A stretch of DNA of 41,655 nucleotides from positions 1-41,655 of the forward strand of contig CASEAJ010000089.1 of NCBI GenBank assembly GCA_949285425.1, read 5' to 3'. Below the pieces are notes generated by a model. The model worked only from the letters and a program-made list of their open reading frames with translations, was not told the origin of the DNA and ran no database searches. The translations under genes were made by a program, and so were the position numbers. Each line of letters begins with the position of its first letter. Position 1 is the first letter of the stretch. This DNA comes from an uncultured Porphyromonadaceae bacterium. GTDB lineage: Bacteria; Bacteroidota; Bacteroidia; Bacteroidales; Paludibacteraceae. Positions 1 through 41,655 of the stretch are shown here, piece after piece.

Positions 1-100
1 ATGTTATCGTCCCACGTATGTGGGACACGTGTCTCACACTCGTGGGACACGTGTTTCATATACGTGGGACACGTGTCCCACGGCCGTGGGACGATAACAT
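1..100. repeat. 22-bp-period palindromic array A
   Basis: The first 15 bases (ATGTTATCGTCCCAC) are the exact reverse complement of bases 86-100. Between them the 13-mer GTGGGACACGTGT occurs at 20-32, 42-54 and 64-76, and its GTGGGAC start recurs at 86, so every step is exactly 22 bp. Each inner unit is an 18-bp perfect or near-perfect palindrome (GTGGGACACGTGTCCCAC in the third copy) followed by a 4-bp spacer. The spacers are GTAT, ACTC, ATAC and GGCC. The whole element is symmetric about 50.5, the centre of the middle palindrome. It lies downstream of the NigD-like gene. The window starts at its first base, so what lies to the left is unknown. Confidence 0.9.
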
Positions 101-146
101 CATCGGCATAAACATACGACATATCCCTTCCTGCCGGCAAAAACAT

Positions 147-186
147 CAAGAGCCGCCCGCAAACCATCGGCTGCAGGCGGCTCTTG
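147..186 (-). terminator. Terminator of the sigma/anti-sigma/NigD operon
   Basis: CAAGAGCCGCC at 147-157 pairs perfectly with GGCGGCTCTTG at 176-186. Read on the minus strand, the 11-bp stem is followed by ATGTTTTTG, a usable U-tract. It sits just past the stop codon at 214. Confidence 0.75.
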
Positions 187-213
187 AAAACAATACGGCT
201 CAGGTCGGATATG

Positions 214-981
214 TCATTCCAGCTTCAGGCTGGTAATGCTGACTTTCGGTTCGGCCGGTTCGACAGGGATGGCCTCTTCGGCTGATTCCCAACGATAGGT
301 CACTTCTTCGGTCTGTTCCTTCATGTTGTACAAGGAAGCGTGAATCACTATGTTGACCGAATCCTGTTCCTGAAACTTGTCGCGCAAGGGAAGCAAGTCA
401 AAGGCTGCAATGCCCCACCGGTCGTAATCCGGATAATCTCCTTTGCTGTTATGCCGCAACTGCAAATGTACTTTTCCATCGGCTGCCGGCACAGAATCGG
501 GATAAGCCACCAGGTTGATAAAGTGTTTGATGCCTCTGTCCGAAGCCCTCAGCAGGAATTCTACATTGACAAAGTCGGAAGCAACCCATGGTTTTCCCAT
601 TTCAATGAACTCATCATTGCCTATGCTGTCTTCCTCGGCCGGAGTCACAGCATCCAATTCGACATTGAAAATGCCTTTGGTCAGAATCTCATACAGATAC
701 GTGTATTCTATGTCGTAATCGTAATCGCTTCCTTCGGGCTTTTCACTGGCAATGTAAAAGTCGGCAATGAGCCGCTGCCGGTGTTTCGGCACATAAGGCG
801 AGTTTATCGGTTTCAAACGGTTGCCCTGGTCCGAAAGCAACACATAGTCACTCACACTGTCGGGATTGAGTACCGTAGCAAAGGCACGGTACTGCGGATT
901 GACCGGTTCTTTTTCACAACTTGTCAACGTGACGGCCGCCAACAGCACGGCCATGCACAGCAGGTTTTTTCTTGTCTTCAT
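214..981 (-). CDS. NigD-like lipoprotein
   Basis: A 255-residue lipoprotein. It has a basic N terminus, a hydrophobic stretch and the lipobox LTSC with the lipidated cysteine at residue 22. The mature part, with an N-terminal small beta domain (about 30-90) and a C-terminal domain rich in Tyr/Asp (about 100-235, including DYDIEYTYLYEIL and YDRWGIAAFDLLPL), resembles the NigD-like family, which has no known biochemical activity. It is the last gene of a three-gene minus-strand operon behind an ECF sigma factor and an anti-sigma/beta-barrel protein, with a 97-nt gap to the latter. As I recall the Bacteroides literature, NigD1 is the effector whose level changes vesiculation in the Dma system. 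The same role here is inference from gene order. Confidence 0.8.
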   Translation of the reverse strand: MKTRKNLLCMAVLLAAVTLTSCEKEPVNPQYRAFATVLNPDSVSDYVLLSDQGNRLKPINSPYVPKHRQRLIADFYIASEKPEGSDYDYDIEYTYLYEILTKGIFNVELDAVTPAEEDSIGNDEFIEMGKPWVASDFVNVEFLLRASDRGIKHFINLVAYPDSVPAADGKVHLQLRHNSKGDYPDYDRWGIAAFDLLPLRDKFQEQDSVNIVIHASLYNMKEQTEEVTYRWESAEEAIPVEPAEPKVSITSLKLE

Positions 982-1078
982 AATTCTGTCTGTTTTTATT
1001 GTTTATATTATTTTGTTTCTTATCTGGTTTATCTGGGTCCATCGTTCTTTCAGCGGAAAAAGCGGAGTCGGTTCCTCC

Positions 1079-2395
1079 CTATTTTATCCTGAAGCGTATC
1101 CCGGCATTCAGTCCGACAATGAGCGGACTTTCCGTGCGCACACTCAACGGCTGGTTGTTCTTCAAATAATAGGCCACATTGGGTTCAAAGTAGATGCTTA
1201 CGTTTTTGTGGAAATTGTATCCAATGCCAAACGAAGCGTTCAAAGACCACTGCAAACCTGCTATTTTGCCCGTTTCAACCTTTGTCTCGGGTTCGCTGTT
1301 GGGCACCCGCACCGTTTCCGCATAGGTAGCCTGCAGGCCTTTCTCCATCATGCCGCCAGCCAAAAAATAGACATTCCACTTCGGATGGTTGACTATATAG
1401 ACCACTGCATTCAACGGTATGCCCAAATAGTGCATGCTCAGAGCGGCTTCCCGCTGTATGATTTGCTTGTCATCGAACATCGAATGCAGGTACGTATAGG
1501 TCAGTCCGCTTTCAAGGGCAAAATGCTTTCCAATATCCTTACGAACCCTCAAGCCTACGGAAATGGGTGGCAAATGCGTCACGTGCGAATAGTCGCCGGC
1601 ATCAATGGAGCACAAATATCCGGCCTTAGGAGCATCTGTTTCCGGTGCGGTATGAACCGGTGTAGCCACTGGAGCCTGCGACCCTTCGGATGTTTCAAGA
1701 TAAGGACTTGTGCGGGGAGCATAGGCCAACAGACTGGTTTGCTGGCTTTGTGTACCTCCACCTCCACTCACCGAAGCTGCAAGCTGCCAACCGGTATTTC
1801 TGCGGCGGTCGGGCATTGCCGGAGGTTCATCCAAGCGGAAATCGTCCGGCAAGTCCACACTTCTGTTTTCCTTACGAACCGACTCAGCATATTCCTTCAG
1901 GACAGGTGTTCCGGTTGTATCCTCAGCCGCAGACTCTTTAACTGAAACCTGCTCATTCGGGCGGAACATGTCGGACCGTGGCGTTTCGTCAGACCGGTGT
2001 TGTGCCACGAAACCATTGCTGCCACACCGGGCCGCAGCCGGACGGGATGCCGATTGGGCCAGCGGAGCCGGACGCACTTCCTGCCCCAGCGGACGAGCCA
2101 ACGGTCCGCCAACCGAGTCCATTGCCATCGGCAACTGGTCTTGCTGCTCCGCCACACGGTCCGGCATTGTCGATGGCCGAAACGGCGGAAGCAGAAACAA
2201 CAGCACCACAGCAGCGGCCCCCACAGCCAAACCCGAAAGCCATCCCCACAAGGGAAATGCTTTCCGTGTGCCTTCATGCATGCGTGCCTCTATCTGCTGC
2301 CAGCAGCCTTCATCCACCGGAAGTTCGTGTCCTTCCAGCTTGTCGCGCACCAATTGGCTGAACGGGTCTGTTTCGTTATTCATTCGTTTAATCAT
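1079..2395 (-). CDS. Dma-like dual-membrane-spanning anti-sigma factor (OM beta-barrel)
   Basis: 438 residues with an odd order of parts. Residues 1-47 are a charged cytoplasmic-type segment with no signal peptide. Residues 48-70 form one strong membrane helix (GWLSGLAVGAAAVVLLFLL). Residues 71-200 are low-complexity and rich in Pro/Ala/Ser/Asp/Glu, so probably disordered. From about 202 to the end there are alternating amphipathic strands (for example ISVGLRV, ESGLTYTYLHS, VGLNAGIRFRIK) like outer-membrane beta-barrel proteins of the PorT/OMP_b-brl type. The long linker could cross the periplasm. This matches the Dma family: N terminus binds a sigma factor in the cytoplasm, barrel sits in the outer membrane. 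It starts 6 nt after the sigma gene stop, implying translational coupling. A start at M5 (2383) is also possible. Confidence 0.75.
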   Translation of the reverse strand: MIKRMNNETDPFSQLVRDKLEGHELPVDEGCWQQIEARMHEGTRKAFPLWGWLSGLAVGAAAVVLLFLLPPFRPSTMPDRVAEQQDQLPMAMDSVGGPLARPLGQEVRPAPLAQSASRPAAARCGSNGFVAQHRSDETPRSDMFRPNEQVSVKESAAEDTTGTPVLKEYAESVRKENRSVDLPDDFRLDEPPAMPDRRRNTGWQLAASVSGGGGTQSQQTSLLAYAPRTSPYLETSEGSQAPVATPVHTAPETDAPKAGYLCSIDAGDYSHVTHLPPISVGLRVRKDIGKHFALESGLTYTYLHSMFDDKQIIQREAALSMHYLGIPLNAVVYIVNHPKWNVYFLAGGMMEKGLQATYAETVRVPNSEPETKVETGKIAGLQWSLNASFGIGYNFHKNVSIYFEPNVAYYLKNNQPLSVRTESPLIVGLNAGIRFRIK

Positions 2396-2401
2396 AATCC
2401 A

Positions 2402-2950
2402 TCACTCAGCTCTATACTGTAAAATCTTTTTCTGCAACATCTGACGGGCCCGTCCGAACTGCGAACGTGACGAGCTTTCCTTGATATGCATCATTCGGGC
2501 TATTTCCGCATGTGAATACCCTTCTATGGCATAGAGGTTGAATATCGTACGGTATCCATCAGGCAATGCCGCTATACACTTCAACAACTCATCGGCCGAA
2601 AGGCTTTCCAGTGCCGAATGGCTTTCTTCATCCATCCTGTCACCGCATTCGTCAATACTGACACTCAGTTTGAGTGCATCGTTCTGCCTCAGATATTCAA
2701 GTGCCGTCGTCACGAACACCCGACGCATCCATCCGGAGAAAGAACCGCTACCCGAATAGCCTCCTATCTTGGTAAACACCTTGATAAAGCCCTCCTGCAA
2801 CAGGTCGCGTGCCGTTTCACGATCGCCTGCGTAACGGGTACAGACACTCAACATTGCAGGAGCGTATTGCTCGTACAACCTACGTCTTGCCTGCGAATCT
2901 CCACGCTTGCAACCGGCAATCAAATCCTGCTCGTCAAAAGTGTTGTCCAT
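2402..2950 (-). CDS. ECF-type RNA polymerase sigma factor (Das-like)
   Basis: A 182-residue sigma-70 family protein of ECF size. Region 2 spans about residues 15-85, with ARDLLQEGFIKVFTKI matching region 2.2. Region 4 spans about 120-175, ending in the helix-turn-helix GYSHAEIARMMHIKESSSRS. The frame is open to 2986, but I chose ATG at 2950 (MDNTFDEQD) because AACAGGA lies just upstream and the extra 12 residues are not typical of the family. It is first in an operon with the anti-sigma/barrel protein and the NigD-like lipoprotein, so its activity is probably held by that anti-sigma. I see no TAnnTTTG box upstream. The region instead carries a 17-bp word (3036-3052) also found at the rhamnosidase promoter, consistent with self-activation, though this is untested. 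Confidence 0.88.
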   Translation of the reverse strand: MDNTFDEQDLIAGCKRGDSQARRRLYEQYAPAMLSVCTRYAGDRETARDLLQEGFIKVFTKIGGYSGSGSFSGWMRRVFVTTALEYLRQNDALKLSVSIDECGDRMDEESHSALESLSADELLKCIAALPDGYRTIFNLYAIEGYSHAEIARMMHIKESSSRSQFGRARQMLQKKILQYRAE

Positions 2951-3035
2951 TCCTGTTTCTATTATATAGATGCAACCGGGTGACAAAAAGATGCACGGGG
3001 TTTTCTTTTTTTTACAATATTACAACATGTATCCG

Positions 3036-3052
3036 ATAAATCCGCACGAAAA
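3036..3052 (-). promoter_or_regulatory. 17-bp shared upstream motif, copy 1 (sigma operon)
   Basis: On the minus strand this reads TTTTCGTGCGGATTTAT, 86 nt upstream of the sigma-factor ATG. The identical 17-mer in the same orientation lies at 5802-5818 upstream of the rhamnosidase gene. It is a candidate ECF promoter or regulator site. Confidence 0.5.
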
Positions 3053-3089
3053 CCTGTCACTTTGTTGTTTGTACATCCTGATAATGCAG

Positions 3090-3126
3090 CAAAGGCCGTA
3101 TCCTTCCCCAAAAGATACAGCCTTTG
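3090..3126 (-). terminator. Hairpin after the rhamnosidase gene
   Basis: CAAAGGC (3090-3096) pairs with GCCTTTG (3120-3126), with an inner GTATC/GATAC stem extension. It lies 36 nt past the rhamnosidase stop. The trailing U-tract on the minus strand is poor, so this may be a weak terminator or only an RNA 3' end stabiliser. Confidence 0.45.
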
Positions 3127-3161
3127 ACAGATATGATGCAGGGATGACAGTTCCCCAAAAA

Positions 3162-5729
3162 CTACATGGTCACTTTGTAGGTGCCGCTTTCATATTCCTT
3201 GCTTTCCGTTTCGCCCGGCAAAGTCACCGTAGCGGTAGCTCCTTCGGGGATAGTGAATTTCCATATCCAGGTATCACCCTCATACTTCCAGGCACTCTTA
3301 ATGAGCCCGGCCGCCGAATGATATTCCGCAGTCACATGTCCCAGGCGTTTGTCAGGTACGGGTTTCATAATAATGTGTTTGAAACCGGGGTTTGCCGGGT
3401 CGGAAGCTATGCCGGCGACACTTTCCCATATCCACTCACACACACAACCGTAAGCATAATGGTTGAAACTGTTCATGCCGCGTGGCCCCATACCTTTGTC
3501 AGTCATGTAGCTGTTCCAGCGTTCCCATATGGTGGTCGCTCCGTTGTCAATGGAATAAAGCCAACTGGGATTCTTGCGTTGGAACAACAGTTCATAGGCT
3601 ATGTCCTCCATGCCGTTTTCGGTAAGCGTCGGCATCAGGATGGAAGTGCCCAGAAAACCGGTCTGCAGACACATGTCGTGTTGTTTGAAGTTCTGACGAA
3701 GACGCTCGATCATGGCACGCTTGGCTTCACCTTCAACCAATCCGTTTTTCAAGGCAAAAAGTGCGGGGGTCTGCATGGTGTTGAGAATGGCTGTCTTGAA
3801 AGTTCCATCAGCCTGCAGGAAATTCTCTTTAAGGTAGTTCTTGGCCTCATCAAGCATTTGCCGGTATTTTTCCGCATCGCGTCCCGTGGCAACAGCCATA
3901 TCACACATCATGCCGGCATCAATGGCCCAATAGGATGCACTCAGATAATTCCAATAAGCAACCGCATCGGGCAACGGACCTTCGGACGAGAATGCCAAGC
4001 CACTGCAACTTTCCAAAGGCTCGTAACTCAGCCAGTCGGCCCACTGGTAGTTGCCATTTTCAGCCAGAAGCGCTTCATGGTCATACTTGGTTTCATAAAT
4101 ATGATTCATGAACAGCTCCATGCTCTGCCAGTTCTCATTGACTATCTGGACATCACCAAACTGTTTCCACACCGTCCAGGGCACAATGATTCCAGCATCG
4201 GCCCAGCCCAGGCGCATTTTCTCGTTTCCATATTGTGCCACCGGGGCAACACCGGGGAAGCCGCCCATGCTACCTTGGGCATCGCGCATGTCGCGCATCC
4301 ACTTGTGGAAAAACCGTTTGGTGTCGGCAAAGAATGTTCCCGTTTCAGCAAACACCTGTGTGTCGGCCGTCCAACCCAAACGCTCGTTGCGTTGCGGACA
4401 GTCGGTAGGTACAGACAAGTAATTGGACAACTGTCCCCAATAGGTATTGGATATCAGTTTGTTCACCATATCATTGCCTGTGACAATGCGGCCGGTTTCC
4501 ATTTTTTGAGCAACGGAAGTGACAGGAATGGACTGCAACGACTTGATAGACACTTTCTCCGTAGCCGTAACAGACACAAAGCGATAACCGAAAAACGTAC
4601 ATTGGGGATAATAGGACACATAATCATCGCTTGCAGCAAAAGTGTAGACAAGACGGCATCCGATGTTGGGGATACGCAAATTGTCGCGATGCACACTTCC
4701 TTCCGGTCCGTCCATACCCCGACTCCGCGCCCCATTGCCATCGTTGAGCAATTCGCCCGGCAGACAAGTCAGCACCGTTCCTTCAACTGCTTTGAACACA
4801 AACGAAGGCACAGCGGCACAGTTCTGTCCGAAGTCCACAACCAACGTCTCGCCCGGTTCTACAACCATTTCCTCTCCCGGCTTAAATTCACGCACCACGA
4901 CCACCTTTCCATATTCATCTTCGTCTGCATTTTCTATGTCATTCCACACATACGCACGCACAGGATTCAAAGCCAGGTCGGTACGACGATAGACTTCCGC
5001 CCCGTTCGATGGCAATATTTCACCATGAAACTCCTTGTTTTCTTCAGGAGCCGTCAGTTTGTCCACACAGTCAAACCCCATCGGTTCGCGGGCATCATAC
5101 TCTTCCCCATCAAAAATGGCGGCATGTTTCACCGGACCGGCTATTCCGGCCTTCCAATGTTCCAAATCGGTGCCGTAAAGTTTTTTCGTTCCGTCAGCAT
5201 AGGTCAGCTCCAACACAGCCCGAAAAGCACACTTCGCACCAATCATACCTTCCACACCGGAAGGAGTCACAATCTTGTCGGCCCACCAGCCCGGAGTAGA
5301 CTGCGTGGCAAGCACGTTCTCGGCTCCGGCAGCAGTATGGAAATCAGCCGTTATATCATACGTAAAAGAACGTTTCGTTTTGAAAGGATCAGTAAAACCG
5401 GGCTTCAGCACTTCCTCGCCCACAGGCCGACCGTTCAGATAGAGTTGGTAGACCCCCAATCCGGCAGTCATCCAACGGGCTGACACGACTTTCTGTTCAT
5501 TCGTTACGGTGGACACAAACCAGCTGGCTCCATCTGCCGCACGTTCTATGTTCTTTCCTTTGGCCACAGGGGCGTCCTTGGCCGAAATCCACATGGAGGC
5601 ATCCCAAGCCGATGCATCCAATGCATCGGTTCGTGTGCCGACTGTTGTGCGTTGAGGCGTACATCCAAAAGAAATCACGAAAAGCGCAACCAAAACAAGG
5701 TTCGCCAAATGACGGAAATTTGTCTTCAT
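3162..5729 (-). CDS. GH78-type alpha-L-rhamnosidase
   Basis: About 855 residues, exported: a signal peptide ending in SFGC suggests a lipoprotein. The order of parts fits GH78 enzymes: N-terminal beta-sandwich (YLNGRPVGEEVLKPGFTDPF), a second sandwich with VVDFGQN, then an (alpha/alpha)6 catalytic domain with DCPQRNERLGWTADTQVF, and a C-terminal beta domain. The DCPQR-ERLGW-D stretch is the family's acidic active-site region. It should release alpha-linked L-rhamnose from plant or bacterial glycans in the periplasm or at the surface. The frame starts at 5759, but the ATG at 5729 (MKTNFRHLAN) gives the better signal peptide. It stands alone, without a susCD pair beside it, and shares a 17-bp upstream word with the sigma operon, so it could belong to that regulon. 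Confidence 0.85.
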   Translation of the reverse strand: MKTNFRHLANLVLVALFVISFGCTPQRTTVGTRTDALDASAWDASMWISAKDAPVAKGKNIERAADGASWFVSTVTNEQKVVSARWMTAGLGVYQLYLNGRPVGEEVLKPGFTDPFKTKRSFTYDITADFHTAAGAENVLATQSTPGWWADKIVTPSGVEGMIGAKCAFRAVLELTYADGTKKLYGTDLEHWKAGIAGPVKHAAIFDGEEYDAREPMGFDCVDKLTAPEENKEFHGEILPSNGAEVYRRTDLALNPVRAYVWNDIENADEDEYGKVVVVREFKPGEEMVVEPGETLVVDFGQNCAAVPSFVFKAVEGTVLTCLPGELLNDGNGARSRGMDGPEGSVHRDNLRIPNIGCRLVYTFAASDDYVSYYPQCTFFGYRFVSVTATEKVSIKSLQSIPVTSVAQKMETGRIVTGNDMVNKLISNTYWGQLSNYLSVPTDCPQRNERLGWTADTQVFAETGTFFADTKRFFHKWMRDMRDAQGSMGGFPGVAPVAQYGNEKMRLGWADAGIIVPWTVWKQFGDVQIVNENWQSMELFMNHIYETKYDHEALLAENGNYQWADWLSYEPLESCSGLAFSSEGPLPDAVAYWNYLSASYWAIDAGMMCDMAVATGRDAEKYRQMLDEAKNYLKENFLQADGTFKTAILNTMQTPALFALKNGLVEGEAKRAMIERLRQNFKQHDMCLQTGFLGTSILMPTLTENGMEDIAYELLFQRKNPSWLYSIDNGATTIWERWNSYMTDKGMGPRGMNSFNHYAYGCVCEWIWESVAGIASDPANPGFKHIIMKPVPDKRLGHVTAEYHSAAGLIKSAWKYEGDTWIWKFTIPEGATATVTLPGETESKEYESGTYKVTM

Positions 5730-5789
5730 TTTCAGATTTAAATTAAAGTTATGATTCATGTTTGCTAATGATTCAAGTCACGACTAGTG

Positions 5790-5797
5790 CAAATTTA
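5790..5797 (-). promoter_or_regulatory. Bacteroidota -7 box for the rhamnosidase gene
   Basis: The minus strand reads TAAATTTG, a full match to TAnnTTTG, placing the start of transcription near 5782, a short leader before the start codon. No clear TTTG -33 box is present. The -33 region is occupied by the 17-bp shared word at 5802-5818. Confidence 0.6.
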
Positions 5798-5801
5798 CAA
5801 T

Positions 5802-5818
5802 ATAAATCCGCACGAAAA
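5802..5818 (-). promoter_or_regulatory. 17-bp shared upstream motif, copy 2 (rhamnosidase)
   Basis: Exact copy, same orientation, of the word at 3036-3052. It lies directly upstream of the -7 box, where a sigma -33/-35 element or activator site would be. Both copies are followed by ATTGTAAA, directly here and about 16 nt further away in copy 1. Confidence 0.5.
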
Positions 5819-5936
5819 TACCGCTTTACGAGGATTAAAGAGTAACTTTTGACATTTATGTTGTTCTTTTTGACACAACAGGACTTCCTTTATCGGACTT
5901 CAAACCCTTAACCCCAACCGGTCATTCTATTTGGGT

Positions 5937-6707
5937 TTAATCGCACAATGAATACAAATCGCCGCGCGGATTGATGAGCAGAATGGGAACCGGCGAACAG
6001 CGGACGAGGTGAAGTTCTTTCGGACCAAACAGCAAATCGTCGAGCCCGTAATCGCGCGAAGCGGAAAGCAACACCAGCCCGTATGCCTCGTCAACGGCCC
6101 GACGAACAGCCTGACGCTCTACCTTGAAACTGTCGGTGCGGGCCCGCTCTATGCTGTAGGCTACCTGAAACTTGTCGAGTAAGGCTGCTATTTTCCCAAC
6201 TGTACGTTCCGCCTTCGAACCGTAGTCATTAGGTTGCAGCAACAGGATGCGAGAAGAGAAAAAACGGCCGAATGCCGATGCAAACTGTGCTTTTTCATAC
6301 TCTTCTTCCAAAAAGGTGACGGGCACCAGGACCTTGTCCGGATTCAACACGGTGAAGTCAGGCTTGTAAAGCAGATAGGGAATGCGCAACTCACGGCAAG
6401 CGTTGAGCTGACGTTGGATGTCGCGCTGACGGCTGCCTGTCATTTGCACCAACAGGAACGAGGCTTCCAATTCCTCGCACAAGTCGCCCAGCGTACAGGC
6501 ATTTTTTTCGTACACGAACACCTTCACATCCAGTTCCGGCCAGTCGGCCAGCAAACCGTGCAGGTCAGCTTCAAGGCGTTCCGCCGAATCGGCTGCATCG
6601 GCAAAAGCCAGCAGGCCGAGCGGCTTGCCGAAACGGACGGCCAGCAAAGCCGCCGACTGCACGCCAACAGCAGCCGTGGCACTATGTTGAACATACAGAA
6701 GGACCAT
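5937..6707 (-). CDS. Universal stress protein-like (two tandem Usp folds)
   Basis: 256 residues, cytoplasmic. It reads as two Usp-like halves. The first begins MVLLYVQHSATAAVG and continues to ELRIPYLLYKPDF. The second begins DKVLVPVTFLEEEYEKAQFA and ends CSPVPILLINPRGDLY, the usual C-terminal strand of UspA. The ATP-binding G-2x-G-9x-G(S/T) signature is not clear, so nucleotide binding is doubtful. The frame extends to a TTG at 6746, but ATG 6707 matches the usual N terminus of the family. The gene follows murF-alr by a 215-nt gap that contains short 22-bp-spaced repeats. The cellular role is unknown beyond stress association in the family. Confidence 0.65.
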   Translation of the reverse strand: MVLLYVQHSATAAVGVQSAALLAVRFGKPLGLLAFADAADSAERLEADLHGLLADWPELDVKVFVYEKNACTLGDLCEELEASFLLVQMTGSRQRDIQRQLNACRELRIPYLLYKPDFTVLNPDKVLVPVTFLEEEYEKAQFASAFGRFFSSRILLLQPNDYGSKAERTVGKIAALLDKFQVAYSIERARTDSFKVERQAVRRAVDEAYGLVLLSASRDYGLDDLLFGPKELHLVRCSPVPILLINPRGDLYSLCD

Positions 6708-6765
6708 GAAAGTATATGTTTTTTGTTCTTCAACTTGCCATTCCAAGACCTACAAGAGGGGAAAA

Positions 6766-6824
6766 TTTCCGTCCGCATGAAAATATTTTTCCGTCCGTAC
6801 GCCGTTTCAGCCGCATACGTACGC
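6766..6824. repeat. Possible decayed 22-bp-period repeat (array D)
   Basis: TTTCCGTCCG occurs at 6766-6775 and 6788-6797, and GTACGC at 6797-6802 and 6819-6824. Both pairs are exactly 22 bp apart. Palindromic order is weak compared with arrays A-C. It lies between the Usp-like gene and murF-alr. Confidence 0.35.
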
Positions 6825-6922
6825 AAATGTTTCTTCATACGCAGGCCATTGGGAACGCATTACCCCAACCGCCCCCTTGCCTGCGAAATAAGGCATACGT
6901 ATTCAGTATCGCTCCTTGAGCT

Positions 6923-9385
6923 TTATTCCTGAAAATAGACCCTCTTGACCCGACGCGACACCCCGGTAAGCACCTCGTAGGGAATCGTACCCAGCCACGA
7001 AGCCACTTCGGACAAGGGAATATGCTCGCCGAATATTTCCACCGGGTCGCCTTCGTGTGCATCGATGCCGGTCACATCGACCATGCACAAGTCCATGCAC
7101 ACATTGCCCACAACCTTCGCACGCTGTCCGTTGATGTACACCTCGCCCACACCGTTGCCCAAACGCCGGTCGAACCCATCGGCATAACCAATGGGAAGCA
7201 CCGCTATGCGGCTGTCACGCGCAATGACTCCACGGCGGCTGTAACCTACCGTGTCGCCGGGATGTAGGGTGCGTATCTGCAATATCACGGTCTTCAACGA
7301 GCAGACCTGTTTCAAGGCCGTGCCGGGCACCGAACTGATGCCGTAATGGCCTATGCCCAACCGCACCATGTCAAACTGATATTGCGGAAAACGTTCAATG
7401 CCCGGCGAAGCAAGAATATGACGCAATATCTTGTGCGGGAAACTGCCGGTTATCAGGTCCGCACACCTTTCGAATGTTTTTATCTGCAGCAAGGTAAAAT
7501 CGTCGAAACGGGCCTCATCGGCTCCGGCCAGGTGCGAGAATACGGAGCGCACCTTGACCTGCTGCTGCCCTTTGAGCAACGTGAGCAGACGCTCCATGTC
7601 CTGCGGTTCGAACCCGAGACGGTGCATACCGCTGTCTATCTTCACATGTATGGGATAATCGGTCACCCCTTGCCGGGCGGCAGCGGCGATGAACGACTCC
7701 AACAGACGGAAACTGTATATCTCGGGTTCGAGCTGGTAGTCGAATATAAGCCCGAAACTGCCCTGTTCGGGGTTCATTACCATGATAGGCAGGCGTATGC
7801 CCTCGCGGCGCAATTCCACCCCTTCGTCGGCCACGGCCACAGCCAGATAGTCGCAACGGTTGTGTTGCAAGGTACGTGCCACTTCCACCGAGCCGCTGCC
7901 ATAGGCAAAGGCCTTGACCATGCTCACCATTTTGGTTTCGGGACGGAGTTTCGAGCGGAAATAATTGAGGTTGTCAACCAATGCATTGAGGTTGACCTCA
8001 AGCACGGTTTCATGGGCAACACGCTCCAAGCGCGACGAAACGTCCTCGAAATGAAAGTCGCGCGACCCTTTGATCAGTATCAGTTCACTATGAAAACCGT
8101 GCATAAGCGGTGAACGGAGCAAATCGGCGGTTGTGGTGAAGAAATGCGTTTCCAGTCCGTGAAACAGCCGGGCATGGCGGCATATTTCATTACCCACACC
8201 GACAAGCCTCGTCACCTGACGGCTGCACACCAGCTCGGCCACGCGGGTATAAAGTTCTTCGGCCGAAAAGCCGCTCTGCATGATATCCGACAGGATGAGC
8301 GTTTTGGCCAACTGCTTGGATGTGGCCTGACGGTTCATGAAGTCGAGGGCAATGTCAAGCGAATTGATGTCGGAGTTGTAACTGTCGTTTATAATCACAC
8401 AGTCGCGAATGCCTTCTTTGACTTCGAGACGCATGGCCACCGTTTCCAAACGGGATATTCTGCGGGCTATTTCTTCCGTGGACATTCCCCGGCAAAGCAT
8501 GAAGGCCACGCAATGCAGGGCGTTTTCCACCGAAGCGGCGTCGACGAAAGGCAGAGTCAACTGAAACTGCCGTGCCTCATACTGCAACGAAAGCAACGTG
8601 GTGCTGTTGTCTTGCCGTTCGGTGTTCAGCACCCGAAGTTGTGCATCATCGCTTCGTCCCCACGCAAAAAGACGCGCTTTAAGTCCCGACTGGGCTATGG
8701 CAATGTCGAGCAGACGATTGTCCTTATTGTAGACAAGCACTTCCGACCGGGAGAACAGTTTCAGTTTCTCCTGTGCCTTTTGTTTCAGACTGGTAAAATT
8801 TTCCTGATGAGCATCGCCCAAATTGGTAAAAATGCCAATGGTAGGACGAATGACTTCTTCCAAACGTTCCATCTCACCGGGTTGGGATATGCCCGCTTCA
8901 AAAATGCCCAGACGGGTATTCGCATCGAGCGCCCAAACCGAAAGCGGCACACCCGTCTGCGAATTGTAACTGCGGGGCGAACGCACTATATTGCAATCCT
9001 CGTGCAACAGTTGATAAAGCCACTCCTTGACTATGGTCTTGCCATTGCTGCCCGTAATGCCTACTACCGGAATAGAATAGGCGGCACGGTGTGCAGCCGC
9101 AAGACGCTGCAGTGCAAGCAAGGTGTCATCGACCCGAAGGAATGCGGCTCCGGTCAGCTGTTCAAACTCCGGACGGATTTCACTCACCACAAAGCAGCGT
9201 ACGTTTTGTCCGTACAGTTCGGGTATATATTTATGTCCATCGTTGCGCGAGGTGACCAGCGCAAAGAAAAGGGTTTCGGCCGGAAAAGCGAGCGACCGGC
9301 TGTCGGTCAGCAACCGGTCGATATCATAATCGGGAGCGTCATTCATTTCCGCTCCCATCAGTTGGGCTATTACATGTAGTTTCAT
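6923..9385 (-). CDS. MurF-alanine racemase fusion
   Basis: 820 residues fusing two peptidoglycan enzymes. Residues 1 to about 455 are MurF, which adds D-Ala-D-Ala to UDP-MurNAc-tripeptide: ATP loop GITGSNGKT at 109-117, and NDSYNSDINS at about 333-342. Residues from about 460 are a PLP alanine racemase making D-Ala: the PLP lysine motif VKAFAYGSG with Lys491, later MVRLGIGHYGIS, AVLPIGYADGFDRRLGNG and VGNVCMDLCMVDVTG around the second active-site region. The fusion is common in Bacteroidota and joins supply and use of D-Ala. Length is right for both domains and neither looks damaged. The ATG at 9385 gives a normal MurF N terminus. Confidence 0.93.
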   Translation of the reverse strand: MKLHVIAQLMGAEMNDAPDYDIDRLLTDSRSLAFPAETLFFALVTSRNDGHKYIPELYGQNVRCFVVSEIRPEFEQLTGAAFLRVDDTLLALQRLAAAHRAAYSIPVVGITGSNGKTIVKEWLYQLLHEDCNIVRSPRSYNSQTGVPLSVWALDANTRLGIFEAGISQPGEMERLEEVIRPTIGIFTNLGDAHQENFTSLKQKAQEKLKLFSRSEVLVYNKDNRLLDIAIAQSGLKARLFAWGRSDDAQLRVLNTERQDNSTTLLSLQYEARQFQLTLPFVDAASVENALHCVAFMLCRGMSTEEIARRISRLETVAMRLEVKEGIRDCVIINDSYNSDINSLDIALDFMNRQATSKQLAKTLILSDIMQSGFSAEELYTRVAELVCSRQVTRLVGVGNEICRHARLFHGLETHFFTTTADLLRSPLMHGFHSELILIKGSRDFHFEDVSSRLERVAHETVLEVNLNALVDNLNYFRSKLRPETKMVSMVKAFAYGSGSVEVARTLQHNRCDYLAVAVADEGVELRREGIRLPIMVMNPEQGSFGLIFDYQLEPEIYSFRLLESFIAAAARQGVTDYPIHVKIDSGMHRLGFEPQDMERLLTLLKGQQQVKVRSVFSHLAGADEARFDDFTLLQIKTFERCADLITGSFPHKILRHILASPGIERFPQYQFDMVRLGIGHYGISSVPGTALKQVCSLKTVILQIRTLHPGDTVGYSRRGVIARDSRIAVLPIGYADGFDRRLGNGVGEVYINGQRAKVVGNVCMDLCMVDVTGIDAHEGDPVEIFGEHIPLSEVASWLGTIPYEVLTGVSRRVKRVYFQE

Positions 9386-9476
9386 TCCATCATGGATTTA
9401 TATCACCAACGGTCAGCAAACAACCGTTTGTCATTACATCTTCAACGTTCAATTCTCCACGTTCAACCTTTCCCCG

Positions 9477-10250
9477 TCATCCGGCCACAGACACTTCAAA
9501 TCCGCGTGCCCGCGCCTGTGCGGCAATGGATTCAAGTTCGTCGAGCGGAATGCGGACCAGCTGTTTGACCGGCGTTTCGCGGTCTATGGTATATATCATG
9601 ACCTGGCGCGGACGAATCGCATCGAGGGCATCGAGCCATGCGTCCACTTCCTGCTGGGTCGTATTGTCAAACGCCTCACCTTCAAACGCTCCGCGGGTGA
9701 ACATGGTCTGCACAATCAGTGCACCGTTGAAACGCTTGAGATGTTCCGTGAGCCATGCCACTGTGAGCGAGCGGTCCCCCCCCGTCGGACGATTCATGAG
9801 CCGATAGGTATGGTCAATGGCCGAATCGAATTTCAGAATATTGTTATCCACCTTCAGCAAGGCTTCGAACACATGAGGGCGGTCTATGCGTGTGGAGTTG
9901 GACAGCACACTGATTTTTGCCGTCGGATAATAACGGTTGCGCAACGCTATCGTATCGTCAATGATACCGGCAAACTCGGCATGCAAAGTGGGCTCACCGT
10001 TGCCGGCAAAGGTAATGACATCCAAATGCTCGCCGTTGCCGCTCATTTGCTGCAAACGACTCTCCAAAGCAGTCCTTACCTCTTCGCGGGTAGGGACAGG
10101 AGCTTCGTGCATGGGTGTATTGAAGCCGCACTCACAGTAAATGCAATTGTAGGAACATATCTTGGCATCGACGGGCAGCAGATTTATGCCCAGCGAAATG
10201 CCCAGCCTGCGGCTATGGACCGGGCCGAATATGGTTTGATTGAACAACAT
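9477..10250 (-). CDS. Radical SAM protein (COG0731-like)
   Basis: 257 residues. The cluster motif CSYNCIYC (Cys32, Cys36, Cys39) is the CxxxCxxC that binds the [4Fe-4S] cluster for S-adenosylmethionine cleavage. It is followed by TFAGNGEPTLH, the GGE-like SAM-binding strand, and by SNSTRIDRPHV. The layout resembles the Fe-S oxidoreductase group that includes TYW1-like proteins, but the substrate is unknown. I chose the ATG at 10250 (MLFNQTIFGPVHSRRLG) over the upstream one at 10265. It is cytoplasmic, upstream of murF-alr on the same strand with a 91-nt gap of low-information sequence. Confidence 0.8.
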   Translation of the reverse strand: MLFNQTIFGPVHSRRLGISLGINLLPVDAKICSYNCIYCECGFNTPMHEAPVPTREEVRTALESRLQQMSGNGEHLDVITFAGNGEPTLHAEFAGIIDDTIALRNRYYPTAKISVLSNSTRIDRPHVFEALLKVDNNILKFDSAIDHTYRLMNRPTGGDRSLTVAWLTEHLKRFNGALIVQTMFTRGAFEGEAFDNTTQQEVDAWLDALDAIRPRQVMIYTIDRETPVKQLVRIPLDELESIAAQARARGFEVSVAG

Positions 10251-10335
10251 GTCAACAATGAACAATTAATAATTAACAACGAACAATGGACGGTGGACTT
10301 ATTACTGCCATCCCGTCACTTGTCACTCATCCCTG

Positions 10336-11397
10336 TCACTTGCCACTTGCCACTGTTACCAGCCGTCCCGTATTCTCATCGATGTATATGCGGACATCCT
10401 TGTTTTGCAGCAGTTCGGCCGGAATGGGAACCGTCTGTCCGAACTGGGGCATGGAAAAGCTGCGGGAAAAGAGCACGTCCTTTCCATCGCTGATGCTCAC
10501 TTGTGTCGTCGCCGGCAAAACCGAATATAACGGCTGAGCGGCCGAAGCCTTCTTCCCTGCCGATTTGGGCTGATATGTGTCAATTGTTTCGGGAGTGACA
10601 TTTATGTAGAAAGGCGAACCGCTCAAATCATTTGCATCCACCAGGCCTTCGATGGGCGACAGACGGAACAGCACCTCGTCCTTCATTGCCGCTGCCGGCG
10701 TGAGATGCAGCATGTGCGTACGAACTTCGCTACGTTTCGTTCCAACGAAAAGTTCCGTCAGTTCCTTCTCCATGTCATCCATGCCCTTCAACATGGTTTT
10801 CAACGATTCTCCGTCGGCCGGCAACTGGTCCACATCTGCCGTAAGCAACGACAGCCGGCTCTCACGAATGCGATATATCTGCCGGGCTGCACCTTCTGCC
10901 ATTTTCGAGACCGACGATGCCAGCATGTATTCTTCCGTCAGCGGAAGAGGCTTGTCTACAGCCGGCAACACTTCGGGTTTGGGCTGAGGCCCCTGCGGCA
11001 ACTTGTGCGTAGCGGTTTCGGGCGGCACGTTAATGCCCCGAAGCAGTCCGCGCCGGTCTACGGCGATATGCTGCATCGGCACATCCTTCATGGCGGTCAA
11101 CACATACGTACGGGCCGGGTCACTCACCGCCCGCGCATGCACCCGCACCTCCTTGACACGATACGAGGTCTTCTCTTCGGTTATCACGTCCTTCTCAGCC
11201 AGATAACGGCCGGAATACTGGCAAAATTCGCCGGGAATTTCCGTCACCTTTTCCACATCCACTTCGACACACAGTTCGGTCCGTGGCAACGAGTACACCA
11301 AAGCCGGTTCATTCGCCGGCAGTTCAAACTTTTCCTGCGCCAAGGCAAGACCGCCTGCTGTCAAAAGCAGGGCTACTGATAAGATTGCATGTTTCAT
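10336..11397 (-). CDS. DUF4831 family protein
   Basis: 353 residues with a clear signal peptide (MKHAILSVALLLTAGGLALAQ) and no lipobox cysteine, so probably periplasmic. The segment YSLPRTELCVEVDVEKVTE followed by GEFCQYSGRYLAEKDV, and the later conserved SASKM-like AEGAARQIYRIRESRLSLL, match my memory of DUF4831 proteins conserved in Bacteroides relatives. No activity is known. It lies 69 nt downstream of topA on the same strand, so the two may be cotranscribed. That neighbourhood gives no functional clue. Confidence 0.7.
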   Translation of the reverse strand: MKHAILSVALLLTAGGLALAQEKFELPANEPALVYSLPRTELCVEVDVEKVTEIPGEFCQYSGRYLAEKDVITEEKTSYRVKEVRVHARAVSDPARTYVLTAMKDVPMQHIAVDRRGLLRGINVPPETATHKLPQGPQPKPEVLPAVDKPLPLTEEYMLASSVSKMAEGAARQIYRIRESRLSLLTADVDQLPADGESLKTMLKGMDDMEKELTELFVGTKRSEVRTHMLHLTPAAAMKDEVLFRLSPIEGLVDANDLSGSPFYINVTPETIDTYQPKSAGKKASAAQPLYSVLPATTQVSISDGKDVLFSRSFSMPQFGQTVPIPAELLQNKDVRIYIDENTGRLVTVASGK

Positions 11398-11466
11398 AAG
11401 GTTTTCCTCCTGAATTTTCCTCCCGCGAAGAGAGGATATTAGATAAACAGTTTGTCTGTTCGCCGA

Positions 11467-13794
11467 TTATTTTTTCTTTCTTGTCACTTTTTTCTTGCTC
11501 CCGTCCTTTTGTTCCTCTATCAGTTTCCTGACATCATCTTCGGTCAGCGAACGGGGGTCGGTCCCTTTCGGAATCTTGTAATTGTTCTTTTCAAAAGCTA
11601 TGTACGGGCCGAAACGTCCGTTCAGCACTTCTATCTCCCCGTTCGTACCAAAAGTGGCAATGAGACGGTTCTTTTCCTCTTCCCGCTTGGCTTGAATGAT
11701 TTCGACTGCACGTTCGGGCGTCACCGTCATGGGGTCATCGGTCTTGGCCAGCGAATAGAACTTGCCGTTGTGGCGCACATAAGGGCCGAAACGCCCCACG
11801 GCCACCGTCATTTCCGCTCCTTCAAATTCTCCCAAGTTACGCGGCAGTTCAAACAATTTGAGCGCTTCCTCAAGCGTGATACTTTCAATGGACTGGTCCT
11901 TGAGCAACGAAGCGAAAATCGGCTTGTCCTGTTCGTCGGATGTCCCTATCTGCGCCACAGGTCCATATTTGCCCAACTTGACCGAAAGGCGGCGTCCGGT
12001 TTTCGGGTCGGTACCGAGCACCCGTTCGCCCACCTGCCGTTCCGAATGCTTCATGGTGTTCTCTACCAGCGGATGAAAACCTTTGTAGAACTTGTCTATC
12101 GAATCCTCCCATTGCACTTCGCCTTCGGCTATGTGGTCAAATTCCTTTTCCACCTCCGCCGTGAAGTTATAGCTCAATATATCGGGGAAATATTCCGTAA
12201 GGAAATCGTTCACCACCGAGCCTATATCAGTAGGGAACAGTTTGTTCTTTTCAGCTCCATAATTTTCCGTCTTGGTCTGGTCGGCAATCTTTCCTCCTTT
12301 CAGCACAAGCTGGTTATATTCCCGCTTTTCGGCCGGACGGTTGCCTTTTTCCACATACTTGCGGTTCTGTATGGTCGATATGGTCGGTGCATAGGTTGAC
12401 GGACGCCCAATGCCCAGTTCCTCCAGCTTGTGCACCAGGCTCGCTTCGGTATAGCGCGGCGGATGCTGCGTAAAACGCTGTTGGGCCGTCACCTCTTTGG
12501 CCGAAAGCCGTTCACCCTTGTTCATGGCCGGAAGCATGGCCGTGTTTTCCGTTTCCGACTCATCATCGGTCGACTCCAGATAGACGTTCAGGAAACCATC
12601 GAACACAATCACTTCGCCCGTAGCCGTAAACTGGTATTTGGAGCCGGACATGTCAATGCTTATCGTCGTTTTCTCCAGTTCGGCATCGGCCATTTGCGAA
12701 GCAATGGTACGTTTCCATATCAGTTCGTACAAACGCTGTTCGTTGGTGTCGCCCGATATGGCATGCACGTTCATGTAGGTAGGACGTATGGCTTCGTGAG
12801 CCTCCTGTGCCCCTTTAGACTTGGTGGTGAAGCGGCGCACTTTCACGTAACGTTCGCCCACCATGCTGATGATTTCGGCTTTCGATGTGTTCAATGCCAG
12901 GTCGGACAGGTTCACCGAGTCGGTACGCATATATGTGATTTTTCCCTCTTCATACAGCCGTTGCGCCAAAACCATGGTCTGCGACACGGAAAAGCCCAAC
13001 TTGCGGGCGGCTTCCTGCTGCAGGGTCGAAGTGGTGAACGGAGGGGCTGGCGACTTCTTGACCGGACGGGTCACAATGTCGTCAATGGTAAACGTCGAAG
13101 TCTTGCACGCTTCAAGAAAGTCCAACGCTTCCTGCTTGGTGGCAAAACGGTTGTTCAGTTCGGCACGCAGCTCGACCGGCTGTCCGTGCTTGTCGGTCGA
13201 CGAGAACACGGCCGTCACCCGGTAGGCGGCTTCGGGTGTGAAGCGGTTGATTTCGCGTTCGCGCTCTACAATAAGGCGTACGGCCACCGACTGCACCCTA
13301 CCGGCCGAAAGCGAAGGCTTCACCTTGCGCCACAACACCGGCGACAGTTCGAAACCCACAATGCGGTCGAGCACACGGCGCGCCTGCTGTGCGTTGACCA
13401 AATTGATATCTATGTCGCGCGGATGTTCGATGGATGCCAGTATGGCCGGCTTCGTGATTTCATGAAACACAATGCGGCGGGTTTTCTCAGGTTTCAACCC
13501 TAACACTTCATACAAATGCCATGCAATGGCTTCTCCTTCACGGTCCTCATCGGAAGCGAGCCACACCATGTCGGCTTCCTTCGCAGCTTTCTTCAATTCG
13601 GCCACCACCTTCTTCTTGTCGGCCGATATTTCATATTTCGGTTCGTAGTTATGCTCGAAATCAATGCTTATCCCTTTGTCGGGCAAATCGCGCACATGTC
13701 CGAAACTCGACATGACGTGATAATCCTTGCCCAGAAACTTCTCTATGGTTTTCGCCTTCGCGGGTGATTCGACTATAACAAGATTCTTCGACAT
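11467..13794 (-). CDS. topA: DNA topoisomerase I (type IA)
   Basis: 775 residues. TOPRIM domain at 1 to about 115 starts NLVIVESPAKAKTIEKFLG and holds the acidic triad SDEDREGE (82-88). SAGRVQSVAVRLI is at 163-174. The catalytic tyrosine is Tyr288 in ITYMRTDS. It relaxes negative supercoils by cutting one strand. The C terminus has Topo_C-type repeats (GRFGPYVRHNGKFYSL, GRFGPYIAFEKNNYKI) and a lysine-rich tail (KKKVTRKKK), with no Cys4 zinc fingers of the E. coli type. The ATG at 13794 gives the standard N terminus. A -7 box lies at 13859-13866, giving a leader near 57 nt. Confidence 0.95.
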   Translation of the reverse strand: MSKNLVIVESPAKAKTIEKFLGKDYHVMSSFGHVRDLPDKGISIDFEHNYEPKYEISADKKKVVAELKKAAKEADMVWLASDEDREGEAIAWHLYEVLGLKPEKTRRIVFHEITKPAILASIEHPRDIDINLVNAQQARRVLDRIVGFELSPVLWRKVKPSLSAGRVQSVAVRLIVEREREINRFTPEAAYRVTAVFSSTDKHGQPVELRAELNNRFATKQEALDFLEACKTSTFTIDDIVTRPVKKSPAPPFTTSTLQQEAARKLGFSVSQTMVLAQRLYEEGKITYMRTDSVNLSDLALNTSKAEIISMVGERYVKVRRFTTKSKGAQEAHEAIRPTYMNVHAISGDTNEQRLYELIWKRTIASQMADAELEKTTISIDMSGSKYQFTATGEVIVFDGFLNVYLESTDDESETENTAMLPAMNKGERLSAKEVTAQQRFTQHPPRYTEASLVHKLEELGIGRPSTYAPTISTIQNRKYVEKGNRPAEKREYNQLVLKGGKIADQTKTENYGAEKNKLFPTDIGSVVNDFLTEYFPDILSYNFTAEVEKEFDHIAEGEVQWEDSIDKFYKGFHPLVENTMKHSERQVGERVLGTDPKTGRRLSVKLGKYGPVAQIGTSDEQDKPIFASLLKDQSIESITLEEALKLFELPRNLGEFEGAEMTVAVGRFGPYVRHNGKFYSLAKTDDPMTVTPERAVEIIQAKREEEKNRLIATFGTNGEIEVLNGRFGPYIAFEKNNYKIPKGTDPRSLTEDDVRKLIEEQKDGSKKKVTRKKK

Positions 13795-13858
13795 ATATAA
13801 TATTATAGAGTTATCTTCGTTTCGCGGGGCAAAATAACAAAATAAGATGCTTACATTC

Positions 13859-13866
13859 CAAATTTA
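13859..13866 (-). promoter_or_regulatory. Bacteroidota -7 box for topA
   Basis: The minus strand reads TAAATTTG. Transcription would start near 13852, about 57 nt before the topA ATG. No good -33 TTTG is seen. Confidence 0.5.
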
Positions 13867-13879
13867 CAGAGAATTATTT

Positions 13880-14035
13880 TTTATTTTTATGAATAGAGGG
13901 CGAGTTCATCCTTGAACCCCTATCTCCTGAGGACGAGGGAAACCGGCAAGGGAGAGTTGGTGAAAATCATCAACTCCGTTTTCAACTTTCAATTCTCAAT
14001 TTTCAACCAAGCCGTTACTTGTCACCGTTTTTTTG
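13880..14035. other. Noncoding, low-information sequence with degenerate repeat words
   Basis: Part of the 830-bp gap between topA and the polysaccharide operon. Bases 13887-13958, read on the minus strand, run from AACTCTCCC through a short GC hairpin to GGAGATAGGGGTTC. They resemble the element at 32518-32568. Bases 13971-14010 are the AT-rich pattern TTTTCAACTTTCAATTCTC common between genes in this group. I see no gene here. Confidence 0.4.
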
Positions 14036-14043
14036 TACTTTTG
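14036..14043 (+). promoter_or_regulatory. Possible -7 box upstream of array B
   Basis: TACTTTTG matches TAnnTTTG on the plus strand. If used, the transcript would run through array B toward the gene at 14625, about 580 nt away. No good -33 TTTG is at the right distance. Confidence 0.3.
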
Positions 14044-14116
14044 TATGACCGCTTCACAAGTCTTTTCGAATGTCATTCCCTTGCTTTTTCCCCTGTTTCC
14101 TGCAAGCAGAATGCAA

Positions 14117-14306
14117 CACTTCCTATAGTTTCTCGTCCAACTTCCTATAGTACGTTTTTTAACAGTCATGCTTTTGCCATCGTTGTGTCTTGTGGTTCAA
14201 TCGGTTGTCGCCCTATAAAGCCATAAAACAAACTATAGGAAGTCTGGCAACCAACTATAGGTAGTTGAACGACTAACTATAGGTAGTTATGCAACTTCCT
14301 ATAGGT
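14117..14306. repeat. 22-bp-period palindromic array B
   Basis: CTATAG occurs at 14123, 14145, 14233, 14255, 14277 and 14299 (first bases). Steps are 22, 88 (4 x 22), 22, 22 and 22 bp, so the phase holds across the gap. Copies sit in AACTATAGGTAGTT or its variant AACTTCCTATAGTT, that is arms AACTW and WAGTT around a 4-bp centre (TAGG or CCTA). Neighbouring copies face each other as imperfect dyads; for 14277-14304, 11 of 14 positions pair. Unlike arrays A and C it has no perfect terminal inverted repeat and is longer, with a degenerate middle (14151-14230). It lies between topA and the polysaccharide operon. Confidence 0.8.
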
Positions 14307-14508
14307 GGATTTCGTTCCGCCTCGGCGAACTTTGGACAATCAACATGTAGCACACGGATGGGGAACTTGCCGTTTTTCAAAAAAAACATCCTGCCCGTGC
14401 ATCGTTTTCCATGCTGTTTGCATCTACCTTTACAACACAAGAGTGCTAAAAAGACGATGCAAGAATCCGGCAAACACACTTGTTAACTTTTTATTAATTA
14501 TTTTTTAT

Positions 14509-14516
14509 TATTTTTG
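14509..14516 (+). promoter_or_regulatory. Likely -7 box of the polysaccharide operon
   Basis: TATTTTTG matches TAnnTTTG. Transcription would start near 14523, giving a leader of about 100 nt before the ATG at 14625. The leader would begin with the hairpin at 14530-14552. Confidence 0.45.
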
Positions 14517-14529
14517 TCGACTTTATTTG

Positions 14530-14552
14530 CCCCATCGGGCCAAATACGGAAA
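14530..14552 (+). promoter_or_regulatory. Hairpin at the head of the polysaccharide operon leader
   Basis: TATTTGCCCC and GGGCCAAATA pair over 10 bp with one mismatch around the loop ATC. It would be the first structure in the transcript. It could stabilise the RNA or serve as an operator. There is no U-tract after it, so it is not a normal terminator. Confidence 0.35.
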
Positions 14553-14624
14553 AGAAGCGTGCCGTGTGCACAATTTTTTGCATAAATAAACGTTCAATAA
14601 TCAAAATAAGTAATTGTTGAATTC

Positions 14625-14921
14625 ATGAACCACATTGTCAATGTAGCTTTACAAGTACTCCCGACCGCCAAGTCCATACATCCTTATGCTTTGGTGGATG
14701 AAGCGATACGCGTGATTGCCGCTTCGGGACTGAAATACCGTGTCACTCCCTTCGAAACCGTCATGGAAGGCGAGTACGACCGCATCATGCAGGTGGTGCG
14801 CGAAGCCCAGGAGGCCTGCTACGCCGCCGGGGCCGAAAGCCTGATGACCTACATCAAAATACAGAGCAACGCACAGTCGGACGTAACCATCGAAGACAAG
14901 GTCGGGAAGTATGAGCGGTAA
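14625..14921 (+). CDS. MTH1187/YqgV-type thiamine-binding protein (UPF0045)
   Basis: 98 residues, small, cytoplasmic. It has the family pattern VALQVLPTAKSIHPYALVDEAIRVI near the start, then the conserved FETVMEGEYDRIM, and a tail with IQSNAQSDVTIEDKVGKY. Proteins of this fold bind thiamine or thiamine-like compounds; an enzyme activity is not known. It is the first gene of the polysaccharide operon: the flippase ATG lies inside its last codons (11-nt overlap), so the two are translated together. Its GC content resembles the housekeeping genes and not the AT-rich genes after it, so the operon may have been inserted behind a resident gene. Confidence 0.8.
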   Translation: MNHIVNVALQVLPTAKSIHPYALVDEAIRVIAASGLKYRVTPFETVMEGEYDRIMQVVREAQEACYAAGAESLMTYIKIQSNAQSDVTIEDKVGKYER

Positions 14922-16161
14922 TGCCCGTGAAATAAAAGACGTATTCTACCTGGTGGCGTTACAAGGAATCAATTATGTAATGCCGCTTGTGGTATTCCCG
15001 TACCTCATGGCAGTGCTGGGAGCCGAAAAATTCGGATACATCGGGTTTTCGACTGCCCTCATCCAGTTTTTCATGCTCATTGTTGATTTCGGTTTCAACT
15101 TTACCGCCACTAAGGAGGTGGCTCTTCACAAGGATAACCCCCAATTACTCCGAAACATTTTTTGGAACACACTCACAGCCAAAACAGGGCTACTAACAGC
15201 CAGCTTTATTATCTTTACCCTGTTAATGTATGCAGTTCCGCGTTTCTCCGTATACCGCTCTACGGCATTTATCTTTTTCCTCATGGTCGTTGGCAATACC
15301 TTTTCATTTGTATGGTATTTTCAAGGGTTGGGTAAGATAAGATTAGTCTCCATTGCCAATATTATTTCCAAGCTACTTATTCTACCACTCATATTTTGGT
15401 TCGTAAAAACGCCCAATGATTATCTCAAGGCAGCATTTATCCAAGCAAGCGTATATTTGTTCAGTGCTTTACTAACAACCGGCATCCTGGTTCTCGGAAA
15501 AATGCTTCCTGCATATCAAAAACCAGCCTGGGAGCAGATACAGACCGGATTACGTTCTGCATTTCCCGTCTTTCTTTCCATGGTGGCATCCAGCTTGTAT
15601 GTTGCCTTGTTTGCTGTCATTTTAGGTTTTTTTTCAACTCCAACCGAAGTGGGAAAATATACTGCTGCTGAGAAAATCATGCGCAGTTTTTGCTATCTGA
15701 TTCTGTTGCCCATATCGCAGGCATTCTTTCCGAAAATCAGCGCCATGTCACAGAGTGCAAAAAACGATGCTTATCTACTGATAAAAAAAATCACATTCTC
15801 CGTAGGAGGTATCATGTTATTGGTATTTATGATTCTGTTCTTCTTTTCTGAGTTTATATTGACACTGCTGGGCAAAGATTACGAAGGAATAGGTACTCTG
15901 TTCCACATCATGGCATTCATACCATTCTTTATTGCCATAGGCGGCATATACGGGCAATTGGGCATGTTAGCTTTGGGCGATGAACAAGACAAACGACATT
16001 ACCAAAACGTCTATTTCATGGCAAGTGCAGTAGCAATAGCTACTATTTTCGCGCTCGTTCCGCACTACAAAGCAGTAGGTGCGACAATAGCTTTATTGAT
16101 AACGGAAGGAATAGTAGCCTTCGTTTTGTTTTATAAATTTCATAAAAACATAAAAGAATGA
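14911..16161 (+). CDS. Polysaccharide flippase (Wzx-like, MATE/MOP superfamily)
   Basis: 416 residues with about 12 hydrophobic segments, for example INYVMPLVVFPYLMAVLG near the start and GGIMLLVFMILFFFSEFIL near residue 290. The start (EIKDVFYLVALQGINYVMPL) is typical of RfbX/Wzx proteins that move lipid-linked repeat units across the inner membrane. It overlaps the gene before it by 11 nt and the next by 4 nt (ATGA). The DNA becomes AT-rich within this gene, suggesting that this part of the cluster was acquired. The substrate cannot be told from sequence. Confidence 0.88.
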   Translation: MSGNAREIKDVFYLVALQGINYVMPLVVFPYLMAVLGAEKFGYIGFSTALIQFFMLIVDFGFNFTATKEVALHKDNPQLLRNIFWNTLTAKTGLLTASFIIFTLLMYAVPRFSVYRSTAFIFFLMVVGNTFSFVWYFQGLGKIRLVSIANIISKLLILPLIFWFVKTPNDYLKAAFIQASVYLFSALLTTGILVLGKMLPAYQKPAWEQIQTGLRSAFPVFLSMVASSLYVALFAVILGFFSTPTEVGKYTAAEKIMRSFCYLILLPISQAFFPKISAMSQSAKNDAYLLIKKITFSVGGIMLLVFMILFFFSEFILTLLGKDYEGIGTLFHIMAFIPFFIAIGGIYGQLGMLALGDEQDKRHYQNVYFMASAVAIATIFALVPHYKAVGATIALLITEGIVAFVLFYKFHKNIKE

Positions 16162-17351
16162 ACTACTATCTGACCATATTACTGATTGTCCTATCTCTGC
16201 TTGCCTTGTTGGATGTAGCTTTCCCAAAACAAAAAAAATTGGGAGAACAACTTTTCCATATCGCGTTTTTCTTCAGTTTCTGCTGGGTGGGCATCAAGTA
16301 TTATTTGGGTCCCGACATATTTTCGTATGTCCCTTTTTATGAGAATGTACCTTCCCCTGCACTTGTGCTCCAAGGGAAAGGATATACTACGCACAATTTT
16401 GAAATAGGTTATGTTTTATTCTGCAGCGTATTAAAACATGTCGGTATTTCTTTTTGGGGCATGACTTTTATTATAACTACAATTTATTTTTATGCCATTT
16501 ATACATTATTCAAACAAATACCTCACCAAAAAACATTGGCATTGTATGCTTTGTGTTTGTTGGATTACAATTTGATTTTATATGAGTACAGGCAATGTTT
16601 AGCGGTTTCATTCTTTATTTTCTCCTACTTTGCCTACAAGAACAGACGTTACGTATGGCTTTTAGTTTTCTCTATAATAGCCATCAGCATGCACAAATCC
16701 GCTATATTCATCTATTTTGCCTCACTGGCCTTGATACCGTTTTGGCATCTACGCATTGACAAGCGAGTCTACATATTACTCTGTTTCCTATTCCTGACCC
16801 TGCTATTCATCCCTCTAAAGCCCATTTTGCTTACATTGGCCGCACAACTGCCTTTGTCACAAGCTGCATATTCTTCTATAGCCCTACACCTGAAATGGGG
16901 GAATACGATCCAACTGATATTTCCCATTTATCTCTTACTCATAGTGAACCTGGCCTACTACACACAGTTCAATGACAAGCAAAATCAAAAATGGCACTGG
17001 TTCATGTGGTGTTGCATTGCTGTCATTGTGTTTTTATATCAATATTGGTTCTTTCTAAACCGGCTTCGTTCCTACTTTTTGCCTTTCTTACTGATTTATG
17101 TGTTCAAAACTCTCGTCTTTTCAAACAAAAAGGATATTTGGTTGAGACAACTGTTTGTTCTCGTTTTTTTTGCTTACGGTGCATATTTCCTGATTGGAAA
17201 TTACATTCAAAGTAAAAAGCTGGTGAGCAAAACCAATAACATATCCACTGTCCTCGAAAGAATTCGAAACAGCGAAGAAGAACTTAAAAAAAGGCAAATG
17301 GCTGAGGCAAAAAAATACTGGTTGTACGATTTTAAAAAAGTTGGGCATTGA
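16158..17351 (+). CDS. EpsG-like polysaccharide polymerase (Wzy role)
   Basis: 397 residues, mostly membrane helices (10 or more), starting MNYYLTILLIVLSLLALLDV. The EpsG-type signature is visible: YEYRQCLAVSFFIFSYFAY followed by AISMHKSAIFIYF, with the conserved Arg and His of the family. It probably joins repeat units of the surface glycan at the periplasmic face. It follows the flippase with a 4-nt overlap, and the next glycosyltransferase begins 3 nt after its stop. Sampled DNA is very AT-rich (16 GC in the 60 bases from 16441). Sequence in this family diverges fast, so specificity is unknown. Confidence 0.8.
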   Translation: MNYYLTILLIVLSLLALLDVAFPKQKKLGEQLFHIAFFFSFCWVGIKYYLGPDIFSYVPFYENVPSPALVLQGKGYTTHNFEIGYVLFCSVLKHVGISFWGMTFIITTIYFYAIYTLFKQIPHQKTLALYALCLLDYNLILYEYRQCLAVSFFIFSYFAYKNRRYVWLLVFSIIAISMHKSAIFIYFASLALIPFWHLRIDKRVYILLCFLFLTLLFIPLKPILLTLAAQLPLSQAAYSSIALHLKWGNTIQLIFPIYLLLIVNLAYYTQFNDKQNQKWHWFMWCCIAVIVFLYQYWFFLNRLRSYFLPFLLIYVFKTLVFSNKKDIWLRQLFVLVFFAYGAYFLIGNYIQSKKLVSKTNNISTVLERIRNSEEELKKRQMAEAKKYWLYDFKKVGH

Positions 17352-17353
17352 AC

Positions 17354-18178
17354 ATGGTCGACATTTTGTTATCCACATACAACGGCGAATCTTATTTGAA
17401 AGAGCTACTGAACTCTGTCATCGAACAAAGTTATCAGGATTTCCGTTTGATTATTCGAGACGATAGTTCTACGGATGATACACTCCATATCATTCGTGAC
17501 TATCAAATGAAATATCCTCAGAAAATTGTTTTTCTGGAGGACACTTTAGGAAATGTGGGGGTAATCGCTTCGTTTGATTTGTTATTGCATAACAGTTCAA
17601 GTGAGTATGTCATGTTTTGCGACCAAGATGATGTATGGCTTCCAAACAAGGTGGAATTGTCGGTGTCGAAGATGCATGAGGCGGAAAAGCGATGGGGTAA
17701 TGTTCCTTTACTGGTGTTTTCTGACTTACGAGTGGTGGATGCAACACTACATACCCAACATGAATCCTTTTGGAAAGTGAACAAGTTAAAAATGCCACTC
17801 GCCACCAAATTTGAATTTGTATGTGTAGCCAATTGTGTCACCGGATGTACCATACTAATGAACAGTACCGCCAAAATGAAAGTTTTGCCCTTTCCGAAAG
17901 GAATTCCGATGCACGATTGGTGGATTGCCGGGGTTGTTGCAAAAGCCGGACATCTTGTGCCTCTTTGCCAAACCACTATTCTATACAGACAACACGAAAT
18001 GAATGTATGGGGCACCAAAAAGGTCAATGCCGGTTACTATATCAAACGCCTTTTCCAATTAAAGCAGGTTTGGACCGAAGGAAAGAAATTGCAACCTTTT
18101 CTCCAGGCATTGGAATTTGGGGGAGTTGGAAAATATTGGTATTATAAATGTATCTATTTCTTTTTAAGAAGGTTATGA
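17354..18178 (+). CDS. Glycosyltransferase family 2
   Basis: 274 residues, GT-A fold. It has VDILLSTYNGESYLKELLNS at the start, the nucleotide-binding RDDSSTDDT (35-43) and the metal-binding DQDD (90-93). The later HDWWIA stretch is typical of the rhamnosyltransferase-like branch. It transfers a sugar from a nucleotide donor to the lipid-linked repeat unit in the cytoplasm. The frame starts at a TTG at 17348 that overlaps the previous stop, but the ATG at 17354 gives the usual N terminus. It overlaps the next gene by 4 nt. Donor and acceptor are unknown. Confidence 0.85.
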   Translation: MVDILLSTYNGESYLKELLNSVIEQSYQDFRLIIRDDSSTDDTLHIIRDYQMKYPQKIVFLEDTLGNVGVIASFDLLLHNSSSEYVMFCDQDDVWLPNKVELSVSKMHEAEKRWGNVPLLVFSDLRVVDATLHTQHESFWKVNKLKMPLATKFEFVCVANCVTGCTILMNSTAKMKVLPFPKGIPMHDWWIAGVVAKAGHLVPLCQTTILYRQHEMNVWGTKKVNAGYYIKRLFQLKQVWTEGKKLQPFLQALEFGGVGKYWYYKCIYFFLRRL

Positions 18179-19269
18179 ACATAGCATTCCTGATACAAGA
18201 TTTCACTACGGCCGGAGGGACCGAACGAACCACCTGCTGCCTTGCCAACACATTTGCGCGACAAGGGCATCATGTGTCAGTTGTCTCTGTATTCAAAAAA
18301 AATGAACAACCATTTTATCCTACTGATCCAAAGGTAAGAAATAGGTACATCTGTTTTGAAAAATACAGTTTGGACTTAGGCTTGAAGAGACGAGCTTTAC
18401 TGATAATAAAACAATTGCACAGAGTTAGAACCTGCAAAGACTTAAAAGAAGCCGATGTCATCATCAGTCAAAAATCATTGGCTTCGGTTATGCTCTGGCT
18501 AACCGGGAATGCACATAAGGCAATAGCTTGCGAACATTTCAAATACGAAATGTACACACCCTTCATCCGACGCGTGCGAAATAGAATTTACCGTATGTTC
18601 ATCTCCACTGTGGTACTTACAGAAAACGACCGTAAGAAATTCGCCTTGGCACTGCCTCATGTAGAAGTGATACCAAACATGATTTCCGTAACACCCCTAC
18701 CACATCACAAGGAAAACTCAAAAACAATTATCACTGTGGGACGACTTGACCGGCAAAAAGGATATGACCTGTTGTTGCAAGCTTTACCCGAAGTTTTTGC
18801 CAAGCATCCGGACTGGAATTTGAATATTTTTGGGGATGGGGATGAATTGGATGCATTGACCAAACAACGAGACAAATTGGGGCTCACAAAGTTTGTGAAC
18901 TTCAAAGGTTACGCCCAACACATAGAACAGGCCTATGCTTTCTCCACATTTTTTGTCATGTCCTCACGTTTCGAAGGCTTTCCAATGGTGTTGTTGGAAG
19001 CGGCAGCTTGCGGTTTACCTATTGTTTCGTTCGACTGCCCTGAAGGACCAAGTAGTTTGTTAAAAGATGGAGGAGGAATCTTGGTCCCCCCAGAAGATAT
19101 AAACGGATTGACAAATGCAATCAATACAATGATTGAAAACGTGACATTGCGTGAAGAGTTATCCCGACAAAGTGCTGTCGTTGTAGCTCCTTATACACCG
19201 GAACATATTTATGAACAATGGATAAATCTTTTTCAAAAATACAATATTACACCATGCAAACAGGTTTAG
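18175..19269 (+). CDS. Glycosyltransferase family 4
   Basis: 364 residues, GT-B fold. The N-terminal domain begins MNIAFLIQDFTTAGGTERTT, with the glycine-rich loop of GT4 enzymes. The C-terminal domain starts near TIITVGRLDRQKGYDLLLQA and includes SSRFEGFPMVLLEAAACGLP, which carries the EX7E motif of the donor site. I chose ATG 18175, which overlaps the previous stop (ATGA), over the upstream frame start at 18148. It is part of the polysaccharide operon and a retaining transferase; sugar unknown. It overlaps the next gene by 16 nt. Confidence 0.88.
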   Translation: MNIAFLIQDFTTAGGTERTTCCLANTFARQGHHVSVVSVFKKNEQPFYPTDPKVRNRYICFEKYSLDLGLKRRALLIIKQLHRVRTCKDLKEADVIISQKSLASVMLWLTGNAHKAIACEHFKYEMYTPFIRRVRNRIYRMFISTVVLTENDRKKFALALPHVEVIPNMISVTPLPHHKENSKTIITVGRLDRQKGYDLLLQALPEVFAKHPDWNLNIFGDGDELDALTKQRDKLGLTKFVNFKGYAQHIEQAYAFSTFFVMSSRFEGFPMVLLEAAACGLPIVSFDCPEGPSSLLKDGGGILVPPEDINGLTNAINTMIENVTLREELSRQSAVVVAPYTPEHIYEQWINLFQKYNITPCKQV

Positions 19270-20012
19270 TATCCATCATTACTCCGCTGTATAACGGAGA
19301 AAAATACGTGGCACAGACCATAGAGAGTGTATTGGCACAGACATATACGGACTGGGAAATGATTGTGGTAAACGATGGTTCGAAAGACCGGAGCGAAGAA
19401 ATTGTACAAGCCTATACCGAAAAGGACCCCCGCATCAAACTGTTCTCGCAGCCCAACGGCGGGTCGGCCTCAGCACGCAACAACGGCATACGCCGGGCCG
19501 CAGGACAATACATTGCACTGCTTGATGCCGATGATTTGTGGGAGCCTTTCTTTCTTGAAGCACAACTGGCTTTGATGAAAGAGAAGAATGCCGTATTGGT
19601 GTACGGATCGCACAAACGCATTGATGAAAACGGACAAGAATGCCTGAAACCATTCATCGTTCCGGAAAAGGTGACGTACAAGGACTTGCTGAAGACATGT
19701 TCCATATCGTGTCTGACCGCATTGTACGACACAAGCCAGTACGGAAAAATGTATCTGAACGAAGCGTTGCGGAGCTTGCGCGATGACCATCTGTTTTGGC
19801 TGAGCATTCTGAAAAAAGCAGGGGTTGCCTACGGTAACCAAAGAATTATTGCATCGTACCGTATTCTGGGCAGTTCCGTGTCACGCAACAAAAAGAAAGT
19901 GATCATTCCACAATTCAACATTTATTATAAATACGAAAAATTAGGACTCATACGAAGTCTGTACTATTTGGCCAGTTGGGCCATAAACGGTTTTATGAAA
20001 TACCGCAAATAG
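19254..20012 (+). CDS. Glycosyltransferase family 2
   Basis: 252 residues. GT-A motifs: VSIITPLYNGEKYVAQTIES, then VVNDGSKDRS and LLDADDLWE (the DxD metal site). The C-terminal part (LRDDHLFWLSILKKAG) is the usual acceptor-side motif in which ED is replaced by DD. ATG 19254 is used because it gives the normal N terminus directly; the upstream frame start at 19218 would overlap the previous gene more. The DNA from here on is clearly richer in GC than 15040-19250, which marks a join inside the cluster. Confidence 0.88.
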   Translation: MQTGLVSIITPLYNGEKYVAQTIESVLAQTYTDWEMIVVNDGSKDRSEEIVQAYTEKDPRIKLFSQPNGGSASARNNGIRRAAGQYIALLDADDLWEPFFLEAQLALMKEKNAVLVYGSHKRIDENGQECLKPFIVPEKVTYKDLLKTCSISCLTALYDTSQYGKMYLNEALRSLRDDHLFWLSILKKAGVAYGNQRIIASYRILGSSVSRNKKKVIIPQFNIYYKYEKLGLIRSLYYLASWAINGFMKYRK

Positions 20013-20022
20013 CATCATCATT

Positions 20023-21132
20023 ATGGAGAAATATGATTATCTGATTGTCGGAAGCGGCCTGTTCGGCTCGGTGTTTGCATATAAAGCCATGCAAGCCGGC
20101 AAGTCTTGTCTGGTCATAGACAAACGAAAACATATCGGCGGGAACCTTTTCTGTGAAGAAATAGAAGGCATCAACGTCCACACATACGGACCGCACATAT
20201 TCCATACATCCGACCGTGAGGTATGGAACTTCGTGAACCATTTCGTACACTTCAACCGCTATATCAACACACCGCTGGCAAAATACAAGGGCGAATTGTA
20301 CAACTTGCCTTTCAATATGAACACCTTTCACCAGCTTTGGGGTGTGAAGACTCCGGAAGAAGCCAAGAAGAAACTGGCCGAACAACGAGGTATCTACGCA
20401 GACATCACACCACGAAACCTCGAAGAGCAAGCGCTGAAACTGGTAGGAAAGGACATATATGAGTTTCTCATCAAAGGATATACCCAGAAACAATGGGGAT
20501 ACGACCCGAAAGATCTGCCCAGTTTCATCATCCGAAGGCTGCCTGTACGCTTCACTTTTGACAACAATTATTTCAACGACACATTCCAAGGAATACCGGT
20601 CGGCGGATACAATTCCCTGATTCACCGCATGCTGAAGGGTATTACCGTATTGCTGAACACCGACTTTTTCAGTGAACGAAAGGAACTGACCAAGAAAGCC
20701 GGCACCATTGTCTACACCGGCATGCTCGATGCCTACTTCGATTATTGTTACGGCAGTCTGGAATACCGCAGCCTGCGTTTTGAAACCGAAGTACTCGACA
20801 CAGACAACTTCCAAGGCAATGCGGTTGTCAACTACACAGACGCCGATGTGCCGTTCACCCGCATCATCGAACACAAACATTTCGAATTTGGCAACCAGCC
20901 CAAAACGGTCATCACTCGAGAATACCCACAGGCATGGGATGCCAACAAGGAAGCCTATTATCCGGTCAATAACGAGGAAAACGATGCCATTGCCGAAAAA
21001 TACCGTAACCTGGCATTACAAGAAAAGAACGTCATTTTCGGAGGAAGGCTTGCCGACTACAAGTACTATGACATGGACAAAGTCATTCGTCTGGCTTTGG
21101 ACAGTGCCGAACAGCATTTGGGCCAAAAATAA
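20023..21132 (+). CDS. glf: UDP-galactopyranose mutase
   Basis: 369 residues. The FAD-binding motif GSGLFGS is near residue 10, followed by VIDKRKHIGGN. The conserved HTYGPHIFHTSDREVWNFVN and the C-terminal FGGRLADYKYYDMDKVI are characteristic of Glf. The flavoenzyme converts UDP-galactopyranose to UDP-galactofuranose in the cytoplasm. Its presence strongly suggests that the glycan made by this operon contains galactofuranose. It lies 10 nt after a GT2 gene and 12 nt before another, one of which is a likely galactofuranosyltransferase. Length is normal for the family. Confidence 0.95.
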   Translation: MEKYDYLIVGSGLFGSVFAYKAMQAGKSCLVIDKRKHIGGNLFCEEIEGINVHTYGPHIFHTSDREVWNFVNHFVHFNRYINTPLAKYKGELYNLPFNMNTFHQLWGVKTPEEAKKKLAEQRGIYADITPRNLEEQALKLVGKDIYEFLIKGYTQKQWGYDPKDLPSFIIRRLPVRFTFDNNYFNDTFQGIPVGGYNSLIHRMLKGITVLLNTDFFSERKELTKKAGTIVYTGMLDAYFDYCYGSLEYRSLRFETEVLDTDNFQGNAVVNYTDADVPFTRIIEHKHFEFGNQPKTVITREYPQAWDANKEAYYPVNNEENDAIAEKYRNLALQEKNVIFGGRLADYKYYDMDKVIRLALDSAEQHLGQK

Positions 21133-21144
21133 CCAACAATCATC

Positions 21145-21960
21145 ATGTTCAACGCCTCTATCGTCCTTTACAAACACACGGCAGCCGAAATACGGGAACT
21201 GGTCAAGGCATTGCTGTCCGCGCCGAATGCAGGTACGGTATACCTGGTCGACAACTCGCCGGAACCGTCCGATGAACTGGCCAGACTGGGGGCGGAATAT
21301 ATATTCACAGACCACAATCTGGGGTACGGAAGAGCGCACAATATTGCTATCCGCAAAAGTATGGAACAGAAAACGGACTTCCATCTGGTAGTCAATCCGG
21401 ACATTCGAATGGAGCCGCAAATAATGCCCGTGTTGGAACAATACATGACCGAGCACACCGACATCGGACATCTGATGCCGAAAATCGTGTACCCCGATGG
21501 CAGTACGCAGTATCTGTGCAAGTTGTTGCCTGCTCCTGCCGATTTGATTTTCCGCCGTTTCCTGCCCGCCGGCTGGACACGCGAACGCATGAAACGGTTT
21601 GAAATGCGTGACTTCGGTTATGACCGTACGCTTGACGTGCCCTATCTTTCGGGGTGCTTCATGTTTCTCCGCATGGACACATTGAAACAGGTAGGACTGT
21701 TTGATGAACGCTTTTTCATGTATCCGGAAGACATAGACCTGACACGAAGGATTCATGCAGTGAGCCGTACCGTGTTTTACCCTCAGGTACAAGTGATACA
21801 TGCCCACGCACAGGATTCGTACAAAAGCATGCGGATGCTTTGGGTACACATGACCAACATGATAAAATACTTCAACAAATGGGGCTGGATATTCGATCGG
21901 GAACGGAAAACCATGAACCGCCAAATCAGAAAGCAGTTCGCCGGGCATCCAGACGAATGA
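21145..21960 (+). CDS. Glycosyltransferase family 2 (WbbL/RfbF-like)
   Basis: 271 residues. It starts FNASIVLYKHTAAEIRELVK, with VYLVDNSPEPSD, LGYGRAHNIAI and the DxD site VNPDIRM, then SGCFMFLRMDTLKQVGLFDE and FFMYPEDIDLTRRIH. This is the pattern of rhamnosyl- or galactofuranosyltransferases of the WbbL group. It is the last gene of the operon and directly follows glf, so it is a candidate to use UDP-Galf, though this is inference. It ends 143 nt before the convergent susD stop, with a terminator hairpin between. Confidence 0.87.
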   Translation: MFNASIVLYKHTAAEIRELVKALLSAPNAGTVYLVDNSPEPSDELARLGAEYIFTDHNLGYGRAHNIAIRKSMEQKTDFHLVVNPDIRMEPQIMPVLEQYMTEHTDIGHLMPKIVYPDGSTQYLCKLLPAPADLIFRRFLPAGWTRERMKRFEMRDFGYDRTLDVPYLSGCFMFLRMDTLKQVGLFDERFFMYPEDIDLTRRIHAVSRTVFYPQVQVIHAHAQDSYKSMRMLWVHMTNMIKYFNKWGWIFDRERKTMNRQIRKQFAGHPDE

Positions 21961-21989
21961 CACAACCCACTCTACCCCAAGCACATTCT

Positions 21990-22035
21990 AAAAAAAACGG
22001 GTATGCATCTTTATCTCCATGCACCCCCCGTTTCT
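21990..22035. terminator. Convergent terminator between the polysaccharide operon and susD
   Basis: AAACGGGTATGCAT (from 21996) pairs with ATGCACCCCCCGTTT (to about 22033), with a small internal mismatch and a 10-nt loop. A run of eight A's before it gives a strong U-tract for the minus-strand susCD transcript; the TTTCTT after it is a weaker tail for the plus strand. Confidence 0.75.
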
Positions 22036-22103
22036 TCTCTCCAATGCACATGCCTTTTTATTCCCAAAAGACATGCGCCACATGAGGACTTTTGTCTCCC
22101 CAG

Positions 22104-23717
22104 CTATTCAAACTCCGGATTGTTATTGGCCAAATTCGGATTCAGGCGTACTTCCTTACTGGGAATAGGCAAAAAATAATCCTTTTTCGTGTAAGGTTTT
22201 ACCAGACGGTATTTTTCCTCCGTTTCGTCACGCCATTCTGTCGTGGCGGTTTCCACCAATTCAAGACGCTGCAAATCGAACCATCGGGCCGAGTATTCAA
22301 ATCCGGCAAACTCATAGGCCCTTTCCCATACCACACTGTCAATGAAAGCTTCGGTAGTCAGTCCGCTGAGCGATGCTTCCGTAGTGCCCATTCCTTTATA
22401 AGCCCGGTTGCGCACATCGTTGAGGCATTGATAGGCCAAATCATCGGGACCGTCGGTACGAGCCTTCGCTTCGGCGTAGGTAAGCAATACATCGGCATAG
22501 CGTAACATGACTATTTCACGTGACGAATACCAGTCAGCCGTTTGATCCATGTCGGTGAGCCATGCCCCGGCAGGTCCATCTTCGTTCCACTCCCAACCTT
22601 CGGAAAGGTCATCGGCCCACCATTTCCGGTAACACGGATGCTTACAAGTGAGTTCCGTGTAAGAAAAATGTTTCGTTCCTCCTTCTGTATAAAAATCCGT
22701 AACAAAAGTAAAATCCTTACGTTCTCCCTCGGGGAAACGTTTGTAGAATCCCATCTCAGCCACCATTGACTCCCAGCCACCCAACTCAATGGGACGGCTC
22801 GGATTGGGACAGCGCAACGTGTAATCGTTCAAACTGTTGGATGCCCATAGAATGGTTTCGTCAGGAGTTGTGGCATAAGGCACCCAATACGGGTCCCACA
22901 CCTCATAAAAATGCTTGCGAAGAGCATACCCATATTCCCCTGCATTATCAATCACTTCTTTGGCCTTGTCACGGGCAAGAGCATAATACTCATATCCCTT
23001 ATTAAGAGGGAAACCTGCCATTTGCAGATAGACCTTGGCCAGCAAGGTCTTGGCCGCCCCACAGGTTACCCCTCCACCCGACTTCAGCGGTTCTTCCTCC
23101 CAACGGACAGGCAACCAAGTTTCGGCAAATTCCAAATCGTCTATAATCAGTTCGTATATAGATTCCGCCTTCGAGCAAGTCATGGAACGGTCATTGTCGG
23201 GCACATAAGCATCGAGTACCAGTGGAATATTATTATAGAAACGCACCAGCCAGAAATAAGTAAAGGCCCGAATGAAGTGAGCCTGTGCGGCATAACCGTT
23301 CAACTCGGCCTCGGTCATGGCGTCAGCCGCATTCTTATAGTTGTTAATGATGGCATTCGCCTGATTGATGCAGTTATAACAACGCTCCCAACCCAATTGA
23401 ATATCGGCATCACCTCCGGATGAAATATCCATATTGATTTCCATTTCATTATAATACTGCCGCTGGTTACCCGTACCGAGAATGTCATCGGCACTTGCCA
23501 TTTTTATCTCCATGCTCTCATACGGACGGTCCATGGCTTCAGTAAACAGTTCATAAAGCCCCGTATTCATCATTTGCAACTCCGCTTCATTTTTCATGAA
23601 ATTTTCCGGGAAAAGCTTGCCGTTCAGGTTTTCTTTCAAAAATTCACTGTTCGACTGACAGGCCGTCACTGCTAACAGCAGAACAAACAGCACAGCAGAT
23701 ATGATCATATTTTTCAT
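22104..23717 (-). CDS. SusD/RagB family outer-membrane lipoprotein
   Basis: 537 residues. Lipoprotein signal with lipobox AVTAC and Cys20. The sequence has the helical TPR-like SusD pattern: FLKENLNGKLFPENFMKNEA near the start, AYFWLVRFYNNIPLVL-like text (TYFWLVRFYNNIPLVLDAY), and ADVLLTYAEAKARTDG with DVRNRAYKG near the C-terminal third. It binds glycan at the cell surface as the lid of its SusC partner. It lies 17 nt after susC on the same strand. No sigma/anti-sigma pair, sensor or glycoside hydrolase accompanies it, so its substrate cannot be inferred from neighbours. Confidence 0.93.
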   Translation of the reverse strand: MKNMIISAVLFVLLLAVTACQSNSEFLKENLNGKLFPENFMKNEAELQMMNTGLYELFTEAMDRPYESMEIKMASADDILGTGNQRQYYNEMEINMDISSGGDADIQLGWERCYNCINQANAIINNYKNAADAMTEAELNGYAAQAHFIRAFTYFWLVRFYNNIPLVLDAYVPDNDRSMTCSKAESIYELIIDDLEFAETWLPVRWEEEPLKSGGGVTCGAAKTLLAKVYLQMAGFPLNKGYEYYALARDKAKEVIDNAGEYGYALRKHFYEVWDPYWVPYATTPDETILWASNSLNDYTLRCPNPSRPIELGGWESMVAEMGFYKRFPEGERKDFTFVTDFYTEGGTKHFSYTELTCKHPCYRKWWADDLSEGWEWNEDGPAGAWLTDMDQTADWYSSREIVMLRYADVLLTYAEAKARTDGPDDLAYQCLNDVRNRAYKGMGTTEASLSGLTTEAFIDSVVWERAYEFAGFEYSARWFDLQRLELVETATTEWRDETEEKYRLVKPYTKKDYFLPIPSKEVRLNPNLANNNPEFE

Positions 23718-23734
23718 TTTTGTCTTTTTTTTAA

Positions 23735-26700
23735 TTAATACCTAATAGAAACACCAATGGAGAAACTGCGAGGATTCGGATAAGCGAAGAAATCCATACC
23801 TCCGCTGACATCACTGCCCACCGAAGAACTTATTTCCGGATCATAGCCCTTATAAGGTGTAATCGTAAGCACATTCTGCACACTTGCCATCAGTTTAATG
23901 CTGGCAAACCCAGTCAACCTTCGCTTAAATGTATAAGACAAACTGATGTTACGCAACTTTATGTAACTTCCATCTTGCATATATTGCGATGATATGGGAT
24001 TCAGCTTGTTGGTGTTACTGTCTGCCTTACCAAACTGAGCCTGTGGATTGTCAGGACTCCAGCGGTCACGAGCTTCGCGCAAAGTGTAAGTCTGTGACAA
24101 GTCAACCCGTTCGGCCATCATCATGTATGACCAGTTGAGCACATCACGTCCGTGGGCTCCCTCAAAAAGAATATTCAACGTGAAATCACCCCATGAAAAC
24201 GTATTGTTAAATCCCCAAGTGAAGTCAGGGGTGGCATGTCCTATCACCTGGTTGTCGTCAGCACTGTAAGCATGGTCACCATTCAAATCTTCATAACGGT
24301 AATCACCCGGTTTCTGCTCATAAAGGGCGGCTTCTTCCGCCTCGTCCTGCTGCCAAATGCCAAGATACTTCAAACCGTATATGGTACCGATAGGCTGTCC
24401 CGGCATGAGCACAAAGGGACTGGTCGAGCCAAGTCCGCCGGCATAGGTATCACCATAGAGCAAGTCCTGTTCGCCCAAATCGAGCACCTTGTTCCGGTTC
24501 AAAGCACCGTTCAGATTCACCACATAATTGAAGTTACGGCTCTGCACAACGGTATAGTCCACATTGAATTCAAAACCTCTGTTCTGCACCGAACCCACGT
24601 TGCTTATAATGGTTTCCGATTCTGCCCCATTATAAGCAGGCACCGACTTGGGAGCCAACAGGTCCTCGGTACGTTTATCGTAATAGTCAAAAGCAAACAT
24701 AAGACGATTGTCGAGGAGACCAATGTCAAGCCCAAGATTCAGTTGTTTGGTCGATTCCCATTTCAAGTCGGGATTGCCGCCTATACCCAACCGGTAGCCC
24801 ACCCAGTCGGATGACATGCCCCACGAAAAGTCATGACTCCGCAACACATTGTAAGTGGCATACTCGCTGACCGCCTGATTGCCGGTTACACCCCATCCTC
24901 CGCGCAATTTGATGTTGGAAAAGATATGCTGCCCTTTCATAAAATCCTCTTCAGTCAGTTTCCAGGCCAGGGAGAACGAGGGAAAATAGCCGAACTTGTT
25001 TTCATCCCGAAACTTGGAAGAACCATCCGCCCGGAAGTTGGCGGTAATGTAATAGCGCGAACGATAGTTATAGTTCACCCGACCGAAGAAAGAGCGCAAT
25101 GCACTGTTCGAATATCCCGAACCAACCCCTACATTCGGTGCAGCCAATCCCAGGTTATACCATTTGCTCGACTCAATAGGGAGCACTTCCGCCGTAGCCG
25201 AAAAGTTATTGTGTTCAGTCTGTGTCTCTTCAAAACCTGCCATAAGCGACAGACTGTGGCTTCCGGCAAACATCTTGTCATAAGAAAGGAAGGCATTCAC
25301 CAACCACGTACGATTTTCATAGGAACTTTGTGATGCACTGGCGTTCACTCCATTATATTCCTTGCTTTCAAAACTGCGCTGCCCGCCCATGCCGAAAGTC
25401 ATAGCAGCTTTTGCATTCAGTTCCAGTCCGTCAACAATTTTTATATTCAGATTTCCAACTCCCATAACCGAAGTACCGTAATTCCGCTGTTCACGAGTAG
25501 TGAGCAGCACCGGGTTGAGCATGGTTCCCGACCCGACTCCCAAACGGGTATATGTCCCATCCGACTCCCGTACCGGTTCTGTCGGCGACCATATCAAGGC
25601 GGCCATCAACGGATTGTCTGTTTTGCTGCCACCTTGGGCCATCCCGGGATTCAAGTCTTCGTTGTGGTCAATATCCGTTTCAAACTGCACTGATATGTGT
25701 TTGTTGAGATCTACATCTATCTTACCGTTCACCCCGTAGCCTTTTGCCTCTGTGCCGATGACAATACCTGTCGCACTTTGATAAGCGGGTGACACATAAT
25801 AACGCACACTCTCGTTACCTCCCGATACAACCGCTTTGTAGTTTTGCGAGAAACCGGTACGAAACACCTGGTCCTGCCAATCCGTACCTTTCGGATTGGC
25901 TCTGAAATAATCCAACTCATCCTGACTGAACGGATAAGCTCCCATCTCCGCATTGAACGATGCAAACTCATAGGCATTCATCAAATCATAACGCCGGGGC
26001 ACCTGATCGAAAGAAGCGTTATAATGCAGTTCGGCCCGCGGACGGCCTTCCTTTCCACGCTTGGTTGTTACCAAAATGACACCGTTTGCACCACGTGAAC
26101 CATAAATAGCAGTCGCCGAAGCATCCTTCAGTATTTCTATAGACTCTATGTCATAAGCATCGGGCATGGAACCGTAATTGCCATCTACCACAATCAACGG
26201 GTCACTGCCTCCATAAATGGAGTTTGCACCACGGATACGAATGGTAGATGCCTGTCCTGGCGCACCGTTCGTACGGCGCACCGCTACCCCCGGCACCCGG
26301 CCGCTCAACACCGAATTGGCCGAATTGTTAGGCTGCACCCGCAACGAACGCCCCGAAACCGACGACACTGCCCCAGTAAGGTCGTTACGTTTCAATGAAC
26401 CATAACCTACCACCACCAGTTCGTCCAGCACTTCTTCGTCTTCCCATAAAGTAATGTTCAACTGTCCCTTCTGCCGCACTGTTATTTCGCGCGTGGTGTA
26501 ACCCAAAAACGAAACTTCCAACACGTCGCCCGGACGTACACTCAGCACGAACTGACCATCTATATCTGTCACCGTCCCTTGTGTTGTGCCCTTTACCACA
26601 ACACTCGCCCCGATAATAGGCTGCCCCGAATCATCCACTACAATTCCCCGTACATCCCTCAACGGAACAGATCCGACCGTTTCCGATTTTTTCCGTTCAT

Positions 26701-26800
26701 TCACGTCCTTCCTCTCTATCCCTGAAACGGCAAAAACATGCTCCACGCAGACAAACAAAAAAACCAAACATACTGAAATTAATAAAAATCCTTTCTTCAT
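23735..26800 (-). CDS. SusC/RagA family TonB-dependent receptor
   Basis: 1021 residues. Signal peptide to about residue 24, then a CarboxypepD_reg-like domain (VRGIVVDDSGQPIIGASVVV), the SusC linker (DELVVVGYGSLKRNDLTGAV), a plug domain (IRIRGANSIYGGSDPLIVVD and KDASATAIYGSRGANGVI), and a 22-strand barrel ending FSIGVSIRY. It imports oligosaccharide or another nutrient across the outer membrane with TonB energy. A -7 box TATTTTTG lies at 26823-26830 on the minus strand. There is no N-terminal signalling extension of the kind that talks to an anti-sigma factor. Confidence 0.95.
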   Translation of the reverse strand: MKKGFLLISVCLVFLFVCVEHVFAVSGIERKDVNERKKSETVGSVPLRDVRGIVVDDSGQPIIGASVVVKGTTQGTVTDIDGQFVLSVRPGDVLEVSFLGYTTREITVRQKGQLNITLWEDEEVLDELVVVGYGSLKRNDLTGAVSSVSGRSLRVQPNNSANSVLSGRVPGVAVRRTNGAPGQASTIRIRGANSIYGGSDPLIVVDGNYGSMPDAYDIESIEILKDASATAIYGSRGANGVILVTTKRGKEGRPRAELHYNASFDQVPRRYDLMNAYEFASFNAEMGAYPFSQDELDYFRANPKGTDWQDQVFRTGFSQNYKAVVSGGNESVRYYVSPAYQSATGIVIGTEAKGYGVNGKIDVDLNKHISVQFETDIDHNEDLNPGMAQGGSKTDNPLMAALIWSPTEPVRESDGTYTRLGVGSGTMLNPVLLTTREQRNYGTSVMGVGNLNIKIVDGLELNAKAAMTFGMGGQRSFESKEYNGVNASASQSSYENRTWLVNAFLSYDKMFAGSHSLSLMAGFEETQTEHNNFSATAEVLPIESSKWYNLGLAAPNVGVGSGYSNSALRSFFGRVNYNYRSRYYITANFRADGSSKFRDENKFGYFPSFSLAWKLTEEDFMKGQHIFSNIKLRGGWGVTGNQAVSEYATYNVLRSHDFSWGMSSDWVGYRLGIGGNPDLKWESTKQLNLGLDIGLLDNRLMFAFDYYDKRTEDLLAPKSVPAYNGAESETIISNVGSVQNRGFEFNVDYTVVQSRNFNYVVNLNGALNRNKVLDLGEQDLLYGDTYAGGLGSTSPFVLMPGQPIGTIYGLKYLGIWQQDEAEEAALYEQKPGDYRYEDLNGDHAYSADDNQVIGHATPDFTWGFNNTFSWGDFTLNILFEGAHGRDVLNWSYMMMAERVDLSQTYTLREARDRWSPDNPQAQFGKADSNTNKLNPISSQYMQDGSYIKLRNISLSYTFKRRLTGFASIKLMASVQNVLTITPYKGYDPEISSSVGSDVSGGMDFFAYPNPRSFSIGVSIRY

Positions 26801-26822
26801 ACCTATTTTTTATAAATTGACG

Positions 26823-26830
26823 CAAAAATA
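26823..26830 (-). promoter_or_regulatory. Bacteroidota -7 box for susCD
   Basis: The minus strand reads TATTTTTG, a match to TAnnTTTG, which places the start of transcription just upstream of the susC ATG at 26800. The leader would be very short. Confidence 0.5.
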
Positions 26831-27004
26831 AACAAGCTGATGTTAATTTAACATTAAATTCACGTTAAAAAACAACATTATCTGAAAAAATACAAATCCA
26901 AAACAAGAAAATTCAGAAAAAAGCTGAAATCCATTTCCTACGACAAGTCTAGGAAAAAAATATCTTATCAGATGGCAACAGCGTATTCATAGTCGGGAAA
27001 AGAC

Positions 27005-27044
27005 TAAAAAAGGGCTCGGCCGATCTTATGAACGCAGGCCCTTT
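27005..27044 (-). terminator. Leftward terminator or attenuator upstream of susC
   Basis: AAAGGGC (27009-27015) pairs with GCCCTTT (27038-27044). Read on the minus strand the stem is followed by TTTTTT, as in an intrinsic terminator. No gene ends here: it lies about 180 bp upstream of the susC -7 box and 99 bp from the divergent start at 27143. It could stop leftward readthrough, end a small RNA, or act as an attenuator. The rest of 26831-27110 is AT-rich and shows nothing else. Confidence 0.4.
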
Positions 27045-27110
27045 CACTCACATTTTACGCTTTCCACATAGATTTCACGGAAGAACAGGTCTTTTTTATA
27101 CATTTTTTAT

Positions 27111-27118
27111 TAGTTTTG
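27111..27118 (+). promoter_or_regulatory. Bacteroidota -7 box for the alanine dehydrogenase-like gene
   Basis: TAGTTTTG matches TAnnTTTG. The start of transcription falls near 27125, and AAAAGGA about 10 nt before the ATG at 27143 is a likely ribosome-binding site. Confidence 0.6.
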
Positions 27119-27142
27119 TGGGAAACTAATAAAAGGACCGAT

Positions 27143-28345
27143 ATGACATTAGACCCGAGAACCAGGCAAAAACTTTTTCCGGAAGAATGCCTGCTACGCG
27201 AACTGGCAGAACAACCTCGCCTATCCATCGGAATACCCAGAGAGAACACCGAACTGGAAACCCGTGTGGGTCTCACTCCCGAAGGTGTCGCCATCGTGGT
27301 TGAAGAAGGGCACAGTGTATACATACAACGGGAGGCCGGACTACCCATCTCCTACACCGACCTGCAATACAGCGAAGCCGGAGCTTTTCTGGTGGATGAT
27401 GCCGCCGATGTGTTCAGTGCCGACATTGTGCTGAAAATAGCCCCACCTACAGTGGAAGAACTGCACCTGATGAATGAGGGCTCGACCATCATGTCATTGC
27501 TTCAAATCAACAACCTGTCGAAAGAATGCATCCGCCTTATGATGGCCAAGCACCTCACCGCGGTGGCCTACGACCTAATAAAAGACCAGCAAAAGGCCTT
27601 TCCGGTAGTCAACTCCCTGTCAGAGATAGAAGGCATATCGGCCATATCAGTTGCATCGGAGCTGATGACCAGCGAACATGGGGGCAAAGGACTGCTATTG
27701 GGAGGCGTAGCCGGAATACCGCCGACCGAAGTCGTCATTCTCGGAGCCGGCATCACTTCATCGGCTGCCGCACAGACAGCCTTGGCCATAGGTGCCGAAG
27801 TAAAAGTATTCGACTACGACATCAACAAACTGAGACAGATAAAACAGCATTTGGGGCAACACGTGTTCACATCGGTCATTCATCCGAACGTATTGTTCAG
27901 GGCTTTGGCTTCGGCAGACACCGTCATCGGTAACCTGCGCTACATAAACGAATCGGAACGATTCATGGTATCGGAAGAACTGGTCAAAACCATGAAGAAA
28001 GGAGCCGTCATCATCGACCTGAGCATAGACCAGGGAGGTTGTTTCGAAACATCGCAATGCATGACCATCAGGCAACCCTGGTTCGAGAAACACGGCGTGA
28101 AACACTACTGCGTACCCAACATCTCGGCACGGGTGCCCCGAACCACATCCATGGCTCTGAGCAACATATTCGCTCCTATCCTTTTGAAGATAGGACGTTC
28201 GGGTAGCGTCAAGTCGGCAATAGCCGAAAGCACCGGTTTCCGCAACGGGGTGTACGTATATGAAGGCATGATGGTAAACCGGCTCATAGGAAATTATTAC
28301 GGCATAAAATCAAACGATATCGGCCTGCTCATTGCAGGCTTTTAA
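27143..28345 (+). CDS. Alanine dehydrogenase/PNT family protein
   Basis: 400 residues. The N-terminal domain has GIPRENTELETRVGLTPEGV and DIVLKIAPPT with the conserved lysine. A Rossmann domain with VVILGAGITSSAAAQTALAI binds NAD(H). The end has VKHYCVPNISARVPRTTSMA, as in alanine dehydrogenases, which interconvert alanine with pyruvate and ammonia. One odd point: where classic enzymes have a catalytic His (YLHLA), this one reads SLLQINNLS, closer to the Gln of transhydrogenase alpha subunits. So the reaction is not certain. The ATG at 27143 is used; an upstream TTG overlaps the promoter. Confidence 0.8.
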   Translation: MTLDPRTRQKLFPEECLLRELAEQPRLSIGIPRENTELETRVGLTPEGVAIVVEEGHSVYIQREAGLPISYTDLQYSEAGAFLVDDAADVFSADIVLKIAPPTVEELHLMNEGSTIMSLLQINNLSKECIRLMMAKHLTAVAYDLIKDQQKAFPVVNSLSEIEGISAISVASELMTSEHGGKGLLLGGVAGIPPTEVVILGAGITSSAAAQTALAIGAEVKVFDYDINKLRQIKQHLGQHVFTSVIHPNVLFRALASADTVIGNLRYINESERFMVSEELVKTMKKGAVIIDLSIDQGGCFETSQCMTIRQPWFEKHGVKHYCVPNISARVPRTTSMALSNIFAPILLKIGRSGSVKSAIAESTGFRNGVYVYEGMMVNRLIGNYYGIKSNDIGLLIAGF

Positions 28346-28413
28346 AACGTGGAAACCCATCAACACATGGTCGGTTTGCCCATTAGCATATTTGGACATT
28401 AGCACGAGGCTTT

Positions 28414-30675
28414 ATGAAACAGGAAGACAACATATCCGAAGAAGACAAACTGATTCAGCAGGACTTTGACTCCCTGCTGGAAGAATATCTGAACACGAAC
28501 CACCGGAAGAAAATCGCCATCATCACCAAGGCGTTCAACTTTGCGAATGCAGCGCACAAGGGTATCCGACGCCGTTCGGGCGAGCCCTACATCATGCACC
28601 CGCTGGCAGTGGCGCATATTGTTGTCAAGGAAATAGGACTCGGTTCCACCTCCATCTGTGCGGCCCTGTTGCACGACGTGGTGGAAGACACCGACTACAC
28701 GGTGGAAGACATTGAAAACCTGTTCGGCAAGAAAATAGCCCAGATTGTCGACGGACTGACAAAAATATCGGGCGGAGTATTCGGCAACCAGGCTTCCAAG
28801 CAAGCAGAAAATTTCCGAAAGCTCATCCTTACCATGTCCGAAGATGTGCGCGTCATCATCATCAAAATAGCCGACCGCCTGCACAACATGCGGACCCTGG
28901 CTTCCATGCCTCCCGCCAAACAATACAAAATAGCCGGTGAAACACAATACATCTACGCCCCCCTCGCCCATCGTCTGGGGCTTTTCCGTATAAAGACCGA
29001 GCTCGAGAATCTCAGTTTCAAATACGAGCATCCCGAAACGTTCAAGATGCTGGAAGACAAACTGGCCGTAGATGCAGAAAACAGAAACCGATTCTATCAG
29101 GAATTTTCCAAACCGATTGACGAGAAACTGCACGAACTGGGCTACAAGTTCGAGCTGAAAGCCCGTATCAAGACAGCCTACTCCATTTGGAACAAAATGT
29201 CAAAACACAATATCCCGTTCGAAGAAGTGTACGACATTCTGGCCATGCGCATCATTTTCGAGCCCAAACCCGACATGAGCGAACAGGCACAATGCTGGAT
29301 GATTTATTCGGCCCTGACCAACATATACAAACCCCATCCCGAACGAATCCGCGACTGGGTAAGCACACCGAAAGCCAACGGATACGAAGCCCTGCACGTA
29401 ACCGTGATGGGACCGGGCGGACGTTGGGTCGAAGTGCAGATACGCAGCGTACGCATGGATGACATTGCCGAACGGGGCGTAGCCGCACACTGGAAATACA
29501 AAACCGGAGAAACCGACGAAAGCGAATTGGACAAATGGCTGCGCGAAATCAAGGAAATACTCAAACATCCAGAACCCGATGCCATTGACTTCATGGACAC
29601 GTTCAAGCTGAACCTGTTTGCTTCGGAAATATTCGTCTTCACCCCCAAAGGTGACATAAAGACCATCGCACAAGGAGCATCGGCCCTCGACTTCGCCTTC
29701 ATGCTACACTCCGACATCGGTTTCCATTGCATAGGGGCAAAAGTAAACCACAAACTAGTGCCACTGAGCTACAAGTTGAACAGTGGCGACCAAGTGGAAA
29801 TTCTTACTTCGAAAAAGCACACCCCCCAACCCGAATGGGAAGGATACGTGATAACGGCCCATGCCAAATCGAGACTGAACGAATGGTTCAAGCGGCAAAA
29901 CAAGAAAATAGCCGCACAAGGCAAACAGAAGATCGCCGACATTTTTGCCGGTCTGAACCTTGAAATGGACAACACGAACATAGTCCGCCTGCTCAACCAT
30001 TACAACATTGTCGAACCGCAAGAGCTTTATCTGCGGGCCGGGAAAGAGACACTCAACCTCGATGACATTCCACGACTGTTCAAGCCGAAAAGCAAAAACG
30101 TGTTCTCACGCTACCTGAAAATATTCTCCGCCAACGGGCAACCCAACGAAAACAACAAGTCCAAAGACACGGAAACAGCACCGGCCGAACTTGTACCTGC
30201 ACAACGCATCGACCGCAAAAAAACCTTTATACTGACCGATGACCGGCATGGTTACGAATTGTCGGCATGTTGCCATCCCATTCCCGGCGACGATGTGCTG
30301 GGCTATGTAAACGATGCTGAAACGGTAGAGGTACACAAACAACAATGCCCTGTGGCAGCCAAACTCAAAAGCAGCCAGGGAGACCGCATCATTTCAGTGA
30401 GATGGGACACCCACAAAATGCTTTCCTTTGAAGAAACCATCGAAATACGGGGCATCGACCGTAAAGGCATCCTCATTGACATTCTCAAGGTCATATCCGA
30501 CAGCTATAACGTCAACATCAGCCGCATCAACATAGAAAGCAATGCCGGCATATTCGTCGGACAATTCCACATTTACGTACACGACACGGAAGACATAGAA
30601 CATATCCGGAAAGATGTACTCAAAATCAAGGAAGTGAACACAGTAGTCCGAATCGAGAAAAAACAAACGGAATAA
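28414..30675 (+). CDS. Rel/SpoT bifunctional (p)ppGpp synthetase/hydrolase
   Basis: 753 residues with full RSH order: HD hydrolase domain (MHPLAVAHIV, LLHDVVEDTDYT, IKIADRLHNMRTL), synthetase domain (ARIKTAYSIWNKM, YDILAMRIIF, TPKANGYEALHVTV, VEVQIRS), TGS domain (IFVFTPKGDIKTIAQGASAL), a zinc-finger-like/helical part around CCHPIPGDDVLGYV, and a C-terminal ACT domain (IEIRGIDRKGILIDILKVIS). HD and ED residues of the hydrolase are present and so are the synthetase motifs, so both activities look intact. It sets (p)ppGpp levels during starvation. It follows the alanine dehydrogenase-like gene by 68 nt. Confidence 0.94.
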   Translation: MKQEDNISEEDKLIQQDFDSLLEEYLNTNHRKKIAIITKAFNFANAAHKGIRRRSGEPYIMHPLAVAHIVVKEIGLGSTSICAALLHDVVEDTDYTVEDIENLFGKKIAQIVDGLTKISGGVFGNQASKQAENFRKLILTMSEDVRVIIIKIADRLHNMRTLASMPPAKQYKIAGETQYIYAPLAHRLGLFRIKTELENLSFKYEHPETFKMLEDKLAVDAENRNRFYQEFSKPIDEKLHELGYKFELKARIKTAYSIWNKMSKHNIPFEEVYDILAMRIIFEPKPDMSEQAQCWMIYSALTNIYKPHPERIRDWVSTPKANGYEALHVTVMGPGGRWVEVQIRSVRMDDIAERGVAAHWKYKTGETDESELDKWLREIKEILKHPEPDAIDFMDTFKLNLFASEIFVFTPKGDIKTIAQGASALDFAFMLHSDIGFHCIGAKVNHKLVPLSYKLNSGDQVEILTSKKHTPQPEWEGYVITAHAKSRLNEWFKRQNKKIAAQGKQKIADIFAGLNLEMDNTNIVRLLNHYNIVEPQELYLRAGKETLNLDDIPRLFKPKSKNVFSRYLKIFSANGQPNENNKSKDTETAPAELVPAQRIDRKKTFILTDDRHGYELSACCHPIPGDDVLGYVNDAETVEVHKQQCPVAAKLKSSQGDRIISVRWDTHKMLSFEETIEIRGIDRKGILIDILKVISDSYNVNISRINIESNAGIFVGQFHIYVHDTEDIEHIRKDVLKIKEVNTVVRIEKKQTE

Positions 30676-30711
30676 GCATTGTATCGCCATAAACCCAGAA
30701 AAATAATTGTC

Positions 30712-31737
30712 ATGAAAAAATTCTTTTTACTAAACTTTATTCTTGGCATTGCCTGTTTGTTGCAAGCTGCTCCGAACGTGAGAAAAATCATCAAAAAATC
30801 TTATCCTGCCTACAGCAAAAACATGCCTGTTCTGGTATGCCCCACCGAACAGGATGTGCCCTCAACAGCCGAAACTTTGGGAACAATTCTCATAACAAGC
30901 CAGCCAGGCAGAAATTGCCTCGACTCCGTTTCCGTTTTGGAAACGCTGAAAAGGGAAACCCGCAAAACAGGAGGGAACACACTACACATCAAATCATTGC
31001 GAAAAGAAGAAAATTGCTATCAAATGATGGCGGTCATCATGCGAACAAGCGAAGCTGTATTGCGCGACAGTATACCCGAAGCCTATGCCGATGCCTTGAG
31101 CCCCTTCGTATCCAAACGACAGAACATACTGTCGACTTGGCGTATTGAAGCCGGAGTCGGATATACCTGCCGAACCGCCAGCATTCCAGATGGACTCACT
31201 CCCATGATGGATTATTTTGTCGGCCAACTTACATCCGGAGTAAGCATACACACTTCCATCGACTTCTTCCCCAGCAAATACGTAGGCATCGGGGTCATGT
31301 ACTACACATATCGTGCTCATGCAGACATGTGGGTATCAACCGACCTATCAGGCGGAGGCGACCCGATGATATGCCGCGATGCCATCAATTTCATTGCACC
31401 TGCCCTTCTGCTGCGTTACCCGATAAGCAGCCGCTGGACTTTCGACTCGCGCTTGGCTCCTGGATATATTAATTACAAGGAAAAACTGACACTGCTGAAC
31501 AACGAAGCCAAAGTCAAAGGAAACAGTATAGGATTCCATGCCAACATCAGCACCGAATATAAATTGGCAGACTGCTTCGGGGTCTTCTTCACCATAAGCA
31601 CCACCCAAGGCTGGATAAAAAACGTGACGGCCGAAGGAACCGGTATGACAAGCACAGACGTCCAATTGGGTTCAAACGAAACCGAAGCTCTCAGCCAACT
31701 CAGTTTCGGAGCGGGATTTCGTTTTCACATCAAATGA
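30712..31737 (+). CDS. Exported beta-barrel-like protein, function unknown
   Basis: 341 residues. Signal peptide MKKFFLLNFILGIACLLQA. Residues 25 to about 125 form a small alpha/beta domain (ETLGTILITSQPGRNCLDSV, NTLHIKSLRKEENCYQMMAV). From about 140 the sequence has alternating short amphipathic strands (WRIEAGVGYTCR, YVGIGVMYYTYRAHA, TEYKLADCFGVFFTIS) and ends LSFGAGFRFHIK, like a small outer-membrane barrel. I do not recognise a named family. ATG 30712 gives the signal peptide; the frame start at 30679 does not. It lies between Rel/SpoT (36 nt) and radC (4-nt overlap). Confidence 0.7.
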   Translation: MKKFFLLNFILGIACLLQAAPNVRKIIKKSYPAYSKNMPVLVCPTEQDVPSTAETLGTILITSQPGRNCLDSVSVLETLKRETRKTGGNTLHIKSLRKEENCYQMMAVIMRTSEAVLRDSIPEAYADALSPFVSKRQNILSTWRIEAGVGYTCRTASIPDGLTPMMDYFVGQLTSGVSIHTSIDFFPSKYVGIGVMYYTYRAHADMWVSTDLSGGGDPMICRDAINFIAPALLLRYPISSRWTFDSRLAPGYINYKEKLTLLNNEAKVKGNSIGFHANISTEYKLADCFGVFFTISTTQGWIKNVTAEGTGMTSTDVQLGSNETEALSQLSFGAGFRFHIK

Positions 31738-32447
31738 CCACCATGCAAACAGAAGAATCCCGCCGTCTTACCATACGCCAATGGGCCGAAGATGACCGTC
31801 CGCGCGAGAAAATGCTGAAAAAAGGACAGCAAAGCCTTTCCGATGCAGAACTGCTGGCCATCCTCATCGGGTCGGGCAACAAGGACGAATCGGCCGTAGA
31901 ACTGTCGCGCCGCATCCTGCAGGAATGCAGCAACAACCTGAACGAACTGGCACGCCTCAGTGTTGCCGAACTGTGCCGACAGTTCAAAGGCATTGGCGAA
32001 GCTAAAGCCATCACCATAAAAGCCGCTTTGGAACTGGGAAACCGGCGAAAGGCCAACGCCGCCATTGAAAGGAAGTGTATTCGCAACAGTACAGAACTGT
32101 TTGATGTGTTCGAACCGATAATGGCCGACCTGCCACATGAGGAATTGTGGGTCGCCCTGCTCAACGGAGCCAACAAAGTAATGGAAGTGAAAAGACTCAC
32201 ACAGGGAGGCACCCGAAGCACAGTGGTGGACGTGCCCATGCTGTTGCGCCTGGCCCTGGAACGGTCGGCCGCAGCCATTGCCATTGCCCACAACCATCCT
32301 TCGGGACAATGCCGTCCCAGCCGCGAAGACCACTCCATCACCCGACAGACAAAAGCCGGATGCGAAGCCATCGGCATACGGTTTCTCGACCATCTCATTG
32401 TGGCCGGCGGAACGTATTACAGCTTTATGGACAACGGAGACATATGA
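31734..32447 (+). CDS. radC: RadC family JAB-domain protein
   Basis: 237 residues. A helix-hairpin-helix-like N-terminal part (CRQFKGIGEAKAITIKAALE, about 81-100) is followed by an MPN+/JAB metal site: AHNHPSG with His186 and His188, then Asp199 in PSREDHS. The family was named for DNA repair, but its biochemical role is unsettled; the JAB motif suggests a metallo-hydrolase. Length and motifs are complete. ATG 31734 overlaps the previous stop (ATGA); an in-frame ATG at 31743 is an alternative. It ends at a region with strong GC hairpins. Confidence 0.9.
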   Translation: MTTMQTEESRRLTIRQWAEDDRPREKMLKKGQQSLSDAELLAILIGSGNKDESAVELSRRILQECSNNLNELARLSVAELCRQFKGIGEAKAITIKAALELGNRRKANAAIERKCIRNSTELFDVFEPIMADLPHEELWVALLNGANKVMEVKRLTQGGTRSTVVDVPMLLRLALERSAAAIAIAHNHPSGQCRPSREDHSITRQTKAGCEAIGIRFLDHLIVAGGTYYSFMDNGDI

Positions 32448-32517
32448 GACGGCGTAACCAGAATGGGCAATCTGCTGCGCTGTTTTCGGCATTCGGCTTC
32501 GGTCACGTACACAACAA

Positions 32518-32568
32518 ACTCTCCCCCTGGTGCAGGGGGGAGTACCGCGAAGCGGAGTAGGGGTACGA
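32518..32568. repeat. GC-rich double-hairpin intergenic repeat
   Basis: CTCCCCC and GGGGGGAG (32521-32542) pair around TGGTGCA, followed by CCGC-GAA-GCGG (32545-32555) and AGTAGGGGTAC. It sits between the convergent radC and the CarboxypepD_reg-like gene and may stop transcription from both sides. A diverged relative appears to lie at 13887-13958 in the opposite orientation. Confidence 0.55.
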
Positions 32569-32581
32569 AACAACAGACAAA

Positions 32582-33829
32582 CTAACGGGGTTCCTTGACG
32601 ATGACCGGTTTCCCTGTCACCAGCAGTTTGGCCTGGGCACTGTAGTTCAGCTGACGGTCCTTGCGGTCGGCAACACGGGTCTTCATATCAAGATTCTTCT
32701 CCTTTACCACCCGGTTGCCATCCACCTCACGGAAAAACACATTCCTCTTCACATCAAGATAGGCATGGCGCACACGATATTTTTCCAACGTGTCAGTCTG
32801 CATTTGGATGATGTTGACCAATTCCAGTTCCTCGTCACTCAGTTTGTAGCCAAACGGTATATGCAGTTCGGCTTCGAGGCTTTGGGCTATTTTCCCGATA
32901 CTCAACGTGGCCGGATCGACATAGAAAAACATCTGTAGCTTCATCTTTGCAATACCTATAAAATTCCGTTTGTCGGTATAAGTAAGAATATTCTGGTCGC
33001 CCACGGTCGTATAGTCCCACATGGAAAGTTTGTTCACATTCAGCAATCCGACGATAGAGCCGGTATAACCGCCCCACAAGTAACGGTGCATTTTCAGCAT
33101 CTGCTCATCCAGTTCACGCTTTTCAAACAGCGTGGCCGGCACGTTGCCTTTCTTGCGCCGGTTCTTCTTTGCGTTTTTTTCAAACTGCTCGGCTGCCAGT
33201 TCGTTCAGTTTTTCATAACCGGCTTCCACCTCTTGGGTGGTAAATTCCTTTACACTCTCCGAAAACACCACGATGGAGTCGCTTTTACGCCGTTCCGACT
33301 GAGGATATTCCTCCAACGTCCCTATCATTTCATGCCTCAACAGCTGACGGTCATCCTGCGCTCCCTGATAGGTCGACACCACCCGGTATTCGCTCATACG
33401 ATTCGGAAAGTCCTGCTTCAGACGTTCCACAAAACGGGCCAGCACCGCTTTCTTTATTTTACGGCTTTCCTTTTTCGATATTTTGGCCGACACCTCCGCA
33501 CCGTCGAGCAAGACCGGCTGCTCTACCAACGTCACCTCCACAGGCGTTTCTTCGGTCAAAGTGCTCACCGGCAACTCCACCGTACGGAAACCGATGAAGG
33601 AAAACACCAGATTGTCGGCACGGTCGGCCGGCGGTATGTCCAACGCAAATTCGCCTCCGTTTCCCGTCACGGTGCCCACATACGGGTTGTCTTTCACATA
33701 TACCGACACATACGGCAAGGGATTTCCCTGTTCATCCGACACCCGCCCCACATAGCGTCCGGCAGCAAACGAAGCGACGCTCCACGACAAAACAAAAACA
33801 AAACAAGCCAAACTCAACCACTTTTTCAT
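32582..33829 (-). CDS. Exported CarboxypepD_reg-like domain protein
   Basis: 415 residues. Signal peptide MKKWLSLACFVFVLSWSVASFA. Residues 24-110 form a CarboxypepD_reg-like beta-sandwich (YVGRVSDEQGNPLPYVSVYV, FSFIGFRTVELPV), as seen at the N terminus of SusC-type receptors. The remaining 300 residues carry a charged helical segment (KKESRKIKKAVLARFVERLK; KNAKKNRRKKGNVP) and a beta-rich C-terminal part. There is no TonB plug or barrel, so it is not a receptor. Similar stand-alone proteins are common in Bacteroidota and have no known function. No -7 box was seen upstream. Confidence 0.75.
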   Translation of the reverse strand: MKKWLSLACFVFVLSWSVASFAAGRYVGRVSDEQGNPLPYVSVYVKDNPYVGTVTGNGGEFALDIPPADRADNLVFSFIGFRTVELPVSTLTEETPVEVTLVEQPVLLDGAEVSAKISKKESRKIKKAVLARFVERLKQDFPNRMSEYRVVSTYQGAQDDRQLLRHEMIGTLEEYPQSERRKSDSIVVFSESVKEFTTQEVEAGYEKLNELAAEQFEKNAKKNRRKKGNVPATLFEKRELDEQMLKMHRYLWGGYTGSIVGLLNVNKLSMWDYTTVGDQNILTYTDKRNFIGIAKMKLQMFFYVDPATLSIGKIAQSLEAELHIPFGYKLSDEELELVNIIQMQTDTLEKYRVRHAYLDVKRNVFFREVDGNRVVKEKNLDMKTRVADRKDRQLNYSAQAKLLVTGKPVIVKEPR

Positions 33830-33968
33830 AACGGAAACCTATAACTGTTCTTAACCAACCCGTAAAAATCAAGCCTGTTTTTCAGCGACTCAGCTTTTAT
33901 ATGATTTTCACGAGTTACTTAAACCTTTTTCTTTTAAAACCATTTACACGGCTGTTTTGTTCAATCCT

Positions 33969-34026
33969 CCGGCAAAAACAAGCCCCCATTCGTTCGCACA
34001 AACAGAGTGTTTTTCCATTTTGCCGG
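33969..34026. other. 9-bp inverted repeat in noncoding region
   Basis: CCGGCAAAA (33969-33977) and TTTTGCCGG (34018-34026) are exact inverted copies 40 bp apart. They lie upstream of the minus-strand gene at 33829 and just before array C. The function is unknown; 33830-33968 shows nothing else. Confidence 0.4.
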
Positions 34027-34053
34027 CTTGTGTTTCGCTTCCCGACGGCACAA

Positions 34054-34151
34054 ATTCTACGACCCACTATTGTGGGTTATATAACTCACTACTATGGGTT
34101 ATACAACCCACTATTATGGGTTGTACAACTCACTATTATGGGTCGTAGAAT
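34054..34151. repeat. 22-bp-period palindromic array C
   Basis: ATTCTACGACCCA (34054-34066) is the exact reverse complement of 34139-34151. Inside, TGGGTT starts at 34073, 34095 and 34117, and TGGGTC at 34139, each 22 bp apart. The three inner units are 16-bp palindromes, perfect in the middle one (TGGGTTATACAACCCA, with one A-C pair at its centre), separated by CTATTG, CTACTA, CTATTA and CTATTA. The element is symmetric about 34102.5, the centre of the middle palindrome. This is the same plan as array A (1-100), two half-sites plus three palindromes, with entirely different bases. Confidence 0.9.
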
Positions 34152-34177
34152 ATTGGCCGATGAAACGGAAAACCAGT

Positions 34178-34561
34178 ACGGTCAAAACAGGGAAAACGCA
34201 TTATAAAACGTATCTTTTGACGAATAAGGCAGACTGCAAAGGGGCTGTCCGCCCCTGCGACCCCGACTTCATTTCTTTCTTCAGCGAAAGAAACGAAGCA
34301 AAGAACGCCGCCGCTGTGCCCGCTTCGCACGGAAAAACACGGCCTTGCGAAGCCTGAATGCCTGAACTCGCTTCGCTCAGACAACAGGCCTTCGGGCGGC
34401 TTCTACAGGCCGATTTTCCGGCTCACCGGACAAGGCGGGGAAAAATGTACCGTATATTGAGCCACTTAGCCTAACAATCCAGTTGAGAAACTGGAGTTAT
34501 CGTTTGTTCTTTTGAGCGTTCATTGCCACATGTTATAATGCGTTTTCCCCGACGGTCAAAA
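34178..34561. mobile_element. MITE-like element with 19-bp TIRs and 10-bp target duplication
   Basis: The 19 bases from 34188 (CAGGGAAAACGCATTATAA) match the reverse complement of 34533-34551 at 18 of 19 positions. Directly outside both ends is the same 10-mer ACGGTCAAAA (34178-34187 and 34552-34561), as a target-site duplication would leave. The 364-bp body has no convincing gene. It is filled with short GC-rich hairpins: AGGGGC/GCCCCT at 34238-34255, TCTTTC/GAAAGA near 34272-34292, CCAGTT/AACTGG at 34479-34494. A partner transposase is not in the window. The 10-bp duplication is of the size left by some IS4-type elements, but the family is unknown. Confidence 0.7.
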
Positions 34562-34673
34562 GGATAAAAGAAGACGCACGGGCAGGGGAAAAGGTTTCCG
34601 TGCAGCCCATCGGCGCATAAAAATGTTTTTACCCTTCAGGAAAGAAAAAACAAGTTGTGACTTTTTGAGTTTC

Positions 34674-34752
34674 TTTTTTGTCCGGATTGTTTTTCTCATC
34701 GGTCATTTACCACCGGCAAACTTCCTCTTCAAAAAACAATCCGGACAAAAAA
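34674..34752. repeat. 21-bp perfect inverted repeat upstream of the ABC operon
   Basis: TTTTTTGTCCGGATTGTTTTT (34674-34694, 21 bp, of which the key part is TTGTCCGGATTG) is exactly inverted at 34732-34752, with 37 bp between. Flanking bases on both sides are partly similar as well. Each arm holds the small palindrome TCCGGA. It lies about 90 bp upstream of the -7 box for the ABC transporter and could be a pair of operators, a cruciform, or a MITE remnant. Confidence 0.65.
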
Positions 34753-34837
34753 ACAATCCTCAAATGACACTTCGTTTTTTCCCAACTTATTTTTTTGCCT
34801 TTCCTTAAAATACGAACGGTTATTATCGTTTTTTCGG

Positions 34838-34845
34838 TAACTTTG
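34838..34845 (+). promoter_or_regulatory. Bacteroidota -7 box for the ABC transporter operon
   Basis: TAACTTTG matches TAnnTTTG; transcription would start near 34852, giving a leader of about 56 nt before ATG 34908. No clear -33 TTTG. Confidence 0.55.
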
Positions 34846-34907
34846 CCGGAGTTATAAGGAACCAACCGGGACACCGGACTATCATCAAACATTCAACACG
34901 GTTTTTC

Positions 34908-35807
34908 ATGTTACTGGAAGTAGAAAACGTCGTCAAACAATACTCAGGCCACCGGGCACTCGACGGGGTAAGCCTCTCCGTTCCGCGCGGCACGGTCTAC
35001 GGGCTGCTGGGGCCCAACGGAGCCGGCAAAACCACCCTCATCCGCATCATCAACTGCATCACCGCCCCCGACAGCGGCGAAGTGCGGCTCAACGGCAAGG
35101 TCATCCGTCCGGAAGACGTGCGCCACATAGGCTACCTGCCCGAAGAACGGGGACTGTACAAGAAAATGAAAGTGGGCGAACAGGCCCTCTACCTGGCACA
35201 GCTGCGGGGCATGAGCAAGCACGACGCACTGAAAGCCCTGAAACACTGGTTCGAGAAATTCGGCATCGAAGCCTGGTGGAACAAGAAGGTGGAAGAACTG
35301 TCCAAAGGCATGGCGCAGAAAGTGCAGTTCATCACCACCATTCTGCACGAGCCCGAACTGCTCATCTTCGACGAACCGTTCAGCGGCTTCGACCCGGTCA
35401 ACGCCGACCTGCTGAAACGCGAAATACTCGAACTGCGCGACCGGGGAGCCACCATCATTTTTTCCACACACAACATGTCGTCGGTCGAAGAACTGTGCGA
35501 AAACATATCGCTGGTAAACCGTTCGAAAATCATGTTGCAGGGCAACGTGGCCGAAATACGGGCGGCACACACGCATCACACGTTCAAAGTCCGCACCTCT
35601 TCGCCGCTGACCGCCGACAGCTGTTTCGAAGTGCAGGAACAGACCGACGGCCCGGCCGGACGCTTTGAAACCGTCATACGCAAATCAGACCCGCAGACAT
35701 CAAACAACACGCTGCTTGCCGCCCTCATGGCGCAGACCGACGTGCTGGCGTTCGAAGAAATGCTGCCAAGCATGAACGACATATTCATAGAAACCGTAAA
35801 CCGCTGA
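34908..35807 (+). CDS. ABC transporter ATP-binding protein (NatA-like)
   Basis: 299 residues. Walker A GPNGAGKT at 35-42, signature LSKGM at 131-135, Walker B LLIFDEP at 151-157, and the switch His in IIFSTHNMSS. After the ATPase core comes a C-terminal extension (about 215-299) ending ALMAQTDVLAFEEMLPSMND, usual for NatA-type exporters. It drives the permease encoded 36 nt downstream. The substrate may be Na+ or a small toxic molecule, by analogy only. Confidence 0.92.
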   Translation: MLLEVENVVKQYSGHRALDGVSLSVPRGTVYGLLGPNGAGKTTLIRIINCITAPDSGEVRLNGKVIRPEDVRHIGYLPEERGLYKKMKVGEQALYLAQLRGMSKHDALKALKHWFEKFGIEAWWNKKVEELSKGMAQKVQFITTILHEPELLIFDEPFSGFDPVNADLLKREILELRDRGATIIFSTHNMSSVEELCENISLVNRSKIMLQGNVAEIRAAHTHHTFKVRTSSPLTADSCFEVQEQTDGPAGRFETVIRKSDPQTSNNTLLAALMAQTDVLAFEEMLPSMNDIFIETVNR

Positions 35808-35843
35808 CAACGGACTTGTAATCCCCCAAAAACGTAATCCTAC

Positions 35844-37154
35844 ATGAACAAAATATCGCTGATTATCCGGAAAGAATACAAAGAGCGAGTGGTCAAGAAG
35901 TCGTTTATCCTGATGACCTTCCTCACACCCCTGTTGTTTGTCGCCCTCATCCTGCTGCCAAGCTGGATCATGCAACTGCAGGACAGTACTAAAAAATACA
36001 TTGTGGTGGTAGACCGCACCGGGCTGTACCGCGATGCCCTGAAGAGCAACGGCACCTACACGTTCGACTTCATGGACAAGCCGGCCGACGACATCCGGCG
36101 CGAACAGACCGGCAACGAAAACTTCACCGCCCTGCTCTACATCACCGACAACCTGGCCCAAAACCCGCAGGGAGTGACACTATACTCGGAAAAGCAACTG
36201 AATGTCGAACTGAAAGAATACATCGAAAACCTGTTGGGCAAACAGGTGGAGGAACAGAAACTGGCCGCCTACCACATTCCCGGACTGAAGGAAATGGTAG
36301 AAAGTTCAAAAACACAGCTCGACATACCGACCATCAAGTGGGGGGCCGATGGAGAAGAGACGGAAGGCTCGGCCGAAATGGCACTCCTGATAGGCATGGT
36401 GTCGGCCATGATGATTTACATGTTCATCATCATGTACGGCACGCAGGTCATGAACGGTGTGATGCAGGAAAAGTCGAACCGCATTGTCGAAGTCATCGTG
36501 TCGTCGGTACGACCGTTCGAGCTGATGATGGGTAAAATCATCGGCATCGCGCTGGTGGGACTCACCCAGTTCCTCATGTGGGTGGTACTTACACTGGTAC
36601 TTCTCACGGCCGGCAGTCTGGCCATGAGCGGCAGCATTGACCTCAGTGCCATGCAGGAACTCAACACCATGCAGGGCATGTCCGTAAGCGAAGCCGAGGG
36701 CATAGCGACAGAACTGTACGGCATGCTGTCTGCCTTCAACTGGCTGCAGATAGGACTGCTGTTCCTGGTCTACTTCCTCGGAGGCTACCTGCTCTACGCA
36801 TCGCTTTTTGCCGCCATCGGCTCGGCTGTGGACAACGAAACCGATGCCAACCAGTTCACCCTGCCCGTGACACTGCCTATCATGCTGGCCATTTTCGCTG
36901 CACTGTACAGCGTGCGCAGTCCCGAATCGTCGTTTGCGTTCTGGTTTTCCATCATTCCGTTCACCTCGCCGGTGGTGATGATGGTGCGCCTGCCCTTCGA
37001 TGTGCCTGCCTGGGAAATTGCCCTTTCCCTCGGCGTGCTCATACTCTCCTTCATCGGATCGACCTGGCTGGCCGGAAAGATATACCGCACCGGCATTTTC
37101 ATGTACGGCAAAAAACCGACCTGGCAGGAAATGTGGAAGTGGCTGAAATACTGA
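35844..37154 (+). CDS. ABC transporter permease (NatB-like)
   Basis: 436 residues. One N-terminal membrane helix (about 21-43, FILMTFLTPLLFVALILLPS), a large extracytoplasmic domain (about 45-180), then a block of five or more helices beginning MALLIGMVSAMMIYMFIIM and ending ILSFIGSTWLAGKIY. VMNGVMQEKSNRIVEVIVSS is the typical ABC2_membrane_3/NatB coupling motif. It pairs with the ATPase upstream. The substrate is unknown. Confidence 0.9.
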   Translation: MNKISLIIRKEYKERVVKKSFILMTFLTPLLFVALILLPSWIMQLQDSTKKYIVVVDRTGLYRDALKSNGTYTFDFMDKPADDIRREQTGNENFTALLYITDNLAQNPQGVTLYSEKQLNVELKEYIENLLGKQVEEQKLAAYHIPGLKEMVESSKTQLDIPTIKWGADGEETEGSAEMALLIGMVSAMMIYMFIIMYGTQVMNGVMQEKSNRIVEVIVSSVRPFELMMGKIIGIALVGLTQFLMWVVLTLVLLTAGSLAMSGSIDLSAMQELNTMQGMSVSEAEGIATELYGMLSAFNWLQIGLLFLVYFLGGYLLYASLFAAIGSAVDNETDANQFTLPVTLPIMLAIFAALYSVRSPESSFAFWFSIIPFTSPVVMMVRLPFDVPAWEIALSLGVLILSFIGSTWLAGKIYRTGIFMYGKKPTWQEMWKWLKY

Positions 37155-37211
37155 AAAATTCTTTGAAATCCAACGCAACCCAACAAATTATAATCAAACG
37201 GATAAAACACA

Positions 37212-37219
37212 TACCTTTG
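37212..37219 (+). promoter_or_regulatory. -7 box for the split 5'-nucleotidase pair
   Basis: TACCTTTG matches TAnnTTTG and lies 27 nt before ATG 37246, so this pair probably has its own promoter apart from the ABC genes. No -33 TTTG is seen. Confidence 0.5.
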
Positions 37220-37245
37220 CACATATTTCTTTATTCACCAATACA

Positions 37246-38001
37246 ATGAACAGAAACATTCTTCTACTACCCCTGTTTCTTGCAACGGTTCTTGCCGGCT
37301 GCCAAAAGAAACAATGGACCGTCACACAACAGTCCTCCACCGTCATTGCCATCGACAGCACGACCGAAGCGCTTGCCGACCGTGACTATGAAGCCTGCCT
37401 GCAACCGCTCAAGGCACAGATGGCTGCACAAATGGACATCGTGATAGGACAATCGGCACAAGCCATGCGGGCGGGACAACCGGAAAGCCTGCTGTCCAAC
37501 TTTTCGGCCGATGTGTTCCGCAAAGCGGCCTCCGACTACCTGCAGCAGCCTGTAGACATGAGTGTCGTCAACATAGGCGGACTGCGCACCGACCTGCCGC
37601 AAGGCGACATCACCGTAGGCAAAATGTTCGAACTCATGCCATTCGAAAACGAACTGGTCATCCTGTGGCTTGGGGGCGACCAAGTGCTCGCCTTGTGCGA
37701 CATCATTGCCTCGGTGGGCGGCGAAGGCGTTTCAGGTCTGCGCATGGGCATCAAAGAAGGCAAGGCCCTGAACCCCACCATAGGCGGACAGCCCATTGAC
37801 CCGCACAAGACCTACCTGGTGGCCACCAACGACTACCTGGCCGGAGGAAACGACAGACTGACCCCCCTCGCCGAATATTCCCGGCGTGAAAATACCGGCA
37901 TCAAAGTACGGAACATGTTCATTGACTACATCAAAGCCGAAACACAAAAAGGAAACATTATAACCACCCAATCAGACGGAAGAATCTATGAAGCCGAATA
38001 A
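37246..38001 (+). CDS. 5'-nucleotidase C-terminal domain lipoprotein
   Basis: 251 residues. Lipoprotein signal (LATVLAGC, Cys19). The rest is the substrate-binding C-terminal domain of UshA/5'-nucleotidases alone: ESLLSNFSADVFRKAASDYL, then DITVGKMFELMPFENELVIL, GVSGLRMGIKEGKALNPTIG and YLVATNDYLAGGNDRLTPLA. It has no metallophosphatase domain, which is encoded by the next gene (14-nt overlap). The two products probably work together in the periplasm to remove phosphate from nucleotides. The order, C-terminal part first, is the reverse of the fused enzyme. Confidence 0.88.
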   Translation: MNRNILLLPLFLATVLAGCQKKQWTVTQQSSTVIAIDSTTEALADRDYEACLQPLKAQMAAQMDIVIGQSAQAMRAGQPESLLSNFSADVFRKAASDYLQQPVDMSVVNIGGLRTDLPQGDITVGKMFELMPFENELVILWLGGDQVLALCDIIASVGGEGVSGLRMGIKEGKALNPTIGGQPIDPHKTYLVATNDYLAGGNDRLTPLAEYSRRENTGIKVRNMFIDYIKAETQKGNIITTQSDGRIYEAE

Positions 38002-38854
38002 TTTTCCCGGCCGCAAAGGCCTGCTGTGCATCGCACTGCAACTGTTTCTCACATGGACGGCAAGCTATGCCGGAGAAACCGTAAGACTTACCATCCTCCA
38101 CACCAACGACACCCACAGCCAAGTGGAGGCTACCTCGCCCCTGGCGGCAAAGAACCCCGACATGGGAGGCTATGCACGACGCATGGGCATGATAGACAAG
38201 ATACGGAGTGAAGAACCCAACGTACTGCTGCTCGATGCAGGGGACTACTGGCAAGGCACACCCTACTTCAACTTCTATAACGGCCGGGTGGAAATAGACG
38301 CCATGAACCGCATGGGCTATGATGCCGCCACATTGGGCAACCACGAATTTGACAACGGGCCCGATACACTGGCCTCGGTACTGGAAAATGCCCGCTTCCC
38401 CATTGTGAGTTCAAACTACGTGTTCGAACATCCGGCACTGGCCAACCTTGTAAAGCCCTATATCATTGTGGAACGTGCCGGACTGCGCATTGGCATCATG
38501 GCCGTGAATGTCAACCCCGAAGGACTCATCATCCAGTCAAACTATCAAGGTATGGAATGGCTCGACCCGATTACCGTAGCCAACGAAACGGCTCTTTACC
38601 TGAAGGAACGGAGAAAGTGCGACCTGGTCATTTGCCTGTCGCACCTCGGAGGCAATCCGGAAAAATTCAAGCAGAACGATTTCATGCTGGTGCAAAACAG
38701 CCGGAACATCGACGTCGTCATTGGCGGACACTCGCACGAACTGATTGCAAACACCACGGCCAAGAACCTTGACGGCCGCGACATCATTGTTGCCCAAGCC
38801 GGCAAAAGCGGATTGTACCTCGGGCGCATCGACCTGGTACTGGAGAAAAAATAA
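37988..38854 (+). CDS. 5'-nucleotidase N-terminal metallophosphatase domain protein
   Basis: 288 residues. Signal peptide of about 28 residues (GLLCIALQLFLTWTASYA), no lipobox. Calcineurin-like metal motifs are all present: LHTNDTHSQ with Asp41 and His43, LLLDAGDYWQGT, LGNHEFDNG and the late GGHSHE. It ends where fused enzymes continue to the C-terminal domain. It overlaps that domain's gene by 14 nt. It should cleave phosphate esters of nucleotides in the periplasm, probably with the lipoprotein partner supplying nucleotide binding. Confidence 0.9.
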   Translation: MKPNNFPGRKGLLCIALQLFLTWTASYAGETVRLTILHTNDTHSQVEATSPLAAKNPDMGGYARRMGMIDKIRSEEPNVLLLDAGDYWQGTPYFNFYNGRVEIDAMNRMGYDAATLGNHEFDNGPDTLASVLENARFPIVSSNYVFEHPALANLVKPYIIVERAGLRIGIMAVNVNPEGLIIQSNYQGMEWLDPITVANETALYLKERRKCDLVICLSHLGGNPEKFKQNDFMLVQNSRNIDVVIGGHSHELIANTTAKNLDGRDIIVAQAGKSGLYLGRIDLVLEKK

Positions 38855-38871
38855 CGCCCCACGAATTAACT

Positions 38872-38891
38872 CCCGGTTTGGGTCAAACGGG
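38872..38891. terminator. Hairpin between convergent genes
   Basis: CCCGGTTTG (38872-38880) and CAAACGGG (38884-38891) pair with one bulge around GGT. It lies between the stop codons of the nucleotidase and the SpoU gene. There is no clear U-tract in either direction. Confidence 0.3.
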
Positions 38892-38934
38892 AAAGGAAAC
38901 AAAAAAAGGAGGAGCGGCAGAGAAAAACAACCGT

Positions 38935-39726
38935 TCAACCACGACCGGTTTTCTGCTGCCTCCGCCGGAACTCGGCACACACCACAGCCGTAGCCACACC
39001 CACATTGAGCGATTCGGACGTAGGTTCGCCGGGCGGATAGCTCGGAATGAGGAGACGTTCCGACACCATCCGCTCCACTTCGGGCGATATGCCGTTTCCT
39101 TCGTTGCCCATGACTATGACACCACGTGACTCAAGCGTGTCATCAGCATACAGGTTATCTCCATCCATAAAGGTGCCGTAGACCGGCATGTGTGACTCCC
39201 GACAGCAGGCAAGAAAATCGGGCAGGTCCACATAGTGCACCCGTACCCTGGCCAACGCACCCATGGTAGACTGCACGGTCTTCACCCCATACACATCAGC
39301 CGTATGAAGCGAACAGAACACATCGCGAATGCCGAACCAATCGGCCACACGGATTATCGTACCAAGATTACCGGGGTCCTGCACATCGTCCAATGCCAGG
39401 CACAGCGTATGTTGCAGCGTTTCGAAAGCATACGCTTGCTGCGGCTTACGAAACAAGGCCAATACACCTTGGGGCGTCTTTTGCGAAGACACCTTCCCAA
39501 GTTCCGATTCGGTCACTTCGACAGTTTCATCGGCCGACAACCCCACATGTCCGGACAACCACTCTTTTGTAGCCGCCAGCAACACACAATGCATGCCGCC
39601 CGCCAGCAGGTCAAGCACAAGTTTGGTACTTTCCGCCACAAAAAGTCCGAGTTCGTCGCGATACTTCTTGTGCGCGAGGCTCGCAATGAGCTTCATTTTA
39701 TTTTTTGACAAAGACACTGTTACCAT
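38935..39726 (-). CDS. SpoU/TrmH family RNA 2'-O-methyltransferase
   Basis: 263 residues. N-terminal substrate-binding part with SLSKNKMKLIASLAHKKYRD and FVAESTKLVLDLLAGG, then the SPOUT knot domain with motif 1 NLGTIIRVADWFGI, motif 2 VIVMGNEGNGISPEV and motif 3 TSESLNVGVATAVVCAEF. It methylates ribose in rRNA or tRNA using S-adenosylmethionine; the target nucleotide is unknown. The start was set at ATG 39726 because the LSKNK stretch belongs to the family and must be included; the frame continues to 39753. Confidence 0.88.
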   Translation of the reverse strand: MVTVSLSKNKMKLIASLAHKKYRDELGLFVAESTKLVLDLLAGGMHCVLLAATKEWLSGHVGLSADETVEVTESELGKVSSQKTPQGVLALFRKPQQAYAFETLQHTLCLALDDVQDPGNLGTIIRVADWFGIRDVFCSLHTADVYGVKTVQSTMGALARVRVHYVDLPDFLACCRESHMPVYGTFMDGDNLYADDTLESRGVIVMGNEGNGISPEVERMVSERLLIPSYPPGEPTSESLNVGVATAVVCAEFRRRQQKTGRG

Positions 39727-39762
39727 TGACACATTGAACATTGACATCGGCACTGCTGCACA

Positions 39763-41133
39763 TCAAAACAGTTCCGCCAGTTTTTTGAGCAGCCCCAGCT
39801 CGTTCAGGAAAATCAATCCGATAGCCACAGGCGCAATATATTTGATGAAAAACGCGTACGTATTGAAAAAATAGAAAGCCACACTCCCCTTGTTGGTCAA
39901 CTCCTCCTTCAACACCTTTTTCTCTATGCGCTTGCCCACGAAAATACAAATCAGCATACCGCCAAGGGGCATCATGATTTTGGCCGTCAGATAATCCAGC
40001 GCATCAAACAGGATGAGCCCTCCAATGGTATATTCCTTGAGCAGGCCGAAAGAAAGCGAACAGAAAATGCCTATAACGCCAACCCCCAAGGAGACGAGCC
40101 AAGCCGCTTTTTTCCGTGTCATGTGATATTCCTCATGCACATAGGCAGTAACCACTTCATGCAGGGATATGGTCGATGTGAGTGCGGCCAAAGCCAACAA
40201 AATGAAAAAGATGAACGACCACACATTGCCCAAAGGAATCTGTGCAAAAATGTTGGGAAGGGTAATGAACACCAGTTCGGGCCCGGCCGTGGGCTCTATG
40301 CCGAAGCTGAACACGGCAGGAAAAATCATGATACCGGCCAACAAGGCCACCAACGTATTCAGCACCGTGACCTGCACGGCCGTCATCTGCAAGTTGGTAT
40401 CCTTACCGAAATAGGAAGAATAGGTAATGAGACAGCCCATGCCGATACTCAGTGAAAAGAAAGTCTGCCCCATTGCACTCAGAACGACGGAAGAGGAAAA
40501 CTGTGAAAAATCGGGCTTGAACAAAAAGGCCAACCCTTCTTTCACACCCGGCAGTGTAAGCGAACGTACACACAACAGAAGCAAAATGAGAAACAAAGCC
40601 GGCATCATGATTTTGGATGCCCGCTCAATGCCCTTTTCCACACCCGACACAATGATGATATGGGTCATGGCTATGAAAACCAATGTCCAGCCTATGGGAC
40701 GGAAGACAGAAGAGGAAAACGACTCGAAATCGGCCGCGAACTCGGCAGTGGTCTTGCCTGAAAGTGAGCCGGTAAGGGCCTGCCACATATACTCCAGCGT
40801 CCAGCCCGACACCACCGAATAGAAACCTAATATGAGAAAAGCCGCCAGCACCCCGTTGTATCCAATGAGCGACCAGTGACTGCCCGGAGCCAAAGTCTTG
40901 AACGCCCCCGCCACATTGCTGCGCGAACGTCTGCCGATGAAAAATTCGGTAATCATGATGGGCAAGCCAAGCAAAAGCGTACAAAGCATAAAGACCAGCA
41001 GAAACACCCCACCGCCGTTTTCACCCACCATATAGGGAAAGCGCCAAATGCTGCCCAAGCCCACGGCACAACCCACCGTAGCCAATATCACCCCTATCTT
41101 GCTGCCAAATGTAACTCTCTCATTCTTACTCAT
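39763..41133 (-). CDS. Sodium:neurotransmitter symporter family (SNF) transporter
   Basis: 456 residues with about 11-12 membrane helices. The start SKNERVTFGSKIGVILATVG, then GLGSIWRFPYMVGENGGGVF, is the highly conserved helix 1 that holds the Na+ and substrate sites. GCLITYSSYFGKD matches the helix 6/7 region. It probably takes up an amino acid with Na+. ATG 41133 gives the usual start; the frame is open to 41208 but the added residues are not family-like. It lies 36 nt upstream of the SpoU gene on the same strand. Confidence 0.92.
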   Translation of the reverse strand: MSKNERVTFGSKIGVILATVGCAVGLGSIWRFPYMVGENGGGVFLLVFMLCTLLLGLPIMITEFFIGRRSRSNVAGAFKTLAPGSHWSLIGYNGVLAAFLILGFYSVVSGWTLEYMWQALTGSLSGKTTAEFAADFESFSSSVFRPIGWTLVFIAMTHIIIVSGVEKGIERASKIMMPALFLILLLLCVRSLTLPGVKEGLAFLFKPDFSQFSSSVVLSAMGQTFFSLSIGMGCLITYSSYFGKDTNLQMTAVQVTVLNTLVALLAGIMIFPAVFSFGIEPTAGPELVFITLPNIFAQIPLGNVWSFIFFILLALAALTSTISLHEVVTAYVHEEYHMTRKKAAWLVSLGVGVIGIFCSLSFGLLKEYTIGGLILFDALDYLTAKIMMPLGGMLICIFVGKRIEKKVLKEELTNKGSVAFYFFNTYAFFIKYIAPVAIGLIFLNELGLLKKLAELF

Positions 41134-41497
41134 AAAACAAGAACTTTCTTTTATCCGTTTGCAAAATAAACATTTAAATTTAAATTCCGCAAGCAAAAAC
41201 GCCTGCAAAACATCGAATTGTGAGTTTCCGAACCGATTTCAGAAACGGTTTCCGGGAATAGTTTCTGCCCTGTCCCTTTCCTCCTTCCCGCACTTTTTCT
41301 TCATCAAAACGGGAAACGACCGTGTCAAAAAAAGGACAAAGGTGAAATCCATAAACCCACCCAATCAGTCATTAGATTTGGGACAAACTCCCCGCCACAG
41401 AAAGAAAAACACCGCTAAAACAATTTATGGTCCCCAAAAGTTTATTGGCGCTCATCCGTCTTTCAGTATTTTTAACCCAAGTCGGTCATTGGAAAAT

Positions 41498-41516
41498 GAT
41501 ACGTTTTATAATGCGT
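41498..41516. repeat. Second copy of the MITE-like terminal word
   Basis: GATACGTTTTATAATGCGT is the exact reverse complement of 34196-34214, which spans most of the left TIR of the MITE-like element and 8 bp of its interior. The matching other end is not visible, so this is a solo or truncated end. Confidence 0.5.
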
Positions 41517-41534
41517 GTCTTTTTTTAAAAAAGG

Positions 41535-41553
41535 TTGACTCCTAAAGAGTCAA
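41535..41553 (+). promoter_or_regulatory. Short inverted repeat before the last open frame
   Basis: TTGACTC (41535-41541) and GAGTCAA (41547-41553) are exact inverted copies around CTAAA. They end 4 nt before ATG 41558, so the stem could hide the ribosome-binding site or be an operator. Confidence 0.4.
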
Positions 41554-41557
41554 AAGA

Positions 41558-41655
41558 ATGAAACAAAAAGATTATGAACAGTCACAGCGTAGTCTGTGTG
41601 AAATTTCGGAGATTTACCGGAAAGTCACCTTGGAAAAGTTTTCGGTAAAAGAAAT
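41558..41655 (+). CDS. Partial open frame at the window end, unknown
   Basis: An ATG at 41558 opens 32 codons without a stop before the window ends. The visible product starts MKQKDYEQSQRSLCEISEIY and is charged and helical in character. I do not recognise the family. There is no strong Shine-Dalgarno, but Bacteroidota often lack one. It may be a real gene cut by the window edge. Confidence 0.45.
   Translation, partial: MKQKDYEQSQRSLCEISEIYRKVTLEKFSVKE

Follow-up and report, generated by a model that had tools for sequence, protein, structure and literature searches.

A dispersed intergenic element with four dyads on a 22-bp lattice in an uncultured Porphyromonadaceae bacterium

Array C, at positions 34054 to 34151 of the window (the whole stretch of 41,655 nucleotides analysed here), follows a plan of four dyads on a 22-bp lattice that recurs, with a nearly fixed dyad number, in intergenic DNA of three species. 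We give about even weight to the reading that array C is the core of a dispersed non-coding element that serves as a docking frame, wrapped by a predicted dimeric DNA-binding protein. That one architecture stays fixed while the sequences differ points to a single machine that measures DNA in helical turns. The original prediction had suggested an undescribed class of element, and we found no description of this 22-bp four-dyad plan in the open-licence PMC literature.

Array C is 98 bp long and carries the predicted perfect 13-bp terminal inverted repeat, ATTCTACGACCCA at 34054 to 34066 and TGGGTCGTAGAAT at 34139 to 34151 (both on the forward strand). The three inner palindromes placed by the original prediction at 34080.5, 34102.5 and 34124.5 are present, and further dyads are centred at 34069.5 and 34113.5. 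A fuller parse gives a 96-bp core (34055 to 34150) consisting of an 8-bp end, four 14-bp dyads separated by three 8-bp linkers, and a second 8-bp end, with no strand assigned to these parts. The dyads are CCCACTATTGTGGG (34063 to 34076), CTCACTACTATGGG (34085 to 34098), CCCACTATTATGGG (34107 to 34120) and CTCACTATTATGGG (34129 to 34142), and the linkers occupy 34077 to 34084 (TTATATAA, itself a dyad), 34099 to 34106 and 34121 to 34128. By family profile, the core is flanked on each side by an outer lattice of three 22-bp unit places (33989 to 34054 and 34151 to 34216, strandless), which are weak and degenerate in the window's own copy. The array lies between a reverse-strand gene with a carboxypeptidase-regulatory-like domain (32582 to 33829) and a forward-strand ABC-transporter ATPase gene (34908 to 35807). 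A GC-rich interspersed repeat (TTTGACGAATAAGGC ... GGGGCTGTCCGCCCC ...) follows at 34209 to 34470, where its start overlaps the outer end of the right outer lattice; this repeat also adjoins A, B and C arrays at L014, L017, L028, L032 and L103. Upstream of the ABC-transporter gene there is also a perfect 21-bp inverted repeat, TTTTTTGTCCGGATTGTTTTT, whose arms enclose a loop of 37 nt (34674 to 34752).

Two other arrays in the window, A and B, have the same 22-bp period as C. Array A (1 to 100) stands at the very start of the contig and contains a 96-bp core on the same plan as C (3 to 98; GTTATCGT ... ACGATAAC), followed by a right outer lattice defined by family profile (99 to 164), both strandless. 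In this assembly many contigs break off near arrays that border on one repeat end, so assembly seems to be difficult there. Array B (14118 to 14312) belongs to element B (14079 to 14320, strandless), in which CTATAG sits on a 22-bp lattice in a layout different from that of A and C; in the window copy CTATAG occurs at 14123, 14145, 14233, 14255, 14277 and 14299. This layout is itself fixed, as the first six sites fall at 0, 22, 111, 133, 155 and 177 in 10 of 12 copies, two of which extend by one or two further units. The window copy, one base shorter in the middle, is one of the remaining two, and the other lacks the last site.

The window's own genome (G000; 3.04 Mb in 128 contigs, 89% complete) holds array C in 24 good and three weak places (judged by eye from 49 matches), array A in ~40 places (from 82 matches) and array B in 15 places, the window being included in each count. 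A structure-based, sequence-blind scan over periods of 12 to 60, with a criterion of 31 matching bases out of 44 at a given offset, detected 57 period-22 arrays across 841,334 bases of the G000 sequence, mostly long contigs, many of them already matched by array A or C. Period 22 alone was enriched, with 0 to 4 arrays at every other period except the harmonic 44 (46 arrays). No period-22 array arose in 4,206,670 bases of a first-order Markov control, and the 57 are therefore not due to chance. The same scan identified one array in 360 kb of G004 (another genus) and none in 97 kb of G003 (same genus); in G001 and G002 array densities are meaningless because the stretches were chosen for holding arrays. 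In a larger sample of G000 (1,224,978 bases), regular-expression classes divided 82 period-22 hits into families A (21), C (14), D (12), B (12), M (5), G (4), J (3), P (3) and others (8). The 22-bp consensus was dyad-symmetric at P<0.01 in only 22 of the 57 arrays (35 at P<0.05), and some families, G, J, F and I among them, may therefore be of a different nature.

Patterns for A and C match G000, G001 and G002, representing three species, and 58 further genomes, among them G003 from the same genus, gave no match. The arrays of the window thus have further copies; had they been the sole ones, this would have spoken against a general class of element. The family-C pattern was also found in 63 stretches of named collections, in the metagenome-assembled genomes CASFUX01 and CALUML01 of uncultured Bacteroidales; the named collections with these matches may leave out the window's own genome. 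For element B, a search of 299 further genomes of the family, with scoring limited to two candidates in each, returned no match. A viral source for the arrays was set aside on the basis of zero matches among viral contigs to one A pattern and one C pattern. Outside the genus there is at least one 22-bp array, after masked N runs and one 7-bp microsatellite were set aside: L305:7202-7328, in a genome of another genus (G021), has CGTATATACC cores and a sequence unlike A, B and C. In G003, the gap at 2439 to 3111 of L183 contains an inverted repeat of its own (GCGTGCCATAGGTACGCTAC ... GTAGCGTACCTACGGCACGC) where G000 carries an A array.

Arrays A and C had been predicted to share one architecture, and both do parse to a 96-bp four-dyad core. 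The accompanying claim that their bases differ holds for the ends and for the 8-bp linkers (ACACGTGT in A, TYRTAYRA in C) but not for the 14-bp dyad CYCAYNNNNRTGRG, which is the family C dyad and is common to both; the family A dyad is (C/A/T)(C/T)CAY NNNN RTG(G/A)(G/T/A). Family M combines CCTCC-type dyads with C-like linkers and ends, and family P combines A-like dyads with the linker ACTAATGT. Cores of A, C and M measure 8+14+8+14+8+14+8+14+8 = 96 bp and those of D 94 bp. Four dyads were present in 105 of 114 A/P and C cores from G000, G001 and G002. Family C cores had 96 bp in 20/21 (G000), 31/35 (G001) and 24/25 (G002) cases, and A/P cores in 23/26 (G000) and 7/7 (G001 and G002 together), mosaics with a D unit being left out of both the total and the A/P counts; all six M cores had 96 bp and all eight D cores 94 bp. 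Since the patterns used demand whole units, these counts show unit number rather than quantised length, and they drop arrays that have a broken dyad pattern or hold a D unit. Ten A loci were seen in G001 and G002, all of 96 bp and two of them one array, and seven distinct cores were kept in the count. A search allowing any length returned, for A, 96 bp (24 times), 118 bp (three), 74 bp (three), 140 bp and 122 bp, where the 118, 140 and 122 and one of the 74 reach into neighbouring end-motif copies; for C, 96 bp (18) and 118 bp (one); and for D, 94 bp (seven) plus five others, at least two of which are chance pairs.

The original prediction also stated that the plan is conserved without sequence. 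This stands to the extent that the very unlike families A/P, C, D and M have a nearly fixed dyad number, but A, C, P and M share modules and common descent explains part of the likeness. Mosaic arrays at L108:4509, L115:9843, L123:2915 and L161:16002 consist of A-type units plus one D-type unit, with A-type ends. The mosaics and the common modules show that the families are related, that modules pass between them and that part of the plan was inherited. Even so, the number of dyads remains at four. The 22-bp register is also kept where the sequence is not, which fits contacts on one helix face.

Similarity among copies extends beyond the core. Information in outer units 1 to 4 was 1.14, 1.02, 0.65 and 0.12 bits per base for C in G001 and G002 (114 flanks), 0.82, 0.35, 0.21 and 0.03 for C in G000 (42 flanks), 0.74, 0.41, 0.35 and 0.08 for A in G001 and G002 (15 flanks), and 0.80, 0.58, 0.36 and 0.07 for M (12 flanks). 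In C, in M and in the A arrays of G001 and G002, each side of the core therefore carries three outer 22-bp units, beyond which similarity falls to near nothing. The outer lattice is shorter in A of G000 (0.75, 0.33 and 0.07 bits, the third unit being weak) and in D (0.79, 0.25 and 0.06 bits, with one or two units seen). By family profile, the full element measures 66+96+66 = about 228 bp and comprises ten 22-bp units: three outer units, the four central dyads and three outer units.

A process that builds such arrays from single units had been proposed. In family A, dyads compared between arrays at matching ordinal positions differ at 2.9 of 14 bases and those compared within one array at 4.5, which indicates that whole A arrays were copied and speaks against that process for this family. 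Two A copies, one of them at a contig end, agree at 99% of positions over 98 bp. The ordinal signal is unclear for C in G000 (2.75 differences within arrays, 2.91 at the same ordinal, 3.21 at others), and the comparison gave no clear signal either way for D and M in that genome. The polarity ><<< was found in 21 of 24 C arrays in G002 and 15 of 31 in G001, and no polarity dominates in G000. The A arrays of G001 and G002 have kept their ends and length, but ACACCTGT or ACAGGTGT has replaced ACACGTGT in 16 of 21 linkers, which is a concerted change.

G001 and G002 still share orthologous arrays, among them a pair (L216 and L212) that differs by exactly one 22-bp unit. Core identity in five orthologous pairs was 1.00, 0.98, 0.96, 0.78 and 0.88, and was usually, though not always, higher than that of the outer intergenic sequence of the same pairs (0.37 to 0.98). 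At the locus corresponding to that of array C in the window, the same ATPase gene is likewise preceded by a C array in G001, where the neighbours farther upstream are different; no C array was seen in the 1.5 kb upstream of this gene in G002 and G003. One orthologous gap holds an interrupted C array in G001 and an A array in G002. Neither a target-site duplication nor a clean empty site was present in the few syntenic gaps read, and the evidence for mobility is therefore indirect.

Mobile DNA sits on the lattice. The 139-nt end of a presumed insertion sequence matched 23 places, 22 of them with the exact end. All exact copies but one (L058, which has no array) abut A, P or mosaic arrays, and 20 of these 21 lie at lattice positions as judged by eye, 10 of them 3-4 bp and nine 25-28 bp beyond the core and one (L061) within a dyad, offset by 2 bp from the dyad centre. 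The remaining copy, L062, is off the lattice. A C array at L175 (G002) is interrupted by an IS110-family transposase gene (Pfam DEDD_Tnp_IS110 and Transposase_20), and a C array at L169 (G001) holds a frame with the same start. One junction falls at an identical point of the terminal dyad in the two arrays. On the other side, one and a half dyads are kept in L169, and no second junction was found at L175 within the 2.6 kb read.

The positions of the arrays relative to genes were tabulated using a hexamer model made for this analysis, which misses some genes and so makes the gene-context counts approximate. None of the 82 hits in the larger G000 sample has its midpoint in a called gene. Of 213 gaps measuring at least 250 bp, 71 contain an array. 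Hits flanked by a gene on either side number 73, of which 35 fall in divergent, 32 in tandem and six in convergent gaps, and the 213 background gaps are 67 divergent, 122 tandem and 24 convergent. Distances between neighbouring arrays of any family on 14 contigs had a coefficient of variation (CV) of 0.45 over 44 distances, where random gaps gave 0.73. A replicate on ten new contig parts gave 0.61 against 0.66 (13 distances, P=0.34), and the pooled 57 distances 0.50 against 0.72 (P=0.0005). Neighbours closer than 4 kb made up 5%, compared with 19% expected by chance (pooled P=0.0025; replicate alone P=0.23). A spacing of ~13 kb looks regular, a suggestive result that rests on the first 44 intervals, as the small replicate is not significant by itself.

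Four dyads at intervals of two helical turns would suit a four-dimer oligomer bound to a single face of the DNA. In the docking-frame reading, a dimeric protein would read the dyads, four dimers would line up along one helix face with the DNA wrapped around them, and the protein oligomer would fix both the number four and the two-turn step of 22 bp. Copies would spread as whole non-autonomous elements moved by a separate enzyme, and the ~13-kb spacing could come from a chromosome-organising role or from mutual exclusion of insertions. If a protein does wrap the elements, they may be addressable, regularly placed anchors of the nucleoid, and their parallel families would let changes in protein-DNA specificity be followed within one genome. 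A stronger version, which we consider unlikely although worth stating, is a chromosome-organising element with ten protein sites on the 22-bp lattice, the central four under one wrapping oligomer, recurring every ~13 kb, in which the parallel families would stem from diversifying protein specificity while the architecture stayed fixed.

The main rival is a selfish family resembling miniature inverted-repeat transposable elements (MITEs), in which the arrays would be ends-only derivatives of a transposon with transposase sites spaced 22 bp apart, of no use to the cell and surviving only between genes. The terminal inverted repeats, the lack of called genes inside the arrays and of midpoints inside called genes, the copying of whole A arrays, the near-identical A pair and the genus-restricted high copy number are all consistent with this. 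It accounts less well for one dyad number common to four families, for the persistence of orthologous copies between G001 and G002 and for the deficit of neighbours under 4 kb; in addition, no autonomous partner was identified in an unsystematic search and the loci read have neither target-site duplications nor empty sites. We regard this explanation as a credible minority view. It is compatible with a docking frame, and both can be true. Ordinary operators, with one regulon of a transcription factor per array family, would explain why arrays lean to divergent gene pairs and why 14-bp dyads resemble dimer sites. Against this, dozens of four-dyad sites exist per family, the families are interspersed along the chromosome, and array C stands 757 bp upstream of one flanking gene start and 225 bp from the other. 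Neither regulator family examined is expanded: G000, G001, G002 and G003 contain 2, 2, 1 and 2 Lrp/AsnC domains and 4, 2, 3 and 3 LytTR domains, respectively. This argues against one Lrp/AsnC paralog per array family and against LytTR regulators at direct-repeat sites, and we consider operators of this kind improbable. RAYT (PF01797) was also set aside as a cognate enzyme, as its counts (1, 0, 0 and 5; G001 and G002 being 87-89% complete) do not follow the arrays and are highest in G003, which is without A and C. A protein family co-occurring with the arrays, as originally proposed, was thus not found among RAYT, Lrp/AsnC and LytTR in these four genomes.

The dyads could instead act as hairpins in a transcribed structured RNA, a terminator or a cruciform, given that many units are near-palindromic (35 of 57 arrays, as above) and that array C, taken over its full length, forms an imperfect palindrome with 73% complementarity. 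Linker positions 3/6 also lean weakly towards pairing, without significance (P 0.08 to 1). However, double changes that restore a pair are not significantly in excess in any pairing table and are avoided in several, which makes a hairpin unlikely. At positions 5/10 of the family C dyads, the pair-restoring T-A occurs in 0/138 dyads of G001 and 2/99 of G002, where C-A and T-G are common; C of G000 shows no avoidance there (4/82, P=0.4). At positions 2/13, avoidance of T-A is clear only in C of G000 (2/85) and in pure A (1/76), and is missing from the wider A/P set (12/100, P=1). Although uneven, the tables taken together indicate that pairing is not kept by selection, so that it is probably the double-stranded form that is read, and hairpin RNA or cruciforms were set aside on this basis. 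Convergent gaps are not enriched (6/73 arrays, 24/213 gaps of 250 bp or more), and the window has no match to a known structured RNA in Rfam at the gathering threshold. We judge the hairpin explanation very improbable.

Several known repeats resemble the arrays in part. BOX elements of pneumococcus are small modular interspersed repeats, as the arrays are, but differ in having dissimilar modules, the middle one in variable number. REP sequences favour the 3' ends of genes, whereas the arrays lean to divergent gaps. According to published excerpts, REP and BIME elements of enterobacteria and pseudomonads are extragenic, palindromic and of high copy number, with composites of regular spacing, and are targets of insertion sequences (PMC2817692, PMC1525189), including known IS elements that target REP sequences (PMC1525189). 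The arrays share extragenic placement, high copy number, palindromic units and hits by insertion sequences with the REP and BIME elements so described, but differ from them in their 22-bp lattice with four core dyads and in that no RAYT domain was found in two of the three array-bearing genomes. MITE-like traits are also present, in that the arrays have terminal inverted repeats, are dispersed and lack coding capacity by our own gene calls. The BrickBuilt MITE of Porphyromonas gingivalis is described, in the sections available, as intergenic, with spacer-less tandem 23-nt units in variable number, inverted-repeat ends, a separate leader and tail, and an element length of 84 to 991 nt (PMC4596501). 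It resembles the arrays as an intergenic Bacteroidales element with short units and inverted-repeat ends. On that partial description, the arrays do not belong to BrickBuilt, since they have 22-bp dyad units in nearly fixed number and several families on one plan.

The closest precedent for the spacing comes from proteins. Operators of Lrp/AsnC octamers such as FL11, Ss-LrpB and BarR have (semi)palindromic 13-15-bp sites at two- or three-turn spacing (PMC2995911, PMC10201364), and Lrp-family complexes offer a precedent for two-turn spacing with about 100 bp wrapped on protein (PMC2995911). The arrays likewise have dyads of this size at two-turn spacing, and by analogy with the parts of these reports consulted, Lrp-family complexes are the nearest known geometry. 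The operators described there control single genes, whereas the arrays are dispersed genome-wide and Lrp/AsnC domains are not expanded. Even if the arrays were only mobile DNA, they would form an unusual class, with a copy plan stricter than that of REP, BIME and MITE elements as far as the published descriptions compared here extend.
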